Of a stretch of DNA of 64,000 nucleotides, positions 1 through 64,000 are shown piece by piece; positions within the stretch are counted from its first letter, which is position 1, and the number at the start of each line of letters is the position of its first letter. The stretch is from NCBI GenBank assembly GCA_913061265.1, contig CAJXVS010000001.1, positions 496,001 through 560,000 on the forward strand, read 5' to 3'. The position numbers were made by a program, and so were the translations under genes. A model generated the notes under the pieces. It was not told where the DNA came from, did not search any database, and was given only the letters and a program-made list of their open reading frames with translations. The stretch comes from an uncultured Halobacteriovorax sp. (lineage in GTDB: Bacteria > Bdellovibrionota > Bacteriovoracia > Bacteriovoracales > Bacteriovoracaceae).

Positions 1-81
1 TAGGTTATGACTTTAACTCTCTCTTCCTGTCTCCAAGTCTCTGGGAATGGATTATAATATTTATAAGAAATAAGATCTAGT

Positions 82-450
82 TTAGTATTCATTCTTCATT
101 CCTCTTCGCATTCGGTTTAAGCGTGCGATTCGACGCTTTTTTTCATAATGCTTTATTAAGGCATCAGGCACCTTTTTCTCAGGCTCTGATTTCTTTGGTG
201 TGAGATTGTTAATGATAAGAAATCCAATTAATGAACAGATCATATTGGTGAATACATCAAGCAAGTGATCGTCCACTGATGGAGTCACAAAACCACTTTT
301 ACTCAAGTACCAATAATCAAAAAACTCTTTGAAGAAGCTTATAAACAACATTAAGACAAAGCCAGGAATCACCTTAAGCCTCGCTCCTCCGATACAGACT
401 CCGAGAATAAAAGAGATTAAGGCGTGAAACATAAACCGATCGAACTCCAT
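82..450 (-). CDS. Small integral membrane protein, VanZ-like pattern, function unknown
   Basis: Predicted protein of about 122 residues. The ATG at 450 is preferred because GGAGG lies 5 nt upstream; a TTG 12 nt further upstream is the alternative. Hydrophobic segments are visible at about residues 8-21, 26-40 and 66-83, followed by a strongly basic tail (many K/R, about residues 84-122) that should lie in the cytoplasm. The middle stretch (KEFFDYW ... DDHLLDVFTNMICSLIG) resembles the pattern of VanZ-like or related small membrane proteins, where an acidic loop precedes the last helix, but I would not assign the family firmly. It stands alone, with a nearly 500-bp repeat-rich gap upstream. No function can be inferred. 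Confidence 0.6.
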   Translation of the reverse strand: MEFDRFMFHALISFILGVCIGGARLKVIPGFVLMLFISFFKEFFDYWYLSKSGFVTPSVDDHLLDVFTNMICSLIGFLIINNLTPKKSEPEKKVPDALIKHYEKKRRIARLNRMRRGMKNEY

Positions 451-610
451 CCACACCTCCAAACCTGCGTCACATGCCAGACCGCGCCGCTCTATCTTGC
501 TGAAATTAATAATAACATAAAATAAAATCTACATTTCTTAAGTTTTTCTGATTTTAATCATGTTTTATTTAGAAGTGCCTTGAATGAACGGACACTTATC
601 TAAAGAATAC

Positions 611-634
611 AAAAAGGGTACGTGATACCTTTTT
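611..634. repeat. Hairpin with GGTACGTGATACC word
   Basis: AAAAAGGGTA and TACCTTTTTT pair around a 5-nt loop (CGTGA), with one mismatch. The A-run on one side and T-run on the other allow it to act as a bidirectional terminator. The same word, inverted, forms the hairpin at 948-970, and a related word (GGTATCACGTAACC) occurs near 57732. Confidence 0.5.
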
Positions 635-738
635 TGGTAGTCGCAATTACTATTTAAAGTGGTGTCACGTACTCAGTTTGAATCTTCAGATTGAATTGAC
701 CAAGGGATGAGCTCCCAGACTTATCTCGTTTTTCAAAT

Positions 739-870
739 ATGCAAGTAACCTTCTCCGAACTATTGCAAAAAGAAGGCATTCTAAGTGAGATGGATGCTAA
801 GAAAGTGGCAGAAGATCTAAATGATACTCTACTAAAAAGTATGGATGAAAGTATCGAAGTTAAAGAGTAG
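739..870 (+). CDS. Possible 43-residue peptide (weak)
   Basis: An ATG-to-TAG frame of 43 codons beginning MQVTFSELLQKEG and ending ESIEVKE. It is acidic and predicted helical, and its codon use is sensible. Its first codons overlap a dispersed intergenic repeat (ATGCAAGTAACC), other copies of which do not encode this peptide, and no good ribosome-binding site is seen. It may be a remnant of a larger gene carried on a mobile element. I list it only because it is an open, non-repetitive frame in an otherwise empty gap. Confidence 0.2.
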   Translation: MQVTFSELLQKEGILSEMDAKKVAEDLNDTLLKSMDESIEVKE

Positions 871-881
871 GCTATGGAATA

Positions 882-896
882 ATGCCCGAGTTACCC
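882..896 (+). repeat. Degenerate copy (copy 0) of the fpg-start-like core
   Basis: ATGCCCGAGTTACCC would be read as MPELP, followed by YLSRIS and a stop. It matches the first 15 nt of the larger repeats at 50907, 55421 and 57494, but the conserved downstream arm with TTTCA repeats is absent. It therefore looks like a half site or an eroded copy. Confidence 0.5.
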
Positions 897-947
897 TATC
901 TAAGTAGGATAAGCTGACGGGCTAGGTAGGTACCTGGTCACTTGCAT

Positions 948-970
948 AAAAGGTATCACGTACCTTTTTT
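948..970 (-). terminator. Hairpin overlapping the stop codon of the adjacent lipoprotein gene
   Basis: AAAAGGTA and TACCTTTT pair perfectly around TCACG. Read on the minus strand, the TGA stop of the 956-1480 gene lies inside the loop, so the hairpin could end that transcript. It shares its sequence with the hairpin at 611-634, so it may also be one end of a repeat element. Confidence 0.4.
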
Positions 971-1480
971 ATACTTCTCCAAAAGTCGATTGAGAGCAGG
1001 CACACTGAATCCAGTATCGTGAAAGAAAAGAACCTTTCCATCTTTTCCAAGAAGTATAACCCTTGCACTACGAGGATTTACATTTCCTAAGAATTCTTGA
1101 ACTTTTGAGCCATCTTCATAGATCGTAATCACGCCTTTCCAAATAGGTTTGGGAATCCCTTTTTTCATTCCCTCATCAATCATCGTTGAGAACATCTGAG
1201 GGAACATTCCTTTAATTGTTGGAGCCTCAAAAGTTGGTATGGTGGCCTTTTTCATATCAAGCCCTATAAACCAGCGGTCAATATCAAATTGCGACTTGTG
1301 CCGGAAACCAACTAAGAGAAGAGTCATCTCGCCCTTAAAGTCTTCTGGAATACTCCACTCTTTCCCATCTAAGGCTTTGCCGCTAACCGAAGGAAAGCCC
1401 TTGCCTACAATGTCTTGATTAGGGAAGCTTGAGCAGCTAACTAGTGATAAAAGAATTAGAAGTTTTAATAAGTTTTTCAT
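956..1480 (-). CDS. Lipoprotein with thioredoxin-like (ATP10/AhpC-like) fold lacking catalytic cysteines
   Basis: 174 residues with a lipoprotein signal peptide (lipobox LVSC, Cys at about 16). The rest reads like a thioredoxin-superfamily domain: GEMTLLLVGFRHKSQFDIDRW after the first strand, a long middle helix region, then ARVILLGKDGKVLFFHDTGF and a C-terminal helix. This is the pattern of the ATP10 or peroxiredoxin-like group. There is no CxxC and no peroxidatic Cys outside the lipobox, so thiol redox chemistry is unlikely; a scaffold or assembly role in the periplasm is more plausible. It is a monocistronic gene ending inside a hairpin. Confidence 0.6.
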   Translation of the reverse strand: MKNLLKLLILLSLVSCSSFPNQDIVGKGFPSVSGKALDGKEWSIPEDFKGEMTLLLVGFRHKSQFDIDRWFIGLDMKKATIPTFEAPTIKGMFPQMFSTMIDEGMKKGIPKPIWKGVITIYEDGSKVQEFLGNVNPRSARVILLGKDGKVLFFHDTGFSVPALNRLLEKYKKGT

Positions 1481-1604
1481 AAAATCAATTTAGCATAAGA
1501 GTGCGACTTAAAAAATGATGTCTAAGTTTTGTTCTTAGACATTATCTGGGCGGCCCTTTAACTCTGGAAGATAATAATGATATGTATTGGTTAAGGAGAT
1601 CATT

Positions 1605-2528
1605 ATGAAATATTTAATCATGTTACTATTATTACCAAGTCTAGCTTGGGCCGATGGTTCGAGCCTCTTAAATGAGACCGCAGTTGTAAGCGAATTTGGA
1701 AAGATTAGCTACAGAGCACCAGTAAATAAAAATAGCCTTAAGAAACCAATTGTACTTTTTCACGGTGTCTACGGAGGAGCTTCCCATAGAACTTGGAAGA
1801 AACTCGTCCCCCTCCTTGATCAGGCAGGAGAAAGAGTCTTTGTCATGGACCTTCCTGGAGTTGGAGAGAGTGAAAAGCAAAAAAGGCCCTATACTATTTC
1901 TGATTTTGATAAGTTTGTTGAAAACTTTCTAATAGAAGTTGTGAAAGAAAGAGCTACTATCGTTTCAGAATCAATTCTAAGTAATGGAGTCCTTTCAGTA
2001 AGCGCTTCAAGACCAGACATCGTCAGAAGGGCCATTATCTTAAATCCTTCAGGCATTTTCTCACTTGTAGATCCACCAAGTGAGAGAGAACAAAGTTTAT
2101 ATAATCGGCTGTATAACGATGATAACGCTGCTATTGGATTTTACCAAAACCTTCTTAACCCTAACTCACTAAAGTACTTCTTACGTTTTGGGTTCTTTGA
2201 TGACTCACTTATTGACGAGAACCTCTTGAAAGACTTTTTAGCGCTTAGAGATAATGTTGATCAACGGTTTTTAACTCTAAGTTTCGTGGGCGGCCAACTC
2301 TTCAGAAGTTTCGAAGAGTCCAGTGATGGAGTATTTATTCCCGTATTGGCCATCTTTGGAAAAGAGTACGAGGGTTTTCAGGACAACAAGGTGGCAAAAG
2401 CTTCAGACTTTAAGAAAGTCAGACCATACTTTAGCTACGTTGAAATTGAAAAGAGTGGGTCCTCTGTTCAAAGAGAAAAGCCTGAAGCAGTAGCAAAACA
2501 AATTATAGATTTTTCTGTTTTAGATTAA
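1605..2528 (+). CDS. Secreted alpha/beta-hydrolase family protein with atypical nucleophile elbow
   Basis: About 307 residues. The start at 1605 is preferred because AAGGAG lies just upstream and it gives a clean signal peptide (MKYLIMLLLLPSLAWA); a TTG 18 nt upstream is in frame. IVLFHGVYGG is the oxyanion-hole strand, VFVMDLPGVGESE is the typical second strand and loop, and IPVLAIFGKEYEGF matches the region before the last catalytic residues. At the expected nucleophile elbow the sequence is SESILS rather than GxSxG, so either a Ser in a Gly-poor elbow is used or the enzyme is inactive. Periplasmic or outer-membrane location; substrate unknown. It is convergent with the next gene. Confidence 0.65.
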   Translation: MKYLIMLLLLPSLAWADGSSLLNETAVVSEFGKISYRAPVNKNSLKKPIVLFHGVYGGASHRTWKKLVPLLDQAGERVFVMDLPGVGESEKQKRPYTISDFDKFVENFLIEVVKERATIVSESILSNGVLSVSASRPDIVRRAIILNPSGIFSLVDPPSEREQSLYNRLYNDDNAAIGFYQNLLNPNSLKYFLRFGFFDDSLIDENLLKDFLALRDNVDQRFLTLSFVGGQLFRSFEESSDGVFIPVLAIFGKEYEGFQDNKVAKASDFKKVRPYFSYVEIEKSGSSVQREKPEAVAKQIIDFSVLD

Positions 2529-2714
2529 AATAGCTCAGGGTAAGCTGCTAGGTAGATTGAATCATATCTGGCAGCCAATCCTACTTCAATATTAAAACAA
2601 AATACTACGCCCCGGTTAGATCTCTTCATGATAAAGTCAATTTAAACTAGACCAAAAGATGGAGAGAGAGCGCTTTGGGTCTAGAACTACTCCCCTTCTA
2701 AACATAGACTTTCC

Positions 2715-3128
2715 TTAAGCCTTATCCTTCACCATTTTTTCTGCCTGGTAGGCCTTAACTAGAATTAAATAAAAAGGAACCCACCAAATGAGATCGTTAA
2801 AGATGAGATTGACTCCAAATTTCATGGGAAAAACATTATTATTTATAGCGATTATAAATCCAATCGGACCAAATATCTTTCCTAATAGGCCCACAAGCAC
2901 GATGGGCCAGTGCCTCACTGTAGAGGTCGCGGCAATCATATAACCGAGGCCATAAACGGCAACAATCATTCCTATACACTGCCATAGCTCCAAATATTTT
3001 GGCTGTTCTGCTCCTGCTAAATCAAACGCATGACTAGGAAATAGCACCACCCAAGTTCCCCAGAGTATATTGTAAATTCCTGCGGCGAACAAAATGGTCC
3101 CTAAACCCTTCTCTGGTTTTAAATTCAT
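2715..3128 (-). CDS. Conserved four-helix inner-membrane protein
   Basis: About 137 residues from MNLKPEKGLG. The start at 3128 forms an ATGA overlap with the stop of the upstream gene, which indicates translational coupling; an in-frame upstream start would add 17 residues within the neighbour. Four hydrophobic segments are evident (ILFAAGIYNILWGTWVVLF, WQCIGMIVAVYGLGYMIAA, WPIVLVGLLGKIFGPIGFII, LIWWVPFYLILVKAY). The WGTWVVLFP and LWQCIGMIVAVYGLGY patterns are typical of a small uncharacterised membrane family found next to redox or lipid genes. No catalytic motif is visible. Confidence 0.6.
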   Translation of the reverse strand: MNLKPEKGLGTILFAAGIYNILWGTWVVLFPSHAFDLAGAEQPKYLELWQCIGMIVAVYGLGYMIAATSTVRHWPIVLVGLLGKIFGPIGFIIAINNNVFPMKFGVNLIFNDLIWWVPFYLILVKAYQAEKMVKDKA

Positions 3129-3550
3129 GCAATACCTCTCCATGCTATTGTGAGTAGTAAAAATGTGCGTAGAGTCCAAGTAATTGTTCTAGGCCAATTT
3201 GTCTTTATTAGTTTTTCTATTGCAGCGAGATCTTTTCCTGAGGCAATTTTTCTATGCAAAGGCATGCTTAGAAAAATTGTTGAAATCCAAATCGTGATTA
3301 TGCCCAAGAAGTTTGAAGCAATAACGATACTCGGAAAGAAGATAAGAAGTAAAATGCCTGAGACGAATTCTATAAGCATTAGAGGCACAACGATCAAGCT
3401 AATCTTTCTAGAGTGAAAGCGAGAAAAGACTTCAAAATCAATTCTTTCTATTTTTAAGAAGGCAGGATAATGAACCAGCTGTATTGTCCAAATAAGACCA
3501 AAGAGGCTAAAGCAACTAAAGATTTGAATGAGAAAAAGTAGCTCTTTCAA
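3125..3550 (-). CDS. Conserved inner-membrane protein (four helices), function unknown
   Basis: 141 residues, apparently starting at TTG (3550) with AAGGG about 7 nt upstream. Hydrophobic helices lie at about residues 5-25, 50-70, 73-95 and 120-137. The stretch PLHRKIASGKD ... LIKTNWPRTITWTLRT is a recognisable signature of an uncharacterised family of small membrane proteins (NW-RT-W motif before the last helix). It is the first gene of a two-gene coupled pair with the 2715-3128 product. The products may form a complex, but nothing in the sequence says what they do. Confidence 0.6.
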   Translation of the reverse strand: MKELLFLIQIFSCFSLFGLIWTIQLVHYPAFLKIERIDFEVFSRFHSRKISLIVVPLMLIEFVSGILLLIFFPSIVIASNFLGIITIWISTIFLSMPLHRKIASGKDLAAIEKLIKTNWPRTITWTLRTFLLLTIAWRGIA

Positions 3551-3560
3551 ATATTACCCT

Positions 3561-4187
3561 TTATTTTGATAATCTAATATGGACTTCATTTCTTTTGAGA
3601 AAAGGAAGTGTCCAAGGGGGATTGTAGCCTGCAAAGCTATGCCCTTCATTGGCCTTATAGTTTTTAAAATTTGTTAACCAATCCCTTAGCTCTTTGGCCT
3701 TTTTCCTATTTTTTTTCTTAGAACTAAACCAAGAGAACCTATGACTCGCTATTATTTGAGCCTCAACTTTTTCAAATTTGATTCTATTATCAAGAGGCTC
3801 TGGGAGGTTCTCGAGTGTATATTTTGAAGGCATGGAAAAAGTCATGGAAAAGCTATCCTCCGTTTGATTCATCACAACAGGAGAAGTCATCGCTATTTTT
3901 TGAGGCTCATTCTTCATCAGGACGGGCGAAGTCATGGAAATTTTATTTTCACCTTTATTCTTTCCAAAAATATAGCCCGCTAATATCTTAAAGGCCTGTC
4001 CCGATGATTCATCGTAGTCGCCCTTAACTGTAATTTTGGCTATGATGTAGGGGGAGTATTCTCTAATTTCAAACTCCCCTTTCTTCTCTAGAACTTTGTA
4101 CTTAGGACTTTCTTCATTTTGAATGCCAAAAACCGAGCAAGAGCTAAAGGATAAAAGTGTAAACAAAGCTGTCATTATTTTCACCAT
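3561..4187 (-). CDS. SOUL heme-binding family lipoprotein
   Basis: 208 residues. The start at 4187 is chosen for GGGGAG 8 nt upstream and a lipoprotein signal (lipobox FSSC). The body has the SOUL family pattern: YKVLEKKGEFEIREY at the start, a repeated KISMTSPV / KIAMTSPV motif at about residues 90-115, MTFSMPSKYTLENLPEP, and a C-terminal GYNPPWTLPFLKRNEV. SOUL proteins bind heme or other porphyrin-like hydrophobic ligands; here it would be tethered in the periplasm. It overlaps the end of the SDR gene by 7 nt, so the two are probably co-transcribed and coupled. The ligand is not predictable from sequence. Confidence 0.85.
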   Translation of the reverse strand: MVKIMTALFTLLSFSSCSVFGIQNEESPKYKVLEKKGEFEIREYSPYIIAKITVKGDYDESSGQAFKILAGYIFGKNKGENKISMTSPVLMKNEPQKIAMTSPVVMNQTEDSFSMTFSMPSKYTLENLPEPLDNRIKFEKVEAQIIASHRFSWFSSKKKNRKKAKELRDWLTNFKNYKANEGHSFAGYNPPWTLPFLKRNEVHIRLSK

Positions 4188-4945
4188 GCTATATTCTCCC
4201 CATCCCAAGACAGAAAACTCCCCGTTTCTTCAATAGAGCGGTTATCAATCTGATTTAGGATATTAAAGGCCGACTCCTCAGCTTCGTGGAGCCTATACTT
4301 AGTATTTTCTATAAAAGGTGCTGAAAGATCAGTTTTGGTTGTTCCAGGATGAATAGGGGCCACCAGGCATTGTAACCTTTTGCGCTTAAACTCCACTGCA
4401 ATATTTTGAAGGATCATATTTAAAGCTGCCTTTGAAGCACGGTAGCTATACCACCCCCCCATTTTATTGTCACCTATGCTTCCTACTCTCGCAGAAAGAA
4501 CTATAAATGCACTAGGAGTCTTACTCGGAAGAAGTCGTTCAAAATGTTTGGCGATCAATGCAGTAACGACACTATTAACCTTAAAAGTCTCCATAAATTG
4601 ATCCATGCTTACAGATCTTAAGCTTTTTTCTGGTTGAAATTCTTCATTATGAAGAAGACCAATACAATTGATGAAAAGATCTATTTCCATATGGAGGCTT
4701 TTTAGATCTACCGCTAAATCAAAAAGTTCTGATTCATTAACGGGATCAATCCTAAAGATCTCAAGCCTATCTTTAAGAGAATAGCTAAGATCTATCAACT
4801 CTTTAGATCTTTGTTCGTCTCTATAAGAGGAAAAAACCTTAGCTTCTGGAAATCTAGCAAGTAATTCTTTAACCAGGGCCAAGCCAATTCCATGTCCTCC
4901 GCCCCATATAAAAAAATGTTTGCCTTTATATAACTCAAATTTCAT
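4181..4945 (-). CDS. Short-chain dehydrogenase/reductase
   Basis: 254 residues from the ATG at 4945 (AGGA 6 nt upstream). Classical SDR Rossmann features: nucleotide-binding GGGHGIG (about residues 14-20), NCIG at about residue 95, catalytic Ser in VLSARVGS and YRASK (Tyr-x-x-x-Lys), then HPGTTKTDLS. The closest visible pattern is the CsgA/sniffer-like branch of SDRs, which often have poorly defined substrates. The protein has no signal peptide, so it is cytoplasmic. It is followed, with overlap, by the SOUL lipoprotein and preceded by two small genes on the same strand. Confidence 0.85.
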   Translation of the reverse strand: MKFELYKGKHFFIWGGGHGIGLALVKELLARFPEAKVFSSYRDEQRSKELIDLSYSLKDRLEIFRIDPVNESELFDLAVDLKSLHMEIDLFINCIGLLHNEEFQPEKSLRSVSMDQFMETFKVNSVVTALIAKHFERLLPSKTPSAFIVLSARVGSIGDNKMGGWYSYRASKAALNMILQNIAVEFKRKRLQCLVAPIHPGTTKTDLSAPFIENTKYRLHEAEESAFNILNQIDNRSIEETGSFLSWDGENIAW

Positions 4946-5003
4946 AGCGGTCCTAATCAAAGCCACAATCATCAAGATCTGGTTTACAAAGAAAAAGCCT
5001 TAG

Positions 5004-5219
5004 CTAAAGACTCGATAACTCTGTATGAAGCTTCAAGGCCTGATTACCTGCCTCAGAGAGAACTAGGTAAGCCGGCTTCTCAACACTTCCATTTCTCTTT
5101 ATCATTTTTGTTTTAATTACTTTTTCTATAGGCCCTGTATGAACCTCTAGGACGACGCCAAAAATCTTACGCCCCATCCACTTCCACATAACTTTTTGGC
5201 CAGTATTATAAGAATTCAT
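5004..5219 (-). CDS. HVA1/DUF2945 family (Tudor-like) small protein
   Basis: 71 residues. Starts NTGQKVMWKWMGRKIFGVVLEVH, then IKRNGSVEKPAYLVLSEAGNQALKLHTEL, which fits the DUF2945/HVA1 family pattern (G..V.WKW.G....G.V..VH, and .KNGS..KPAYL......G..ALKLHSEL). The fold is a small beta-barrel resembling Tudor domains, and the function is unknown. It sits between the DoxX-like gene and the SDR gene in the same direction with short gaps, so it is likely part of one transcript. Confidence 0.75.
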   Translation of the reverse strand: MNSYNTGQKVMWKWMGRKIFGVVLEVHTGPIEKVIKTKMIKRNGSVEKPAYLVLSEAGNQALKLHTELSSL

Positions 5220-5225
5220 TTTTCC

Positions 5226-5564
5226 TCAGGCATTTGAAATGGCTATAAAGAGGCCAAAACTCATTAGTGTAAGTGATGGTGCCATTTTCCTAAAAGGATT
5301 TCTTATTTTAATATGAGTCACTAGGGCAGCCATCATAAGAATTGTGATTATCAGAGCTCCTAGCATTACAACCTTTGTATCGCTGCTAAAAAGCATTGCC
5401 GAAGAAGAAAGCTTCAATATTCCCACAAAGTCTCTCAACTGAGCATTTAGGCCATAGCTTTCAAACTCTTTGATAATATTTTCGTAGCGAACAACCCATA
5501 CAAAAAAAATGGACCCCGCAACTATGAACTTTAGTGCTAATAATAAACTCTCTGTCGGTATCAT
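5226..5564 (-). CDS. DoxX-like four-helix membrane protein (first of a divergent pair)
   Basis: About 112 residues. The start at 5564 has a strong ribosome-binding site (AAGGAAGGAATA before the ATG); 10 extra residues are possible from an upstream codon. Four hydrophobic segments and the loop RYENIIKEFESYGLNAQLRDFVGILKL, typical of DoxX-like small membrane proteins. The gene at 5681 on the other strand encodes a protein with the same arrangement (EEFDRYGLSKFRFLTGLLELLGG), so the two are paralogs sharing a short divergent promoter region. Function unknown; the family is often linked to redox or quinone chemistry. Confidence 0.7.
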   Translation of the reverse strand: MIPTESLLLALKFIVAGSIFFVWVVRYENIIKEFESYGLNAQLRDFVGILKLSSSAMLFSSDTKVVMLGALIITILMMAALVTHIKIRNPFRKMAPSLTLMSFGLFIAISNA

Positions 5565-5680
5565 TATTCCTTCCTTGATAAGTAAGAGTAACACTAAAAC
5601 AACATTTGATTAGTTAGACAAACTTAGACAGCGACTTTATCTCGCATAGACATTAGATGGACAAAAAGCTATTTTAAAAT

Positions 5681-6016
5681 ATGTTTTTATTATTAACCAT
5701 ACTCACGTCATTAATGTTCATAGCTTATGGCCTACTTTGCTTGTTAACCAATCATATGCAAGAAGAGTTCGACCGTTATGGTCTGTCTAAGTTTAGGTTT
5801 CTAACTGGCCTACTCGAACTCCTAGGAGGTCTAGGACTCCTGCTTGGCCACTACTATTATCTACCCTTGTTTTTATTCTCAGCCTTGGGACTAGCTATTT
5901 TAATGTTACTTGGAGTTTTAGTAAGATTTAAAGTCAAAGACCCCTTCTACCTTTCACTTCCAGCATTTATTCTTTTAGTTTTAAATTTATATTTCCTCTA
6001 CATAAAAGGAATTTGA
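5681..6016 (+). CDS. DoxX-like four-helix membrane protein (second of a divergent pair)
   Basis: 111 residues, four transmembrane segments covering nearly the whole chain. The loop after the first helix (MQEEFDRYGLSKFRFLTGLLELLGGLGLLLG) aligns with the corresponding region of the 5226-5564 product, which points to an old duplication. The two genes are divergent with 116 nt between start codons. No clear ribosome-binding site precedes this ATG. Confidence 0.65.
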   Translation: MFLLLTILTSLMFIAYGLLCLLTNHMQEEFDRYGLSKFRFLTGLLELLGGLGLLLGHYYYLPLFLFSALGLAILMLLGVLVRFKVKDPFYLSLPAFILLVLNLYFLYIKGI

Positions 6017-6106
6017 GCCAAATACTAAGAAACCGTTATTTAAATAAAAGATAGACCTTCACTAGGCATGGTAGTGCATTATCAAATCTCAGTGCTATAG
6101 TTAACC

Positions 6107-7117
6107 ATGAAAAAAATCTTAACCTTAATACTTTCCCTATCTATCGCCATGAGTTGTTCATCAAAAGAATTTAAAAATCCCTATAGAGCCCCCTTTGATG
6201 GAGAAAAATTCCAAAACCTAGAGCCCTTTCCTCCTAAGTCATTTGCTACCTTGTTGAAGTGGAAGTTATTTAAGAATGATCGAAAAGAGTGGCCTGAGTG
6301 GCTCGATCTACCTATGGGAAATAGGCCCGTAGAGAGAACAAAGAAGGGAGAAATCATCTATACGGTGGTTAACCACGCAACGGTTCTTTTGCAGGTAGAT
6401 GGAATCAATATCCTGACTGATCCTATTTGGTCTGAGAGAACCTCCCCAGTAAATTTTGCTGGACCAAAGCGCGTTCACGCTCCGACCATTAGGTTTAAAG
6501 ACTTGCCCCCCATTGATCTAGTAGTGATTTCCCATAATCACTATGATCATCTAGATATTACCACTCTCAAGAATTTAAGTGATAAACACTCACCAGTTAT
6601 CTTGGTGGGACTTAAGAATGGAGAGCTCTTAAAGTCTGAAGGCATTAAAAACTTCGTTGAAATGGATTGGTACCAAAAGTATGACTTTAAGGGATTAAAG
6701 ATCACTTTCATGCCTAACCAGCACTGGTCTGCCAGAGGTTTATTCGATAAGTTTGAAACTCTTTGGGGTGGATATGTTTTTGAGTCAGAAAAGGGTGAGA
6801 TCTATTTTGCAGGAGATACAGGCTATGGGAAGTTTTTTAAAGATATTAAAAAAGAATTCAAGAATATCATCCTAAGTTTTCTCCCTATCGGCGCCTATGA
6901 GCCGAGATGGTTTATGAAGCCGGCCCATATCAACCCAGAAGAAGCGGTAAAGGGACATATTGAGCTTGGAAGTAGTCATAGTGTAGGTATTCATTTTGGA
7001 ACCTTCCAACTCACTGACGAAGGACGGGACGAACCTATAAATGCCTTAAAAAAGTCTTTAGAGGGAAAAGATATTAGTTTTCTAGTTCCTGAGTTTGGAA
7101 AAGCCTACTCTCTTTAG
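6107..7117 (+). CDS. Metallo-beta-lactamase-fold lipoprotein, NAPE-PLD/UlaG-like
   Basis: 336 residues with a lipoprotein signal (lipobox AMSC, Cys 17). Zinc-binding motif SHNHYDHLD (HxHxDH) at about residues 144-152, NQHWSARG with a further metal His, FAGDTGYG with the bridging Asp, and GIHFGTF near the end with the last His. The order and spacing match the N-acyl-phosphatidylethanolamine phospholipase D type group of MBL-fold proteins (LTDPIWSERTSP after the first strands is characteristic). A phospholipid or other phosphodiester in the envelope is a plausible substrate. Monocistronic. Confidence 0.8.
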   Translation: MKKILTLILSLSIAMSCSSKEFKNPYRAPFDGEKFQNLEPFPPKSFATLLKWKLFKNDRKEWPEWLDLPMGNRPVERTKKGEIIYTVVNHATVLLQVDGINILTDPIWSERTSPVNFAGPKRVHAPTIRFKDLPPIDLVVISHNHYDHLDITTLKNLSDKHSPVILVGLKNGELLKSEGIKNFVEMDWYQKYDFKGLKITFMPNQHWSARGLFDKFETLWGGYVFESEKGEIYFAGDTGYGKFFKDIKKEFKNIILSFLPIGAYEPRWFMKPAHINPEEAVKGHIELGSSHSVGIHFGTFQLTDEGRDEPINALKKSLEGKDISFLVPEFGKAYSL

Positions 7118-7191
7118 CCATTTTACTTAGACAAGAGCTAAACTCAGTTATTTTTACTCGACTCCAAAAAAAAATCCTTTTACCTTTAGGC

Positions 7192-7668
7192 ATGGACGAA
7201 CTGATAGAAAAACATCTTTATCATAAAAAACCGAATCTTCTTTTAGAGCACGTTATAGAGATTGATAGCACTGGTATCAAGACTAGCTTCTATCTAGGCG
7301 AAGATCACCCCCTCATTCAAGGACACTTCCCTGGGATCTCAGTTTTCCCTGGAACTCAAATGATGGAGATGCTGGTTCAATCAGCCGGAATTCATATGGC
7401 CCATGAGCATTACCCAAAGCACCGGGAAGAAAAACTTGCTGTTGGAGTTTTTAGGCGCTGCATTCAGGCAAAGTTTCAAAGCTTTGCAAGACCTGGTCAG
7501 GATATTACGGCCTGTGTGAAAGAGACGGGAAATGTTGACAATCTTTATACCTACTCGGGAAGAGTCATGAATTCTAAAGCTGAAAACCTTATGATCTGTA
7601 GATTCTCACTAATAACCATTCACGAAGCGGTTCTTGAAGGTCACACCTGCCATTGGTCTCCTTTTTAG
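7192..7668 (+). CDS. FabZ/FabA-like hot-dog 3-hydroxyacyl-ACP dehydratase
   Basis: 158 residues. LIQGHFPGISVFPGTQMMEMLVQSAG contains the catalytic His (GHFPG, about residue 45) and the Glu on the central helix, both conserved in FabZ-type dehydratases. The C-terminal half (VGVFRRCIQAKFQSFARPGQ) gives the typical strand order. FabZ removes water from 3-hydroxyacyl-ACP during fatty-acid elongation. Because this gene is isolated and the core genome should carry its own fabZ, a role in a secondary acyl product is possible. The next feature downstream is an intergenic repeat and a terminator serving the opposite strand. Confidence 0.75.
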   Translation: MDELIEKHLYHKKPNLLLEHVIEIDSTGIKTSFYLGEDHPLIQGHFPGISVFPGTQMMEMLVQSAGIHMAHEHYPKHREEKLAVGVFRRCIQAKFQSFARPGQDITACVKETGNVDNLYTYSGRVMNSKAENLMICRFSLITIHEAVLEGHTCHWSPF

Positions 7669-7737
7669 TATAATGCCCTGATCTCCAAATTTCTGCAAAT
7701 CACCTAAAAGCTTCACCTCTGGTGATAAAATGTCAGC

Positions 7738-7787
7738 AGGCATATCCCGTTTTTCAATAATACAAGTAACCAGATACCTATTAGAAT
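7738..7787 (+). repeat. Dispersed repeat (47-bp family), single diverged copy
   Basis: The segment 'atatcccgtttttcaata' followed by 'atacaagtaaccagata' and 'cctattagaa' matches the two tandem units at 9219-9312 with several changes. A shorter copy lies at about 719-750. Confidence 0.6.
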
Positions 7788-7811
7788 AAAAAAAGGGAGC
7801 CCAGCTCCCTT
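7786..7811 (-). terminator. Rho-independent terminator of the Na/Pi cotransporter gene
   Basis: AAGGGAGC and GCTCCCTT pair perfectly around a 3-nt loop (7793-7811). Read on the minus strand the hairpin is followed by a run of seven T, just past the stop of the 7845-8990 gene. Confidence 0.8.
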
Positions 7812-7844
7812 AAGTATTTTTAAGACTCTAAAGATTTCCTTAAA

Positions 7845-8990
7845 CTATCTAACGATAAAGATCATTGAAATTGGAAGGGCAAAGAAAATAGCTCCCACAT
7901 AGCCAAAGCCAATGAACTTTGTTTTTTCTATAGACTCAGCTAAAAGCTCAGCGCAACGAATTGGAATATTTCTAAGTGGCTTAATCGGAAAGAAAAGCAT
8001 TGTTGCAGCCAAGTTAAAAATCAAGTGAACTAGAGCAATAGTCAATCCTGCGATGTTTCCAGTCATCGCAGCTAACAAGGCAGTCGCTGTCGTTCCAATA
8101 TTAGCTCCAATTGTGATTGGATAAATAGCCTGTAAAGACAAAACTCCAGACCCTGCCATTGGAATTAAAAGTGAGGTCGTAATGGAACTTGACTGAACTG
8201 AAATAGTTAAGACTATTCCAAAGATGATCGATCCCACCGCATTATTAGAAAAGATTTTATTAACAATCTCTCCTTTATGATTCTCAACTAGTACTTTCAT
8301 TGTTCTTACAATAAAACTTAGAGCTGCAATAATTATGACTCCTGCAATGGCCATAACAATAAATCCTGAGAACTCTGCACCAAAGACATCTACAACAAAA
8401 CCTTTAACAGCGTTTACTGGGGGCTTAATTGCTGCCTTAATTGGAGAGCTATATTTTAATCCAGAGGTACTTCCGTATAAGAGAGTAGCTAAAGTACTAG
8501 CTGATTTTTCGATAATTCCAGTCATCAATTCAATTGGAAGTAGAACTAAAACGGCTAAGATATTAAAAAAGTCATGAACAGTTGCCGCCGCGAAGGCCTT
8601 TTTAAAGTTCACTTTATCTTTCATATAACCTAAAGACACCAATGTGTTGGTAACTGAAGTTCCAAGGTTTGCACCCATAATCATTGGAACAGCTCCACCA
8701 ATTGAAAGAGTTCCCGCAGAAACAAGGCCAACAATTATAGAGGTAGTCACAGATGAGCTTTGAAATAAAACTGTCGCTAACATTCCAGCCATCAAGGAAA
8801 TAAAAGGTTGCTCTGTCATATCAAAGAGAGTTTTTGCAAAGTCTCCACCCATCATCTTTAAACCTGTTGAAAGACATTTTACTCCGATTAGGAATAAGTA
8901 AAGTAAGACAAGTACCGTTAATAATCGGCGAACGAGATCAGCAATCTGATTGCCCTTAAACTTCATAAAAAGTAGTTTTACTTCTTTCAC
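7845..8990 (-). CDS. nptA: Na+/phosphate cotransporter, NptA/SLC34 family
   Basis: 381 residues starting at GTG (8990) with GGGAG upstream; an ATG 24 nt in is the alternative. Two inverted-topology repeats carry the family signature: LFQSSSVTTSIIVGLVSAG ... MIMGANLGTSVTNT in the first half and SVQSSSITTSLLIPMAGSG ... ITIGANIGTTATAL in the second. The QSSS motifs form the sodium and phosphate site. About 8-10 transmembrane segments. The cytoplasmic PhoU-like C-terminal domain found in some bacterial relatives is missing. It imports inorganic phosphate with sodium, fitting a marine or brackish habitat. It ends at a strong terminator. Confidence 0.88.
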   Translation of the reverse strand: MKEVKLLFMKFKGNQIADLVRRLLTVLVLLYLFLIGVKCLSTGLKMMGGDFAKTLFDMTEQPFISLMAGMLATVLFQSSSVTTSIIVGLVSAGTLSIGGAVPMIMGANLGTSVTNTLVSLGYMKDKVNFKKAFAAATVHDFFNILAVLVLLPIELMTGIIEKSASTLATLLYGSTSGLKYSSPIKAAIKPPVNAVKGFVVDVFGAEFSGFIVMAIAGVIIIAALSFIVRTMKVLVENHKGEIVNKIFSNNAVGSIIFGIVLTISVQSSSITTSLLIPMAGSGVLSLQAIYPITIGANIGTTATALLAAMTGNIAGLTIALVHLIFNLAATMLFFPIKPLRNIPIRCAELLAESIEKTKFIGFGYVGAIFFALPISMIFIVR

Positions 8991-9218
8991 AAGATGCTCC
9001 CAAAAAATAGTTTCCGTGAGCTTAACATTTTTTAGGATTCACATTTCCAAAAAGCAGCCGCTTTTTTACTTTTTCTCGAGAGGGCTCTAAGTAGCCTAAT
9101 TTACGGTCTTTTTGGGACTGTAAAAACTTCCATGGATGTATAATTTTTTCAGGATTGAGAGGGCAGAACAATTAGGTTCATGTTACATTTTGTGGGGGCT
9201 CCTCAGAATACGGCTAGT

Positions 9219-9312
9219 AGACTTATCCCCATTTTCAAATATACAAGTAACCAGGTACCTATTACAGACTTATCCCCATTTTCAAACATACAAGTAACCA
9301 GGTACCTATTAG
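9219..9312 (+). repeat. Tandem pair of a 47-bp repeat
   Basis: Two copies of a unit starting AGACTTATCCCCATTTTC and ending CAAGTAACCAGGTACCTATT follow each other directly (period 47) and differ at only one or two positions. Diverged single copies lie at 719-750 and 7738-7787, and the inverted tail (GGTACCTGGTCACTTGCAT) at about 929-947. The pair sits directly left of copy A of the 150-bp repeat. Confidence 0.8.
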
Positions 9313-9320
9313 AATGAGGT

Positions 9321-9469
9321 ATGCCAGAACTACCCGAATTTTTACCAACCAAAAGCTAGTCAAAAATTTCGATAGGTTACAAAGAAAAGATCCAGCCTCT
9401 TCGTTTCTACTTTCATTTGATTTCAATGAGTTTCATTTTAGTTCACGAAAGTGGTTCCACTGGTTCCAC
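9321..9469 (+). repeat. Copy A of the 150-bp fpg-start-like repeat
   Basis: Starts ATGCCAGAACTACCCGAA, which reads MPELPE and is then closed by a stop after FLPTKS. It is about 96% identical (six mismatches by eye in 149 nt) to copy B at 50907. The CCA proline codon is the same as in the true fpg gene at 61950. From about +89 it carries spaced TTTCA/TTCAC words (period near 10). It directly follows the tandem 47-bp repeats. Confidence 0.85.
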
Positions 9470-9593
9470 CGAGAGAACCTAAAAAAATGCCTGTAGCTCC
9501 AATCGGGAAATTGATATTAATCCCTTCAGTATTTTCCTTAAAACTTCCTTAATATTCTCTTTGTATAATTACTTATTGTTAAAAGGGGATCAA

Positions 9594-10631
9594 ATGAACT
9601 CAATTTTTGGAAAAATCTTATCTAAATACCTTATCCCCAAAAAACTTCCCTGCTTTATTCTAAGCCGTAAGCCCATGATCCTAGTTTCATACTGGATGGA
9701 TTTTTATAATAATTATGAAAAAATACTATCCCAACTTCCGTCTAATAAAACGTCCTACTGTATCTTTCAACTAGGATACCATGTAGAAAGAGCTTGGAGG
9801 CTAGATGAAGTATTTAAGCAATACCAAGATGTTCAAAATAACTTAAACTCTAAAAGTATAAATTTTATATTTCTGGCAAACTCACAAGCTGAAGCAGATC
9901 TACTTAAAACAAAAGGCTTGAATTCTGTTTTCTGTAACCAAAATGCCTTTCTAGATGAAAGTCGATATAAGGTCCTCGAAACCAAGAAAAAGTACGACTC
10001 CCTTTACCTGGCGAGAATTACACCTATAAAAAGGCAGGAGTTAGCAAGTGAGATTAAATCTTTAAGACTCATAGGTAACTACTTTGACGTTGAAAAAAAC
10101 TATTTTGATGAACGAATAAACAGTCTAAAAAATGCAACTTGGAAAAGAAAAATCTGGGCCTTTAATGTCTATAAACACATGGCAGAAGCACATACAGGGC
10201 TCTGTTTGTCTTCAGAAGAAGGTGCCATGTTCGTAAGTACAGAATACCTTCTATGTGGGCTGCCAGTGGTGTCTACAGAGAGCCTAGGCGGCCGTGATAC
10301 CTATTATCATGATGATTACGTAAGAATTAGTAAAGACTGTCCTAAAGAGGTCTATAAAGCTGTCAGAGAACTCAAAAATATGGATATCAATCCTAATTAC
10401 GTCAGATACAGGACTATTCAAATTATGAAAGAACACAGACTTGTCTTTATCAAATTAATTCAAGGTATAATTGATAAAGAGGGGTTTGAAAGAGACTTCA
10501 TGAAAGAGTGGCCAAAAGTATTTACTCATAAACTTGGATTAAGAACAAGTCTTCCTTATGGAATAGCGAAACATAGGAGCTTAACAGAGGATTCATGGAA
10601 TGCGTTGAACAGAAAAAGAATTGCCGCCTAA
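9594..10631 (+). CDS. Glycosyltransferase, GT4/GT1-like
   Basis: 345 residues from the ATG at 9594, preceded by AAAAGGGGATCAA. The C-terminal half has a GT-B donor-site pattern: LYLARITPIKRQEL at about residue 140, then AEAHTGLCLSSEEGAMFVSTEYLLCGLPVVSTESLGGRD, where the EEG..VSTEYL..GLPVVST segment corresponds to the nucleotide-sugar-binding E-x7-E motif. The N-terminal half is short. No signal peptide or membrane segment, so it works at the cytoplasmic face. It lies apart from the main polysaccharide locus (16.5 kb onwards) and is convergent, with a 4-nt overlap, with the histidine kinase gene. Acceptor unknown. Confidence 0.75.
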   Translation: MNSIFGKILSKYLIPKKLPCFILSRKPMILVSYWMDFYNNYEKILSQLPSNKTSYCIFQLGYHVERAWRLDEVFKQYQDVQNNLNSKSINFIFLANSQAEADLLKTKGLNSVFCNQNAFLDESRYKVLETKKKYDSLYLARITPIKRQELASEIKSLRLIGNYFDVEKNYFDERINSLKNATWKRKIWAFNVYKHMAEAHTGLCLSSEEGAMFVSTEYLLCGLPVVSTESLGGRDTYYHDDYVRISKDCPKEVYKAVRELKNMDINPNYVRYRTIQIMKEHRLVFIKLIQGIIDKEGFERDFMKEWPKVFTHKLGLRTSLPYGIAKHRSLTEDSWNALNRKRIAA

Positions 10632-11788
10632 GCTTTAGGTATACGTACCTCAGTTGTAGCACCTTTGTTAGGCCCCTCGCTTCTAATGTCCATTGAACCA
10701 CCATAAAACTTTAGCATACTTCGGCATTCGTGAAGACCAAAACCACTGCCTCTTTTCTTTGTTGAAAACCCAAATTCGAATAGTTTGTTATTTATTGAAG
10801 GATCAAAACCACTACCATTATCTATAATTTTGAGAAGTAGTATCTCACTATCAACACTAGCGGCAATTTCGATTGTTTTTTGGATATAGTTTGGATCCGT
10901 ATCAAAGCGAGTATCCATAGATTCAATAGCATTAATAATAATATTTGAAAAAATCTGAGTTAGTCCTGATTTTTCAAATTTACCTTCCAATGAATTATCC
11001 ATATTTATACTAACTACAATATCTCTTTTTCGTATTCTGTCGTTATTAAGACTAAGGGAGTCCTTAACGAGATCTAATATGTTAAAAACTTCAATTTTAT
11101 CATTATCCACCAGAGCATATTTTTGCTGAGTCTTTATTACTTCATCCATACTTGCGACCATTTCAAGTATCGTTTCAAAAGATTTACTTATCTGGGTGAT
11201 CTTCGCTGGATAACTGTGATTAATTGTCTTCAATAATTTACTAATGACTTCTCTATCAAAATCACCTTTAATACTTGCTTCAACCTTCTTAAAGACACTT
11301 GAAATAATACTAAGCTCAGATAAAACTTGTTCATTATCTGCATTTGTTTTTATTACTGTTAATAAGTTACCTATGTTGTGCAAAACACCGATTGCACTTT
11401 GAGCAATCCCCTGTTGGTACATTCCTTTAACCATTTTCTCTCTTAAAGATATGAATTTTTCATTTTCTTGTAATTGGCTAGTTAGATCAAAAAAGATTCC
11501 GTAATAAGACCCATTGCTTTCAAATAAAGATAATGTGACGAGCACATTCCCTTCTTTAGTTTTTATAAGAACATTATTTTTTTTGCCCTCAATATACGAG
11601 AGTGTATTTGTCAAACAATTTCCTTTTACCCCATCATCACTATATATATAATCCGATAGACAGATGCTTGAACTTGATTCAAAAGGTATTCCTAAAAATA
11701 CCAAAAGGGCTTCATTATTTTTCAAAACATTCAATTCTTCGTCTAGCTCGAAGATAGGAAATGGAACATCCTCCCAATTAGGTATCAT
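10628..11788 (-). CDS. PAS-type sensor histidine kinase
   Basis: 386 residues from MIPNWEDVPFPIFELDEE; the ATG overlaps the upstream stop (ATGA). The N-terminal about 120 residues look like a PAS domain. An H-box-like segment VLHNIGNLLTVIK lies at about residue 140, and the HATPase domain has an N box (IFSNIIINAIESM), G1 (IIDNGSGF), an F box and G2 (GSGFGLHECRSM). No transmembrane helix, so it is a cytoplasmic kinase. It is the third gene of a set with an HD-GYP protein and a REC-kinase hybrid and probably shares a signal with them. Alternative H-boxes of this HNxxN type are known in delta-proteobacterial kinases. Confidence 0.85.
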   Translation of the reverse strand: MIPNWEDVPFPIFELDEELNVLKNNEALLVFLGIPFESSSSICLSDYIYSDDGVKGNCLTNTLSYIEGKKNNVLIKTKEGNVLVTLSLFESNGSYYGIFFDLTSQLQENEKFISLREKMVKGMYQQGIAQSAIGVLHNIGNLLTVIKTNADNEQVLSELSIISSVFKKVEASIKGDFDREVISKLLKTINHSYPAKITQISKSFETILEMVASMDEVIKTQQKYALVDNDKIEVFNILDLVKDSLSLNNDRIRKRDIVVSINMDNSLEGKFEKSGLTQIFSNIIINAIESMDTRFDTDPNYIQKTIEIAASVDSEILLLKIIDNGSGFDPSINNKLFEFGFSTKKRGSGFGLHECRSMLKFYGGSMDIRSEGPNKGATTEVRIPKA

Positions 11789-12927
11789 CGCTTCGCCTCC
11801 ATAAAAATGGAAACGCAAGTTCCTTCACCTTCTTTACTCTTTATCTGATATCTATACTTATGACGATCCATAATCATTTTAAAGATACTAAGCCCTAAGC
11901 CTAGGCCAGGGACATCGTTATATCCACCGCCACGCTCAAAGTTATCTTCAATCGTTTTTATTCTATTTTCACTTATTCCAGTACCTGTGTCTCGTAATGA
12001 AACGACAGCGCCATTACCAATAATTTCTAATTTTAAGACGACCTCGCCTTCTGATGTAAACTTAAAAGAGTTACTGATGAGGTTATTTACAGCTTGGATA
12101 AATCGAGTTGAATCCATTTCAATTTTCATTTCTTTATCACCAACGATTTCAACCCTAAACGTGACATCTTCATCGCCTCTTGATTTATTTAATTCATAGA
12201 TTCTTGTAACTTCTTTTTTAATATCTTGCATTTGTAGATCCATTCGGAATTCATTATTTTTAGATGCAACGACAGTAAAAAGGTCTTCAAGAAGTTGATC
12301 CATAAGTGCGGCATTCTCCGCAATTAGAGATGAGAATTCACGGGCTTCACCGCTAATAGAAGGGTCGTCTTCTAGTAATTGCGCAAAACCAAGAACCGAA
12401 GCAAGTGGTGTTTTAAGTTCATGACTTACATGTGATAAAAAATCATCCTTTATGCAATTCAGGTCATATTTACTAACAAGGTTTAAGGCAAATTGCATAA
12501 TTTCTTTTTTATCAAATGGCTTCCTTAAGAATAATATTTTTTCAGGTCTTCCAGATTTAATTGAAAAATCTTTGATATCAGTATCAGAGTAAGCACTAAC
12601 AATAACAATTTCGATATCAGGATCGATGGAATGAATACGTTTAGCAGTCTCAGCGCCATCAATTCCCGGAGGCATTCTCATATCTAAAAATACAACTTTG
12701 ATGGGATTATCTTCGTTAACTGATTTTTCTACTTCAAGGACAGCATCTTCACCTTGTGAGCAATATGTGCCTATATAACTTTCTCTTTCAGGCTGTCCAA
12801 CGAGTCCTACATCTCCAAGGAAATCGGCAGCACCACTCAACAATTCACTATCTGCGACTGTTTCAAATATTTTTTTATAAGAACTTAAAATTTTCTCATC
12901 GTCATCAACAAATAATATGCGATTCAT
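11785..12927 (-). CDS. Hybrid REC-histidine kinase
   Basis: 380 residues. Receiver domain first: RILFVDDDEK, phospho-acceptor Asp in VVFLDMRMP at about residue 82 and LRKPF with the conserved Lys-Pro. The REC domain has an insertion of about 25 residues after the first helix (ADSELLSGAADFLGDVGLV). Then a HisKA H-box (SHVSHELKTPLAS, His at about 170) and an HATPase domain (N box NNLISNSFKF, G1 DTGTGI, G2 GLGLGLSIF). It can thus receive a phosphate from another kinase and control its own kinase activity. It abuts the HD-GYP gene upstream by 1 nt and overlaps the next kinase by 4 nt. Confidence 0.88.
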   Translation of the reverse strand: MNRILFVDDDEKILSSYKKIFETVADSELLSGAADFLGDVGLVGQPERESYIGTYCSQGEDAVLEVEKSVNEDNPIKVVFLDMRMPPGIDGAETAKRIHSIDPDIEIVIVSAYSDTDIKDFSIKSGRPEKILFLRKPFDKKEIMQFALNLVSKYDLNCIKDDFLSHVSHELKTPLASVLGFAQLLEDDPSISGEAREFSSLIAENAALMDQLLEDLFTVVASKNNEFRMDLQMQDIKKEVTRIYELNKSRGDEDVTFRVEIVGDKEMKIEMDSTRFIQAVNNLISNSFKFTSEGEVVLKLEIIGNGAVVSLRDTGTGISENRIKTIEDNFERGGGYNDVPGLGLGLSIFKMIMDRHKYRYQIKSKEGEGTCVSIFMEAKR

Positions 12928-12928
12928 C

Positions 12929-14260
12929 CTAACCTCTCTCTCTTATAACTGTCTCAATAGCGATAAAAGGTTTTTTAAAGTTTCCTTCAAAGTATGTTGA
13001 TCGCATTTCGTCTAAAATCACTTCCGCAGATTTTCTTCCTAAATTGGTTCTGTTAATTCTATACCAAAACTCTTCAGCAATTATAAAAACACAAGTTAAC
13101 GGTGTAATATTAAATGACGTAAGCTTCCTAGGAAAGCCAACACCACCTGGTCTTTCATGATGCTCCAAAATTATATTTTCAACATTTGGAGGGAGGCTTT
13201 TGATTTCTCTTAACGCAACTACAGTTGATTGAGGATGAGAAAGAAACTCCTCTTTCTCTTCACTATTTAAGCTTTTATATAAATCACCATCTAGGTCTCG
13301 CACAAAACTCATCCCACCGCTAAGCGTAAGGTCGTGAAAAAAAGAGCTAATTACCATTTTAGATAATGTTCCTAGTGAGTCCCATTTTAGGTGCTCCAAC
13401 ATTGAAGAACAAAGGTAAGAAATGGCGACAGCATGCTCAGCGGCATGCTCAACCTCTAAAACATTTTTCTTAAGTACTTTCCAGAGATTGCTATCAGATT
13501 TAACTGAGGACAAAACCGAATTCATTACTCTATTAGTTAGCTCCACGGCCTCATCAGTTATCCCCACTGTTTTAAGAGTTTTATAAACTACGTCCAGAGA
13601 GGCTTTTTCTAATACAAATCGTGCACTTTGATTAATCAGATTCTCTTCAATAAGAAAGGACAAATTACTTCCTAAATCTTTCAAGTAAGTACTAAAATCC
13701 TCTGCCTTAACATATAAATACTTCACTGATCTTTTTTGATACCTTTCAATTATCTCGTTCGAGTACATGTCACTTTTGTTTACAACTTTGATATACTTAT
13801 GTTCAGACAGTCTAATGAAGATATCCACAGGAGCATTATTAAACTGAGTAAAGGAATAGATATTTATTTTTTTAAACTCAACCTCACTCCCTTTCGATAG
13901 GGTTACGCCACATTCTTCTAAATATTGAGGAATATCACTCTTTAAATCTTTACTCAGGGAATAACATCCAAGCGCTTCAATTTCTGATTGGAGGTCAGTT
14001 AAAACCAAAATATTTTTTAAGTATCCTTTATTACCCGAGTCTCCAAAGAAGCTTACAAAAGAGTCAAACTCAATATTTGAGCGTAAAATAAATATTGAAC
14101 TTATTTGTCCATCGGATAATTTAATCGATCTTAAAGCAGGGACAATATTAGAATGTGAATCAACTTCAACGTCAAAGTCTCCTTCAAGCTGAATTGAATT
14201 TTTTTTCAACAAATCAAATTTCGAATCAAAGTAGATTAACTTCAATAACAACTCCGTCAT
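12929..14260 (-). CDS. HD-GYP-family protein with altered GYP motif
   Basis: About 443 residues from the ATG at 14260 (a TTG 12 nt upstream is possible; neither has a clear ribosome-binding site). The N-terminal half (about residues 1-200) is not recognised. The C-terminal half has HD-GYP features: SSFFHDLTLSG (the HD pair), SHPQSTVV with a further metal His, and IILEHHERPGGVGFP. In typical cyclic-di-GMP phosphodiesterases the last motif is HHE..DG.GYP; here it is HHERPGGVGFP, with GFP in place of GYP. The AEHAVAISYL segment supplies the upstream His. Either a cyclic-di-GMP phosphodiesterase or a sensor of the nucleotide. Operon with two kinases downstream. Confidence 0.78.
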   Translation of the reverse strand: MTELLLKLIYFDSKFDLLKKNSIQLEGDFDVEVDSHSNIVPALRSIKLSDGQISSIFILRSNIEFDSFVSFFGDSGNKGYLKNILVLTDLQSEIEALGCYSLSKDLKSDIPQYLEECGVTLSKGSEVEFKKINIYSFTQFNNAPVDIFIRLSEHKYIKVVNKSDMYSNEIIERYQKRSVKYLYVKAEDFSTYLKDLGSNLSFLIEENLINQSARFVLEKASLDVVYKTLKTVGITDEAVELTNRVMNSVLSSVKSDSNLWKVLKKNVLEVEHAAEHAVAISYLCSSMLEHLKWDSLGTLSKMVISSFFHDLTLSGGMSFVRDLDGDLYKSLNSEEKEEFLSHPQSTVVALREIKSLPPNVENIILEHHERPGGVGFPRKLTSFNITPLTCVFIIAEEFWYRINRTNLGRKSAEVILDEMRSTYFEGNFKKPFIAIETVIRERG

Positions 14261-14360
14261 ACAAACATTCAATGACTTGTCGGCAAGTTATGAAAATCTA
14301 CTTAACTTGCACAACTTTACCTGACGACAACAGTCTGGATTATATCGACCAATTGTTAAA

Positions 14361-14384
14361 CTAATTTCAAGATATTGAAATTAG
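14361..14384. promoter_or_regulatory. Perfect 10-bp inverted repeat in a divergent promoter region
   Basis: CTAATTTCAA and TTGAAATTAG are exact reverse complements separated by GATA. The site lies 37 nt before the response regulator gene at 14422 and 100 nt before the divergent HD-GYP gene. It has no T-run, so it fits an operator better than a terminator; the adjacent OmpR-type regulator is an obvious candidate to bind it, though OmpR sites are usually direct repeats. Confidence 0.45.
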
Positions 14385-14421
14385 TGATAATATTAACTAA
14401 CTTCTCAAAAACAGGTGGAAT

Positions 14422-15084
14422 TTGAAGCAAACCGTACTCGTCGTTGACGATAATGAAAATATTCGAAAGCTTGTCTCAAAGACATTAGAAAATAGCTTCA
14501 ATATTATTGAGGCCCTGAACGGGCAAGAGGCCTTAGAAGAGTTATCCTCTAAGCAAGTTGATCTTGTGATTCTAGACCTCACAATGCCAGTTCTAGGAGG
14601 TATAGAAGTACTTCAGACCTTAAAAGCTGAAGGTAAAATCTCTCGACTGAATATCATTGTGCTGAGTGCAAGGAACGGGACTAAAGAAAGAGAAAGGGCC
14701 TATAAGCTTGGTATAAAGAACTATGTTGAGAAGCCTTTTTCTACATCTGAGCTTCTTGCCATCGTAAATAGTTTTGCCAAAGAAAAAGAAGTTATTTTAA
14801 AAGTTGCTAACCTTTCCTTAAAGCCAGATAAGTTTTTAGCCTTTTGTGGAGAGGAACCAATAGATGTAACACCTCAGGAATATAAAGTTCTCGAACACTT
14901 CATTAAGAATAAAGAAATACTTCTCACTAGAGAGAATATCTTAGAAGATGTTTTTAAAGGAAGAGAAGAACTTAGTGATAGAAATGTTGACACTCATATA
15001 AGCAATCTCAGAAAAAAGATTGCGACCTCAGGAGTAAAAATAGTTACGATCTACGGACAAGGCTACAAGCTCGTAAGTGCATGA
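14422..15084 (+). CDS. OmpR/PhoB-family response regulator
   Basis: 220 residues beginning at TTG (14422), supported by AGGTGG a few nt upstream. Receiver domain residues 1-120: VLVVDDNE, acceptor Asp in LVILDLTMP (about residue 52), LSARNGTKE, VEKPF with the conserved Lys. The DNA-binding winged helix follows: DVTPQEYKVLEHFIKN, RENILEDVF, and DRNVDTHISNLRKKI ending with YGQGYKLV. Divergent from the HD-GYP-kinase operon and followed by a second response regulator; the three upstream kinases are likely partners. A 10-bp palindrome lies in its promoter region. Confidence 0.9.
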   Translation: MKQTVLVVDDNENIRKLVSKTLENSFNIIEALNGQEALEELSSKQVDLVILDLTMPVLGGIEVLQTLKAEGKISRLNIIVLSARNGTKERERAYKLGIKNYVEKPFSTSELLAIVNSFAKEKEVILKVANLSLKPDKFLAFCGEEPIDVTPQEYKVLEHFIKNKEILLTRENILEDVFKGREELSDRNVDTHISNLRKKIATSGVKIVTIYGQGYKLVSA

Positions 15085-15167
15085 AAATTAAGGCTTAATA
15101 TTTCCTTAAAACAATTGCCTTATTATAGAGTTGTCCTAAATGTTGCACGTTATAGGGAGTAGGGCCA

Positions 15168-15917
15168 ATGAATGCAGAAGCTTTAGAACATTCCAAAAAG
15201 AAGATTCTTATTGTTGATGATTCAGACAATATAAGACTTTTTGTAAAAAGTATCCTCGAACGAAACGGCTACGAAACAATACTTGCAAAAAATGGTGCGG
15301 AAGCTCTACGCCTCTTTAATTCTTCACGTGATATCTCCCTAATACTACTAGATGTCATGATGCCTTATATGGATGGTTTCGAGTTTCTTAGACAGTTTCC
15401 AAAAACATTTCCTAATTCTACAACCAAAATTTGTATGATGACTGCGAAAGGGGCTGCTAAAGAAGTCAAGAGAGCTGTTAACCTCGGGGCACATGACTAT
15501 ATAGTAAAATTAATAGATAGAGATATTCTCATTAGTAAAGTTGAGACACTTTTAGAGGATAAAAAAGTAGATGAAAAATTCTCTAGTATCACTACTGAAA
15601 TTGATGCTCAGGTAACAGACTTACCTATTGAACACCAAATTAAAATAATTGAATTAACTGAGGCTCAGGCCATTGTAAAAACGAAGTTACAATTGAAAGA
15701 AAAATCTAATCTCACTTTAAGAATTCCCGCCCTTGATAATGCCTTTGGAAAAGAAGTAGAGCTCTGCTTTCGTGTTGTTTCTGAACAGAAATCTGAAGAT
15801 CCGGACTTTCTAGTTTTTAAATTAAATATTTTAGGTCTAGATGAAACCACGCAAAGTTGTCTTAGAGAAATTACGATTAAAGGTCTCCCTTTCGGAATAG
15901 AGCCTGAGTCAGACTAA
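15168..15917 (+). CDS. Response regulator with a C-terminal PilZ-like domain
   Basis: 249 residues; ATAGGGAGTAGGGCCA before the ATG gives a strong ribosome-binding site. Receiver domain: ILIVDDSD, acceptor Asp in LILLDVMMP, MTAKGAAKE. At the position of the usual Lys-Pro it reads IVKLIDRD, so the Pro is lost and signalling geometry may differ. After a linker the C-terminal 100 residues (LTEAQAIVKTKLQLKEKSNLTLRIP ... CFRVV) look like a beta-rich PilZ-like or similar barrel, without a clear RxxxR c-di-GMP motif. A TTTCCTTAAAA promoter-like motif lies 67 nt upstream. Likely a single-gene unit. Confidence 0.75.
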   Translation: MNAEALEHSKKKILIVDDSDNIRLFVKSILERNGYETILAKNGAEALRLFNSSRDISLILLDVMMPYMDGFEFLRQFPKTFPNSTTKICMMTAKGAAKEVKRAVNLGAHDYIVKLIDRDILISKVETLLEDKKVDEKFSSITTEIDAQVTDLPIEHQIKIIELTEAQAIVKTKLQLKEKSNLTLRIPALDNAFGKEVELCFRVVSEQKSEDPDFLVFKLNILGLDETTQSCLREITIKGLPFGIEPESD

Positions 15918-15983
15918 GCTATTCAATCTGATACACTAACGTACCACATAGCATAATATCAAGCACTTAGTCTGCCTAATAAC

Positions 15984-16000
15984 TGGCATATCTCCTGCAT
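15984..16000 (+). promoter_or_regulatory. Possible sigma-54 promoter, weak match
   Basis: TGGCATATCTCCTGCAT has GG and GC separated by 10 nt, as required for a -24/-12 promoter, with two departures from TGGCACN5TTGC. It lies just upstream of the small gene at 16023 with its AAGGGGATC ribosome-binding site. Confidence 0.4.
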
Positions 16001-16022
16001 TTTATATAGCAAAGGGGATCTT

Positions 16023-16148
16023 ATGAAAAAAATAGTTTTAGTTTGCTGCCTATTTAGCGCTATTGGAATTCAAAAAATTAAAGCTCCAAATGAAAGTGCA
16101 AACAAAGTAATTAAAATGGAACTGAAGATTTGGGAAGTAAGGAGGTAA
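16023..16148 (+). CDS. Small 41-residue peptide with N-terminal signal/anchor
   Basis: ATG preceded by AAAGGGGATCTT, a strong ribosome-binding site. The product begins MKKIVLVCCLFSAIGI, a short hydrophobic signal or anchor, and then has a basic tail ending IWEVRR. The stop codon sits within the GGAGGTAA that forms the ribosome-binding site of the next gene, so the two are translationally coupled. Together with the sigma-54-like promoter upstream this makes it a credible short gene. Role unknown; it could be a small membrane peptide or leader for the 16150 gene. Confidence 0.55.
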   Translation: MKKIVLVCCLFSAIGIQKIKAPNESANKVIKMELKIWEVRR

Positions 16149-16149
16149 A

Positions 16150-16569
16150 ATGAACGAGATAACTATCGATGCTAAGAATGGTAAATACCCATACTATTTA
16201 ATAGAAGATAATTTTTTGAATCTTCTCATCAAAATTGAAAAAAAAGGTTACTTCCCTAGTTCTGAAAAAACAACAGATATTTGTTTTGAGCAGTTGAACC
16301 AAATCTCAGAAAATATCTTACGTGGCATGGGAAACAAAAATAATAACTACATCGTGGGTATTTTAGGCGATTTTAGAATAAATAATTTTAAATTGAATGG
16401 ATCTTTTGTGGGGACTAAGACTTTATTTTGGTCGACATATGCCTATCTAAATTTTCGTTTTGACCCCTCCGAAAAAGGGAAAAAGAAACTAGAAGAGTTA
16501 TTATCTGACCATCTAGATCCAAATATTATCTTCGATTTACTAAGTCCTTACAGGAACCATGGACTTTAG
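16150..16569 (+). CDS. Hypothetical cytoplasmic protein
   Basis: 139 residues, GGAGG directly upstream. No domain recognised. It has no signal peptide and no membrane segment; the sequence is Asn/Leu/Ile/Lys-rich with a long predicted mixed alpha/beta region (SENILRGMGNKNNNYIVGILGDFRINNFKLNGSFVG). It follows the 41-residue peptide with a 1-nt gap and runs convergently into the glycosyltransferase gene, overlapping its 3' end by about 44 nt. That overlap argues for an established arrangement or for a recently trimmed end. Confidence 0.55.
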   Translation: MNEITIDAKNGKYPYYLIEDNFLNLLIKIEKKGYFPSSEKTTDICFEQLNQISENILRGMGNKNNNYIVGILGDFRINNFKLNGSFVGTKTLFWSTYAYLNFRFDPSEKGKKKLEELLSDHLDPNIIFDLLSPYRNHGL

Positions 16570-17617
16570 AAAAATGTAAGTCCCAGTCAAATAGCTTGAG
16601 TCTATCGTTAAAACCTTTGCTCTTTGGTGCAAGCTCTAGAGCTCGCTCAATCTTCAAGGCCATATCATCAGGGCTATTTGCATCAAAATAGATGACACTC
16701 TCACCACATACTTCCCGAAAAACAGGTATATCGCTTACGCAAAGGTTTAAGTCGTTATTCATAGCCTCCAGAAGTGGTAAACCAAAGCCTTCAAATAGGC
16801 TTGGGTGAACAAATAAACTTGCCCTTGTGTAGCAGTCCGCCAACTCTTGGCTCTCTAAGAAGCCGGTCATAATCACTTTATCCTGTAGGTTCTCCTTCAC
16901 TATAAACTCTTTAACCACCTCTGCTCCGCTCCATTCCTTACCTGCGAAAACCAGTTCATACGACGTTTGTATGGCTTCAGGAAGCTTTCTAAAGGCCTTA
17001 AGTAGGTTGAGATGATTCTTACCAGGGTGCTCAATACGAGAGACATACAATATCTCTTTCTTTTTTTCTACAGTTCTTCCAAGGAGGCTGGGTTCGAAAC
17101 CATTATAATTAACCTCAATCTCAGACTCCTTAAACCCAAAGAAATTAACGATATCAACCTGGGTTGATTTACTAATCGCAAATATATGACCCACCCTTTT
17201 TAAAAAAAATGGAATAAAATATTTTATATAGAATGTTCTAAAAACATCATACTTCCCTTCAATATGATATTGAGAAAGATCATGGAAGGTCGTAACGGTT
17301 CTCCCTAGAGGAAAGAAATTCAACCTTCTATTACCAGCCGGATAAAAGACACAGTCGACGCCAGTCTTTAAGTAATAGAAAGGTAAGAGAATATAAGTGA
17401 AAAATAACTCGAGCATTTTGGATTTTGGTAAATTAATTACGACAAACTTTAATTGCGTCTCTTTAATTTTTTTTGGGAGGTGTATAAATTCATAACTTGG
17501 GATAAAGCAGTAGACCTCGCTTTCACAAGTAGAGAAGTACTTCAGCGCTTGATTTATATACTCGCTAATACCTGAACGGCCTTCATCATAAGCAAAGCAA
17601 CAGATTCCAATTTTCAT
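16526..17617 (-). CDS. Glycosyltransferase family 4
   Basis: About 363 residues from MKIGICCFAYDEG; the ATG overlaps the stop of the preceding gene (ATGA). Typical GT-B architecture: N-terminal GRSGISEYINQ acceptor-side loop, VTTFHDLSQY, FAISKSTQVDI, then ILYVSRIEHPGKNHLNLLKAF, and the donor-binding SLFEGFGLPLLEAM (E-x7-E) at about residue 275. Retaining transferase using a nucleotide sugar at the inner membrane. It is the last gene of the second polysaccharide transcription unit. Confidence 0.88.
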   Translation of the reverse strand: MKIGICCFAYDEGRSGISEYINQALKYFSTCESEVYCFIPSYEFIHLPKKIKETQLKFVVINLPKSKMLELFFTYILLPFYYLKTGVDCVFYPAGNRRLNFFPLGRTVTTFHDLSQYHIEGKYDVFRTFYIKYFIPFFLKRVGHIFAISKSTQVDIVNFFGFKESEIEVNYNGFEPSLLGRTVEKKKEILYVSRIEHPGKNHLNLLKAFRKLPEAIQTSYELVFAGKEWSGAEVVKEFIVKENLQDKVIMTGFLESQELADCYTRASLFVHPSLFEGFGLPLLEAMNNDLNLCVSDIPVFREVCGESVIYFDANSPDDMALKIERALELAPKSKGFNDRLKLFDWDLHFSKVHGSCKDLVNRR

Positions 17618-18714
17618 TTGCATCCCAGGATATTTTCCCAATCCGAAATATAGTTTTCAAAGGCAAAGTTTTCCATCACAAAGTTTTTTGCATTTATCCC
17701 TAGCTTCTTTGCTAGTTTTTCGTCAGAAGAGAGTTTATCACAGAAATAAAAAAATGATTCGTAATCTCCGAGATCCACTAAAAAACCATTTTCCCCATGC
17801 TTTAACCAATCACTAACTCCGCCTACATTAAAAGCAACGACAGGCAAGCCAAAGGACATGGCTTCGATACCGACCAAACCAAAAGGTTCACTCCATGTAG
17901 AGGTAAAGACGACAAAATTTGATTCCTTGTAAAAACCCGCCGGATTCTGAAAGCCAAGAATCTCGATATTTCGATCTTTTTCATTAAGCTTTTTTAAATT
18001 CGCCATATCTTTACCAGTGCCAACAATCGATAGTTTCCATCTTCTTCCTTGATATTTTCTGGAAAACTTCAAGATGCCTTTTCCTTTTATAAGCTGACCT
18101 ACATATAAGCCTTGTGTCTCGCGAGGAAGCGAAGCTATTTCCGCCTGTCTTGGAACGAAAGGCCTAGCAATAGAGATAACACTTCCATCTATACCATTTA
18201 AAATAAGATTTTCTTTCATATGATTTGAGATAACGACAAATCGGTCTATTTTTTTTATGGTACCCAATTTTTCGGCGGTATTATCTTTTTCGAATTTAAG
18301 GTAAGGAAAATCCTCTTTCTTCTTTAAACCAAATCCAGAACAAACGCTACAGAGTGTAGAGTTAAAAGGTTGGTTACAATTTGTATTATTTGGAAAGAAC
18401 TTATGTCCTCTTTTGCAATAAAATTCATGATCATGTACCACGACGATGGCCTTAGAGCTACAGCTTAGCCTATCGACAAGCTCTATATCTTCAAATTTAT
18501 GAATTACAATATTGTCGAAGCTTCCCTCTAGGACTTCGTTTTTTGTTAGTACTTCTACAGCGAGAGGAATATGCATCATTCTCGTTTCGACAAAGTCTTC
18601 AAAGAAGATCGAGATATCGAGGCCAAGCGTACCAAGAGAGTCTATTTGAGCTTCGATAAATCTTTCCACACCGCCTATCAATTCGTTAGTTCTACTATAG
18701 ACTAGTATTTTCAA
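17614..18714 (-). CDS. Glycosyltransferase family 4
   Basis: 366 residues. GGVERFIEAQ near the start, VVHDHEFYCKRGHKFF, GLYVGQLIKGKGIL and donor motif TWSEPFGLVGIEAMSFGLPVVAF (E-x7-E). A Cys cluster (CKRGHKFFPNNTNC ... TLCSVCSGFG) at about residues 100-125 could bind a metal; similar Cys sets occur in some GT4 proteins that act on amino sugars. It overlaps the polymerase gene by 20 nt and the next transferase by 4 nt, so it is firmly within the operon. Confidence 0.88.
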   Translation of the reverse strand: MKILVYSRTNELIGGVERFIEAQIDSLGTLGLDISIFFEDFVETRMMHIPLAVEVLTKNEVLEGSFDNIVIHKFEDIELVDRLSCSSKAIVVVHDHEFYCKRGHKFFPNNTNCNQPFNSTLCSVCSGFGLKKKEDFPYLKFEKDNTAEKLGTIKKIDRFVVISNHMKENLILNGIDGSVISIARPFVPRQAEIASLPRETQGLYVGQLIKGKGILKFSRKYQGRRWKLSIVGTGKDMANLKKLNEKDRNIEILGFQNPAGFYKESNFVVFTSTWSEPFGLVGIEAMSFGLPVVAFNVGGVSDWLKHGENGFLVDLGDYESFFYFCDKLSSDEKLAKKLGINAKNFVMENFAFENYISDWENILGCK

Positions 18715-20023
18715 CGCCTACCTCCTCTTTCTTCTTAAAAGCTAATCTCGCAATGACAGCAAAGACAATCATTAACTGATAAGAGTTAGGAGTTTGTCTT
18801 AGGACCCACTCAAAACAAGAGTGTACTATCACGGTAGTAAGTGAACCTATTAAACCTAAAGAAATTAGAGAAATTTCTTTGTCTTTATTATGATACCAAA
18901 AAAATAGATTTTTGAAATAAAAACGAAATAATAAACATAAAAAAACGAGAAGATTCAACCACCCTGTTTCTGCTGCAATCATAAGGTAAGTAGTCTCCAC
19001 CAATCCGTCTTTATTATCTTTTTTGTGATAGCTGGGACAGTGCGAGCAATAAGAATAAGGTTTATTAATTTTGAGTCCAAAATTGTTTAATCCGACACCA
19101 AAAAAGTTTTCATTCGCCATTTTTACTGCAGCCTTCGCCAGAAACACTCGAGTTTCGGCTGACTCTTTTGGTGCTGTAGAGACTCTTGTTACTATTGAGT
19201 CCATAGATTTTATGACTATAGGAACTGAAAGAATTAAAGCGAAAAAAGTAAGTTTTACTTTTTTAAAGTTAAAACGAGTAATAACAGAAAGCGTAAAGAT
19301 TATACCTAAAGTTAACAGGTAAAAGACCAGCCCTGCTCTTGAAAAGGTTAAGATTGTTAAAACTAGTGATGCAGCCGAGAAGAATCCCCATATCTTAGTA
19401 TTCTTTTTACTGTTAAGAAAATGAGAAAAACATATACTCCCAAAGAAGTTCACATACATAACCAGTGAGTTCTGGTGAGGAAAAGGTCCCTTAGCTTGAT
19501 AAACTCCATTCCAGTATTTATCAAACAAAACGACTAAAAATATATAAGCTAGCATGTACTTTAAATTCTTTAAGAAGTCCTTACTTAGCAGATTCTCATC
19601 TAATAAATTTACTAAAACCCAATAGAAGAAGTACATTCGAGCAAGTTTCCATACTTCGAAAAATGAGACCAGAGAGTTACTAGAATTAAGAATACTTACA
19701 ACTGAAAATAAGAAATAGAGCCCATAAAGTATAGTCCCGGGTGGGAAGAGCATGATATCCTTGCTCTTCTTAATAAAAGGTAGCGTGAAGAATATTGACA
19801 AGGCAGTTACATCAACAAGGGTGACTTCAAAACCTCGAGAAGTTCCCTTGTAGAACTCGTGACTAACAAAGTTTATCGTTTCGTTAAGACGGCATGAGAA
19901 GAACATCGCCAAGAAAAACAGTACTCGAGAATATTCTTTCCTAACCATAGTTGCCACTACAGAGAATGGTATAAAAGTTAAAAGGAAACCAAAGAATATG
20001 GGATACTTAAGTTCAGAGAGCAT
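18695..20023 (-). CDS. O-antigen polymerase/ligase (Wzy/WaaL) family membrane protein
   Basis: About 442 residues with 10-12 transmembrane helices and a large periplasmic loop near residues 290-340 (TAPKESAETRVFLAKAAVKMANENFFGVGLNNFG), which is the Wzy_C-type loop of the O-antigen ligase superfamily. A Cys pair (YCSHCP) lies in this loop. It polymerises repeat units or ligates the chain. The start at 20023 avoids overlap with the upstream gene, but neither it nor the ATG at 20047 has a good ribosome-binding site. It lies in the same operon as Wzz- and TolC-like genes. Confidence 0.8.
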   Translation of the reverse strand: MLSELKYPIFFGFLLTFIPFSVVATMVRKEYSRVLFFLAMFFSCRLNETINFVSHEFYKGTSRGFEVTLVDVTALSIFFTLPFIKKSKDIMLFPPGTILYGLYFLFSVVSILNSSNSLVSFFEVWKLARMYFFYWVLVNLLDENLLSKDFLKNLKYMLAYIFLVVLFDKYWNGVYQAKGPFPHQNSLVMYVNFFGSICFSHFLNSKKNTKIWGFFSAASLVLTILTFSRAGLVFYLLTLGIIFTLSVITRFNFKKVKLTFFALILSVPIVIKSMDSIVTRVSTAPKESAETRVFLAKAAVKMANENFFGVGLNNFGLKINKPYSYCSHCPSYHKKDNKDGLVETTYLMIAAETGWLNLLVFLCLLFRFYFKNLFFWYHNKDKEISLISLGLIGSLTTVIVHSCFEWVLRQTPNSYQLMIVFAVIARLAFKKKEEVGVENTSL

Positions 20024-20027
20024 CAGT

Positions 20028-21119
20028 CTACACCAGGTACCTAACATAGGTTTCTAAAGCTTTTTCCCTGCAGCTCAAATGGCGAAATTCCCTTCTTACA
20101 GTTGCTGGAACTTCTTTTTTGTAAAAGAGGTAAGGAACGATAAAATTTAACTGATCTCTTGGATGAACAAAGAGAAGAGGAAGCTTTATGAAACGAAAGC
20201 TCACAATATTATAAACCACATTTCTAAAAACTCTTAAAAACCCTTCACTTTGGAAATATAGCTTTAACTCACCCAACCTACGTGGCAATTCAATATTCAA
20301 GAGACTCTTCACGTGGGAATGTACCTTTTGTAGAATTTCCATAATATCCTCACCAAACAGGACCTCAGTATCCGTATCACCAAAAAATCTATACTGCGTT
20401 GCAAGTGACATCGACTTTTTTAATAAGTTTTCTTCGAAGGGATTCAGAATGTCTGATACATCAAGCGATTGGAAGGTATCGTTCTTTTCTTTATAAGAAG
20501 TGACATATTTATTTTTTATGATCAATAGAGCATCAACATAACCAATAACGGCCTTTGCTCTCCAAATTTTCTTTTGCTTCGGATTCGAATCATAACCGTA
20601 ATGCCCGAGGTTCTCCTCCGATGCCATTAATAACATTCCTCGGTTTCGTATAATTTTTAAAGCCTCAACCTTTGGAAGCTGTTCTCCCTTTTGTAAGGGC
20701 ATGACTTCTTCCGGTTTAAGTCCATAAGCTGTATAAGAACTATTGAGGATGTCTCTATAGATCATTATATTTTCTGTTTTCTTAGCTTGCTTAAAAGAGC
20801 GTAAACTAATTTCAAGGGGAATCGAAATATGACTTTGAGTCATCTCGACAACCTTTTTAATTAATTCGCCCCTCATCTTTTGTGTGATTAGTCTTTTATC
20901 TAGAACAACTAGAAAGTCGTAATTATTCTTGGGTACCTTTTTTCCAGAAACGGAATCAACCCCACCTTCTCCTCTGCCATATCCGCCGATCAACCAAATA
21001 CTAACTAGTTTTTCGCCGAGAATATCTTTTATAACTTGAGTTACAAAATTCACTTCGAAGTTAATTAGTTCTTCTAGCTTATGATCATTAGTTTGCGTAA
21101 AGGAAGTTTTCAAATTCAT
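20028..21119 (-). CDS. Nucleotidyltransferase-fold protein of the polysaccharide operon
   Basis: 363 residues. The segment WLIGGYGRGEGG ... NYDFLVVLD at about residues 43-74 has the GG-x-G-R-G-E-G and [D/N]xDxxV pattern of the DNA polymerase beta-like nucleotidyltransferase superfamily. The rest, mostly helical (LKIIRNRGMLLMAS ... RLGELKLYFQSEGF), resembles the helical C-terminal part of related proteins in surface-polysaccharide clusters. The target is unknown; it may modify a sugar carrier or a regulatory protein. Its ATG overlaps the stop of the alkaline-phosphatase-like gene by 4 nt. Confidence 0.65.
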   Translation of the reverse strand: MNLKTSFTQTNDHKLEELINFEVNFVTQVIKDILGEKLVSIWLIGGYGRGEGGVDSVSGKKVPKNNYDFLVVLDKRLITQKMRGELIKKVVEMTQSHISIPLEISLRSFKQAKKTENIMIYRDILNSSYTAYGLKPEEVMPLQKGEQLPKVEALKIIRNRGMLLMASEENLGHYGYDSNPKQKKIWRAKAVIGYVDALLIIKNKYVTSYKEKNDTFQSLDVSDILNPFEENLLKKSMSLATQYRFFGDTDTEVLFGEDIMEILQKVHSHVKSLLNIELPRRLGELKLYFQSEGFLRVFRNVVYNIVSFRFIKLPLLFVHPRDQLNFIVPYLFYKKEVPATVRREFRHLSCREKALETYVRYLV

Positions 21120-22264
21120 GTCTTACTCCAGTCTGCCATCTCTTTCATTACATTAAAAAAATCCCCTACCCATTCAGGTTTTTTACGAGGTTCAAAATTT
21201 GCAAGAAAACTGGCATCAGAATCTTTATGATCAGGTGTATACCCATGCATCCCTGGAAACGAGATTTTACACATATCGCTTGGAACGATTTGAACCCCAG
21301 GCTTCATTAAAAAGAAAAGCTCTCCGTACTTTTGTCCCTCAAAATCAATCCCAAATCGTTCAAGCTCCTCTTCGGAAAGGATGCTACCTTCTTTAACATC
21401 ACCGAGGGCCTTAATAATCACTTTTTTGGCATCTAAGTTAAGGAACCATAGCCTAAGCATGGTAGAGTCAAAGCAGGAAATATAATCCCTTCCAAACTCA
21501 AGACCGGTCCTATCAATGACTTCCTTTAGATCAAATTCAGAAGTTAACGTGGTCATTCCATGGTCACTAACCACTGAGATACGATACTCATCACCTTGCT
21601 CATCTAGTGTTTGCATAATTTCCTGAATCCTTTCTTTATAGAGTTCCAGCCTTCCAGGAACACTAGCACCTTCTTTGGTTTCCTTATGCTGAACACCATC
21701 TAGTTCTGCAAAATAGAGGAAGTAAAACTGATGAGGCTTAGTTAAAGTCTCCTTAAAATTCTGAAAAGCATCAACTTCATTTTTGCGCCAATCAGTTCTA
21801 AAGTAATTTATACCTTTCTCCTTGAGGTAATCAAAAATTGAATCGACTTCTTTAAAGGCTCCAGGCTGAAAAAGATCCTTTTTTTCTGAGTAGTTAAAAT
21901 GAGTTATTCTATCGAGAGGCATCGAATATATTTGAAAATAGCCTGTGTACCCAAAAAAGAATTTAGCCAACTTAGAAATATAAGACCTGACTCTTCCCCT
22001 CTCCGTGATTGAACTCGGGAGTAAACGTAGCATTTTAAACCAGATATTATTAAATGGAGAATTATTTTTATCATGATAATAATAACTAAACTGTCCATGC
22101 TCAGACGGTTTTTTACCAGTTAAAATGGTTGGAATGGCGGTTGAGGAATAACCAAACTGCATCTTAGAGGCGTTACGAATCGGCATTTCCTTTTTTAAGA
22201 AATCATGCTTCTTCATTAACTCCCATCCCATTGCGTCTATAAAAATAAAAATACTTTTTTTCAT
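21116..22264 (-). CDS. Alkaline-phosphatase-superfamily phosphodiesterase/sulfatase-like protein
   Basis: 382 residues. Metal ligands and nucleophile of the nucleotide pyrophosphatase/phosphodiesterase type: FIDAMGW (first Asp), SSTAIPTILTGKKPSEHG (Ser/Thr nucleophile), DGVQHKET, VVSDHGMTTL (Asp-His), and FPGMHGYTPDHKDSDASFLAN (last His). No signal peptide, so it probably acts on the cytoplasmic side, perhaps on nucleotide- or lipid-linked intermediates of the polysaccharide. 4-nt overlaps with both neighbours. Confidence 0.78.
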   Translation of the reverse strand: MKKSIFIFIDAMGWELMKKHDFLKKEMPIRNASKMQFGYSSTAIPTILTGKKPSEHGQFSYYYHDKNNSPFNNIWFKMLRLLPSSITERGRVRSYISKLAKFFFGYTGYFQIYSMPLDRITHFNYSEKKDLFQPGAFKEVDSIFDYLKEKGINYFRTDWRKNEVDAFQNFKETLTKPHQFYFLYFAELDGVQHKETKEGASVPGRLELYKERIQEIMQTLDEQGDEYRISVVSDHGMTTLTSEFDLKEVIDRTGLEFGRDYISCFDSTMLRLWFLNLDAKKVIIKALGDVKEGSILSEEELERFGIDFEGQKYGELFFLMKPGVQIVPSDMCKISFPGMHGYTPDHKDSDASFLANFEPRKKPEWVGDFFNVMKEMADWSKT

Positions 22265-23562
22265 ACAATTTCTCCATCACAAGCAATCTGGCTTCTTAGA
22301 TTTAGGAAGACTATCCTCCACTTTGTCGTAATATAATCAAGTTCAGTAGCACTAAGTCGTTCCTTTAGGTCTAACCAGTTATCCAGTGTAATACCGCCTT
22401 TTTTCAGTGCTCTTATCTTTAGAAATTTATTTTTTTGTATTTTTGCAATCTCAACTTCTAGTGTATCGAAATGTTCTTTGTAGTCGTGTAAAAGGACAAG
22501 GTCACTGCCGTCCTGCCTAGCTCTTTCGTTTTTAGCTTTTTCGTACTGTTGTCTGTTTAGACGCTTAAATGCTGAGTACTTGTCATAGAGATGACCTCTA
22601 CGAACGTGCTCCCCAAGTGGGATTGTCACGGAAAACATAATTCGACCATCGAAGGTTTCATCTTCAAGATTTCTGCGCACTTTATTTTCAGCTTTGAAAC
22701 TTACATCAAATTGCGGTTTCAATCCTCCTTGCAGTCCTCTAATATCAGCTAATGTTATATCCTCAGATACTTTGAGCTCTTTAATATCTAATTTTTCCGT
22801 TTTACAGGACTTCTTCCTCTCAAAAGTGGACTCTGAAATATTTGAAAGTTCTAATTTTAATTTGCTTTTAAAAGCTACCTTCTTAAGGTTTATATACTCT
22901 CCAAGTTGGAAGCGATAAAAGCTTAACTGCAGCTTATTTTTAGACCTCTTTAGTTTAATTACACTTAGCTTTATAAGAACATTCTCATACTCAAACCTAG
23001 TGATCGCGCGAACATTTCTCATCCTCTTAGCCATCTTCTTAACCTTGATTAGCTCCATTTCCTGCTTACGAAACTCTTGCTCAAGCTCAAAGTGTTTAAA
23101 GTAATTCGTGACCATGTGATTCGCCCCATGACTCATACCTAGCTTCGTTTTTTTCGAGCTTACTTTATTCATTTCATATTTCGCTTTTAAGAGATCTACC
23201 TTAGATTGCTGTATTCCCCCATCATACAAAGGCTTCTTACCCGTTACCCAAAGAGAAGCTGAAGGAAAGCTCTCCGCCTTTCCTTCTATTACACCGAAAT
23301 TCCTTTCCGGATCGATCCCATACTCCTTTGTATGCTCAAATCCTGCGCTTGCCCCAAAAAAAACTTGAATATCAGAACGTTTCTCTTCGTAACGAAAATC
23401 TTTTCTCGCTACCTCCTCTTGGGTTCTTCTAACGATGAGACTATTATTTTTCTTCATAAATCTTTTGAAGAACTTCCTTACCGTTGGCCCATTAACGGCC
23501 TGGGCATAGGAGGTATTAAAGATAAGTAAATTTATGATCAACAAACGTACAACGATTTGCAT
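22261..23562 (-). CDS. TolC-like outer-membrane efflux/export protein
   Basis: 433 residues with a Sec signal peptide (about residues 1-20, ending TSYAQA). Two long helical regions with leucine and charged heptads (residues 110-200 and 330-420) and short strand regions match the outer membrane efflux protein family. In polysaccharide loci such proteins are rarer than Wza-type porins. Here it replaces Wza, suggesting export through a TolC-type channel. It is coupled by ATGA to the phosphodiesterase gene and lies 8 nt from the Wzz-like gene. Confidence 0.75.
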   Translation of the reverse strand: MQIVVRLLIINLLIFNTSYAQAVNGPTVRKFFKRFMKKNNSLIVRRTQEEVARKDFRYEEKRSDIQVFFGASAGFEHTKEYGIDPERNFGVIEGKAESFPSASLWVTGKKPLYDGGIQQSKVDLLKAKYEMNKVSSKKTKLGMSHGANHMVTNYFKHFELEQEFRKQEMELIKVKKMAKRMRNVRAITRFEYENVLIKLSVIKLKRSKNKLQLSFYRFQLGEYINLKKVAFKSKLKLELSNISESTFERKKSCKTEKLDIKELKVSEDITLADIRGLQGGLKPQFDVSFKAENKVRRNLEDETFDGRIMFSVTIPLGEHVRRGHLYDKYSAFKRLNRQQYEKAKNERARQDGSDLVLLHDYKEHFDTLEVEIAKIQKNKFLKIRALKKGGITLDNWLDLKERLSATELDYITTKWRIVFLNLRSQIACDGEIV

Positions 23563-23570
23563 AAACTCTC

Positions 23571-24443
23571 CTATTTTGAAACCGAGGGAATAAGTGGGGG
23601 TAAACTCTTAAACCTAAATATACTAATTAAAAATAAAGTCAGAATAGTTACTGGAAATGATAAAAGTCCGGCTATAACATAATAAAAGGCCCTTCTTTTA
23701 GTCACTGGATAGTCAGTTGCTAGAACTGTTGCAACCCTATGATCTTTTCCAATTTCACTTTTCTTTAAGTTTTCTAAATCTAAAATTTTATACTTAAGAT
23801 TAACGTTATCAGCTCTTAGGACATTCCTTTGCTTAATAAGTGTATCTGTTAATCCGAACTCATCAATGACCTTATCGACCTCTCCAAGAAGATAAGATGT
23901 CCTATTCTTATCGTTTTTATAAGCTTTAAGTCGAAGATCCAAGTCCTCTAAATACTCAACTTTAGACTCCTTAAAGTTTGAGCGAATCTCTTGAAAGATC
24001 TCATCTATTTTATTTCTGACTTTTAACTTACTCTCTCCCTCTCCCCTTATCGTAAGTAAAGAAGACTCATCGGGAAGGCTTATCTCAGTAATGAGTGGAC
24101 CTTCATCATATAGTTTTTGAAGTGATGTCCTCTTGTACAAGTGCTTGCTCGATAATAGCTTCAAGATATCGTTATTGCTTAGTCCTGCTCGTTTAAACTT
24201 TCCTTTCCCTTGAACGGCACTCCCTTTAATAATTTCACTCTTATAATCTAAGCTTTTCAGCTTCGTAACCCTTACGATATAAACGACTTGAAAACGATGC
24301 GGTATTTTTTTAATATGGCTACTGCCAAAATATGCGAAGACACATACAAAGATTATTGTAAGAAACCAAAACCTTTTTACCGCAAACCACAAGCCATCCT
24401 TAAGATAGTAAATGGCAATTTCCTCAAATCGATCCATGTTCAT
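23571..24443 (-). CDS. Chain-length determinant (Wzz-like) polysaccharide co-polymerase
   Basis: 290 residues. Transmembrane helices at about residues 25-42 and 258-280 flank a periplasmic domain with coiled-coil character (EYLEDLDLRLKAYKND ... LRADNVNLKYKILDLENLKK). A proline-containing C-terminal helix (LLSFPVTILTLFLIS) is typical for the family. There is no attached tyrosine kinase domain. It should set the length of the polysaccharide with the polymerase at 18695. It overlaps the upstream chimeric gene by 4 nt. Confidence 0.75.
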   Translation of the reverse strand: MNMDRFEEIAIYYLKDGLWFAVKRFWFLTIIFVCVFAYFGSSHIKKIPHRFQVVYIVRVTKLKSLDYKSEIIKGSAVQGKGKFKRAGLSNNDILKLLSSKHLYKRTSLQKLYDEGPLITEISLPDESSLLTIRGEGESKLKVRNKIDEIFQEIRSNFKESKVEYLEDLDLRLKAYKNDKNRTSYLLGEVDKVIDEFGLTDTLIKQRNVLRADNVNLKYKILDLENLKKSEIGKDHRVATVLATDYPVTKRRAFYYVIAGLLSFPVTILTLFLISIFRFKSLPPLIPSVSK

Positions 24444-25642
24444 TTAAAACTCCCCAACAGAAGAGAAACTTCATAGGCATAAGAGTTCTTGATAAAGAGA
24501 TAGTTTAGATGACCACTTGAAAAGCCATCCTGCCCAAAGACATAAGTTGGCCTGATGACACCAGGTTTTACGACATCGCTTTCACATGGGGAATCGCCAA
24601 TCAAACGAATATTTCCCTTGCAAAATTCACCTAACCAGATGACAAAATCAATGGTTTCAAAATAATTCGACAGTCTAACGCTTTTTCGTTTTCTTGAAGA
24701 ACTTGTATAGGAAACTTCCTCGCTTTGATGATAAAAGTGAGCCAGTTTTGTGAAGAGGTATGCTAAAGGTAACACGAGTAAGCCTATGAAATACCTAATG
24801 GCAAAGTTACTCATTGAAAAATCAACTTTATTGGAAAGTGAAATCTCATCATCAGTCTCAAAAGAAACCCCTGAATAAGGGCAAATGATTTTATTTTTGG
24901 TTATGATTTTTTTTCGTAGATCAAGATCTTTATTCACGATTACGTTATCAAGAACGATCGTCTCCTCTAATTTGCAAGAACCACTTAAGAAGGACCTTCT
25001 TCCTATTATATTTACGCCTTCAACCAAAACCCCCTTCTCAACAGTCACATCATTTCCTAAGTGTGTAAGAGAGTTTTGAAGAGTCCCCTCACAAACCTTA
25101 TTATTCTGACCAAAGTAAGCATCGCCTAATTTATATCCAGAGAGGCTATAGTTGCTCTGGTATTCTTTTAGTAAACAAATATTAAGATCATAAAGATCTT
25201 TAATATCTTTGATTTTTCTCTGAATAAAGTTCGTATTATTAACTTCGGATGTGATCCAGCAATTCCTCTTTCTATTGATATCAAATATGTTTTGATTTTC
25301 TTTATCATAGAGAACGAAACTGCTGGCCTCGACAATAAAAACTTCCTTTTTATTCAAAAAACCTTGGTACCTGGAAACTTCATGCTCAAGAGACTTCTCT
25401 GTGTCATAATTTTTTATTTCTACTTTGCGAAACCAAGGCTTGTACATTTCCACTAAAGAAATCACTTTTTCAGAAAATTCATCCTGAAGGATCAAAACTT
25501 CTTTGATTCCAAGAAGGTGAAAGAAATCTAGGTAGTACTCAAATAGGAATTTATTAACTACCGGAAGCTCCAGTCTATTATTGACTCCTAGAAGATCTTT
25601 TTCCCAACCTGTCTGTTTCCCAGAAACGATTATACCCTTCAT
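24440..25642 (-). CDS. Chimeric protein: nucleotidyltransferase-like + hexapeptide repeats + degenerate sugar transferase
   Basis: 400 residues in three parts. Residues 1-150 (MKGIIVSGKQTGWEKDLL) resemble a GlmU/ManC nucleotidyltransferase, but the usual GxGTRLxPxT..KP loop is replaced. Residues 180-260 show left-handed beta-helix imperfect hexapeptides (LGNDVTVEKGVLVEGVNII). Residues 285-400 have a hydrophobic segment (FAIRYFIGLLVLPLAYLF) and then ETIDFVIWLGEFCKGNIRLIGDSP, which parallels LDELPQLINILKGDMTLVGPRP of the WbaP-type transferase at 26120, with key residues changed. Probably a membrane-anchored sugar-nucleotide or regulatory protein; catalysis by the last part is doubtful. Confidence 0.6.
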   Translation of the reverse strand: MKGIIVSGKQTGWEKDLLGVNNRLELPVVNKFLFEYYLDFFHLLGIKEVLILQDEFSEKVISLVEMYKPWFRKVEIKNYDTEKSLEHEVSRYQGFLNKKEVFIVEASSFVLYDKENQNIFDINRKRNCWITSEVNNTNFIQRKIKDIKDLYDLNICLLKEYQSNYSLSGYKLGDAYFGQNNKVCEGTLQNSLTHLGNDVTVEKGVLVEGVNIIGRRSFLSGSCKLEETIVLDNVIVNKDLDLRKKIITKNKIICPYSGVSFETDDEISLSNKVDFSMSNFAIRYFIGLLVLPLAYLFTKLAHFYHQSEEVSYTSSSRKRKSVRLSNYFETIDFVIWLGEFCKGNIRLIGDSPCESDVVKPGVIRPTYVFGQDGFSSGHLNYLFIKNSYAYEVSLLLGSFK

Positions 25643-25653
25643 AAAACCTCCTA

Positions 25654-25980
25654 TTAAGCTACTAGTCCAACTTCATCATCGTATATTTCTAAAATCTTAT
25701 GTGCATTCGTAACACCAAAGAGAAGGTCGATTTTAGAATTATTGTTAACAATACAAAGCCTTTTTCCATCAGAAGAAATCTTGTTGTGACAATAAACAAT
25801 CGCTCCCAACCCAGAACTATCCATTAGGTCGACCTGATTAAGATCAAGTAACAAAAGACCTGAAGTCTCTCTTGATAGCTCCATCACTTTCATTTTTAAG
25901 TCCTGGCACTCTCGTAGTCCGACGACCCCTTTTAGGAAAAGTACCGTTTTGTATTCAGTTTTTTTAATTTCATATTTCAT
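25654..25980 (-). CDS. STAS-domain anti-sigma factor antagonist
   Basis: 108 residues consisting of one STAS domain: LLLLDLNQVDLMDSSGLGAIVYCHN carries the phosphorylatable Ser (DSSGLG, about residue 57). Partner-switch proteins of this type are phosphorylated by an HATPase kinase and dephosphorylated by a PP2C enzyme. The REC-PP2C-HATPase protein at 28394 supplies both activities. The target could be an anti-sigma factor or a polysaccharide enzyme. It is the first gene of the second polysaccharide unit, right after a sigma-54-type promoter. Confidence 0.88.
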   Translation of the reverse strand: MKYEIKKTEYKTVLFLKGVVGLRECQDLKMKVMELSRETSGLLLLDLNQVDLMDSSGLGAIVYCHNKISSDGKRLCIVNNNSKIDLLFGVTNAHKILEIYDDEVGLVA

Positions 25981-26004
25981 ATAGACTCCTTTACTTACTT
26001 AAAG

Positions 26005-26020
26005 AGCAAGAGCCTTGCCA
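26005..26020 (-). promoter_or_regulatory. Sigma-54 promoter of the STAS-led polysaccharide unit
   Basis: On the minus strand TGGCAAGGCTCTTGCT fits TGGCACN5TTGCT with a single change (C to A). GG and GC are spaced by 10 nt. The STAS start codon lies about 25 nt downstream of the -12 region, with AAAGGAG as ribosome-binding site. The promoter overlaps the T-run of the preceding terminator. Confidence 0.8.
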
Positions 26021-26046
26021 AAAAAAGCCTCCCAGAAGAGGAGGCT
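26015..26046 (-). terminator. Rho-independent terminator after the WbaP-like gene
   Basis: AGCCTCC and GGAGGCT pair (26026-26046) with a 7-nt loop; on the minus strand a run of six T follows and runs directly into the TTGGCA of the sigma-54 promoter. It separates the first polysaccharide unit from the second. Confidence 0.8.
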
Positions 26047-26088
26047 AAATTATTGATTTTATGGTCTTTTAGGTTTTAAACAACAAAG

Positions 26089-26105
26089 ACTGTGTCATTT
26101 TGAAT
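26089..26105. promoter_or_regulatory. Putative activator-binding site (17-bp motif), copy 2
   Basis: ACTGTGTCATTTTGAAT differs by one base from the copy at 31544. It lies about 77 nt upstream of the -24 GG of the sigma-54 promoter at 26005. The other copies lie 56-57 nt from theirs; the difference of about 20-21 nt equals two helical turns. Confidence 0.55.
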
Positions 26106-26119
26106 ACTTCATTTTAAGA

Positions 26120-26809
26120 CTAATAGGCGCCCTTCCCAAATAAGACAGCGGGAATGGTTTTAAAAAGTAGCATGAGGTCCTTTCTAAAGCTCCTAGTCCT
26201 TATATAATCTTTGTCCATCACTACCTGCTGCTTAAACGGCACTTCACTTCGTCCACTAACCTGCCATATACAAGTTAGACCTGGGACAACATCCAACCTT
26301 TTTCTCTCATTTAAATTATACTCGTTTACTTCTCTAGGTACCGGAGGTCTCGGTCCAACTAGAGTCATATCTCCTTTAAGTATATTAATGAGCTGAGGCA
26401 GTTCATCTAGACTAGTCCTTCTCAAGAATTTACCAACTTTGGTGATCCTAGGGTCATCTTTCATTTTAAAGATAACTCCATCTTTAGATTCATTTTTTTC
26501 AATAAGCTCATCCTTAAGTTTTTCGGCATTTATCACCATGCTTCGAAATTTATAAAAATCAAATAATTCTCCATTCTTCCCTACCCTTTTTTGTGTAAAA
26601 AAAGCGGGACCTCTTGAATTAACTTTTATCGAAAAAATACAAATCAAGAAAATAGGAATTGTTAAAGGCAAACTTAATACTATCGCTACAAGGTCTAAGG
26701 ATCTCTTTGTACGAGCCCCCATATAGCGCCAAAAGAGCTCTCTACAGGCCCTGACTCTATGAAGGGCAACGGAGTAGTTACGTAAAAGAATATTCGTACT
26801 AAATTTCAT
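26120..26809 (-). CDS. Undecaprenyl-phosphate sugar-1-phosphate transferase (WbaP/WcaJ C-terminal type)
   Basis: 229 residues; the ATG at 26809 overlaps the upstream stop (ATGA) and has AGGAG upstream. One transmembrane helix (RSLDLVAIVLSLPLTIPIFLICIFSIKV), then FFTQKRVGKNGELFDFYKFRSM, LRRTSLDELPQLINILKGDMTLVGPRPPVP and VVPGLTCIWQVSGRS, all hallmarks of the bacterial sugar transferase family. It loads the first sugar phosphate onto undecaprenyl phosphate at the inner membrane, starting each repeat unit. It is the short, single-helix form lacking the four-helix N-terminal region. Last gene of the first polysaccharide unit. Confidence 0.92.
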   Translation of the reverse strand: MKFSTNILLRNYSVALHRVRACRELFWRYMGARTKRSLDLVAIVLSLPLTIPIFLICIFSIKVNSRGPAFFTQKRVGKNGELFDFYKFRSMVINAEKLKDELIEKNESKDGVIFKMKDDPRITKVGKFLRRTSLDELPQLINILKGDMTLVGPRPPVPREVNEYNLNERKRLDVVPGLTCIWQVSGRSEVPFKQQVVMDKDYIRTRSFRKDLMLLFKTIPAVLFGKGAY

Positions 26810-27567
26810 AAGGATCTCCTTCTCATCGCCCATTTCATTGCTCTAAGAAGGAACAGCGGATTTCCTAAAATGTATCGTCTCCATAGTCGATCAGGCTCTT
26901 GTAATAGTCGAAATCCCCACTCCATTCCTATAGTTCTAACCCAACGAGGGGCTCTTGGAATACTTCCCGAGTAAAAATCAAAGAGACCTCCTACTCCAAG
27001 GACCAGACCTGAACTAATAGACGCTCTATTTCCGGCAATCCATTTTTCTTGGAGAGGTACTCCCATCGCAACCAAAACAATGTCGGCTCCTTTTTCATTG
27101 ATTTCTTCGATCACTTGACTTTCACTCTTTTCTAGAAAGAAGCCATCGCAATGACCAACGATTTCTATTCCTGGGTAGGTTGATTCCAGGTTCCCTTTCA
27201 TTTTGTCAGCAACTCCGGGCCTTGCTCCAAGAAGATATATTTTCTTTTTATTAATTAAGGAAAATTCGCATAAATGGGGAAGAAGATCTGTTCCATTTAG
27301 ATTATCAAGCATCTTATTTCCTCGCATACTAGTCGCAATTTTTATGCCTAGACCATCCCCAAGTACTAAACTACTTCTTTTTAGAATGCTTCCATACTCT
27401 TCATCATTAAAAGACTTATTTACACAATCAGCGTTAAGAAAATAAATAGATTCTTTTTTCTTCCTATGAAAAATATGATTAATCTTGCACATCAATTCTT
27501 CGAGCTGAATATTGTTGTAGAATAGTCCACAAATATATTCTTTTGACCTAATTCCTGTTATTTCCAT
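26806..27567 (-). CDS. WecG/TagA/CpsF family glycosyltransferase
   Basis: 253 residues (family GT26). FLNADCVNKSFNDEEY, LVLGDGLGIKIATSMRG, LNGTDLLPHLCE, IYLLGARPG and VAMGVPLQEKWIAGNR follow the family in order, and GLVLGVGGLFDFYSGSIPRAP is the typical late motif. It adds the second sugar (for example N-acetylmannosaminuronic acid in WecG) to the lipid-linked first sugar. Its neighbour is the initiating transferase, and it overlaps both neighbouring genes. Confidence 0.9.
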   Translation of the reverse strand: MEITGIRSKEYICGLFYNNIQLEELMCKINHIFHRKKKESIYFLNADCVNKSFNDEEYGSILKRSSLVLGDGLGIKIATSMRGNKMLDNLNGTDLLPHLCEFSLINKKKIYLLGARPGVADKMKGNLESTYPGIEIVGHCDGFFLEKSESQVIEEINEKGADIVLVAMGVPLQEKWIAGNRASISSGLVLGVGGLFDFYSGSIPRAPRWVRTIGMEWGFRLLQEPDRLWRRYILGNPLFLLRAMKWAMRRRSL

Positions 27568-28403
27568 TTTTCCTCCCCAAAGTTAAATCCAACATAATAT
27601 GAAACTCTCTGCATAGTACGATATAAGCAACCTCCTAAAATTTTTGAGAAGGCTCCTTGATTTTTCAAATAAATAAAGTCCCTGATTAACTCTGCACAAA
27701 GGGGCATAAGAAGATCTCGAAATAGAGATTTTTCTCCCTTGAAAATTATGCAATCTGCAACACCTTCGTTGTAAAAGCGCCTTATTAGCTGAGAGTTTGT
27801 ATAATTATGAGAATGCTCTACTTTACTAGAGCTAATATAATATTTTTTTAAGCCTTTTCTTTTTAACCTTTTAAAAAGCTCCACATCCTCCGAGTATTTT
27901 AAGCATTCATCAAAAGGGTTCGCTATCAATACTTCCCTTCGAAAAGCGGAACTTGCTAGACTAAAAAAGTTAGGCCACTTCTTTGCTCCCATTCCCTTAC
28001 CAAAGGCTCTTTCATGATCCTTCCTTACAAGCAGATCAGCGTCAGGTCTCGGCACCTGGTTTGCAAAACAACACAAATGAAGATTTTCATTCAGAAAGGG
28101 TTTGATCAATCTTTTAAGCCACTGGTTATCACATGGAATACAGTCGGAGTTGTTAAAGACTATGACCTCACCCTTCGCTAATTGAACCCCTTTATTTAGC
28201 ACTCTTCCAGGAATGTATTCCCCTTTAGGGATATTGTTCACTTCAAAGCCAGATTCTTGTATTAATTCTCTTGTTCCATCGGTCGATTCATTATCTAAAA
28301 AGACTAGTTCAAAGTCTGTATATGTTTGTATTCTAAGCTTCTCTAGAAGTTTCTTAAGATTTTCTCTATCGTTGAAACTTCTTATAATAATACTTACACG
28401 CAT
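27558..28403 (-). CDS. Glycosyltransferase family 2
   Basis: 281 residues. GT-A signature: VSIIIRSFNDRENLKKLLEKL, FELVFLDNESTDGTRELI, GEVIVFNNSDC (the DxD-like metal site), and YSEDVELFKRLKRKG at about residue 170 with the catalytic-base-like Asp. No transmembrane helix at the C-terminus. Inverting transferase adding one sugar of the repeat unit. 10-nt overlaps with the genes on both sides confirm operon membership. Confidence 0.9.
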   Translation of the reverse strand: MRVSIIIRSFNDRENLKKLLEKLRIQTYTDFELVFLDNESTDGTRELIQESGFEVNNIPKGEYIPGRVLNKGVQLAKGEVIVFNNSDCIPCDNQWLKRLIKPFLNENLHLCCFANQVPRPDADLLVRKDHERAFGKGMGAKKWPNFFSLASSAFRREVLIANPFDECLKYSEDVELFKRLKRKGLKKYYISSSKVEHSHNYTNSQLIRRFYNEGVADCIIFKGEKSLFRDLLMPLCAELIRDFIYLKNQGAFSKILGGCLYRTMQRVSYYVGFNFGEEKWK

Positions 28404-29917
28404 AACTTCTCCTCCGCTTTTAAAGAAAAAGACTCAATAAAAAGGCCGCTTCCGCATGACTTCACTTCATGATTAGCTAGGGAGTGAATGATATGCCCCC
28501 CTCTCCCCGAATCAGTACAGAACTCTGGTTTATCTATCTTGCTTAATTTATGAGGCGGTGTTCGGTGGTAAAAAGTCAGCCTTTCCAAATCATAATTAAT
28601 TTCAAAATAAATAGTTTTATCAAATGAATCATTGACGTATTTTAATAAGTTGCCTGCCCACTCAGAGACAATGAGTGAAAAAGAGGTGGCCTTCATCATG
28701 CCTAATGAACGCCCAATATCTTTCTTCTCTAGACATGTTGCAAGATCGTAGACATCATCTAAATTTTGAATGACACCATTATGAACATTAAGATTTCTAT
28801 TCTCAGGGGTAATGACTACCGCTGTTAAATCATCTCCAATTTCACTTAACTCAAAAGCTTTCTTCGAAATATTAAATGGAATTTCTAAGTTCTTGAGACT
28901 AAAGGCGTTATTGACCTCAGAGTTTAAGAAAGAGAAAAGCTTCTCTTCATTTATAACCTCACCGCTTATGCCATCTGTACATAAAAAGAGCGCTTCATCC
29001 TTGGAAAGACTGAAGAGGTTTATATCTTGAAAATTAGCATCTCTATCCCAACCGAGAGGAATTCCACATTTGAGACGATCCCCAATATTTTTAAAGCCGG
29101 ATTTATTTTTTTTATAAATGAACTTATGTCCGGCGCTTACAATCTCAGCTTCTAGCGTTGTAGAGTTCATTAGGACAAAAACCATCGTCATATAGAGTTG
29201 TCCGTCATATATATCGCAGATATGCTTGTTCACATCCTCGACCAAAGTACTTAAACACTTAACCCCTTTCGCCCGAGTAAAGTTTGAAATAAAGTTTCTA
29301 ACGCCTATAGAAAGGATTGCTGAAGCTACTCCATGTCCAGAGACATCCCCCATCACAAATAAGCTTTGCTCCTTATCAAGCTCATAAACTCCAAATAAGT
29401 CTCCACTCATTTGGGTCGCTGCTTTAGAGACATAGCTCGAATAAATTTGTCCACTCTTCGTAATCCAGTCTGGGGAGAGCTCTTTTTGTAATTTAGCCGC
29501 CATAACTAACTCCTGGTTAAACTGTTCATTCTTATCTTCTATGAGTTGCTTATGTTCATATTGGTTTATCGTATTTTGTACCCGTGTTACTAAATCGACT
29601 TTCCCGAAGGGTTTTTTGAGAAAATCTCTAAAACCATTGTCGAAAGCTTTTTTACTTAACCCTGCATCGGAGGAGGCAGAAAAAAGTATAAACGGGATAT
29701 TAAGTTTTTCTTTAATCTCTTTAAATACACCAATTCCGGTTTCATTATTTAAATACATATCTGTCAGGACGAGATCGAATTTGCTCTTTCCGAGCTCTCT
29801 AATCATAGACTTCGAGTCTAAGCATATTTGAGTTTCATATCCGGCTTCATCTAGAATTCGAGATGCCAAAATCAATATATTTTTCTCATCATCACAAATG
29901 AGTATTTTTTTCTTCAT
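28394..29917 (-). CDS. Response regulator with PP2C phosphatase and HATPase kinase domains
   Basis: 507 residues, three domains. Receiver (residues 1-120): ICDDEKN, acceptor Asp in LVLTDMYLN, KKPFG. SpoIIE/RsbU-type PP2C phosphatase (140-375): SGDLFGVYEL, VMGDVSGHGVASA, CTDGISGE and GDDLTAVVI hold the metal Asp residues. RsbW-like HATPase (385-507): VSEWAGNLLKYV (N box) and DSGRGGHIIHSL (G box). A phosphatase and a kinase in one chain could both remove and add the phosphate on the STAS protein at 25654, with the receiver choosing the direction. It sits inside the flippase-GT2 operon. Confidence 0.9.
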   Translation of the reverse strand: MKKKILICDDEKNILILASRILDEAGYETQICLDSKSMIRELGKSKFDLVLTDMYLNNETGIGVFKEIKEKLNIPFILFSASSDAGLSKKAFDNGFRDFLKKPFGKVDLVTRVQNTINQYEHKQLIEDKNEQFNQELVMAAKLQKELSPDWITKSGQIYSSYVSKAATQMSGDLFGVYELDKEQSLFVMGDVSGHGVASAILSIGVRNFISNFTRAKGVKCLSTLVEDVNKHICDIYDGQLYMTMVFVLMNSTTLEAEIVSAGHKFIYKKNKSGFKNIGDRLKCGIPLGWDRDANFQDINLFSLSKDEALFLCTDGISGEVINEEKLFSFLNSEVNNAFSLKNLEIPFNISKKAFELSEIGDDLTAVVITPENRNLNVHNGVIQNLDDVYDLATCLEKKDIGRSLGMMKATSFSLIVSEWAGNLLKYVNDSFDKTIYFEINYDLERLTFYHRTPPHKLSKIDKPEFCTDSGRGGHIIHSLANHEVKSCGSGLFIESFSLKAEEKLCV

Positions 29918-31449
29918 TTTTGCCCCATTGAAAAAGGCATCAATGAATGAATAAATCCATTAACTTTTTGTCTATCTCTTGACTTTAATATAAAAAGATA
30001 AATACTCAAGATCACTAATCCAATATGTAGAGCAAAGAAAAGACCTAGTTCAAGTATGCCTGCACTCATAAACTCAAAGAGTTCAGCTCTCAGAAAAAGA
30101 TGCAAGATAGCGAGGCTACAAAGTGACAATAATGTCGAATTGTTATACTTACTTCTTGCAAAACCTGTTCTAGAGCTGGCTTTTAAATAAATATATTGCC
30201 CAATAAAAATACCCGGAATGATGGTTCCAAGTAATACACCAATAACGCCTAGGACTTTCACAAGGGCTAGGGATATTGCGATGTTTAACGACACTTCAAG
30301 CATGCTTGCCTTAGCAAGAAACCTATCCTCTCCTGACATAAGTAGGAAGTTGCAACTGACACTTCTTTGAATCGAATTGATTGCTGTATAGAGGAGCCCT
30401 ATATGGGCAATAAGTATTATTTCGGGATCATCAATTTTAAGCCAAACTTTAAGAAAGACATCCGCATATACAAAAAGAAAGATAAGTATTCCGACTGTGA
30501 AGAATCGCGACAGTTTATTGACTTCAAAAATCCATTTTCCTAAGGCAGTATCCTCACCCTCAGCTGTTTTCCGCGCAGTTAAAGGAGCCACGTTGTCCTG
30601 GTACTGTTCGGAAAGTATTTTGAGTAAATTACCTAATCTAGTGGCCACTTGATAAAAACCCACGGAGCTAAAACCTAGGAAAAACCCAATGATCAATTGA
30701 TCAAACTTTTGAACTATAATTATTATAAAGTTTGAAAGATATGAGTTAAGACTAAAGCGAAAAGTTTCTTTTAAAATAGCCTTGTCAAAAAGGCTACTTT
30801 TAATACGAAAGCCTTTAATTAATAAAAAACAGCTTAAAAGATTTATCAGAGGACCGAGTAAGTGCGTAGCCAGGGAAAAGGACATGACAAAACTTAGGTC
30901 TTTCCCTAAGTAAGATAATACTGTCACTCCGATTAGGTTTAAAATATTAACCCCTAGTGAGACAAAGTTTCTTATATCTATTCTGTGCAGACCGGTTTGA
31001 ACTTCTGAGAAAATTCCAAATGGAAAGATAACGGCCATTGAATAACCAAAAATTTGAAAGAGCTCTTTAACCTCAAAAGCATCAGGTCCATTGGGCGTAT
31101 CAAAGTGAACATAGAATAGATTGACGGATATGTACGTGAGGAAGGCAATAAAAAAACCTATAGAGCAATATGAAAGGAAGACGGTAGAAATTCCTTTATT
31201 TAGTTTTTTAAGGTCCCTGTTTGCAACGTATTCTGCTGCAATTTTTTTGGCCGAGCTTCCCAGTCCAAAATCTAAGATAATTGTGTAACCAAAGAAAACC
31301 CACAAGAAAGTCCAGATCCCGTAACCTTCACCACCAAAACATTCAAAGAGCACTCTTGTGATAACAAAAGAGTTAACAATTTTGAGGAATTGATTGGCAT
31401 AGTTTGTAAGAGTGTTAACTGCATTTCTTTTCCATACTACTGAGTCCAT
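29914..31449 (-). CDS. Polysaccharide flippase (Wzx-like, MATE/MOP superfamily)
   Basis: 511 residues with 12-14 hydrophobic helices. The start FGGEGYGIWTFLWVFFGYTIILDFGLGSSAKKIAAEYVANRD is the recognisable N-terminal region of Wzx-type flippases, and the second half repeats the pattern (LIIGFFLGFSSVGFYQVATRLGN). It moves lipid-linked repeat units across the inner membrane. First gene of the first polysaccharide unit; AAAGGGGAG precedes the ATG, and a canonical sigma-54 promoter lies about 35 nt upstream. Confidence 0.88.
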   Translation of the reverse strand: MDSVVWKRNAVNTLTNYANQFLKIVNSFVITRVLFECFGGEGYGIWTFLWVFFGYTIILDFGLGSSAKKIAAEYVANRDLKKLNKGISTVFLSYCSIGFFIAFLTYISVNLFYVHFDTPNGPDAFEVKELFQIFGYSMAVIFPFGIFSEVQTGLHRIDIRNFVSLGVNILNLIGVTVLSYLGKDLSFVMSFSLATHLLGPLINLLSCFLLIKGFRIKSSLFDKAILKETFRFSLNSYLSNFIIIIVQKFDQLIIGFFLGFSSVGFYQVATRLGNLLKILSEQYQDNVAPLTARKTAEGEDTALGKWIFEVNKLSRFFTVGILIFLFVYADVFLKVWLKIDDPEIILIAHIGLLYTAINSIQRSVSCNFLLMSGEDRFLAKASMLEVSLNIAISLALVKVLGVIGVLLGTIIPGIFIGQYIYLKASSRTGFARSKYNNSTLLSLCSLAILHLFLRAELFEFMSAGILELGLFFALHIGLVILSIYLFILKSRDRQKVNGFIHSLMPFSMGQK

Positions 31450-31480
31450 CGACTCCCCCTTTACTTGATACTTCTAATCA

Positions 31481-31496
31481 AGCAAATGCAGTGCCA
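31481..31496 (-). promoter_or_regulatory. Sigma-54 promoter of the first polysaccharide unit
   Basis: On the minus strand TGGCACTGCATTTGCT matches the -24/-12 consensus exactly (TGGCAC, 5 nt, TTGCT). It lies 32 nt before the flippase start codon. The NtrC-family activator is encoded divergently next door. Confidence 0.88.
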
Positions 31497-31543
31497 GCCA
31501 AAGACCTGAGTAATTACAAGAACATAGCAAGAAAAAAGGATAA

Positions 31544-31560
31544 ACTGTGCCATTTTGAAT
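31544..31560. promoter_or_regulatory. Putative activator-binding site (17-bp motif), copy 1
   Basis: ACTGTGCCATTTTGAAT lies 56 nt upstream of the -24 GG of the sigma-54 promoter at 31481, at about -80 from the expected start, a usual place for enhancer sites. Near-identical copy at 26089, weaker copy at 34239. It also lies just upstream of the -35 of the activator's own promoter, so feedback is possible. Confidence 0.55.
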
Positions 31561-31586
31561 GACCCGAAAAGAATATGTTTCAGGGC

Positions 31587-31614
31587 TTGGAATCTAATTT
31601 CAAGGTCTTATAAT
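31587..31614 (+). promoter_or_regulatory. Sigma-70-type promoter of the sigma-54 activator gene
   Basis: TTGGAA (31587-31592) and TATAAT (31609-31614) are spaced by 16 nt. The start codon follows about 17 nt after the -10. Confidence 0.7.
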
Positions 31615-31631
31615 GTATATACGGAGTTATG

Positions 31632-33002
31632 ATGGCAAACCTAGAAAAAGTGCTCGTCTGTGAAGACGATAAAAAGATCCAATTATTGGTAGATCAGTTC
31701 CTATCTAAGAAAGCTCGCCTTACTCCTCAAATAACTGGTACATCTAAAGAGTTCTTTGAAAATTACACCGATAACTTTGCGCTCTATCTTTTAGATATAA
31801 ACCTTCCCGAGTCTAGTGGTATTGAAATGTTGAAGGAGATCATGGAGCGTAATCCTTCAGCGGTTGTCATCATGATGACGGCTTTTTCTAGTGAGTCCAA
31901 AGTCATCGAATGTCTTAGGTTAGGTGCCTACAATTATTTAAAAAAACCTTTTGATTTAGATTATTTTGTTTCTGCCGTAGAAGAAGCTGTACAAGAGAGT
32001 AACCGCCGAAAAGGTTTGGCCATTGAGAGTCAATCTAAAGCCTTGCCAAACGGGACAATTAGCTACAGCTCACTTGTTATGGAGCGCATACAAAAAACAA
32101 TAGGGAAAGTTGCTGGAAAGAACCTTTCTGTTTTAATCACTGGTGAAAGTGGTACGGGAAAAGAGTACTTTGCCAGCTTAATCCATAAGAGAGGCTCTCG
32201 TTCAAAAGAAAGTCTAGTAAGTATAAACTGTCCCGCTATTCCTGATAATTTATTTGAATCTGAGCTCTTTGGGCATGAAAAAGGTGCTTTTACTGGTGCG
32301 GAAAAAATGAAGCTTGGAAAATTTGAAGTTGCAGATAAGGGTAGTCTATTTTTGGATGAGGTCGCTGACCTGAGCCCAGATGCTCAAACGAAACTTCTGC
32401 GTGTTTTACAAGAAAGAAATATCGAAAGAGTGGGTGGTTTAAAGCCTATCCCTATTGATGTCCAGCTTATAACGGCAACGAGTCGTAACTTAAAAGAAAT
32501 GATTGAGAAAGACGAATTTAGAGCTGACCTTTATTATCGTATTGCTGATATGGATATCCACGTCCCTCCTCTCAGGGATCATATTGAAGACCTTCCTGAT
32601 TTAGTTACTCACTTTTCTTTAGAGTACTGTAGTGAAAACAAAGAAGAGACTAAAGTATTTGAACAGTCATTAATTGAAGCAATGATGGATTACTCTTGGC
32701 CTGGAAATATTAGAGAGCTTAGAAGCTTTACCAGAAGGCTATTGATATTATCTGATTCAAACGAAGTAAAACTATCTGAACACCAAAGAGAGATTAACAG
32801 TCATCTTCTCAAATCAGAGTTGGATGATTCACCTAAAAAGATTGATGGCCTTGACGAAAATAGTGCAACGATTCAGGACGCTGAGATCGATCTTATCAAA
32901 AAAGCTCTTAGCGAAACAGAAAACAATCTAACACACGCGGCTAAAAAAGTGGGGATTAGCCGCTCTACTCTTTATAGAAAAATGAAAAAATATAATCTTT
33001 AA
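31632..33002 (+). CDS. NtrC-family sigma-54-dependent response regulator
   Basis: 456 residues; the second of two adjacent ATG codons (31632) is better placed from GGAG. Receiver: VLVCEDDKKI, acceptor Asp in LYLLDINLP, KKPFD. AAA+ central domain: Walker A GESGTGKE, FESELFGHEKGAFTGAE (the GAFTGA loop that contacts sigma-54), SLFLDEVADLS (Walker B). C-terminal Fis-type helix-turn-helix: NLTHAAKKVGISRSTLYRKMKKY. It is divergent from the flippase-led operon, which has an exact sigma-54 promoter, so it is the likely activator of the polysaccharide locus. Its 3' end overlaps the convergent GT4 gene by 4 nt. Confidence 0.93.
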   Translation: MANLEKVLVCEDDKKIQLLVDQFLSKKARLTPQITGTSKEFFENYTDNFALYLLDINLPESSGIEMLKEIMERNPSAVVIMMTAFSSESKVIECLRLGAYNYLKKPFDLDYFVSAVEEAVQESNRRKGLAIESQSKALPNGTISYSSLVMERIQKTIGKVAGKNLSVLITGESGTGKEYFASLIHKRGSRSKESLVSINCPAIPDNLFESELFGHEKGAFTGAEKMKLGKFEVADKGSLFLDEVADLSPDAQTKLLRVLQERNIERVGGLKPIPIDVQLITATSRNLKEMIEKDEFRADLYYRIADMDIHVPPLRDHIEDLPDLVTHFSLEYCSENKEETKVFEQSLIEAMMDYSWPGNIRELRSFTRRLLILSDSNEVKLSEHQREINSHLLKSELDDSPKKIDGLDENSATIQDAEIDLIKKALSETENNLTHAAKKVGISRSTLYRKMKKYNL

Positions 33003-34162
33003 GCTGAAACTTTAAGTATTTTTTGCTTTAAAATATTCCCTAAAACTTCATAATTGTATTCTTTTAAAACTCGCTCCCTAGCCTCTTCCATATTAGTAGA
33101 CTGATTAGATATGAGCTCGCAAGCTTGATGAAGTTTAACTCCAAGATCATTAATATCACCTGATTTGAATGTTAAGCCATCCTCACCTTCAACTACGACA
33201 CTAGGATCAACCATGTCACTTTGAATGACAAATGTTCCACTAGCTAATGACTCAACGACGACTGCCCCGGAGTTCATAAATCGAACGGGTATAAGGTGGA
33301 TTTGCGACTCTCTCAGATATTTGAGCAGCTTTTCTCTACTGATAGAACCTAGAATCTCAACATCTTGCTCTAGATCTAATTCCTTTACTCTATCTCTGAG
33401 ATTATCACTGAAGTTCGGTTCAAAGTCTGTTCTGCCCACAATTTTAAGTTTTGCCTTTACACCCATTTTTAGCAATCGATGAAAGCCTTCAAGGCCAATA
33501 TCTTGTCCTTTAATATGGGACACTCTCCCGATCATAACAATATTAAAAACATCAGACACAGTTGAACTTGATGCCTTGAGGTTATAATCATCAAAATCGA
33601 TAGCGACTGGTGAATAAGACACCGAATCATTAAAGCGCTTATAAAAGCATATCTCCCTATTAGAGATGGCAAAGATATGGCTAAACCGTCTCACGAAAAA
33701 CTCTCTAACTTTTGAAAATGAGCCTAACCCACTAAGATCTTCTCTAATAACGGCTCCCTCTTTAAGCAACCTGGAATAATCATGAAGATCAAAAGAAACC
33801 AATAAGCAGGGAATCCGACGTATTTTACTAGCGATGAGGGCCAAAAAGGAATTATGAGATGGTGCAGGAAAGCAAAGAACCGCATAGTATGATCCAAAAA
33901 GAATCCTGAGCAGAATTCCAAAGCACAGAGTATTTGGTTTTTGATAAGGAAACCTTCTAAGTAAATTTCTAAAGTTAAACATCCTTACAATCTTCATGGC
34001 TCCATCTTTAAAACCTAGACTTAATTTGGTTCTTTCCGGACATACAACAGTCACCTCGAATTCTTTAGCAAGTTCCAATGCTTGTTTATAGGTATTTAGC
34101 TCAGCGCCACCAACTTCGGGATAAAACCTATTTACTACTATTAATATTTTTTTCTTTTTCAT
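32999..34162 (-). CDS. Glycosyltransferase family 4
   Basis: 387 residues. GT-B features: ILIVVNRFYPEVGGAELNTYKQALELA at the start, IFAISNREICFYKRF, IVMIGRVSHIKGQDIGLEGF, VEILGSISREKLLKYL, and the donor site HLIPVRFMNSGAVVVESLASGTFVI, where the first Glu of the E-x7-E motif is replaced by Asn-Ser (MNSGAVVVES). Monocistronic. A copy of the 17-bp motif and a weak -24/-12-like site lie upstream, so it may belong to the same regulon as the main locus. Confidence 0.85.
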   Translation of the reverse strand: MKKKKILIVVNRFYPEVGGAELNTYKQALELAKEFEVTVVCPERTKLSLGFKDGAMKIVRMFNFRNLLRRFPYQKPNTLCFGILLRILFGSYYAVLCFPAPSHNSFLALIASKIRRIPCLLVSFDLHDYSRLLKEGAVIREDLSGLGSFSKVREFFVRRFSHIFAISNREICFYKRFNDSVSYSPVAIDFDDYNLKASSSTVSDVFNIVMIGRVSHIKGQDIGLEGFHRLLKMGVKAKLKIVGRTDFEPNFSDNLRDRVKELDLEQDVEILGSISREKLLKYLRESQIHLIPVRFMNSGAVVVESLASGTFVIQSDMVDPSVVVEGEDGLTFKSGDINDLGVKLHQACELISNQSTNMEEARERVLKEYNYEVLGNILKQKILKVSA

Positions 34163-34174
34163 AAAATATCTATA

Positions 34175-34190
34175 TACAATTCTGTGGCCA
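34175..34190 (-). promoter_or_regulatory. Weak sigma-54-like site before the GT4 gene
   Basis: TGGCCACAGAATTGTA on the minus strand keeps GG and the TTG of the -12 but has GT in place of GC. Taken alone it would not be called; its spacing of 57 nt to the 17-bp motif copy at 34239 is what makes it notable. Confidence 0.35.
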
Positions 34191-34238
34191 ATTTAGAACC
34201 TATGAAAATCACATAATCTATCCCTTTAAAAGTGTACT

Positions 34239-34255
34239 ACCGTATCATTTTGGGG
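34239..34255. promoter_or_regulatory. Putative activator-binding site (17-bp motif), copy 3
   Basis: ACCGTATCATTTTGGGG matches 12 of 17 positions of ACTGTGYCATTTTGAAT, including the central TCATTTTG. It lies 57 nt from the GG of the weak -24/-12 site at 34175, almost the same spacing as copy 1. Confidence 0.4.
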
Positions 34256-34322
34256 CATCCACCTATCTTAAAATTGCCTTAACATTCGTCGCTTACGATG
34301 TTTTTAAATAAAGGAGTGAATA

Positions 34323-36359
34323 ATGCTTAGTAAATTTTTAAACATTCTACTTTTACTTTGTCTTACAAGCTGTCTTGAAAAACAAGTCGTTGATGAGGAA
34401 AACAAACCTAATTCCAGTCTCGGAAAAAGGGTAGATAATAATGAAAAGCTCTACGCTCCGGACAGCTTTAACTTTGACACCTCAAAACTTATAACTATTG
34501 AGACTTTTTTGTACTATCAAGGTGATCCTTTAAAAGACATAGTTGCTAGAATTTATGATGATAAAAACAATTTACTTAAACAAACTAAAACAGATGAAAG
34601 AGGACGTGTTTTTACTTCTTTAAAGATTCCGCGACATACTAAATATTTGTTGATTAAACCTGCCGTTGTTGGATTAAATGTTTCGAAACGTCTTGATTTA
34701 GTTAGTTTATCCCCTCCTCCTTTACCTAAAGTAGAGAAAATATTTTTATCGCTCATAACTTTTTTATTTCCCTCAGTTGAAGCAGGAACTGTACCCGATT
34801 ACACAGGAGAAAAAACAAACATTCGTTATCTTGCTACTGAAGTTGATACTAATGGAGTGCCAGATAATATAATAAAAAATTTTGAAAGTATTCCTCTGGA
34901 GTTTTTAAAAAGGGTTGATTCATCTCTACCCGAAAGAAAGCCCGTCCCAACCTTCCACCCTCAATTCATCACGGATTCGGCTAATACGAATATTCATTTA
35001 TCCGAAGAAGCTGATATCTGGGTAACTTTCTTACATGAAGGTGCAGGCTATAAGAACACAATGGGTTTTTTCACATACTCCAAAGATAATCCTCCTACCA
35101 CGCCAAGTGAAATAAATGAGCTAATAATAGCCTTTCCAAACATGTCACTTACTGACTCGGGGGGCGGCTTGGTCCCAGGAGATACCGTACACCTAGGTCG
35201 CTACCCTGTAGGAACTTCTGTGGGTTATTTCATAATGTCGAATTCGTGGAATGCCTCAACGAAAAAAAATACCGATGGCCTTAATGTTTTTTATTCAATA
35301 TTAGAACTTAACACAACAGAAAATTCTGATTTTAAACACCATAATGTTTTATTTTGGGATGAGGACTTTCAAAAAATTGTTATTGGATTCGAAGATCTAT
35401 TTCGCTCTGGAGGCGGAAGTGATGAAGATTTTAATGATGCCATTTTTTATGTCTCGACTAACCCAACGACAGCAGTCTTGACAAAAAACATAGCCCCTAT
35501 TGATACAAACGAGGACCAGGATTCAGACGGTATCGGAGATCAATATGACGATTACCCACAGGATCCTCTAAGGGCATTTAATAATTACTACCCTCTTCCT
35601 AACAGCAGAGGCACGCTCCTTTTTGAGGATCTTTGGCCTTATCAAGGAGATTATGACTTTAATGATTTAGTCTTAAGCTATCACTTTAATTACATAACTA
35701 ACTCCAAAGGTGAAGTTAAGGAGATTATTGCAGATATTAAAATTAATGCCACTGGTGCCTCTCATAGTAATGGCGTTGCACTAATGCTTGATATCCCCGC
35801 AGTAAATGTAGCGCAGGTTACAGGTAACTTAATTTCAGAAAACTACATCAACCTAAACCCAAATGGGACTGAAGCGGGAATGGAAGATGCTGTCATCATT
35901 TTATGTGACAATGTTAATAATTATATGCCTAAGTATTCAAATGTTTTCAATGGAATGAACCTTCAGCCATATCAATTTGAAGTTATTATAAATTTAGATA
36001 CTCCAGTGAAAATTGGAGACATAGGATTTCCTCCATACAAGCCATTCTTAATAAAAGACATGGATCGTACAATGGAAATTCACCAAGTGGACTATACTCC
36101 AACAACTAAATTCAGACATCACTTTCTTAAAAGAGGAGATGATAGATCAGAACCGGAACAAGGGAGGTTTTTTAGAAATAAAGAGAATATGCCGTGGGTT
36201 TTAAATATACCTTATGAAATGCCCCACCCTAAAGAAAAGATTCCTATCTTTAATGCCTTCAAAGAGTTTGCCCCATGGGCAAAAAGTGGTGGGGCATTTT
36301 TTTCAAATTGGTATGAAGTAAGAGGCTCAAACATTGATATGAATAAGGTGGTAAATTAA
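34323..36359 (+). CDS. LruC-domain lipoprotein with DUF4114-like and thrombospondin type 3-like segments
   Basis: 678 residues, lipobox LTSC (Cys about 17). Residues 40-120: beta domain with YYQGDPLKDIVARIYDD. About 340-380: FEDLFRSGGGSDEDFNDAIFYV, DUF4114-like. About 395-420: DTNEDQDSDGIGDQYDD, a thrombospondin type 3-like calcium-binding repeat. From about 430: LFEDLWPYQGDYDFNDLVLSY, the LruC-domain signature, continuing to GFPPYKPFLIKDMDRTMEIHQ and NMPWVLNIP. Surface or periplasmic, Ca-binding by motif. Paralogs lie at 41000 and 42297. The acyltransferase gene starts 1 nt after its stop. Confidence 0.8.
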   Translation: MLSKFLNILLLLCLTSCLEKQVVDEENKPNSSLGKRVDNNEKLYAPDSFNFDTSKLITIETFLYYQGDPLKDIVARIYDDKNNLLKQTKTDERGRVFTSLKIPRHTKYLLIKPAVVGLNVSKRLDLVSLSPPPLPKVEKIFLSLITFLFPSVEAGTVPDYTGEKTNIRYLATEVDTNGVPDNIIKNFESIPLEFLKRVDSSLPERKPVPTFHPQFITDSANTNIHLSEEADIWVTFLHEGAGYKNTMGFFTYSKDNPPTTPSEINELIIAFPNMSLTDSGGGLVPGDTVHLGRYPVGTSVGYFIMSNSWNASTKKNTDGLNVFYSILELNTTENSDFKHHNVLFWDEDFQKIVIGFEDLFRSGGGSDEDFNDAIFYVSTNPTTAVLTKNIAPIDTNEDQDSDGIGDQYDDYPQDPLRAFNNYYPLPNSRGTLLFEDLWPYQGDYDFNDLVLSYHFNYITNSKGEVKEIIADIKINATGASHSNGVALMLDIPAVNVAQVTGNLISENYINLNPNGTEAGMEDAVIILCDNVNNYMPKYSNVFNGMNLQPYQFEVIINLDTPVKIGDIGFPPYKPFLIKDMDRTMEIHQVDYTPTTKFRHHFLKRGDDRSEPEQGRFFRNKENMPWVLNIPYEMPHPKEKIPIFNAFKEFAPWAKSGGAFFSNWYEVRGSNIDMNKVVN

Positions 36360-36360
36360 T

Positions 36361-37017
36361 ATGAAAGCTCTTACAAAAAACTTAATAAAGAAAATGCGAA
36401 TAAAGTTGCTCAAATTAAGAGGTATGAAGACTGGTAAGAATATAGATATTGAAAATGGATGTTCTTTTGAGTACCCCAAAAAAATATGTCTTCGTTCTGG
36501 TGTTAGAGTTTCAAGATACAGTATTTTAAAAGCGAATTCGGAATACGATATACCCATTACGATTGGCGAAAAAACACAAATAATGGAACAGGTTCTACTC
36601 TGTGCTAATGAAGGTAGTATTCGAATTGGTCATGACAGCTGGATCGGTCCTCAGTGCCTAATCTATGGAAATGGACATGTAAAAATAGGCTCTCATGTTA
36701 TGATTGCTGCCAAAACTTCAATAAATACAGTTTCTCACAACCACTCAATCGTTGGTATACCTATGTGCCAACAAGGCATCAATACGGCGCCTGTGGTTAT
36801 TGAGGATAATGTATGGATTGGTCTTAATACAACTATTCTCCAGGGTGTAACAATTGGTAAAGGCTCAATCATAGGAGCAGGTGCCGTTGTAACAAAAGAC
36901 ATTCCGCCCTACAGTATTGCTGTAGGAACACCCGCACGAGTAATTTCTAAAAGAAAAGATGATTCTTTTCCAAGTCAAAAAGATGTCTTAAAGCTTACAA
37001 GGGTCAATGTTAATTAA
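36361..37017 (+). CDS. Left-handed beta-helix acyltransferase (WbbJ/CatB-like)
   Basis: 218 residues. Imperfect hexapeptide repeats from about residue 60 (ITIGEKTQIMEQVLLCANEGSIRIGHDSWIG) and the C-terminal signature VSHNHSI ... VVIEDNVWIGLNTTILQGVTIGKGSIIGAGAVVTKDIPPYSIAVGTPARVI, with the catalytic-type His. Acetyl- or acyl-CoA-dependent O/N-acyltransferases of this type modify polysaccharides or amino sugars. It follows the LruC lipoprotein gene without a gap, so the two are co-transcribed. No membrane segments. Confidence 0.85.
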   Translation: MKALTKNLIKKMRIKLLKLRGMKTGKNIDIENGCSFEYPKKICLRSGVRVSRYSILKANSEYDIPITIGEKTQIMEQVLLCANEGSIRIGHDSWIGPQCLIYGNGHVKIGSHVMIAAKTSINTVSHNHSIVGIPMCQQGINTAPVVIEDNVWIGLNTTILQGVTIGKGSIIGAGAVVTKDIPPYSIAVGTPARVISKRKDDSFPSQKDVLKLTRVNVN

Positions 37018-37148
37018 GCCTACTCTATACATTTAGTAACATACCCAAATCTCCTTACTATTTATTTTAGACCATTAATATTTCCTTAAATATTTTATCG
37101 CAAACTAAGCTTAACTTTGAATGGCAAAAAAAATTACAAGGAGATAGG

Positions 37149-39323
37149 ATGGGAGCTTTAGCTTTAAAAAGACTTTTCTTTGATGAAAGTCTTACTAATT
37201 TTTTGAACGAAGAGGTTTTACCAGAATTAGATTTAGAAAAGGAAAAATTCTGGCTGGATTTTGAAGCTATTATACAAGAGTTTAGTACAGTTAATTCTGA
37301 ACTAATCCTAAAGAGGAAAAAACTTCAAGAACAAATAAATAATTGGCACGTTAAAAATGCCGATTCATTTAATAAAGATGAATACAAAAAATTTCTACAA
37401 GATATTGGTTACATCTGTAAAGATGTACCTGATTTTAAAATATCGACAAGTTTTGTGGATCCAGAAATCTCCACAATTGCGGGGCCCCAGCTAGTTGTAC
37501 CTATTTCAAATCCAAGATTTGCAATCAACGCAGCAAACGCTAGGTGGCGTAGCCTTTACGATGCTCTTTACGGATCAGATATTATTAAGAACAGTAGCGA
37601 AATTCATGGAGAGGGATACGACAAGTCACGTGGAAAACAAGTCATAAAGTACTGCCGAGAGATCTTAGATAAAGTCTTTCCTCTATCTGAAGGTTCTCAT
37701 AGCGAAGTGAGTAGCTATGTTGTCTATTATCAACATTTACTGGCGTTCTTTCCTGATGGTAAATCGAGTGGGCTAAAAGATCCTACTCAATTTGTTGCCT
37801 TCGATGGATTTCGAGAAGATCCTAAGGCAATAGTCCTTAAAAACAATTCTCTTCATATTGAGATAAACATAGATCCTACTGGAAAGATCGGACAAGATGA
37901 CTTGGCTGGAGTCGAAGATATTCTCGTCGAATCTGCTCTTACTACTATAATGGATTTCGAGGATTCCGTATCAGCTGTCGACTCAGAAGATAAGATAAAT
38001 ATCTACCGTAACTGGCTAGGTCTTATGAATGGAGATATTCAAACTAAATTCCAAAAAAATGGTAAAGATTTCCTTAGAGAGTTGAATAAAGAAAAATCTT
38101 TCAATGGAAAATACGAAGATATATATAAGATAAAATCTCGTTCTCTACTAATGGCGCGAAATGTTGGTCTTCTAATGACAACGGATTTGGTCACTGATGA
38201 AAATGGAAAACAAGTTCCCGAGGGAATAGTAGACGCGGTTTTAACAGCCTTAATCGGAGCTATTGATTTAACTGATTCAAATCGTCCATATGCAAATAGC
38301 ACCGAGGGTAGCATCTATATTGTAAAGCCAAAGATGCATGGCCCTGAGGAAGTTTCTTTTACTTGCAATCTTTTTGATAGAATCGAAAATAAATTAATGC
38401 TTCCTAAAAATACTCTTAAGTTGGGAATAATGGATGAGGAACGAAGAACCACCATCAACTTAAAGGCATGTATTTATGAAGCGAGGGAAAGGCTTGTCTT
38501 TATAAACACGGGCTTTCTAGATAGAACTGGTGATGAGATTCATACTAGCATGTACGCAGGAGCATTTTACCCAAAGAACAAGATTAAAGAGATGCCATGG
38601 CTACCTGCCTATGAAAATTTAAATGTAGAAGTAGGTCTATCCTGCGGACTCTCTGGTAAGGCACAAATTGGAAAAGGAATGTGGGCAATGCCCGATGAAA
38701 TGAAGCGGATGATGAGCGAAAAGATAGCTCATCCTCTATCGGGAGCAACGACCTCATGGGTTCCTTCGCCTACTGCCGCAGCTCTACACTCATTGCACTA
38801 TCATTTTGTAGATGTTTTTGAACTACATAAAAGTGTTTCTCTTAGAAAAAAGACTTCTCCTGAGGACCTCCTGGCAGTTCCTATCATGAATAATAAAATG
38901 GTGCTTTCACCGCATGAAATTGAAAGAGAGTTAGAAAATAATATTCAAGGGATTCTTGGGTATGTAGTTCGCTGGGTCGGACAAGGCGTAGGTTGCTCGA
39001 AAGTTCCAGATATTAATAATGTATCGCTTATGGAGGACAGAGCGACGCTTAGGATTTCCAGTCAGCATATTTCAAATTGGCTTCATCATCAAGTTTGCTC
39101 AAAAGAACAAGTAACTAAGATGATGATAAAGGTCGCCCTTATTGTCGATCAGCAAAATGAGAACACCAAAGATTATAATTTCCTTCTTCCAGATGATGTC
39201 TTAAGTCCTGCTTTTCAAGCTGCTCAAGAACTTATTTTTCAAGGGCGAGAACAGCCGAACGGTTATACGGAACCTATTCTTCATCACTACAGAAAAGAAG
39301 TAAAAAAAAACTTACTTAAATAA
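37149..39323 (+). CDS. glcB: Malate synthase G
   Basis: 724 residues, the usual length for the monomeric G form. Condenses glyoxylate and acetyl-CoA to malate. Conserved stretches: NAANARWRSLYDALYGSDII, DFEDSVSAVD with the catalytic acid region, KMHGPEEVSFT, MDEERRTTINLKACI, and CGLSGKAQIGKGMWAMPD. A Cys-containing CSKVPDIN lies near the end. AAGGAGATAGG precedes the ATG. Followed after 12 nt by isocitrate lyase, so the two form the glyoxylate shunt operon, allowing growth on acetate or fatty acids, which suits a predator living on prey lipids. A TTTCCTTAAA motif lies 68 nt upstream of the start. Confidence 0.95.
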   Translation: MGALALKRLFFDESLTNFLNEEVLPELDLEKEKFWLDFEAIIQEFSTVNSELILKRKKLQEQINNWHVKNADSFNKDEYKKFLQDIGYICKDVPDFKISTSFVDPEISTIAGPQLVVPISNPRFAINAANARWRSLYDALYGSDIIKNSSEIHGEGYDKSRGKQVIKYCREILDKVFPLSEGSHSEVSSYVVYYQHLLAFFPDGKSSGLKDPTQFVAFDGFREDPKAIVLKNNSLHIEINIDPTGKIGQDDLAGVEDILVESALTTIMDFEDSVSAVDSEDKINIYRNWLGLMNGDIQTKFQKNGKDFLRELNKEKSFNGKYEDIYKIKSRSLLMARNVGLLMTTDLVTDENGKQVPEGIVDAVLTALIGAIDLTDSNRPYANSTEGSIYIVKPKMHGPEEVSFTCNLFDRIENKLMLPKNTLKLGIMDEERRTTINLKACIYEARERLVFINTGFLDRTGDEIHTSMYAGAFYPKNKIKEMPWLPAYENLNVEVGLSCGLSGKAQIGKGMWAMPDEMKRMMSEKIAHPLSGATTSWVPSPTAAALHSLHYHFVDVFELHKSVSLRKKTSPEDLLAVPIMNNKMVLSPHEIERELENNIQGILGYVVRWVGQGVGCSKVPDINNVSLMEDRATLRISSQHISNWLHHQVCSKEQVTKMMIKVALIVDQQNENTKDYNFLLPDDVLSPAFQAAQELIFQGREQPNGYTEPILHHYRKEVKKNLLK

Positions 39324-39335
39324 AAAGGGATATAT

Positions 39336-40928
39336 ATGAAAAACTATAAAAAAGATATTGAAATGGCGAAAAGTAACCCTGAAGAGTTCGCGGGCATGAA
39401 TCCAGAGTTTGCTGTTCGTATGAGATTACAAAATAAATTTAGAACTGGTCTCGATATTGCTCGTTATACAGCGAAGATAATGAGAGAAGATATGGATGCC
39501 TTTGACCAAGATAAATCAAAATATACGAAGTCGTTAGGTTGCTGGCATGGTTTTATAGGCCAGCAAAAGATTATCTCTGTAAAGAAACACTTTCAAACGA
39601 CGAAGGGAACTTACCTTTATCTTTCTGGATGGATGGTTGCCGCGCTACGCTCTGAATTTGGTCCCCTACCAGACCAATCAATGCATGAAAAAACCTGCGT
39701 TCCCGATTTAATCACGGAGCTTTATACCTTTCTAAAGCAAGCAGACACGAGGGAGTTAGGTCATTTATTCAAAACTCTTGATGAGTCCATCAAGAATAAT
39801 GATGAGCTTGGACAAAATAGAACGATGGAGAAAATAGATCGTTTCGAAACTCATGTTGTGCCGATTATTGCAGATATAGATGCCGGCTTTGGAAATGAAG
39901 AAGCGACTTACCTCCTTGCCAAAAAAATGATTGAGGCCGGTGCTTGTTGTATTCAAATTGAAAACCAGGTCTCAGATGCAAAACAATGTGGTCATCAAGA
40001 CGGAAAGGTAACAGTCCCCCACGAAGACTTTTTGGCAAAGATTAAAGCTGTCAGGTACGCCTTTTTAGAATTAGGTGTTGAGGATGGAATTATCATAGCT
40101 AGGACTGACTCTTTAGGGGCCGGCCTTACGCAAAAGATCCCTGTCTCACGGGAAGTAGGTGATTTAGCTGACCAATACAACTCCTACTTAGAAGGTGATA
40201 TCATTGGCGATTTAGGTCAGTTAGGTCCTGGAGAGATAGCTCTAAGACAAGGAGATAATGTTATAAGACCTACTCGCCTACCCAATGGTCTTTATCGTTT
40301 TAAAGAAGGCTCTGGTGGAGACCGGGTTGTCTTAGATTGTATTACCTCACTTAAGCATGGCGCTGATCTTCTTTGGATTGAAACCGCAAAGCCTAATCTC
40401 GATGAAATATCTGATCTCGTGTCTAGAATTAAAGAAGAAGTTCCAGACGCCAAATTAGTCTACAACAATAGTCCTTCCTTTAATTGGACATTAAATTTCA
40501 GGCAAGAGGTTTTCAATGACTGGATAAATGCAGGTCAAGATATTTCAAAATATATTTTTGATGACCTTATGAGCATAGAGTATGACCAAACAGAACTTGC
40601 ACAAGAAGCTGATTATAGAATCCAACAGTTTCATAAAGAAGCATCTGAAAAAGCCGGTATTTTTCATCATCTGATTACTTTGCCCACTTACCATACGGTG
40701 GCCTTATCTACAGATGAGCTCTCTATGGAGTATTTTGGGGATAAAGGCATGCTGGCTTACGTTGAAAAAGTTCAACGCAAAGAAATAAGAAGTGGCTTAG
40801 CCTGTGTTAAGCACCAAGATATGTCCGGGTCAAATATTGGAGATGATCATAAAGAATACTTCTCAGGGACAAATGCCCTCAAAGCAGGAGGAAAGAAGAA
40901 TACAATGAATCAATTTAAAATAAAGTAA
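39336..40928 (+). CDS. aceA: Isocitrate lyase
   Basis: 530 residues, similar to the larger bacterial type (about 530 residues, as in Pseudomonas). Splits isocitrate into succinate and glyoxylate. WHGFIGQQKI, YLSGWMVAA, PIIADIDAGFGN, IQIENQVSDAKQCGHQDGKVTVP (the catalytic Cys-Gly-His in KQCGH, where many enzymes have KKCGH), IIARTDSLG, LLWIETAKPN and LVYNNSPSFNW are the family signatures. Ribosome-binding site AAAAAGGGATAT. Second gene of the glyoxylate operon, ending at a hairpin terminator. Confidence 0.95.
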   Translation: MKNYKKDIEMAKSNPEEFAGMNPEFAVRMRLQNKFRTGLDIARYTAKIMREDMDAFDQDKSKYTKSLGCWHGFIGQQKIISVKKHFQTTKGTYLYLSGWMVAALRSEFGPLPDQSMHEKTCVPDLITELYTFLKQADTRELGHLFKTLDESIKNNDELGQNRTMEKIDRFETHVVPIIADIDAGFGNEEATYLLAKKMIEAGACCIQIENQVSDAKQCGHQDGKVTVPHEDFLAKIKAVRYAFLELGVEDGIIIARTDSLGAGLTQKIPVSREVGDLADQYNSYLEGDIIGDLGQLGPGEIALRQGDNVIRPTRLPNGLYRFKEGSGGDRVVLDCITSLKHGADLLWIETAKPNLDEISDLVSRIKEEVPDAKLVYNNSPSFNWTLNFRQEVFNDWINAGQDISKYIFDDLMSIEYDQTELAQEADYRIQQFHKEASEKAGIFHHLITLPTYHTVALSTDELSMEYFGDKGMLAYVEKVQRKEIRSGLACVKHQDMSGSNIGDDHKEYFSGTNALKAGGKKNTMNQFKIK

Positions 40929-40940
40929 CATTCCAAAATA

Positions 40941-40970
40941 AGGGGTAAGCATCGCTTACCTCTTATAATT
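40941..40970 (+). terminator. Terminator after isocitrate lyase gene
   Basis: AGGGGTAAGC pairs with GCTTACCTCT (one G-T pair) around ATC, followed by a T-rich stretch. The TTTCCTTAAAA motif begins immediately after it. Confidence 0.65.
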
Positions 40971-40999
40971 TCCTTAAAATTGTTGGGGGATAATGACTT

Positions 41000-42206
41000 A
41001 TGCGACTTAAAACTCTTATGATTTATATATCTTTTTTAGTCCTTTTCTTTACAAGCTCTTGTAAAAGCCTGCCTGGCGAAGAAGAGAATAAGGTAACAGA
41101 TCAAGACAAACAGCCAACTACTCCAATAAAGTCTGCGGTCCGTGCGCCACGAGACTTTGATTTTAAATCCTCGAATGAAATAAGAATTCAAAGAACACTT
41201 TATTATCAAGGCTCCCCCCTCGCCAATACGCCTGTAGCAATTCTAGATAGTTCTAATAATGTTATACTTAAAGTTTTTACTGATAATAATGGTCATATTG
41301 ATACATTGGTAAAGATTCCAGTTTATATAAAATCCTTATTTATTGAACCCTTAACTCCTGGAACCAATATAAGAATAAATATTTTACTAGAGCCGAAGAC
41401 GAGCTTGTGGCAAAAAACCTTTGAGGTTCTAGGCGAGGTCATATTTTCAAAAGCTCATGCTTCAACTATTTCATATGAGGGAAATTACTTGATTCAGTAC
41501 CTGGCAACTATGGCGGATGCTAACGGGGTCCCTAACAATATTGATTCTTCCCTTAAGAAGTCATGCTCAGCTAATTTTTTAAAGAGAATTTCCGCTTCAC
41601 TTCCCAATGGGAAATCGGTAAAAAGTAATAAGCCTCACTATTTATCCAGCGCCATGGAAACAAGTACTCATATAACTAAAACAACTGATGTCTGGATAAC
41701 CTTGGTGGATGATGGGCAAAGCTTCAAGTCAACAGGCTCTGAACAAAACAATGGCTGGGGAAATGGTGATCAGGACTGTCCTACGAATTCCTGTGACTCC
41801 AATAATGCCGAAAATTCAGATTCAGTCGCTCCCAATGGTGGTAAAAGTAGTAATTCAAACTCTTCAAGCTCCCCCCCCTCCCTACAGTCCCTTTCTTATT
41901 AAAAATATGGATAGGACCGCTGAAATACACCAGGCTAATCATATACCGACAACTAAGAACAATAAGCGTAGGTTTAAAAAGCATGATGATTATTCAGAGC
42001 CCGATATCGGAATCTATTATAAGAATATTGAAAATATGCCGTGGGTTTTAAATGTCCCATTCCCAATTGCTCACCCCAAGGAAAAGGTGGCTATTTACGA
42101 TGCTTACTTTTTCTTTTCTGAATGGGCGAAAAGTGGAGGTACACAATACACAGATTGGTATTTTCAATCCCCCGACCGCCTAAACCTAGACAAGACTCTC
42201 TATTAG
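41000..42206 (+). pseudogene. LruC-family lipoprotein gene with internal deletion and frameshift at a C tract
   Basis: Lipobox TSSC near residue 17 and an N-terminal domain clearly paralogous to the 34323 product (RTLYYQGSPLANTPVAILDS). The frame runs to a stop at 41902, but in a run of eight C (41871-41878) it leaves the frame that continues to 42206 with PPYSPFLIKNMDRTAEIHQ ... NMPWVLNVP, matching the paralog's C-terminus. Seven C would give one continuous protein. The central LruC and DUF4114 regions (about 290 residues) are also missing, replaced by a low-complexity segment (NNGWGNGDQDCPTNSCDSNN). So it is decayed or contingency-controlled; the deletion favours decay. Confidence 0.8.
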
Positions 42207-42296
42207 AATAAATTCGGCGACTTAGGCTATCTTGAAAATAGCTTAAAAGTTGTGAATTAAACTAAACTGAATCTTAGATAGGGGCCTATGTAATAT

Positions 42297-45200
42297 ATGA
42301 AATACTTCTTTTTAACTATATTATTGGTGACTTCACTTTCTTGTAAGCTTCAAGAAGAGGCTAAGCCGGAAAAAAAGAACAGCAATGGAACAAACGAGCG
42401 AAGTGACAGAGTCATAACTCCCAAAGGCTTTGATTACAAAACTACATATACTTTTAACAAGACCTTCTTATTAAGGAATGAAGATAATAGTCCTGCCTCT
42501 AATATTTCAGTCACCGTGTCTTACGAAGATACGAAAGAGCAAAGTAAAGTTCTAGCGAAGTTCAACACTAATACCACTGGGGAATTAAAGCTCTCCCTCT
42601 CAATACCGGCTCACATTAGTAAGCTAAAGCTACAATACCAGGGCCTTAAAAGTAATATCATTCGAACTATTATAGCTCGAAGAGGTATAACCGGTATGTT
42701 GCTTGAAAGCCTCTTGGATCTTTTTTTCCCGAGAGCTATGGCGCAAGACCTTTCACCTTCACAGGTTAGCTACTTCCCTTCGCAGTGTACTTTTGGAACT
42801 TTAGGATTTGAAGATTTATGGCCGACCCATGGAGATCAAGACTTTAATGATTTAGTCGTCAACTATAACTTCGCTCAAAACATAGATGCCAATAATGAAA
42901 TCACATCCATGGATATTACAATTCAATTTGTAGCTTCAGGCGCTGGGTACAGTAATGGCTTTGCCATAGAGCTTCCCATCTCTAAAGATAAGATAAGCTC
43001 CATTTCAGGCAATCTCATAACGGATAACTACTTAAGCTTTGAAGAAAGCGGTGTAGAAGCAGGACATGATAAAGCGGTCATTATTATTAGTGACGATGTA
43101 AGTCAGCAAATACCAAAATTCTCTAACGTTTATGAAGGAAGGTTTCTCTTTGCTCCCTATGAATTTAAAGTCACGGTCAATTTCAATACTGGAGTTAAGG
43201 TTCAGGACTTAAGTATGCCTCCTTACAACCCCTTTATTATTGTTAATAAAGATCGCGGCAGAGAGGTTCATCTGCCAGACTATGCTCCAACGAAGCTTGC
43301 TGATAAAAAACATTTTGGTCAATATCATGACGACTCCGTCCCAGAGTCCGGTAGGTACTATAAGGACTCCGGTAACAATCCCTGGGCCATTCATATTCCT
43401 GTTGCCTTTAACTACATGAGAGAAAAACAAAAAATTAATAACGGTCATAAAAACTTCGCCACTTGGGCAACATCTAAAGGACAAAGCTTTAACGACTGGT
43501 ATCTTGGAAAAGAAGGTTATAGGAATGACTACTTCCTCTTTAAAAAGAGCCTTCCTCTCGTTTTAAGTCCAATCATTACCTGTGAGGATGAAGAGAACAC
43601 TGTCACAGTAACCATTAAGGATGGTGCCGAGGCTGAAGAGGTCATTGATACCATTCAGGTTTCAGAAATTTCTATTAACGAAACCCATTATGAAGATAAT
43701 TATTCAACTAATGTTAATTTTCAACCTTTTAATAATATGGATGGAAAAAGAGAGCTGCTCTACGCCAAAGTCTCCTATAACCTATCCCCTTCAGTATCAA
43801 TCGTGGGAAAGAATATTGGCGGCAACTCCTATGGATCTGCTATCGTCTCCTCAAGTCAAGATGCTTCTTTAAGTTGGTCCAATGGAACTCTAGCCAATGA
43901 TAGTTTTTCAAGATTAACTAATATTGCCAAAATATATTCGGGAACATTTAATCAATACCTTGAATTTCTAAATAACGGCTCCCATCATACAAGATTCCCT
44001 AAATTTAATTATAGCGAAGACTTCAGAGGACAGTTTGTTTTTTCTGGTGATGACCTCACCATCTTTCAGGGCGCCAATCCCATTTCTTTTACCCTAGATC
44101 ATTCTGTGACAGCGGACTTGAATTCATATGAAGGGTCTCAGGTTAGTGTCGATACTAATTTTAGGATCCAGGGAAGCGTAATCATTAAATATATTTGGAG
44201 GCAGTTTGGAACCTCAGGGGTTAAGTTTAATGATTTAAACTTAGAAAATGCCCTTAGGATTAAACTAGGCGTTTGGTCAGGAGGGATTAATTCGGCTCAC
44301 TGTAGCGGAGTGGAGACTTTAGACCTAAGCGGCTACGGGATAACAGATCTAAAAGGTCTCGAGATATGCACTGACCTCAAAACATTAAATTTAAATGATA
44401 ACAATCTATCGAATATAGACCTCCTAAGTAATCTTAGCCAATTAAAGAAACTCTATCTTAAGAAAAACAACATCTCAAACCTACAAGGTCTAAGTGAATT
44501 ACTTTCCCTGGAAAGACTAGACCTTTCAGAAAATGAAATTACGAACCTATCGCCTCTAAGTAATTTAATCTCGATGAAGTATCTTTACTTTCATAAAAAT
44601 AGTGTCGCCGACATCTCCCCTTTATCTAAGATGGTTATTCTAGATACTTTGCAGGGAGACTGGAACTCGATTGTTAAGGTCGATGCCATTTCAAATTTAG
44701 CTAATTTAAGGAGTATACAGCTACGCTTTAATCAAATTGATGATGGTACGCCTTTTGGGACCCTCCCAGATATTCGATATCTAAATCTAAGAACTAACAA
44801 GTTGAAGAAGTTTGATTGGATAAGTAACTCAACCTCTCTTTCACACTTGGTCGTTTCCGATAATCAAATATCAGCACTTCCAAACCTAGAAAAGCTTGAT
44901 CTTATGACGGGACTCTATCTTGATAATAATCCCATAACTAACCTCACGAACTTAGCTCCGGTGAAAGATACGATGGTTACAATGCTCCTTAGTAATACTC
45001 AATTACAAAACACATCTGAATTAAAAGATATGCCCAAACTGACAACACTGCACTTAAACAACATAACTGTTGATATGAACGATCTAATCACCTCACCATT
45101 GTTAGTAGATCTAAATTTTACAAATAATAATATTCTCAACAAAGAACAATTCCATAACTTAACTAACTTAAAATATTTAAATCTTCATGGTTCAGGTATA

Positions 45201-46559
45201 ACAGCCGTAGACTTTCTGACAAGTAATACGGCCCTTCAAAGACTTTACATGAACCACAACGATATTGTTGACCTATCACCTATAAAGGAAAAATTTCCTG
45301 ACCTCAGTCGTCTCTATGTTTCTCATAGTCGAAATCTGAACTGCTCTTCTATTAATACTCTTTGGTATTACAAGTTTAGAAAGGTCAATACAACATGGAA
45401 CTATGAGCCCGAAGATTGCGTGATTACAGAAAGAGACCCCCTTACGGATTTTAGCTCTATTTTCACTGACTATAACCTCAGTTATCAGGTTAGAAATACT
45501 ATTGATAAAATGAGCGGTGACTTAGTCGCGGCTGACCTTTTAGGGAAGTCCACACTAAAGGCCAATAACATGAGTATTGAGAGTCTTGAAGGAATTCAGT
45601 ATTGGCCTTCTCTGACTCATTTAGAGCTAGCTACAAATACGATCTCAGACATAAGTCCATTACTTAGCTTACCTAATCTCGATCATCTTAATATTTCCGG
45701 GAACCCAGTTACAACCTTACCTGAGCTCTTAAGTAGAGATAATATTACCGAATTAAATATTTCAGATACTCAAATCAAAGAGATCTCAGAACTCCTTAAT
45801 ATGCCAAGTCTCAGCAAGGTTACTATGACTGGGCTAGACCTTGGCTGCGAACAGCTTATCTATGTTAATCAACTAGCGGCTAAAAACATTACAGTTGAAG
45901 TAAGTCCTTTTACTAATTGTAATCAGCCTGAATATTTATTAGAGGAAGAATCATCAGCATCCCTTATTCAGCACGCAAGTACTGACCTATCCAGTAATGA
46001 TATTAGTTATTCAGAAAGCTCTGAGCAGGAACTTGCCTTTGGAGCTTTTGATAATCTAAATGATACGGTAGAGCTCTTAGAGGCGAAAATAACATTCACT
46101 ATAGTAAGCTCTATCAGCGGACTAGCGAAGAACTTCAACAGCTCCCTCCCCCTAACTGGCTCACTTGAAATTTCAAATACTGTACTCATAACAAGTAGTG
46201 CCTCAAATCAATTAGCTCTTCCATTGGGAACAAGTTACTCAGACTTAAGTAAATCATTAGGCTTTACCAATAGCTTTGATTTAATTCCCCAAAGTACAGT
46301 ACAGGACTATCAAGATTACCGCTCCAGTGGAAGCAATACCGAAAAGTTTAAGGAAGTTGATCTAGATGGAACAAATGAAATAATCATCACCTTCACCGGT
46401 TCAGAGCTAAACTTCTTCAAAGCAGGAAGTCAGCCAACTTTTAAAGTTAACCTTGAATCAAATGCATCAGTTAAATCTGGTAATGAGGATCTGCTCTATG
46501 ACTTTGATTCGAGTACAAATGTGCAAATAAAAGTCGAATATAAATATCAAAATAAATAA
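42297..46559 (+). CDS. Giant LruC/leucine-rich-repeat lipoprotein
   Basis: 1420 residues, lipobox LSC (Cys about 16). N-terminal beta domain, then LruC: FEDLWPTHGDQDFNDLVVNY at about residue 175 to MPPYNPFIIVNKDR. A beta-rich domain (about 455-640) is repeated at the C-terminus (about 1215-1420); both start with FxPFNNMDGKRELL / AFDNLNDTVELL and end with a V-x-Y-x-Y or IKYIW-like strand, as in choice-of-anchor type domains. Between them lie about 14 plus 5 internalin/SDS22-type leucine-rich repeats (LKTLNLNDNNLSNIDLLSNL period 22). Likely exposed at the surface and binding a protein or glycan ligand. Confidence 0.82.
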   Translation: MKYFFLTILLVTSLSCKLQEEAKPEKKNSNGTNERSDRVITPKGFDYKTTYTFNKTFLLRNEDNSPASNISVTVSYEDTKEQSKVLAKFNTNTTGELKLSLSIPAHISKLKLQYQGLKSNIIRTIIARRGITGMLLESLLDLFFPRAMAQDLSPSQVSYFPSQCTFGTLGFEDLWPTHGDQDFNDLVVNYNFAQNIDANNEITSMDITIQFVASGAGYSNGFAIELPISKDKISSISGNLITDNYLSFEESGVEAGHDKAVIIISDDVSQQIPKFSNVYEGRFLFAPYEFKVTVNFNTGVKVQDLSMPPYNPFIIVNKDRGREVHLPDYAPTKLADKKHFGQYHDDSVPESGRYYKDSGNNPWAIHIPVAFNYMREKQKINNGHKNFATWATSKGQSFNDWYLGKEGYRNDYFLFKKSLPLVLSPIITCEDEENTVTVTIKDGAEAEEVIDTIQVSEISINETHYEDNYSTNVNFQPFNNMDGKRELLYAKVSYNLSPSVSIVGKNIGGNSYGSAIVSSSQDASLSWSNGTLANDSFSRLTNIAKIYSGTFNQYLEFLNNGSHHTRFPKFNYSEDFRGQFVFSGDDLTIFQGANPISFTLDHSVTADLNSYEGSQVSVDTNFRIQGSVIIKYIWRQFGTSGVKFNDLNLENALRIKLGVWSGGINSAHCSGVETLDLSGYGITDLKGLEICTDLKTLNLNDNNLSNIDLLSNLSQLKKLYLKKNNISNLQGLSELLSLERLDLSENEITNLSPLSNLISMKYLYFHKNSVADISPLSKMVILDTLQGDWNSIVKVDAISNLANLRSIQLRFNQIDDGTPFGTLPDIRYLNLRTNKLKKFDWISNSTSLSHLVVSDNQISALPNLEKLDLMTGLYLDNNPITNLTNLAPVKDTMVTMLLSNTQLQNTSELKDMPKLTTLHLNNITVDMNDLITSPLLVDLNFTNNNILNKEQFHNLTNLKYLNLHGSGITAVDFLTSNTALQRLYMNHNDIVDLSPIKEKFPDLSRLYVSHSRNLNCSSINTLWYYKFRKVNTTWNYEPEDCVITERDPLTDFSSIFTDYNLSYQVRNTIDKMSGDLVAADLLGKSTLKANNMSIESLEGIQYWPSLTHLELATNTISDISPLLSLPNLDHLNISGNPVTTLPELLSRDNITELNISDTQIKEISELLNMPSLSKVTMTGLDLGCEQLIYVNQLAAKNITVEVSPFTNCNQPEYLLEEESSASLIQHASTDLSSNDISYSESSEQELAFGAFDNLNDTVELLEAKITFTIVSSISGLAKNFNSSLPLTGSLEISNTVLITSSASNQLALPLGTSYSDLSKSLGFTNSFDLIPQSTVQDYQDYRSSGSNTEKFKEVDLDGTNEIIITFTGSELNFFKAGSQPTFKVNLESNASVKSGNEDLLYDFDSSTNVQIKVEYKYQNK

Positions 46560-46584
46560 TAGTACAGATAGGGAAAGCCATAAG

Positions 46585-47637
46585 ATGCTTCAAAATTACT
46601 ATTTACCATGCCTTAATGGATGGAGAGCTATATCAATTATTCTAGTGATGCTCTTCCATGGGACTTGGTTTTACCTATCCCCTGAAGGAGTTATACCTAG
46701 TCCAAGACTTTGGGAGATCCTCCAAAAAGGAAGCTACGGAGTAAGTATCTTTTTTTCTATTAGTGGTTTTCTTATAACCAGTAGAGTTTTAAAAGAAATA
46801 GAGACTCATGGAAACTTCAATGCGAAAGAATTTTATATAAAAAGATTTTTTAGAATTATTCCCCCTTATTTTTTTTATATCCTAGTCATATCGACGCTTT
46901 CACTCTTTGGAACTGCCACCATAACAGTAGATGAAATATTAAGTTCCTTATCCTTCCTTCGTATATATCTTGTTGAAAATGAAGGTTGGTATACGGGACA
47001 TTTTTGGTCCTTATGCGTGGAGGAACATTTCTATATCATTTTAGGTTTTGTTTTTATGCTCATTCGTTTAAAAAGAATTCCTCTACTTCTCTTTGCATCC
47101 TTGGTCGCGATATTAGTATGGAGATCCTTGAGCTATCGCTACAAGGATCAAATTGATCTTGATCAGGTGATACGTTTTACAAGAGCTCTCTCTCAAATGG
47201 ACTATATGATATGGGGATGCCTCTATGCCCTTTTAAATTCGAAGCTTCAAAATTTTTACAAAAAGGCTAGCGGCTTACAATGGCCTATAATAATCATTAC
47301 CTCCATAATGATTCTTTTCGAGTTTAGGGGTAAGAGTTCTATTCTTCCTTTTATGGTAGCTACTTCAATTTATTTTACTGTAATTTGTCCTCAAAGTTTT
47401 ACACTCAAATTACTTGAGAACAAACTTGTATATTTTATTGGAAAGATTAGTTACAGTCTTTATCTTTGGCAGCAGTTATTTTTTACTAAACCAGGAGCGG
47501 AGTTTTCGCAAAACTTTGGCTTACAAAATAGTTGGTTTTCCATAGTACCAATTTTTTCTCTCGCCTACTTCTCTTATCAATACATCGAAGAGCCTACGAT
47601 AAGGGTCGGGAGGAAATGGATAAAAGAGAAGGTGTAA
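46585..47637 (+). CDS. Membrane-bound acyltransferase 3 family (OafA-like)
   Basis: 350 residues with about 10 transmembrane segments. PCLNGWRAISIILVMLFHGTWF carries the family's conserved Arg and His of the first helix; FFRIIPPYFFYILVI and GHFWSLCVEEHFYIILGF (with the E-H-F motif) follow. These enzymes transfer acetyl groups to sugars of surface polysaccharides. It begins 25 nt after the giant lipoprotein gene with AGGGAAAG upstream, so it is probably co-transcribed. A role in decorating the local polysaccharide or lipopolysaccharide is plausible. Confidence 0.85.
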   Translation: MLQNYYLPCLNGWRAISIILVMLFHGTWFYLSPEGVIPSPRLWEILQKGSYGVSIFFSISGFLITSRVLKEIETHGNFNAKEFYIKRFFRIIPPYFFYILVISTLSLFGTATITVDEILSSLSFLRIYLVENEGWYTGHFWSLCVEEHFYIILGFVFMLIRLKRIPLLLFASLVAILVWRSLSYRYKDQIDLDQVIRFTRALSQMDYMIWGCLYALLNSKLQNFYKKASGLQWPIIIITSIMILFEFRGKSSILPFMVATSIYFTVICPQSFTLKLLENKLVYFIGKISYSLYLWQQLFFTKPGAEFSQNFGLQNSWFSIVPIFSLAYFSYQYIEEPTIRVGRKWIKEKV

Positions 47638-47668
47638 CATGACTATGTTTTATTTGTTAATTTAGAAT

Positions 47669-49282
47669 TTAGTCGTTTTTTGCATATTCCTTCAAAATTT
47701 TTCTTATTTCTTCCAACAAAAAAGGCTTTGTAATAAAGCCAACCATCCCCGCATCGAGACAAGCTTTTTTATTTTTCTCAAATGCATTTGCAGTCATAGC
47801 TAAAATTGGCGGTGCATCCTCTTTATATTTACTTATTATTTCGACAGTAGTCTCAATTCCACTCATCACGGGCATTTCCATATCCATAAAAATTAAAAGA
47901 TATTCTTCCTTTGGCTTTTTATTTCCAGACGCTAGAAGGTCTAAAACTTTCTTTCCGCTCTCTAGTTGTATAGAATCGAAACCCAGTTTTTTAAATGTAT
48001 GAAAAGCTACCTTTCTATTGAATTTATTATCATCAACAACTAGAACTTTTTTAGTTTCAGTGGAACAATAATTATCAATATCAAACTGATCCTTTACCTT
48101 TGTTGAGTTTGACGCTTTATTTGAGGTCACAAGATTCAAACGAAATTCAAAGGTTGCCCCCTCGCCCTTCTTGCTCTTGACCTCAATCTGCCCACCCATA
48201 AGACGAACGATCTGTTCACAAATAGTTAACCCTAAACCTGTACCTTCTATCTCTTTATTTTTAACACTGCTTAATTGCGAAAATGGTTGAAAAAGATTCT
48301 TCATTTCTTCAGCTGAAATGCCATGGCCTTGATCAACGACAGAGAAAATGATTTCTGTTTTATCCCTAGTATTTATGCTCCCCGAACTACAGATAATTTC
48401 AATTTTTTTACCTTTTGGGGAAAACTTTATTGCGTTTGATAACAAATTATTTAATATCTGCTGAATTCGTATTTTATCACCTACATAATCATCGTGTTTT
48501 AAATTGTTTCGAAATTCAACTGTAACATCTCGATCTTTGGCCATTGCTTGAAAAATGTTAAGAACCTCATTTACCATCGAGGTAATATTGAGATTATCTT
48601 TCTCAAGAACGACATTACTAGATTCAAGTTTAGAAAAGTCGAGAATGTCATTTAAAAGTTTTAGAAGAATCGCTCCTGAGGAGTTAATCGTTTCGACTAT
48701 ATCCTTGTCCTCTTCATTTAAATCTGATTCAACTAATAATCTCGACATCCCTAGAATTCCATTAAGAGGGGTTCGTATTTCATGAGACATCATTGCCAGA
48801 AATGAGCTTTTTAATTTTGCTAGCTTATCCAGAGCTTCTTTCTCTTTTTCCGATTCAATCTTAGCCTCAAGTAAAGATTTATTTCTTACTTGAATTTGCT
48901 CGATAACATTTTTCATTATCAAAGCATCTGCGAGGAGACAATTTGGATGTCTCATTTCTTTAGTTAGTCCATATTGTGAAATTTCTGATATTTGTACTAA
49001 AGCTGGCCAAAATACGAAAAGAGTTTCTTTGTCTAATTCGTGGTTTGTTCCTCTAAGTTTGAAGGGTAGTTCTAAATGTTTTGCATGGATAATTTTATTA
49101 TTTATTTTTTTGGAGAAATCAGAAAAACATTTATCTTTTTGGAACCGAGGTTGAGAAAGTTCAAAGACATCCAAAAGAAGACTACCTATAACCTCTAATT
49201 TTAAGAAGTATTCTGATGCTTCAGTAATCATTCCTTTAGAGTCACATACTAACCAAAATGGTGATAAAGTGTTGAAGTCCAT
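47669..49282 (-). CDS. HNOBA-domain hybrid histidine kinase (NO-signalling partner)
   Basis: About 537 residues. N-terminal 150 residues match an H-NOX-associated domain: SPFWLVCDSKGMITEASEYF, LSQPRF, LFVFWPALVQISEISQYGL, NCLLADALIM. A short coiled coil (ESEKEKEALDKLAKLKSS) leads to the H-box AMMSHEIRTPLNG and the HATPase domain (NNLLSNAIKF, DQGHGI, GTGLGLTI). C-terminal receiver: VLVVDDNKFN, acceptor Asp in IFMDMEMP, TKPFL. The kinase would be controlled by the H-NOX protein encoded just upstream and pass phosphate on through its receiver. Start at ATG 49282 (TTG 3 nt earlier possible). Confidence 0.88.
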   Translation of the reverse strand: MDFNTLSPFWLVCDSKGMITEASEYFLKLEVIGSLLLDVFELSQPRFQKDKCFSDFSKKINNKIIHAKHLELPFKLRGTNHELDKETLFVFWPALVQISEISQYGLTKEMRHPNCLLADALIMKNVIEQIQVRNKSLLEAKIESEKEKEALDKLAKLKSSFLAMMSHEIRTPLNGILGMSRLLVESDLNEEDKDIVETINSSGAILLKLLNDILDFSKLESSNVVLEKDNLNITSMVNEVLNIFQAMAKDRDVTVEFRNNLKHDDYVGDKIRIQQILNNLLSNAIKFSPKGKKIEIICSSGSINTRDKTEIIFSVVDQGHGISAEEMKNLFQPFSQLSSVKNKEIEGTGLGLTICEQIVRLMGGQIEVKSKKGEGATFEFRLNLVTSNKASNSTKVKDQFDIDNYCSTETKKVLVVDDNKFNRKVAFHTFKKLGFDSIQLESGKKVLDLLASGNKKPKEEYLLIFMDMEMPVMSGIETTVEIISKYKEDAPPILAMTANAFEKNKKACLDAGMVGFITKPFLLEEIRKILKEYAKND

Positions 49283-49287
49283 CAAGT

Positions 49288-49833
49288 TTAAAAAGTCACT
49301 CTAAAAGCGAAAGAGCAAGTAACACCTTTTAAATCTTCCACTATCTCTATTTTACAAGGCTTATCAAACATCTTAAAAATTCCTTTTAGCAGTCCAACAA
49401 CAAAGAATTGAAGCGGAAGCTCTCGGCTAGTAGAATAATAAACTAGAACTTTATTTTCAGACTCTCTTTCAGTCCAAAAAGATGGTGCAGTTAGATTATC
49501 AAAAGTTAATTCTAACCTTGAATGTAGTGCATCCAGAGACTCGATTAATTCAACAGGTCCCGAAGCAAAAGAATGCAAAATCGTTTGGTACTCTGATTCC
49601 TGTGTATAGTGAACCCAAAACTTTCCAAAAGATTCCAAAATAACCTCTGCTCCCTCTCCAGTTAATTTTGAATAAGCAAGAATAGCGTCAAGAGTTACCT
49701 TGTCATCATATTGTTCGAAATCATTAAAATCTAATGGTTCAGAATTAAGAGATTTGCAAACTGCTACCCAAGCCTCATCTCCTTTATCTTCAATAATCAT
49801 AGTTTTAAAAGCTTTATTGATTAACCCATACAT
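49288..49833 (-). CDS. H-NOX heme nitric-oxide/oxygen-binding sensor
   Basis: 181 residues from MYGLINKAF, the standard H-NOX start; the ATG at 49833 has GGTGGGG about 6 nt upstream. Conserved features: GDEAWVAV, YDDKVTLDAILAYSKLTG, LESFGKFWVHYT, proximal heme-ligand His in LDALHSRLEL (about residue 104) and APSFW. The heme-propionate motif YxSxR reads YYSTSREL here: the Arg is displaced by one or replaced by Ser. It binds heme and NO and regulates its neighbour kinase. The pair is a two-gene unit with no other members. Confidence 0.88.
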   Translation of the reverse strand: MYGLINKAFKTMIIEDKGDEAWVAVCKSLNSEPLDFNDFEQYDDKVTLDAILAYSKLTGEGAEVILESFGKFWVHYTQESEYQTILHSFASGPVELIESLDALHSRLELTFDNLTAPSFWTERESENKVLVYYSTSRELPLQFFVVGLLKGIFKMFDKPCKIEIVEDLKGVTCSFAFRVTF

Positions 49834-49974
49834 ATAATACCCCACCGTTAAATTACATAAATTATAATCCTAAAAGAGATGCCCTCCAATCACTTAATTT
49901 GAAAAACTATATTACTCAAGATTTTATTATTACCTCGATAGTTAGTTTAGCTTATTCGTTGTAATATAAGGCCT

Positions 49975-50904
49975 ATGCCAGAACAAACTAGAAAAGATTG
50001 GAAAGAACAAAGAGTTGTGATGGAACTTAATGCTCTAAGACGAGGTCCATTAGAAAAAAAGAGTAGAAATAGAAAAGAGTTATTTTCACATTTCGTTACT
50101 ATGATTAAGCTAATTATAAAATTTATTCCTCTTAGACTTCTAGGAAAAAATCTAGCTAAAGAATTACTTTACAGCGAGGAAGAATATTATTTTACTGACC
50201 TCCCCATTGCTTTTGATGGTTTAAGAATAGTTCACCTTTCTGATCTTCACTTAGATGAAAGACCTGATATGATTTTAAAAGTTAATGAGCTCTTAAAAGA
50301 TAAGTCTTTTGATCTTATAGTTATTACCGGAGATCTCTTCTCCTTTACTATCAATAACTCTAAAGAATTTAAAATATTTAAGGATGACTTCTATAAAATG
50401 TTAGAGGGGTTGCATCCAATCCATGGAATTATTGCTGTTCCCGGTAATCATGATTCTTCTGATCTAATTGAATTGCTAGAATCGGAAAGAGTTAAATTTT
50501 TATGTAATCAAATCCACTACATAAAAAAGAAAGGTCAAACCCTTCAAATTATTGGTACGGATGATCCTCATTACTTTTATTCTGACAACAGCCTAAAAGT
50601 ACTAGAAGAGGCTTCCAATCATTTCTCTGTTGCCTTAATTCATTCTCCAGAATTATCCTTTGAAGCATCGAACGCCGGGGTCAAGCTCTATTTATGTGGA
50701 CATACTCACGGTGGACAAATTAGATGGCCATTTAATTACGCTCCTGTAAAACGTATATTTAGGGCACGGGAGTTTTACTTTAGAAGATGGAAGTATAAAA
50801 AAATGGAAGGCTTTACTAGTACAGGTATAGGAACCTCTGCAATTGCTTGTAGGATAAATACTAGGGCTGAGGTCGTATGTCAGATTTTAAAAAGAAAGGT
50901 TTAG
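49975..50904 (+). CDS. Calcineurin-like metallophosphoesterase, YaeI/YkuE type
   Basis: 309 residues. Metal ligands in order: VHLSDLHLDE (DxH), VITGDLFS (GD), AVPGNHDSS (GNHD), IHSPEL, LCGHTHGGQIRWP (GHxH). A hydrophobic stretch at about 37-55 (FVTMIKLIIKFIPLRLLG) may attach it to the membrane, as in YaeI, which hydrolyses a lipid-linked phosphodiester. Ends directly before copy B of the 150-bp repeat, whose ATG lies 3 nt after the stop codon. Standalone gene. Confidence 0.85.
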   Translation: MPEQTRKDWKEQRVVMELNALRRGPLEKKSRNRKELFSHFVTMIKLIIKFIPLRLLGKNLAKELLYSEEEYYFTDLPIAFDGLRIVHLSDLHLDERPDMILKVNELLKDKSFDLIVITGDLFSFTINNSKEFKIFKDDFYKMLEGLHPIHGIIAVPGNHDSSDLIELLESERVKFLCNQIHYIKKKGQTLQIIGTDDPHYFYSDNSLKVLEEASNHFSVALIHSPELSFEASNAGVKLYLCGHTHGGQIRWPFNYAPVKRIFRAREFYFRRWKYKKMEGFTSTGIGTSAIACRINTRAEVVCQILKRKV

Positions 50905-50906
50905 CT

Positions 50907-51055
50907 ATGCCCGAACTACCCGAATTTTTACTAACCAAAAGCTAGTCAAAAATTTCGATAGGTTACAAAGAAAAGATCCAGCCTCTTCGTTTCTATTTTC
51001 ATTTGATTTCAATTGGTTTCATTTTAGTTCACGAAAGCGGTTCCACTGGTTCCAC
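50907..51055 (+). repeat. Copy B of the 150-bp fpg-start-like repeat
   Basis: Starts ATGCCCGAACTACCCGAA (MPELPE, then FLLTKS and stop); AAAGG lies upstream in the end of the preceding gene. About 96% identical to copy A (9321) over 149 nt, then the two diverge. The TTTCA-type words follow from about +89. All copies are on the plus strand. Confidence 0.85.
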
Positions 51056-51068
51056 TGGATTCACCGTT

Positions 51069-51365
51069 CTATATTTCTTCACCAATTGAGATTGATATCG
51101 AAAGAAAAGCGAGGTCTCTTAGAGGGAGGAGATCCTTATATTCTGAACTTAGAAAAACGCTATCCACCGCCTCCTCGTTTGGAAACTCAAAAAGCACGAC
51201 CCTGTTATAACTCATTGTACCTTTGATACTCCTCGTGAGTTTTGCTTTTTTTAGAACTCTTCCACCTGCCTTCATAATAAGCTCTCCAGCTTTTGTTGAA
51301 TATTCTTTAAGTGAATTTTGCTCATCTGGGTTTGCTTGAGCTGAGACGATTACAATTGTACTCAT
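51069..51365 (-). CDS. DUF1330 family small protein
   Basis: 98 residues. Pattern of the DUF1330 family, a dimeric ferredoxin-like fold: IVIVSAQANPDEQNSLKEYSTKAGELIMKAGGRVL, then VVLFEFPNEEAVDSVFLSSEYKDLLPLRDLAF. Function unknown; members often accompany oxidoreductases. Last gene of the five-gene operon headed by the YceI gene. Its end lies close to copy B. Confidence 0.8.
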   Translation of the reverse strand: MSTIVIVSAQANPDEQNSLKEYSTKAGELIMKAGGRVLKKAKLTRSIKGTMSYNRVVLFEFPNEEAVDSVFLSSEYKDLLPLRDLAFLSISISIGEEI

Positions 51366-51378
51366 AAATATTCCTTTT

Positions 51379-51912
51379 TTATTGAACGTTTGTTTTTAAT
51401 TTTTTGCCTGTTATAAAATTATAAGATTCTATGATCAGTTGAAAGACTACTTCCATCTCATCTTTTGTTTGAGGGGTATAAATCAGAATAAGCCCTTCCC
51501 AGCCTCTTCTTTGAAAAGCAAGAGGATGGTGTACTGCCCAACCTGCTTTAACGGCCTCCTTTGCTCTAAGCGGAGGAAGATGAGCGTGAAGGCTTCCGTC
51601 AGGATGAAAGTGTGAGAACTCTCGTCCCGAAAGAAAGAGTTCAGGTCTTTTTGCCGTTACACTTTTATTTAACCAGATGGCCTTCGCCTTGGCATAAGGC
51701 GTAAATGAGGAACGCTCTTCAATTCCGGCCAGCAAATAGGTTCTTCTCACTAGCTCTTCATATAAATGCTTGGGAACCTTAATCCCAATCTGTTTATGAG
51801 GAATACTAGAAGTCGTCTCTGGCCGAGCGCTAGTCCTTACAAGTAAAGGTTCAACAGCAAGAAGTTCCATCGATACTAAATTAAAAAATAATAAAAATAA
51901 AACATTCTTCAT
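51379..51912 (-). CDS. Exported DUF5519 (luciferase-domain) family protein
   Basis: 177 residues with a Sec signal peptide (about 1-19). The middle SGREFSHFHPDGSLHAHLPPLRAKEAVKAGWAVHHPLA contains the His-rich pattern (HxHPxGSLHxxLP...GW..HPLA) of the DUF5519 family. The His clusters suggest a metal or ligand site. Periplasmic by prediction. Part of the operon with the CDGSH-glutamate synthase fusion. No reaction can be assigned. Confidence 0.75.
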   Translation of the reverse strand: MKNVLFLLFFNLVSMELLAVEPLLVRTSARPETTSSIPHKQIGIKVPKHLYEELVRRTYLLAGIEERSSFTPYAKAKAIWLNKSVTAKRPELFLSGREFSHFHPDGSLHAHLPPLRAKEAVKAGWAVHHPLAFQRRGWEGLILIYTPQTKDEMEVVFQLIIESYNFITGKKLKTNVQ

Positions 51913-51922
51913 ATGCCCTCCC

Positions 51923-53461
51923 CTATTTATAAGAGCTCAATCCACTGAATTTAACCCCAGAGAGATCACTCATTTCTCGTTTCCAAGTTGTTAAATCGCT
52001 CGGTGAAAGTTTTGATAGATGATCATGGCCGCATGCTCGTGACATGATCTTTACGAGCTCAACTGATGAGTCAAAAAATCTGGCCAATCTTTTAGAAGCA
52101 TCCAGTACATTAATTTTTTTTCTAAGCTCAGGTTTTTGGGTAGCGATTCCTGCAGGACAATTATTTGTATTGCACATACGCGCGCCAACACAACCAATTG
52201 CTTGCATGGCCGAGTTAGATACGGCTATTCCATCTGCTCCTAAAGCTAGTGCTTTTGCAAAATCAGAAGGAGTTCTTAAGCCCCCAGTAATAATCAAAGT
52301 TACATGATCGTAGCCTTTTGAATCTAAATAGTGTCTTGCTCTAGCGAGAGCTGGAATTGTTGGTACAGAAATATTGTCCCTAAAGATTAGTGGCGCTGCA
52401 CCAGTTCCTCCGCCTCTTCCATCTAAAATAATATAGTCGGCACTTGCCTGGACAGCAAATTCAATATCTTCTTCAATATGTTGAGCTGATAATTTGAATC
52501 CTATAGGTATTCCACCTGTAACTTCCCTAACTCTATCAGAGAATTTTTTAAAATCTTCCACAGTATTTAGATCTGTAAAAGTTGAAGGAGAAATTGCGTC
52601 TTGTCCTTCTGCAATTTGCCTAACTTCTGAAATCTTTCCTTTAACCTTATTCCCCGGAAGGTGACCACCAGTTCCTGTTTTGGCACCCTGCCCTCCTTTA
52701 AAGTGAAAGGCCTGCACGTTCTTTAGCTTATCTTCAGAATAACCAAACTTTGCTGAAGCAAGTTCATAGAAATAACGAGAATTACTTTCTTGTTCCTCAG
52801 GTAGCATCCCACCTTCTCCAGAACAAATACCGGTGCCGGCCTCCTCTGCTCCTTTAGCTAAAGCGACTTTAGCCTCTTCTGAAAGAGCCCCAAAACTCAT
52901 ATCAGAAACAAAAAGAGGAATCTTTAAACTAAGAGGTTTTTTTGACTTTGGACCAATAATTAGTTCCGTCCCAACCTTTGCTTCGTCAAATAAGGGCTTC
53001 GTTGCCATTTGCCCAGTAATAAACTGAATATCATCCCATCTTGGAAGATCCTTTCCAGGAACCCCCATAGCTCCCATTTCACCATGATGACCTACTTTAG
53101 AGAGACCATTTTTAGCAAGTTCATGGATAAAGGCCACATGTGGCTCTTCTGGAGTTGGAGTAGCATCATCAGTAGAGTTAGATGAACTCGGCGAACTAAT
53201 TTGATCCTTTGAAATACTTTTATGACTTCCATCGCAATAAGGAGGGTTTTTAGATTGCTTACACATACAAAGAAAAGCATCACCATCTTCTTCGGCAGTG
53301 AATTTTTTAGGAGTAAAGCTTGTCCCTTTATGGCTTCCATCGCAAAAGGGCTGGCCACTTGATTTTCCACAAGCACACCAATAGTAATCTTCACCCTTAG
53401 TAACTTCCGTTTTTATAGGCTTATTGTCTGCAACAACGGCATTGTCTTTATCACTACTCAC
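51923..53461 (-). CDS. CDGSH iron-sulfur / FMN-dependent glutamate synthase-like fusion
   Basis: 512 residues. Two CDGSH [2Fe-2S] motifs at the N-terminus (YYWCACGKSSGQPFCDGSHK and FLCMCKQSKNPPYCDGSHK, residues about 25-80), an acidic/Ser linker, then a glutamate-synthase-type FMN barrel: VSDMSFGALSEEAKVALAKGAE, GEGGMLPEEQ, KGGQGAKTGTGGHLPG, YIILDGRGGGTGAAP, ITGGLRTPSDFAKALALGADGIAV, and CNTNNCPAGIATQ (3Fe-4S-type Cys). It lacks the glutamine amidotransferase domain of GltB. Fusion to CDGSH domains gives an internal electron supply. Substrate uncertain. Confidence 0.85.
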   Translation of the reverse strand: MSSDKDNAVVADNKPIKTEVTKGEDYYWCACGKSSGQPFCDGSHKGTSFTPKKFTAEEDGDAFLCMCKQSKNPPYCDGSHKSISKDQISSPSSSNSTDDATPTPEEPHVAFIHELAKNGLSKVGHHGEMGAMGVPGKDLPRWDDIQFITGQMATKPLFDEAKVGTELIIGPKSKKPLSLKIPLFVSDMSFGALSEEAKVALAKGAEEAGTGICSGEGGMLPEEQESNSRYFYELASAKFGYSEDKLKNVQAFHFKGGQGAKTGTGGHLPGNKVKGKISEVRQIAEGQDAISPSTFTDLNTVEDFKKFSDRVREVTGGIPIGFKLSAQHIEEDIEFAVQASADYIILDGRGGGTGAAPLIFRDNISVPTIPALARARHYLDSKGYDHVTLIITGGLRTPSDFAKALALGADGIAVSNSAMQAIGCVGARMCNTNNCPAGIATQKPELRKKINVLDASKRLARFFDSSVELVKIMSRACGHDHLSKLSPSDLTTWKREMSDLSGVKFSGLSSYK

Positions 53462-53477
53462 ACTTTGCTCCTTAAAA

Positions 53478-53816
53478 TTAGTTTCTGAAAATATTAGTAT
53501 TAAGATCTAAAACTTCACCCATCCATATGGCATTATCAGTATGGTCAATTAGATTATGTCCTGTACTGGGATGGCTAAAAACAGTTAAGCCTTTTCTATT
53601 CAAAGCTATATACGAAAGAGCTGCACCAAATAATTCATTTGGAACAGATAGCTGAACGCTCCACTTAGGGTGAGGTCCAACATTTTGTTCATGAAAAGTA
53701 CCTACTTCAATAGAGTACTTTTTTTGAACTTCCTTTGACAGCTCTTTTGCCAGATGAATATTTGATTCATCATAATAGAGATGAATATGAAAGTATCTGA
53801 TCATTTGATAATCCAT
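53478..53816 (-). CDS. DOPA 4,5-dioxygenase family protein
   Basis: 112 residues. YFHIHLYYDESNIHLAKELSKEV, then HEQNVGPHPKWSVQLSVP and FSHPSTGHNLIDHTDNAIWMG: the His pairs HIH, PHP, HPSTGH and DHTDNAIW are the conserved set of this small family, which binds a metal and cleaves catechol-type rings. Known members act on DOPA in fungi and bacteria. No signal peptide. Between the YceI gene (12-nt gap) and the fusion gene (16-nt gap). Confidence 0.8.
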   Translation of the reverse strand: MDYQMIRYFHIHLYYDESNIHLAKELSKEVQKKYSIEVGTFHEQNVGPHPKWSVQLSVPNELFGAALSYIALNRKGLTVFSHPSTGHNLIDHTDNAIWMGEVLDLNTNIFRN

Positions 53817-53828
53817 AAATTAAAACGC

Positions 53829-54368
53829 CTATTTTGTTACAAGATTAAAATCTAGACTAACTTCATTGTGTATCATTTTATCACCTAGATTTTTAAAGAA
53901 ATTTCCAGAACCGTAAATCATATCAAACTTCGTTCTATCAAACAGAAGTGTTCCAACGTAATTGCTACCCTCTTTTTTATATTTAAAATTAACAGGGTTC
54001 GTTTTTGCTTTTATAGTAAGATTTGCCCAAAGCATTTTTCCATCATCTTTTGTGATATCTAATTTGGCTAATGGATATTTTTCTACGTTAAAGAAATCAT
54101 TGCTCTTTAAGTGTCCTAGAAATTTTCCGGCCCACTCACCTTTTAAATCCGTGACAGTTACACTACTAATATCCATAACAAAGTTGCCTTTTGTAATGAA
54201 TCCAGCTTTGGATGTTGTAACTTTAGCTGATTTAAGAGAAATCGTTCCTAAATGTTTGCCCGAAACTTTCGTGCCCTTCCAAGAGAAAGAACTTTTCTTT
54301 AGATCAATAGTTGTGCCCGAAGCAGTAAGACTAAGAGCTAGCCCAATAGTTAATAGTAAAGCCTTCAT
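53829..54368 (-). CDS. YceI-family periplasmic lipid-binding protein
   Basis: 179 residues with a Sec signal peptide (about 1-18). IDLKKSSFSWKGTKVSGKHLGTISLKSAKV is the typical YceI opening (strand with KVSGKHLG), LKSNDFFNVEKYPLAKLDIT is the family signature, and NPVNFKYKKEG and NEVSLDFNLV close the barrel. YceI proteins bind isoprenoid or fatty-acyl chains. First gene of the operon, divergent (108 nt) from a LysR-type regulator likely to control it. Confidence 0.88.
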   Translation of the reverse strand: MKALLLTIGLALSLTASGTTIDLKKSSFSWKGTKVSGKHLGTISLKSAKVTTSKAGFITKGNFVMDISSVTVTDLKGEWAGKFLGHLKSNDFFNVEKYPLAKLDITKDDGKMLWANLTIKAKTNPVNFKYKKEGSNYVGTLLFDRTKFDMIYGSGNFFKNLGDKMIHNEVSLDFNLVTK

Positions 54369-54476
54369 ATAACCTCCAATATGGTTTAATTTAAGTTCTT
54401 AAAGACATCATCGTCTAATTTCTCATGTTGCAACAGGGGACATAAATGAAGTACACTGTTTCATATAAGGAACAAT

Positions 54477-55343
54477 ATGGACTTAAATCTTATAAGAACA
54501 TTCGCTAAAGTATCGGAATTAGGAAGTTTTACTAGAGCTGCCAAGGAGCTCAATCAACCAAAGTCTAGAGTAAGTAGGGCCATCTCTAGGCTTGAAAGCG
54601 ATTTAGGGGTTGAGTTAGTTAGAAGGACCACTCGACGAACCAATCTAACTACCGCAGGAGAAGATTTTTACCAGAGAGTATATCTTTTGATCTCTCAATT
54701 AGAACAAGAAGTAGATTATGCTAATGAATATAAGGACGAAGTTGAAGGGCTTTTACGAATTACCGCCCCAGAGGACTTATCCCAAACGATTGTCGCCAAA
54801 ATAATCGCAGCCTTCAACTCTCGTTATCCTAAAGTGAAAATAAAAATAATAATCTCAAATGATTACCTCGATCTAACAAAAGAAAATATCGATCTTGCCT
54901 TTAGGGCTGGAAAAGCAAAAGACTCTAATTTAATCCAGAGGAAGTTATTCGATACCCACCTTGTAACAGTCGCTTCTAAAAAATACCTTCAGACATATGG
55001 CCACCCAAATACATTAGAGGATTTAAAAAAGCATAGAGTAATGCTCTTTGGAGAAATTGAATCCGAGAAAATCTTTGGTAAAAAAGCCAAGAACTTAAAG
55101 ATCGATTCTTTTTTAAGAACCGATAGTTTCCCTATGCTTCTTCAAATGGCCCTTCAGCATCAAGGAATAACGGTCATTCCTGCAATAATATGTAATGAAC
55201 AAGTTAAAAGCGGAGAGCTCCAGCTAGTATTCCCTGAGAACAACACTGGAAAATCCCCCATTAACTTGGTTTATCCCCCAACTAAAAATATGCCTAAAAA
55301 GACAAGAGCCTTTATAGATACTGCTGTAACATTATTTAGTTAG
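54477..55343 (+). CDS. LysR-family transcriptional regulator
   Basis: 288 residues. N-terminal winged helix: LNLIRTFAKVSELGSFTRAAKELNQPKSRVSRAISRLESDLGVELVRRTTRRTNLT, then the substrate-binding domain (LLRITAPEDLSQTIVAKIIAAFNSRYPKVKIKI). It resembles the subgroup of LysR proteins controlling nearby redox genes. Divergent from the YceI-DOPA dioxygenase-glutamate synthase operon, the usual layout for a regulator and its target. Copy C of the repeat lies 77 nt after the stop. Confidence 0.9.
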   Translation: MDLNLIRTFAKVSELGSFTRAAKELNQPKSRVSRAISRLESDLGVELVRRTTRRTNLTTAGEDFYQRVYLLISQLEQEVDYANEYKDEVEGLLRITAPEDLSQTIVAKIIAAFNSRYPKVKIKIIISNDYLDLTKENIDLAFRAGKAKDSNLIQRKLFDTHLVTVASKKYLQTYGHPNTLEDLKKHRVMLFGEIESEKIFGKKAKNLKIDSFLRTDSFPMLLQMALQHQGITVIPAIICNEQVKSGELQLVFPENNTGKSPINLVYPPTKNMPKKTRAFIDTAVTLFS

Positions 55344-55692
55344 GGAAAAGTAATGGAGCTTTCGGTTCCACTAGATTAGAAATACTTTAAAAACGTAGTT
55401 TAAAAGCATCAGGAGATAGTTTGCCCGAGTTACCCGAACCTTCTTAACCATTCCCAATCACTTCTTTAAAATCGGCCAGTTACATTTGATAGAGGCGTCT
55501 TCCACTATTTTAGGTTTTCATTTAACTTCATTCTATTTCACGTTGTTTCACGACGTCGGCGTGACTGGCGGGATTCGAAGGTAAGGACCAATAAACACCC
55601 TATTTAAAAACTCGGCCCCCTATAATTCTCTATTATATGAGGTAACTCTCCCGCCTGCGCGGCCCGCTATGAAATTAAATTTTTAAGAAATT
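55344..55692. other. Intergenic region holding copy C and an integrase-gene remnant edge
   Basis: No complete gene. After the LysR stop come short non-coding sequence with AGGAG at 55411, copy C (55421-55573), the element-end-like sequence GGCGGGATTCGAAGG (looks like a reversed tRNA T-arm), and about 100 nt of unassigned sequence that leads into the recombinase remnant at 55693, whose frame is closed by a TAA at 55684. Confidence 0.5.
55421..55573 (+). repeat. Copy C of the 150-bp fpg-start-like repeat
   Basis: Starts TTGCCCGAGTTACCCGAA, reading (M)PELPE then PS and a stop. Here AGGAG lies 5 nt upstream, so the site has a complete translation start. The core differs from copies A and B by synonymous changes (GAG for GAA, TTA for CTA). 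The arm with TTCATTT/TTTCACG words runs to 55573. Directly left of the recombinase remnant. Confidence 0.85.
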
Positions 55693-56034
55693 TTGTTAGG
55701 ACCTGCTATACTTCTATATAATGTGAATGGTAGACCTCTTAATTATTGTACAATCCAAGTTAACTATAAGAAGGCTATTAAGAAAGCTGATCTGCCCTAC
55801 TCTGGAACTCATATCCTAAGACATGGAATGGCTACGCTTGCTAGAAAAGTAGGTGGTGGTCTAGATGCTGTTGTAGCGATGACAGGGCATAAGGATTACA
55901 AACTAGCGGATCATTATTCTAAACTTGATAGTGAATATCAGCGGGAGCTTAGTGAGAAGATTATGGGAGTTATGCGGGAGAAAGAGAAAGTTGATGTTTC
56001 GGAGTTTGGGAATGTTATTGAGTTGAGGAAATAA
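55693..56034 (+). pseudogene. Tyrosine recombinase, C-terminal remnant
   Basis: 113 residues, frame opening at TTG after a TAA; no N-terminal core-binding domain. Contains the second Arg region HILRHGMATLAR (H-x-x-R), MTGHKDYKLADHYSK with the second conserved His (GHK) and the Tyr nucleophile, and a short tail. The first catalytic Arg and Lys are lost with the rest of the gene. It belongs to the integrase family found beside attachment sites; it may be the remains of the enzyme that inserted one of the 150-bp-repeat-flanked blocks. Confidence 0.85.
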
Positions 56035-56100
56035 ATCCTAGCTCTCGAACTTTAAACATCAATTTGATTAGTTCGAAAGCTAAGTTATTTTTTAATTGAT

Positions 56101-57225
56101 CTATAGAGAATCGGAATAGCCACAATAAGTACCATCCCAAACTAAGTTGATATGATCAGAGCTTTTAAGATCGTCATTATACACATGAATATTAACAATC
56201 CCTTTTCCTCCTGCTAAAGAGCCATTTCCCTCTCGAGAAACAATTAAGAGCTTATCAACATGGCCAACCATAGAAGAGTAATTATTCACATCCTTAGGTA
56301 TTGGCTTTCTCAAGGGTCTTGTATCTGCAATCTTTGAAACAGTGCTTATTACTAGAACTGGGCAATTTAATTGTTTAGAGAGTTCCTTGAGTTTTATACA
56401 TTTCTCAGCATCTTCTCCGGTAATATCTTGTAAATGATCAATAACTACTGCTCCTAAATCTTTTTTAATCTCGGAGGTATGCTTTTTTATTCCTTCCAAG
56501 GGGATATCTTTATTGTAATGATAATAGATGGGCTTTTTTTGAAGCTTAATATAAGTCTCTTCATATCGCTCCTTATCGCCTTCATCTAAATTTTCAATAT
56601 CTCTATCAATTTCACAAAGCTGAACCGCGAGTCTTTTGGTCCATTCACGATGATCAAACTCCGTCGAATAAAATACGATAGGCTTATTCGTTTGATCCAT
56701 CAGACTATTCGCAATATGGACAGTGAGAGCTGTTTTCCCCATACCTGGCCTAGCTGCTATAACTATTAACTGGTCTTTAGATTCCTCTTTAAGCAACTTA
56801 TCTAATTTCGTAAATCCTGTAGTTATACCCATAAAAACATCCTTCTCCTTAGCTGTTAAAATTGAAGAAGGATTAATTTTATCCTCCTCAATCTTTTGAA
56901 TAATATTCTGTAGGGTTAATTTACGATCTTCTAAGTCAGCAATTTTAGAAATTGTTCCATTTAGTTGATTTAAAAAAATACTTCTTAAGTCTTCATTTTG
57001 TAGTTCTTTTGTTCTACGGATAATAGAAATTTCTTTTAGAGAAAAACCTAAACCTTGAAGCGATTTAATGTTTTTAATTCTTGAAATATCCTCTTCTGCA
57101 TAAAGCCTATAATTACTTTCATATTGCCGTACCGGAGCAAGTAATCCTTTCTCCTCATAAATACGTAAAGCCTTAACGCTTACTCCAGATAATTTTGCTA
57201 TTTCAGAAATTTTTAAATTTTTCAT
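56101..57225 (-). CDS. MerR-type regulator fused to a DnaB-like ATPase
   Basis: About 375 residues from ATG 57225 (CAGGGG upstream). Residues 1-70: MerR winged helix ISEIAKLSGVSVKALRIYEEKGLLAPVRQYESNYRLYAEEDI, then a dimerisation coiled coil (to about 120). From about 130: DnaB/RecA fold with GFTKLDKLL, Walker A IAARPGMGKTAL, FYSTEFDHREWTKRLAVQL, Walker B VVIDHLQDI, CPVLVISTVSKIADTRPLRKPI, and an end GIVNIHVYNDDLKSS. The KQR arginine-finger region of DnaB is replaced (YNDDLKSS), and the DnaB N-terminal domain is absent. Role unknown: perhaps an ATP-gated regulator or defence factor. Confidence 0.85.
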   Translation of the reverse strand: MKNLKISEIAKLSGVSVKALRIYEEKGLLAPVRQYESNYRLYAEEDISRIKNIKSLQGLGFSLKEISIIRRTKELQNEDLRSIFLNQLNGTISKIADLEDRKLTLQNIIQKIEEDKINPSSILTAKEKDVFMGITTGFTKLDKLLKEESKDQLIVIAARPGMGKTALTVHIANSLMDQTNKPIVFYSTEFDHREWTKRLAVQLCEIDRDIENLDEGDKERYEETYIKLQKKPIYYHYNKDIPLEGIKKHTSEIKKDLGAVVIDHLQDITGEDAEKCIKLKELSKQLNCPVLVISTVSKIADTRPLRKPIPKDVNNYSSMVGHVDKLLIVSREGNGSLAGGKGIVNIHVYNDDLKSSDHINLVWDGTYCGYSDSL

Positions 57226-57246
57226 ATTAACCCCTGGATAGAACAA

Positions 57247-57758
57247 TAAACCCTCCCCCTAGGGAGAGCTCAAGCGGTAATTTAAAGAATTTAGTATTTT
57301 ATAACAAGTTTAAGGCTAGAAGCGTTTAATTAAGACCATTTAATCATTGATTTAAACAAAGCGTTAATTCAAAGAGGCTACCTCCCCTAACAAACCCAGT
57401 TCTGGCATCCAAATTCGCCAACTCTCCCCAAAAGTTCTATAAAAGTCCTACAGGCCCCCTCTTGACCACCTAACCCACTGAAATTAAAGAGAATGCCCGA
57501 ACTACCCGACCTATCTAACTAAACCTCACGCTCTCTTTTAAAAACGTTTACTTACTAGAGGTAGGGACGCCTTCCGTAACTTTTGGATTTAATTTTACTT
57601 CACTCAATTTCACGTTGCTTCACAACTTCGGCGGGAATGGTGGGACAAGTAAGAAAAAGGGTACGCAATACTTTTTCTAATTAGGTACATTATACCTTTT
57701 TTCCAATTTTCTACTGCTTCAAAAAGGAAAGGTATCACGTAACCTATTTAGTTTTGCT
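57247..57758. other. Intergenic region holding copy D and repeat hairpins
   Basis: About 510 bases without a gene between two minus-strand genes. It contains the upstream region of the MerR-DnaB gene, copy D (57494-57644), an A/T-rich hairpin series with GGGTACGCAATACTTTTT near 57659 and GGTATCACGTAACC near 57732, related to the hairpins at 611 and 948. The last of these lies at the 3' end of the 57759 gene and could end its transcript. Confidence 0.5.
57494..57644 (+). repeat. Copy D of the 150-bp fpg-start-like repeat
   Basis: Starts ATGCCCGAACTACCCGAC, reading MPELPD, then LSN and a stop. Arm words TTTAATTTTACTTCAC and TTTCACGTTGCTTCAC align with copy C; the end GGCGGGAATGGTGGG corresponds to GGCGTGACTGGCGGG in copy C. 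Confidence 0.85.
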
Positions 57759-60080
57759 TTAACACATTCCAAAACTAGTTAATCGTAGAACCCCATCAGA
57801 GTCCATATACTTGATCCAACCTTCTTGCTTTTCTTCAAAGTCCCATACATCTCTTTCATCACAGTATCTCTTTTCAAATTTTACTTTAAGCCAAACTATT
57901 CCATCTACAATTCTTGCCTCTATAAATTGAAAGTGCATATTAGTACTGTTACCTGATAAATTCTTGATGACTTTAAATTCTGAGTTTGGTTTTGACCAAA
58001 CTTTACCATCCCACTTAGGATGAATAGCGAATCCATCGTAATAATTCCTAAATTTTGAGAAGTCAGAAGGAAGAAATTCATAATCGAGTTTTTTTGAAGA
58101 GTACCTTCTATATACACCCTTGCTTGTTTCGTACAAAATCCAAGCACTAGAGTTCTTATCAATTTGAAATACTTGATAATTCATCTGATTGATTCCCCGA
58201 ACACCCTCATGAAATGCTCTGACGCCATCTAAAAACATCGGCTTATACACTTTATCAAAAACAATTGGCCATTTTTCATTTTCCCTCAGAATCTTTTCTA
58301 CTTTTTTATTAATTAGAGGTTTAAGAGACTGACTGCAAGGAGGGATTACATAGCTCAATTTATAGTTTCGCTTTACCATTTCCTCAAAAAGGTCATAGTG
58401 GCCAAACTTTATGAGGTATTCCATAAATACGAAGTTGTTACAACTATCATTTAAAAAAATTGGTCTTAAATCAACATCCAACTTAAGAAAGGTTTCTAAT
58501 ATATTATTCCATTCTTCGAAAGAGAAAGATTTAGATCTCTCTCGCTTGTTCCATTTTCTCCAATCATAGTTATCTACAAGTATATCTGACAGGGCCAAGC
58601 CACTTGGTTTGAATGTGCCAGAAAGCAAAAAGTTCGAAACATTTTTTGTAGATTTAACTTCTTCTGGGTAATAATCATTAAAAGAAAAAAGCTCCTTAAA
58701 GAAGTGCCTCTGTATTAATCTTGAATTTTGAGGAAAAGCTAGCTTAGAGGAGTGCTTAATGATTTCATTCACTCTTCCAAATGAGGCTAGAGCGAGAACT
58801 ACTGGGAATTTTTTAAAATCTTTTAAATTCTTTACTATATCTTTCGTCTTAAAGCGCCCTCCTTCCAAAAAGGCTCTATTAATACCTCCTTCATCTTCTT
58901 CGATAGAGAATTGTTTGACGATAGCATCAATAAGAACTCTACGTTCGTTACGTGGACTTATTGTGCTAGAGGAAAAAATAAGTTCGGTAAAACTATAGTT
59001 GCATCGCTCTCCTAGTTCTATACATTCATTTCCTAAAATGTCTCTCGAAGGTTTTACTAAGTCTAATTTGGCAACTAAGCTATAAGGAATCCCATAAGAG
59101 CTTAGGTAATTCCCTAAATAGTAAAAGTCTTCTCCTATATCTTTTAAAATTTGATACCTAAATAAATTTAGATCCTTTTGCGAGAGCTCCTTTTCTTTAA
59201 TCTGCCCACGAGCGTACTTAATTCCCACAGAAAATTTTCTGACTTTTGAATCATAAAGGGTTTTGAAATGATTTTTTAAATAAGAGCTATTCAAATCACC
59301 TAAAAGATCACACTCGGAGATACCTTCTTCCCCAAGTAAACTATATCCTTCAACTGAAGTATTAATAACTTTCTTCTCCTTTATTTGATTTAAGCTATAA
59401 ACTTCTACGATATTTTTAACCCTCAATTCGAAATCAAGACAAACTGCCCGCCCAAGGATTTTCTTTTCAGTGTCCTTTGATAAATTTTTAATAGTTAAGC
59501 TAGTTGACTCGTTTGGAATAATTCCGATATTTACAGCTTTATAGTTTTTAATTTCGTTAATAAACTTAAGGGAAGGATAGGTACCACTAGTAATAATTTT
59601 TAATATCTCGTCCGAACTATAGAATGGAGAATCCATATAAATTTTAAATTCGGAATCTAATTGTTTACCGAGTTTCCTGCTTAACGTGATAAAGAACTCT
59701 TCAAAGACTTTGCTTCTAAAACTCAAACCCATATATTGTTTAATAATTTCATTTGAAAAATCCGTACCGGACTTCTGACTCTCTTTATTCAGTATTTTAT
59801 CAAAGCTTTTCAATCCCGAACTGAATTTCAATACTTGTTTTTCGAGTATTTTTTTATTATTAAATATTTCACTTGAAGGATGGCCTTCAAAAAGTAAATA
59901 ACGAAGCTCTTTTGGTTTCCAGAATAATTTAGACTCTTCGAGTGTTAGCAATTTGATTTCCGGATAAAGACTCACAATTCTAGAGTCTTTATCTTTTTTC
60001 AACTTTGATATCGAAATAGAAGATATTATGATAAGAGCAGTTAGCAACATCCCCACAATAAAATACTTTTTCTTAATCAT
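57759..60080 (-). CDS. Large orphan protein with N-terminal anchor, possibly envelope-associated
   Basis: 773 residues. An N-terminal signal anchor (MIKKKYFIVGMLLTALIIISSISI) suggests export or membrane tethering. The remainder is mostly helical in appearance, with stretches such as FVVLALASFGRVNEIIKHSSKLAF and FVFMEYLIKFGHYDLFEEMVKRNYKLS that recall helical solenoids such as ankyrin-like repeats, without a clear family match. The C-terminal about 130 residues (WILYETSKGVYRRY ... EGWIKYMDSDGVLRLTSFGMC) are beta-rich, possibly SH3-like. Flanked by copies D and E of the 150-bp repeat. Confidence 0.7.
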   Translation of the reverse strand: MIKKKYFIVGMLLTALIIISSISISKLKKDKDSRIVSLYPEIKLLTLEESKLFWKPKELRYLLFEGHPSSEIFNNKKILEKQVLKFSSGLKSFDKILNKESQKSGTDFSNEIIKQYMGLSFRSKVFEEFFITLSRKLGKQLDSEFKIYMDSPFYSSDEILKIITSGTYPSLKFINEIKNYKAVNIGIIPNESTSLTIKNLSKDTEKKILGRAVCLDFELRVKNIVEVYSLNQIKEKKVINTSVEGYSLLGEEGISECDLLGDLNSSYLKNHFKTLYDSKVRKFSVGIKYARGQIKEKELSQKDLNLFRYQILKDIGEDFYYLGNYLSSYGIPYSLVAKLDLVKPSRDILGNECIELGERCNYSFTELIFSSSTISPRNERRVLIDAIVKQFSIEEDEGGINRAFLEGGRFKTKDIVKNLKDFKKFPVVLALASFGRVNEIIKHSSKLAFPQNSRLIQRHFFKELFSFNDYYPEEVKSTKNVSNFLLSGTFKPSGLALSDILVDNYDWRKWNKRERSKSFSFEEWNNILETFLKLDVDLRPIFLNDSCNNFVFMEYLIKFGHYDLFEEMVKRNYKLSYVIPPCSQSLKPLINKKVEKILRENEKWPIVFDKVYKPMFLDGVRAFHEGVRGINQMNYQVFQIDKNSSAWILYETSKGVYRRYSSKKLDYEFLPSDFSKFRNYYDGFAIHPKWDGKVWSKPNSEFKVIKNLSGNSTNMHFQFIEARIVDGIVWLKVKFEKRYCDERDVWDFEEKQEGWIKYMDSDGVLRLTSFGMC

Positions 60081-60438
60081 AATACGACTCTAGAAATTCA
60101 AGGTGACTTGTAAGATCGCACAGGCTCCGAAAAGGTTCCCCGACCAACCATTTTTTCTAATAACGAGTATATGTTTACGCCAATCCCATGGCAATTTATG
60201 AGAAAAGCACATACCCAACAACGCTAAGCGCCGTCTCGCATACAATCTAAAGTACTATAAAGATTCATGCTCTGCCCGAGTTACCCGATGCCTAATTCAA
60301 CTAACAACAGAATCAATCTAATTGGCAATTTAAGGACTAAGTAAGGCTTTCCACTTTTTTAAAGCTTCATTTCTTTTCACATCAATTAAACTTTAGATCA
60401 TTTTCTTTAATTTTATAGGGTGAGAAAGGTGAGCAGGT
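60081..60438. other. Intergenic region holding copy E
   Basis: About 360 bases without a gene. It contains copy E (60272-60420) and, to its left, the promoter region of the 57759 gene with GC-rich patches (CCCCGACC, GCGCCGTCTCGC) that stand out in this AT-rich sequence. Confidence 0.5.
60272..60420 (+). repeat. Copy E of the 150-bp fpg-start-like repeat
   Basis: Starts CTGCCCGAGTTACCCGAT, reading (M)PELPD, then A and a stop. No clear ribosome-binding site. GGCTTTCCACTTTTTT and TTCATTTCTTTTCACATC align with the arms of the other copies, but the end is more diverged and the boundary is approximate. Confidence 0.75.
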
Positions 60439-61863
60439 TTACTTCTTTTTCTTCATAGGAATAATCTGGTTCTTTAAAAGACGAGGACTAATTCCTTTCT
60501 TCTTTGCATCAACCTTTAACTTCCTAAACTTGGGACTAGAACCGCCCCACTCTTCATAATAATATCTAAAGGTCATATATGCTTCCACAGACTTAAAAGA
60601 CATATTCAAGCAAACGTTATGCCTCCGAGAGCTTCTTTTTGAACTGAGGTCATACTTAATCTCATTTGCAATTTTAAAATCTTCGATAAAGTTACTTATC
60701 CCTTCCTCAGTGTAGTATGTAGAGCTAAAGCAATATTCAATTTCACTCCACTCACCATCTTTTATGTTACTAATATCTTTTAGCACAGACTCGTAGTAAT
60801 CCTTTCGCCCTCTACTATAAGGTTCACCTTTAATAATATCGTCAAAATCAAAATCCCTAACTTCATATATAAGGCTAGTATCAATATCTTCTACAATATA
60901 GTGATAACTTCGATTATTCGGGACAAGAATAGTAAACATATCCTCCCCTCTATAATAAAACTTGTTCAGAACTTTCAACCTAGCCCCTGGCTTTAAATAG
61001 CCTACTCTCCTCGGCGTAATCAAACGGTCATACCCCATACAATTAGAGCAAGGATTATGAAGTTCCATTAGCCTCCTATCCTCATAGTAGGCGACATCAG
61101 AGTTCCACCTTATGTAATTACTGACATCACTATTTTTAGGCCTATTTTTCTCATAAGCGATATGCTGTTTCGTAATGACAGTTCCGTTTAGAACCCCATC
61201 AGATAATTCCATAGTCCGACCAGAGTAAACCTCATGCTTGCCAGAGGGGCTTTCTAAACTCGAAAGATAATTATCGCTGAAGAATACGACATATAGAATC
61301 CCTCCAAGGAAAACCAAGCTCATTACCCTCGTAAGGTTTAGAAAAAAAAACTTAGTCTTCCCACTATCTTCCCCACTCTCTTCTTTTACTGACTGTAGTT
61401 CTTCAGCTTCTTTTTCGACAGTTTCTTCAACAGGTTTATTTCGAGTGATACGAGAAAGATTCCAGATGGCTTCAAAAATGAAAAAGATTATAAGGGCAGG
61501 CCAACACACTAAGAGCCCAAGTTCAATAAAAGTTAAAACGTGTATTCCAATGGAAGGGAGAAGCCCCCAATGAAAGTATCCTTTATGGTAGTACTTTCGA
61601 CTAAAGAACAATGATAGTCCTATCAAAATAATTATAAATACGCCTGAGATAGCCATTCCCTCGTAAAGGAACTTAGAAGAACGATGGTCTCCTAAGATAA
61701 GGTCTTTAACAATGTAGATGAACTGAGCAACTAGAATAGAGTAAATAAGGAAGCCATAAAGAAGCTTCTTATCATTATTTCCTTTAACTCTATCTATTCT
61801 CATCCCCATATAAAAAAAGAGAGAACAAAACATTGCTTGGTATATAAATGATTGAAGCTGCAT
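60439..61863 (-). CDS. Orphan polytopic membrane protein with a cysteine-containing extracellular domain
   Basis: 474 residues. Five or six hydrophobic helices in the first 200 residues (QAMFCSLFFYMGM, LYGFLIYSILVAQFIYIV, ISGVFIIILIGLSLFF, IGIHVLTFIELGLLVCWPALIIFFIF, LTRVMSLVFLGGILYVVFF). The soluble C-terminal half has PCSNCMGYD (a CxxC pair, about residue 270), a beta-rich segment LKPGARLKVLNKFYYRGEDMF and a charged end rich in Lys. No family recognised. It lies between copy E and the fpg start. Confidence 0.65.
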   Translation of the reverse strand: MQLQSFIYQAMFCSLFFYMGMRIDRVKGNNDKKLLYGFLIYSILVAQFIYIVKDLILGDHRSSKFLYEGMAISGVFIIILIGLSLFFSRKYYHKGYFHWGLLPSIGIHVLTFIELGLLVCWPALIIFFIFEAIWNLSRITRNKPVEETVEKEAEELQSVKEESGEDSGKTKFFFLNLTRVMSLVFLGGILYVVFFSDNYLSSLESPSGKHEVYSGRTMELSDGVLNGTVITKQHIAYEKNRPKNSDVSNYIRWNSDVAYYEDRRLMELHNPCSNCMGYDRLITPRRVGYLKPGARLKVLNKFYYRGEDMFTILVPNNRSYHYIVEDIDTSLIYEVRDFDFDDIIKGEPYSRGRKDYYESVLKDISNIKDGEWSEIEYCFSSTYYTEEGISNFIEDFKIANEIKYDLSSKRSSRRHNVCLNMSFKSVEAYMTFRYYYEEWGGSSPKFRKLKVDAKKKGISPRLLKNQIIPMKKKK

Positions 61864-61949
61864 TATGACATCCTTTTAGGTAGTTCCTAAATTAAATTAT
61901 AAGTGATATTTAGTTCATCTAGATAATTTATTTAACAGGACGACGCACC

Positions 61950-62765
61950 ATTCCAGAACTACCCGAAGTAGAAACAATTAGATCCCAACTAGAAAAGAAA
62001 ACCCCCTTTTCTATAAGAACCATGGAACTCTCCAAGGTAGTCAAATCAATCCTAAAAGACAGAGAGTTCAACCCAGAAGGAAAGACCATCTCCCATATAA
62101 AAAGAAAGGGGAAGCTTCTCAACATGCACGTGGATGATAACCTCCACATCCTCTCTCATCTTGGCATGAGCGGATCATGGAGAATCTCAAAAACCAAAGT
62201 CACAGAAAAACATACTCATGTTCAGTTTTGCGGAACAGATAAAAATAGGAACCCACTTTTTCTAGCCTATGTAGATCCAAGGCGATTTGGTTATATGTAC
62301 TTTTTAAAAGAAGCCACCGCTCAGGTTCATCTTGATAAGCTTGGTGTTGATATAGCTTCAGATGAATTCACCGCCGATTATGTTTATGAAATTCTAAGAC
62401 GCTATCCTAGTCGTCATTTGAAGGTTCATCTTCTTGATCAGAGTTTTTTCGCAGGTTGCGGAAACTATATAGCTTCAGAGATTTGTGCTCGCGCGGGGAT
62501 TCGCCCTACTCGGCGCTCTGGTAAAGTGACTCGTAAAGAATGTGACGCCATTGTTCGCGCTACCGGTGAGGTCTTGAATCCTATTATGGAAAGTAATGGG
62601 CTTACCTTTTCTGGGGGCTATTCTGATACTAATGGTGAGATTGGGGACGGGGTTAAGCACCTTGTGGTCTTCTGGCAGAAAGAATGTCAGATGTGCGGGG
62701 GTGTTGTTAAGAAGATTGTCCTTGGGCAGAGAGGGACTTTTTATTGCCCAAGCTGCCAAAAGTAA
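61950..62765 (+). CDS. mutM: Formamidopyrimidine-DNA glycosylase, apparently starting at ATT
   Basis: About 272 residues. The sequence PELPEVETIRS, with the catalytic Pro2 and Glu3, starts at 61953; the codon before it is ATT, and upstream in frame there is no ATG, GTG or TTG before a TAG at 61920. AGGA lies 9 nt before the ATT. Starting at the first ATG (62022) would remove the catalytic residues, so ATT is preferred. Other features: GMSGSW, DPRRFG, GCGNYIASE, and the zinc finger CQMCGG ... CPSCQK with GQRG Arg. It removes 8-oxoguanine from DNA. Arginine codons shift from AGA to CGN at about 62395. Confidence 0.85.
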   Translation: MPELPEVETIRSQLEKKTPFSIRTMELSKVVKSILKDREFNPEGKTISHIKRKGKLLNMHVDDNLHILSHLGMSGSWRISKTKVTEKHTHVQFCGTDKNRNPLFLAYVDPRRFGYMYFLKEATAQVHLDKLGVDIASDEFTADYVYEILRRYPSRHLKVHLLDQSFFAGCGNYIASEICARAGIRPTRRSGKVTRKECDAIVRATGEVLNPIMESNGLTFSGGYSDTNGEIGDGVKHLVVFWQKECQMCGGVVKKIVLGQRGTFYCPSCQK

Positions 62766-62772
62766 TTCACTC

Positions 62773-62820
62773 GGGTTTGTAAATGACTAATATAAATAAA
62801 TACATTAACAAACCCTTTTT
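62773..62820 (+). terminator. Terminator after fpg
   Basis: GGGTTTGTAAATG and CATTAACAAACCC pair with one mismatch around a 17-nt loop and are followed by TTTTT. A strong Rho-independent terminator. Confidence 0.8.
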
Positions 62821-62863
62821 CCCCCTAATTCCCTTCCTAAAAAAGTGATATTCTATCTTCACT

Positions 62864-64000
62864 ATGGAAGATAAAAAACCAAAATTCAATCGTCGTAAGA
62901 TCCTCATTTTCTCTGCCCTCGCTGGTATTCCAGCTTTCTTTGGGCGGAACCTTTTTAAAGGCGGCGACACTATTCGCTCCATTGCCAATAAGGCCGCAAT
63001 TGATTTTAACAACCTCAGTTTTATAAAGGCCTATGACCCTCTTGAGTCTAAGACCTCTACTCGCTTTTTATTAAAATTAAGTAAGATTGTTTTTAAGAAG
63101 AAATACTCTAAGGGCCATAATACGCGCCAGTTCTCTGACCTTAGTGAGTACGCTCCTTCAGGGAAGCTTGATATTGATGGCTGGGAACTTGATAAGCTCT
63201 TAGAAAGTTCCATTGAAGAGCGTGAAAGAAATACGAAGAATTTTTATATTAGAACAGAGAAGCCTGATCAATTAGACTTTGAGTTAAAAACAATCAAAGT
63301 CTCTCTTGGAGACGATGAAGTTCAAGAGATAAAGATAAGCGCTGTTAAAGAGCGCGCCAAGGATCTTGGCATCTATATGCTTGAGTGCGCTGGTAATGAC
63401 CGCTACTCACGCTTTGGTCTTATGTCCGCTTCTAAATTCTCTGGGGTTACTATTGAAAACCTTATCGGAAACGGCGGTCTCCTTGAAAGCAATCAAAAGC
63501 ATACTCATGTTTTAATAGAAGGCTTTGATGATTCTAAAAACACTAATTGGAATCGCTTCCCGGGTCTGGTTGAATCCACTCCTGGAGCCTCTTGGATCTT
63601 TACTCTTGAAGAATTAAAGAAACATAAGGCCTTTCTTGCTACTAGCATGAATGGAAAAGATCTAACCTCTGATCATGGCTACCCTCTTCGCTTAGTCGTT
63701 CCTTGTTTTTACGGGTGCGCTTCTATTAAGTGGCTTAACAAGATTAGCTTCTTTACTCCTGATGAAAAGACGCCGACAGTGGCGCAGATGAGAGAGTTCT
63801 CTGATAGAACCAATCAAACGGGGGTTCCAAAACTTTATAAAGATCATAGGTCCCCTGTGATTGACCTGGCCTCCCTACCCGTTAAGGTAGAGCAGTGGCA
63901 TGATAATTCATCAAATCAAAAAGTCTTACGAATCATAGGTCTTACTTGGGGCGGGATAGATCATATCAATCCTAAGCTAAAGATTAAGATCACTAAAAGG
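62864..64000 (+). CDS. Sulfite oxidase-family molybdopterin enzyme (cut by window end)
   Basis: Frame open to the end of the window (379 codons seen). N-terminal NRRKILIFSALAGIPAFF resembles a twin-arginine signal, which fits a cofactor-loaded periplasmic enzyme such as MsrP/YedY or SorA. YMLECAGNDR has the Mo-ligand Cys of the family, and SDHGYPLRLVVPCFYGCASIKWLNKI is the highly conserved motif near the cofactor, followed by the dimerisation-type domain. Codon use (CGC/CGT Arg) differs from the genes left of fpg. Start: first ATG after TTCACT; the ribosome-binding site is unclear. Confidence 0.85.
   Translation, partial: MEDKKPKFNRRKILIFSALAGIPAFFGRNLFKGGDTIRSIANKAAIDFNNLSFIKAYDPLESKTSTRFLLKLSKIVFKKKYSKGHNTRQFSDLSEYAPSGKLDIDGWELDKLLESSIEERERNTKNFYIRTEKPDQLDFELKTIKVSLGDDEVQEIKISAVKERAKDLGIYMLECAGNDRYSRFGLMSASKFSGVTIENLIGNGGLLESNQKHTHVLIEGFDDSKNTNWNRFPGLVESTPGASWIFTLEELKKHKAFLATSMNGKDLTSDHGYPLRLVVPCFYGCASIKWLNKISFFTPDEKTPTVAQMREFSDRTNQTGVPKLYKDHRSPVIDLASLPVKVEQWHDNSSNQKVLRIIGLTWGGIDHINPKLKIKITKR

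Follow-up and report, generated by a model that had tools for sequence, protein, structure and literature searches.

Start codon of fpg in the window

The window, that is, the whole 64,000-nucleotide stretch of DNA analyzed here, is part of a 3.97-Mb genome of the Halobacteriovorax group (G000), in which fpg (mutM) is present as a single copy. A profile search of the encoded protein returned PF01149, PF06831, and PF06827, each above its cut-off, and the N-terminal (Fapy_DNA_glyco), H2TH, and zinc-finger domains together with the PE N-terminus identify it as an Fpg/MutM glycosylase. The NCBIfam fpg and PRK01103 models were matched over their full length, yet with scores 15 to 17 bits under the cut-off. 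Fpg of the nearest named relative (Halobacteriovorax sp. MAG, L032) is 87% identical to that of G000.

The first-pass annotation had proposed that this gene has no canonical start and begins at an ATT in front of Pro2, with AGGA at a suitable distance, in a frame that is closed upstream by TAG and that retains an intact PELPEVE code. Inspection of the reading frame bore out each of these points. The codons following the in-frame TAG (61920-61922) read ATA ATT TAT TTA ACA GGA CGA CGC ACC ATT CCA GAA CTA CCC GAA GTA GAA; no ATG, GTG, or TTG lies between this TAG and the PELPEVE code, which runs uninterrupted from CCA to the final GAA, and the spacing is AGGA-N9-ATT. When another start that keeps Pro at position 2 was searched for, ATT at 61950 was the only near-cognate codon. 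The earliest in-frame NTG downstream is the ATG at 62022 (residue 25), and a start there would cost Fpg its catalytic residues Pro2 and Glu3. The 86-bp fpg leader was searched for a sigma-70-like promoter, and none scored above chance. Coordinates of all features are collected in Table 1.

Table 1. Features of fpg and of the blocks upstream of it in the window
Feature	Position	Strand	Basis
fpg (mutM) CDS, ATT start, 271 codons	61950..62765	+	frame, domains
ATT start codon	61950..61952	+	no NTG back to TAG 61920
Putative ribosome-binding site AGGA, spaced 9 nt from ATT	61937..61940	+	sequence
In-frame TAG closing the fpg frame on the upstream side	61920..61922	+	sequence
Live core copy within the fpg 5' end, the ATT being its sole mismatch	61951..61967	+	core search
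Fossil core, CTG at start position, left edge of last block	60273..60289	+	core search
Fossil core, ATG at start position	57494..57510	+	core search
Fossil core, TTG at start position	55422..55438	+	core search
Fossil core, ATG at start position	50908..50924	+	core search
Fossil core, ATG at start position	9322..9338	+	core search
Fossil core, 2 mismatches, ATG at start position	883..899	+	core search
Remnant (C-terminal third) of fpg-type tyrosine integrase, 59-64% identical	55711..56028	+	similarity
Divergently oriented 474-aa cargo ORF in last block, without Pfam family	60439..61863	-	
Island left end, 95% identical to 50903-51055 over 153 nt	9317..9469	+	
Island left end, same type as 9317-9469	50903..51055	+	

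Accretion array upstream of fpg

The first codons of fpg contain a core, TG-CC[AC]-GA[AG]-[CT]TA-CCC-GAA, of which seven copies were found on the plus strand of the window and none on the minus strand, against 0.14 expected from shuffled sequences. A blastn comparison with the sister genome (G001) placed the edge of homology at 61950, the fpg start codon itself, and the 29 kb upstream of the sister fpg gave no match to the window; tblastx lines outside fpg in this comparison carried linked-set E-values and were not taken as homology. Because of the core copies, the integrase remnant, and the sister homology that starts at 61950, the window is, in its sequence organization, an accretion array with fpg at its live end. 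Some of its blocks are candidate single islands, and others are candidates for decayed or merged ones. The 41.6-kb block between cores carries polysaccharide and central-metabolism genes and may include native DNA. Homologs of the gene in the last block were too few to trace that block.

Several further observations were made in the array. In G002 and G111 (L107, L131), the core is likewise followed by the first ~28 nt of the 153-nt left end; these two genomes have the same Fpg sequence, which shares just 32% identity with Fpg of G000. Near two core copies of the window lies a 46-nt repeat family (AGACTTATCCCCATTTTCAAATATACAAGTAACCAGGTACCTATTA), with members at 717-762, 7738-7783, 9219-9264, and 9266-9311. 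The block adjoining the integrase remnant encodes, at 56101-57246 (-), a fusion of a MerR-type HTH with a DnaB-like helicase C-terminal domain, which has weak PADLOC matches to mad1/mad8. A Haem-NO-binding (HNOB) protein lies beside a hybrid histidine kinase at 47669-49845 (-), a pair with a likely role in nitric-oxide sensing. Two large DUF4842/DUF4114 proteins, encoded at 34323-36359 and 42297-46559, share a 65-nt repeat, and leucine-rich repeats are present in one of them.

The first codons of fpg as an attachment site

The first 17 to 18 bases after the fpg start, CCCGAACTACCCGAAGT, recur 1.9 to 31 kb upstream on the same strand in many relatives. The upstream copy is preceded by a different leader and start codon, and the match ends right after the core; at island ends, second core copies stop sharply after GAAGT. 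Islands fill the stretch between two core copies. Their last genes in several relatives encode an HTH_17 protein and then a tyrosine recombinase (PF00589), and the gene for the latter stops ~90 bp short of the fpg start codon. In 511 kb of upstream sequence from 106 loci, 35 core copies were found on the fpg strand versus 5 on the opposite strand. Two features of a tyrosine-integrase island at the 5' end of a protein gene were seen: the target core is present as a direct repeat at either end, and an integrase lies beside the target, the latter in 46 of the 102 loci of the family Halobacteriovoraceae (its end 75 to 177 bp upstream of the start codon) and only as a remnant in the window. An integron cassette array would have attC sites (imperfect palindromes) behind its cassettes and IntI beside attI. 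Here, what is repeated is a direct core derived from fpg, PF00589, a general model, is the only one that the integrases match, and a search for inverted repeats of at least 40 nt found none in the window. Since the core is repeated, integrases are adjacent, and core copies are biased in strand, the first codons of fpg are, as read from genome sequence, where a family of tyrosine-integrase islands attaches to the chromosome, so that every insertion would hand fpg the leader and start codon of the island.

A GGTTAG/GGTTAA motif precedes many fpg starts and is common to island right ends. Translational coupling to the upstream gene through this motif was considered and found inapplicable in the window, where the gene before fpg is transcribed away from it. 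In G015 (L073), a fossil that lies ~9 kb upstream of fpg retains more of the gene than the core, with 24 codons of its 5' end (PELPEVKTIKNQQTSILPIKI...) and GTA at the start position. Draft contigs start or stop within ~200 bp of the fpg core in G089:C22, G115:C70, G124:C117, G083:C19 and C125, G066:C12, and G069:C184, a pattern that repetition of the core, or mixed junctions in the sample, would produce.

Start codons of fpg across the family

When the codon at the fpg start position was compared among relatives, as the first-pass annotation had suggested, the 102 Halobacteriovoraceae loci were found to carry ATG (71), ATT (12), TTG (8), GTG (6), ATC (4), and GTT (1). Non-NTG starts (ATT, ATC, or GTT) therefore recur in 17 of 102 loci. 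Full-length frames were confirmed for the ATT and ATC cases; G108 (start, ATG) and G026 (an M-P-P-E variant) were set aside from this count, and unrelated proteins that match IPELPEV by chance (L034, L041, and L046-L048) were dropped from the fpg set.

As a control we chose glmS, which has an invariant second residue (Cys2), and counted it where the MCGIVG motif was clear. All such genes, from about 121 genomes, start with ATG, which gives 0 non-NTG starts versus 17 of 102 for fpg (Fisher P of about 1e-6). A looser usage of start codons throughout the genome was rejected on this basis. Outside the family, with the baseline drawn from the same phylum only, a pattern search yielded at most 1 non-NTG fpg start in 53 (P = 0.007 versus the family), and this sole ATT (G235) sits in a longer open frame and hence is ambiguous. 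Because 17 of 102 family loci stand against practically none in the controls, AUU at the G000 fpg is more than chance or error. The comparison confirmed that ATT at fpg is not an isolated error or exception; AUU/AUC at this gene is recurrent in the family and appears to belong to the islands rather than to a single strain.

Inheritance of the start codon with the island

The distribution of non-NTG starts was compared with two trees for the same 34 loci, a small sample. Mapped onto the integrase tree, the non-NTG label needs 3 changes, and none of 500 shuffles was as low; on the fpg tree it needs 6 changes (166 of 500 shuffles). The full fpg tree requires 17 changes for 18 rows (341 of 500 shuffles). 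One clade of ATT islands spans two host genera (G129; G061 and G070). About 125 bp of the right end is common to G092 and G093, both ATT, and homology between G092 and G004, whose gene starts with ATG, begins at the start codon. Because non-NTG starts follow the integrase tree and not the fpg tree, the start codon is, as far as the two phylogenies can tell, inherited together with the island. An element that replaces the fpg 5' end, which the first-pass annotation had invoked for the loss of ATG, is strongly backed by this co-inheritance, as well as by the seven core copies, the integrase remnant, and the edge of homology at the start codon.

The presence of an adjacent integrase did not enrich for non-NTG starts (8 of 46 loci with one, 9 of 56 without). 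G113 and G119 resemble a before-and-after pair but are not claimed as one; homology at the fossil copy covers ~75 bp of shared right end, not the wider flank. Since the last block of G000 lacks an integrase, its ATT is not directly traceable to a source.

Probable use of AUU as a start codon

ATT is a poor start codon, and the AUU start of infC is a known example of a non-NTG start in bacteria. The fpg genes of G092 and G093, which both carry ATT, differ at 69% of synonymous versus 5% of nonsynonymous sites (dN/dS of about 0.03). Within codons 8 to 25, a good part of which lies ahead of the first internal start (residue 18), 5.5 of 9.3 synonymous and 1.5 of 44.7 nonsynonymous sites differ; over these N-terminal codons the protein is kept and the DNA is not. 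Between the G000 gene and its sister, pS is 0.80 and pN is 0.09. As judged from these substitutions, fpg with an AUU start remains under purifying selection.

The 12 family genomes checked for infC (L200-L211) lack a well-placed NTG behind its strong Shine-Dalgarno (SD) sequence, and ATT or ATA is the apparent start; a few of the 12 frames hold TTG upstream of or at the SD. The infC gene of G000 (L211, G000:C6:249626-250135) reads GGAGGTTTTTATTAAG, and that of another genus of the family reads GGAGGTGGGTTATAAG. Because infC has no well-placed NTG behind its SD, initiation at AUU/AUA probably operates in the family. The same arrangement, an ATT, ATA, or ATC start with an SD at the usual spacing, is found at fpg in AGGA-N9-ATT. 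Translation of fpg would probably be weaker than that of infC, since its SD consists of AGGA only. As the first-pass annotation suggested, such translation may also be tuned and may affect the mutation rate.

Proposed origin of the ATT in G000

We propose that, in the marine predatory bacteria of the family Halobacteriovoraceae, tyrosine-integrase islands recombine within the core at the first codons of fpg. Exchange inside the core would spare the coding part of the gene, the right end of the island would come to lie before codon 2 and bring a leader, ribosome-binding site, and start codon with it, and the previous start would be pushed upstream as a fossil core copy. Repeated insertion would have built the array that fills the window, and the last junction would have left fpg of G000 with AGGA-N9-AUU. 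Initiator tRNA would then start fpg at AUU, and Met would be removed as usual, which makes Pro the catalytic N-terminus of Fpg. That islands attach at the fpg start, swapping leader and start codon, and that the last junction gave the AUU of G000, we regard as likely; such islands may still be mobile at present.

A different course of events would have islands insert at fpg in the same way, with the last block bringing ATG and a later G-to-T change giving ATT, a tolerated drift unlinked to the island that persists as fpg needs little translation. ATT is indeed one G-to-T step from ATG, all six fossil cores in the window retain TG here, the last block lacks an integrase, and non-NTG loci are scattered over the fpg tree. 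However, non-NTG starts cluster on the integrase tree, where they are common to different host genera, and none of the ~121 glmS starts is non-NTG. We consider a later point change conceivable but rather unlikely, and infer that AUU arrived with the last block.

Two further accounts deny the codon any function or existence. The G000 gene could be in early decay, its start lost and its translation little or none, which would fit both the NCBIfam fpg score 15 to 17 bits under the cut-off and the generally poor performance of ATT as a start. This we judge improbable, given that every domain is intact without a frame break, that pS (0.80) far exceeds pN (0.09) relative to the sister gene, and that G092 and G093, each with ATT, are under purifying selection. 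It is hardly credible that ATT stands for ATG through a sequencing or assembly error: several draft assemblies of the family do break at the core, with contig ends within ~200 bp, but the same start class is present in 16 other family genomes, and some of the non-NTG genomes are near-complete with few contigs (G093, G011, and G092).

Relation to known systems and significance

The closest parallels are islands that insert at the 5' ends of genes. SpyCI islands in mutL of Streptococcus pyogenes are site specific and alter mutL expression, with excision that depends on growth phase, and a decayed SpyCI with a broken integrase still sets mutL transcription from within the crippled integrase (PMC3430984, PMC4689407). 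The islands at fpg resemble them as site-specific elements that sit where a DNA-repair gene begins and rewrite its control region, and the decayed SpyCI parallels the integrase remnant in the window. In contrast, mutL lies in an operon and the effect is transcriptional, whereas the fpg islands swap the start codon itself and stack in tandem. Islands and prophages at dusA likewise rewrite the 5' end of a housekeeping gene, replacing it with their own sequence so that the gene appears restored (PMC4482086); there the gene is another one, and the exchange at codons 1 to 6 of fpg replaces leader and start and is accompanied by non-NTG starts and accretion arrays. Streptococcal ICEs insert at gene 5' ends, e.g., rbgA, ebfC, and ftsK, beside the start codon, leaving the N-terminus unchanged and sometimes replacing the upstream region (PMC4701971). 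Hosts and elements are unrelated to those described here, and that paper makes no mention of fpg/mutM.

The GTC start of Streptomyces sigR is held down by IF3, so a codon of this kind can be relevant to oxidative stress (PMC5472188). Like infC and sigR, fpg is a conserved bacterial gene with a non-NTG start, and infC of the family too appears to have ATT/ATA; unlike infC, fpg has a weaker SD and a codon that varies with the island, and sensing of its AUU by IF3 is putative. Within the same bacterial group, the Region B hot spot of Halobacteriovorax marinus is strain variable and contains integrase genes and pseudogenes (PMC5760749). It may correspond to the fpg site; fpg is not mentioned in that paper. 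We found no report of fpg/mutM as an island attachment site in the literature searched, little of which was subscription literature; relative to that literature, the stretch that encodes the catalytic N-terminus of Fpg is a new integration hot spot.

These findings show mobile DNA swapping start codons as a unit, with earlier start codons staying recorded in fossil core copies. Gene finders restricted to ATG/GTG/TTG are expected to shorten or miss such N-termini, in G000 by starting at residue 25. One repair gene with ATG, GTG, TTG, AUU, AUC, and GUU starts in close relatives is a natural series, which allows the effect of start-codon strength on DNA repair to be measured directly. A more speculative extension, which we think is unlikely, is that islands carry graded starts (ATG, GTG, TTG, ATT/ATC, and GTT) within their attachment arm, that each insertion or excision resets Fpg output, and that AUU-type junctions put 8-oxoguanine repair under IF3 together with infC. 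If true, predatory bacteria would have, in the graded island starts, a heritable dial for their G:C to T:A mutation rate that is itself mobile.
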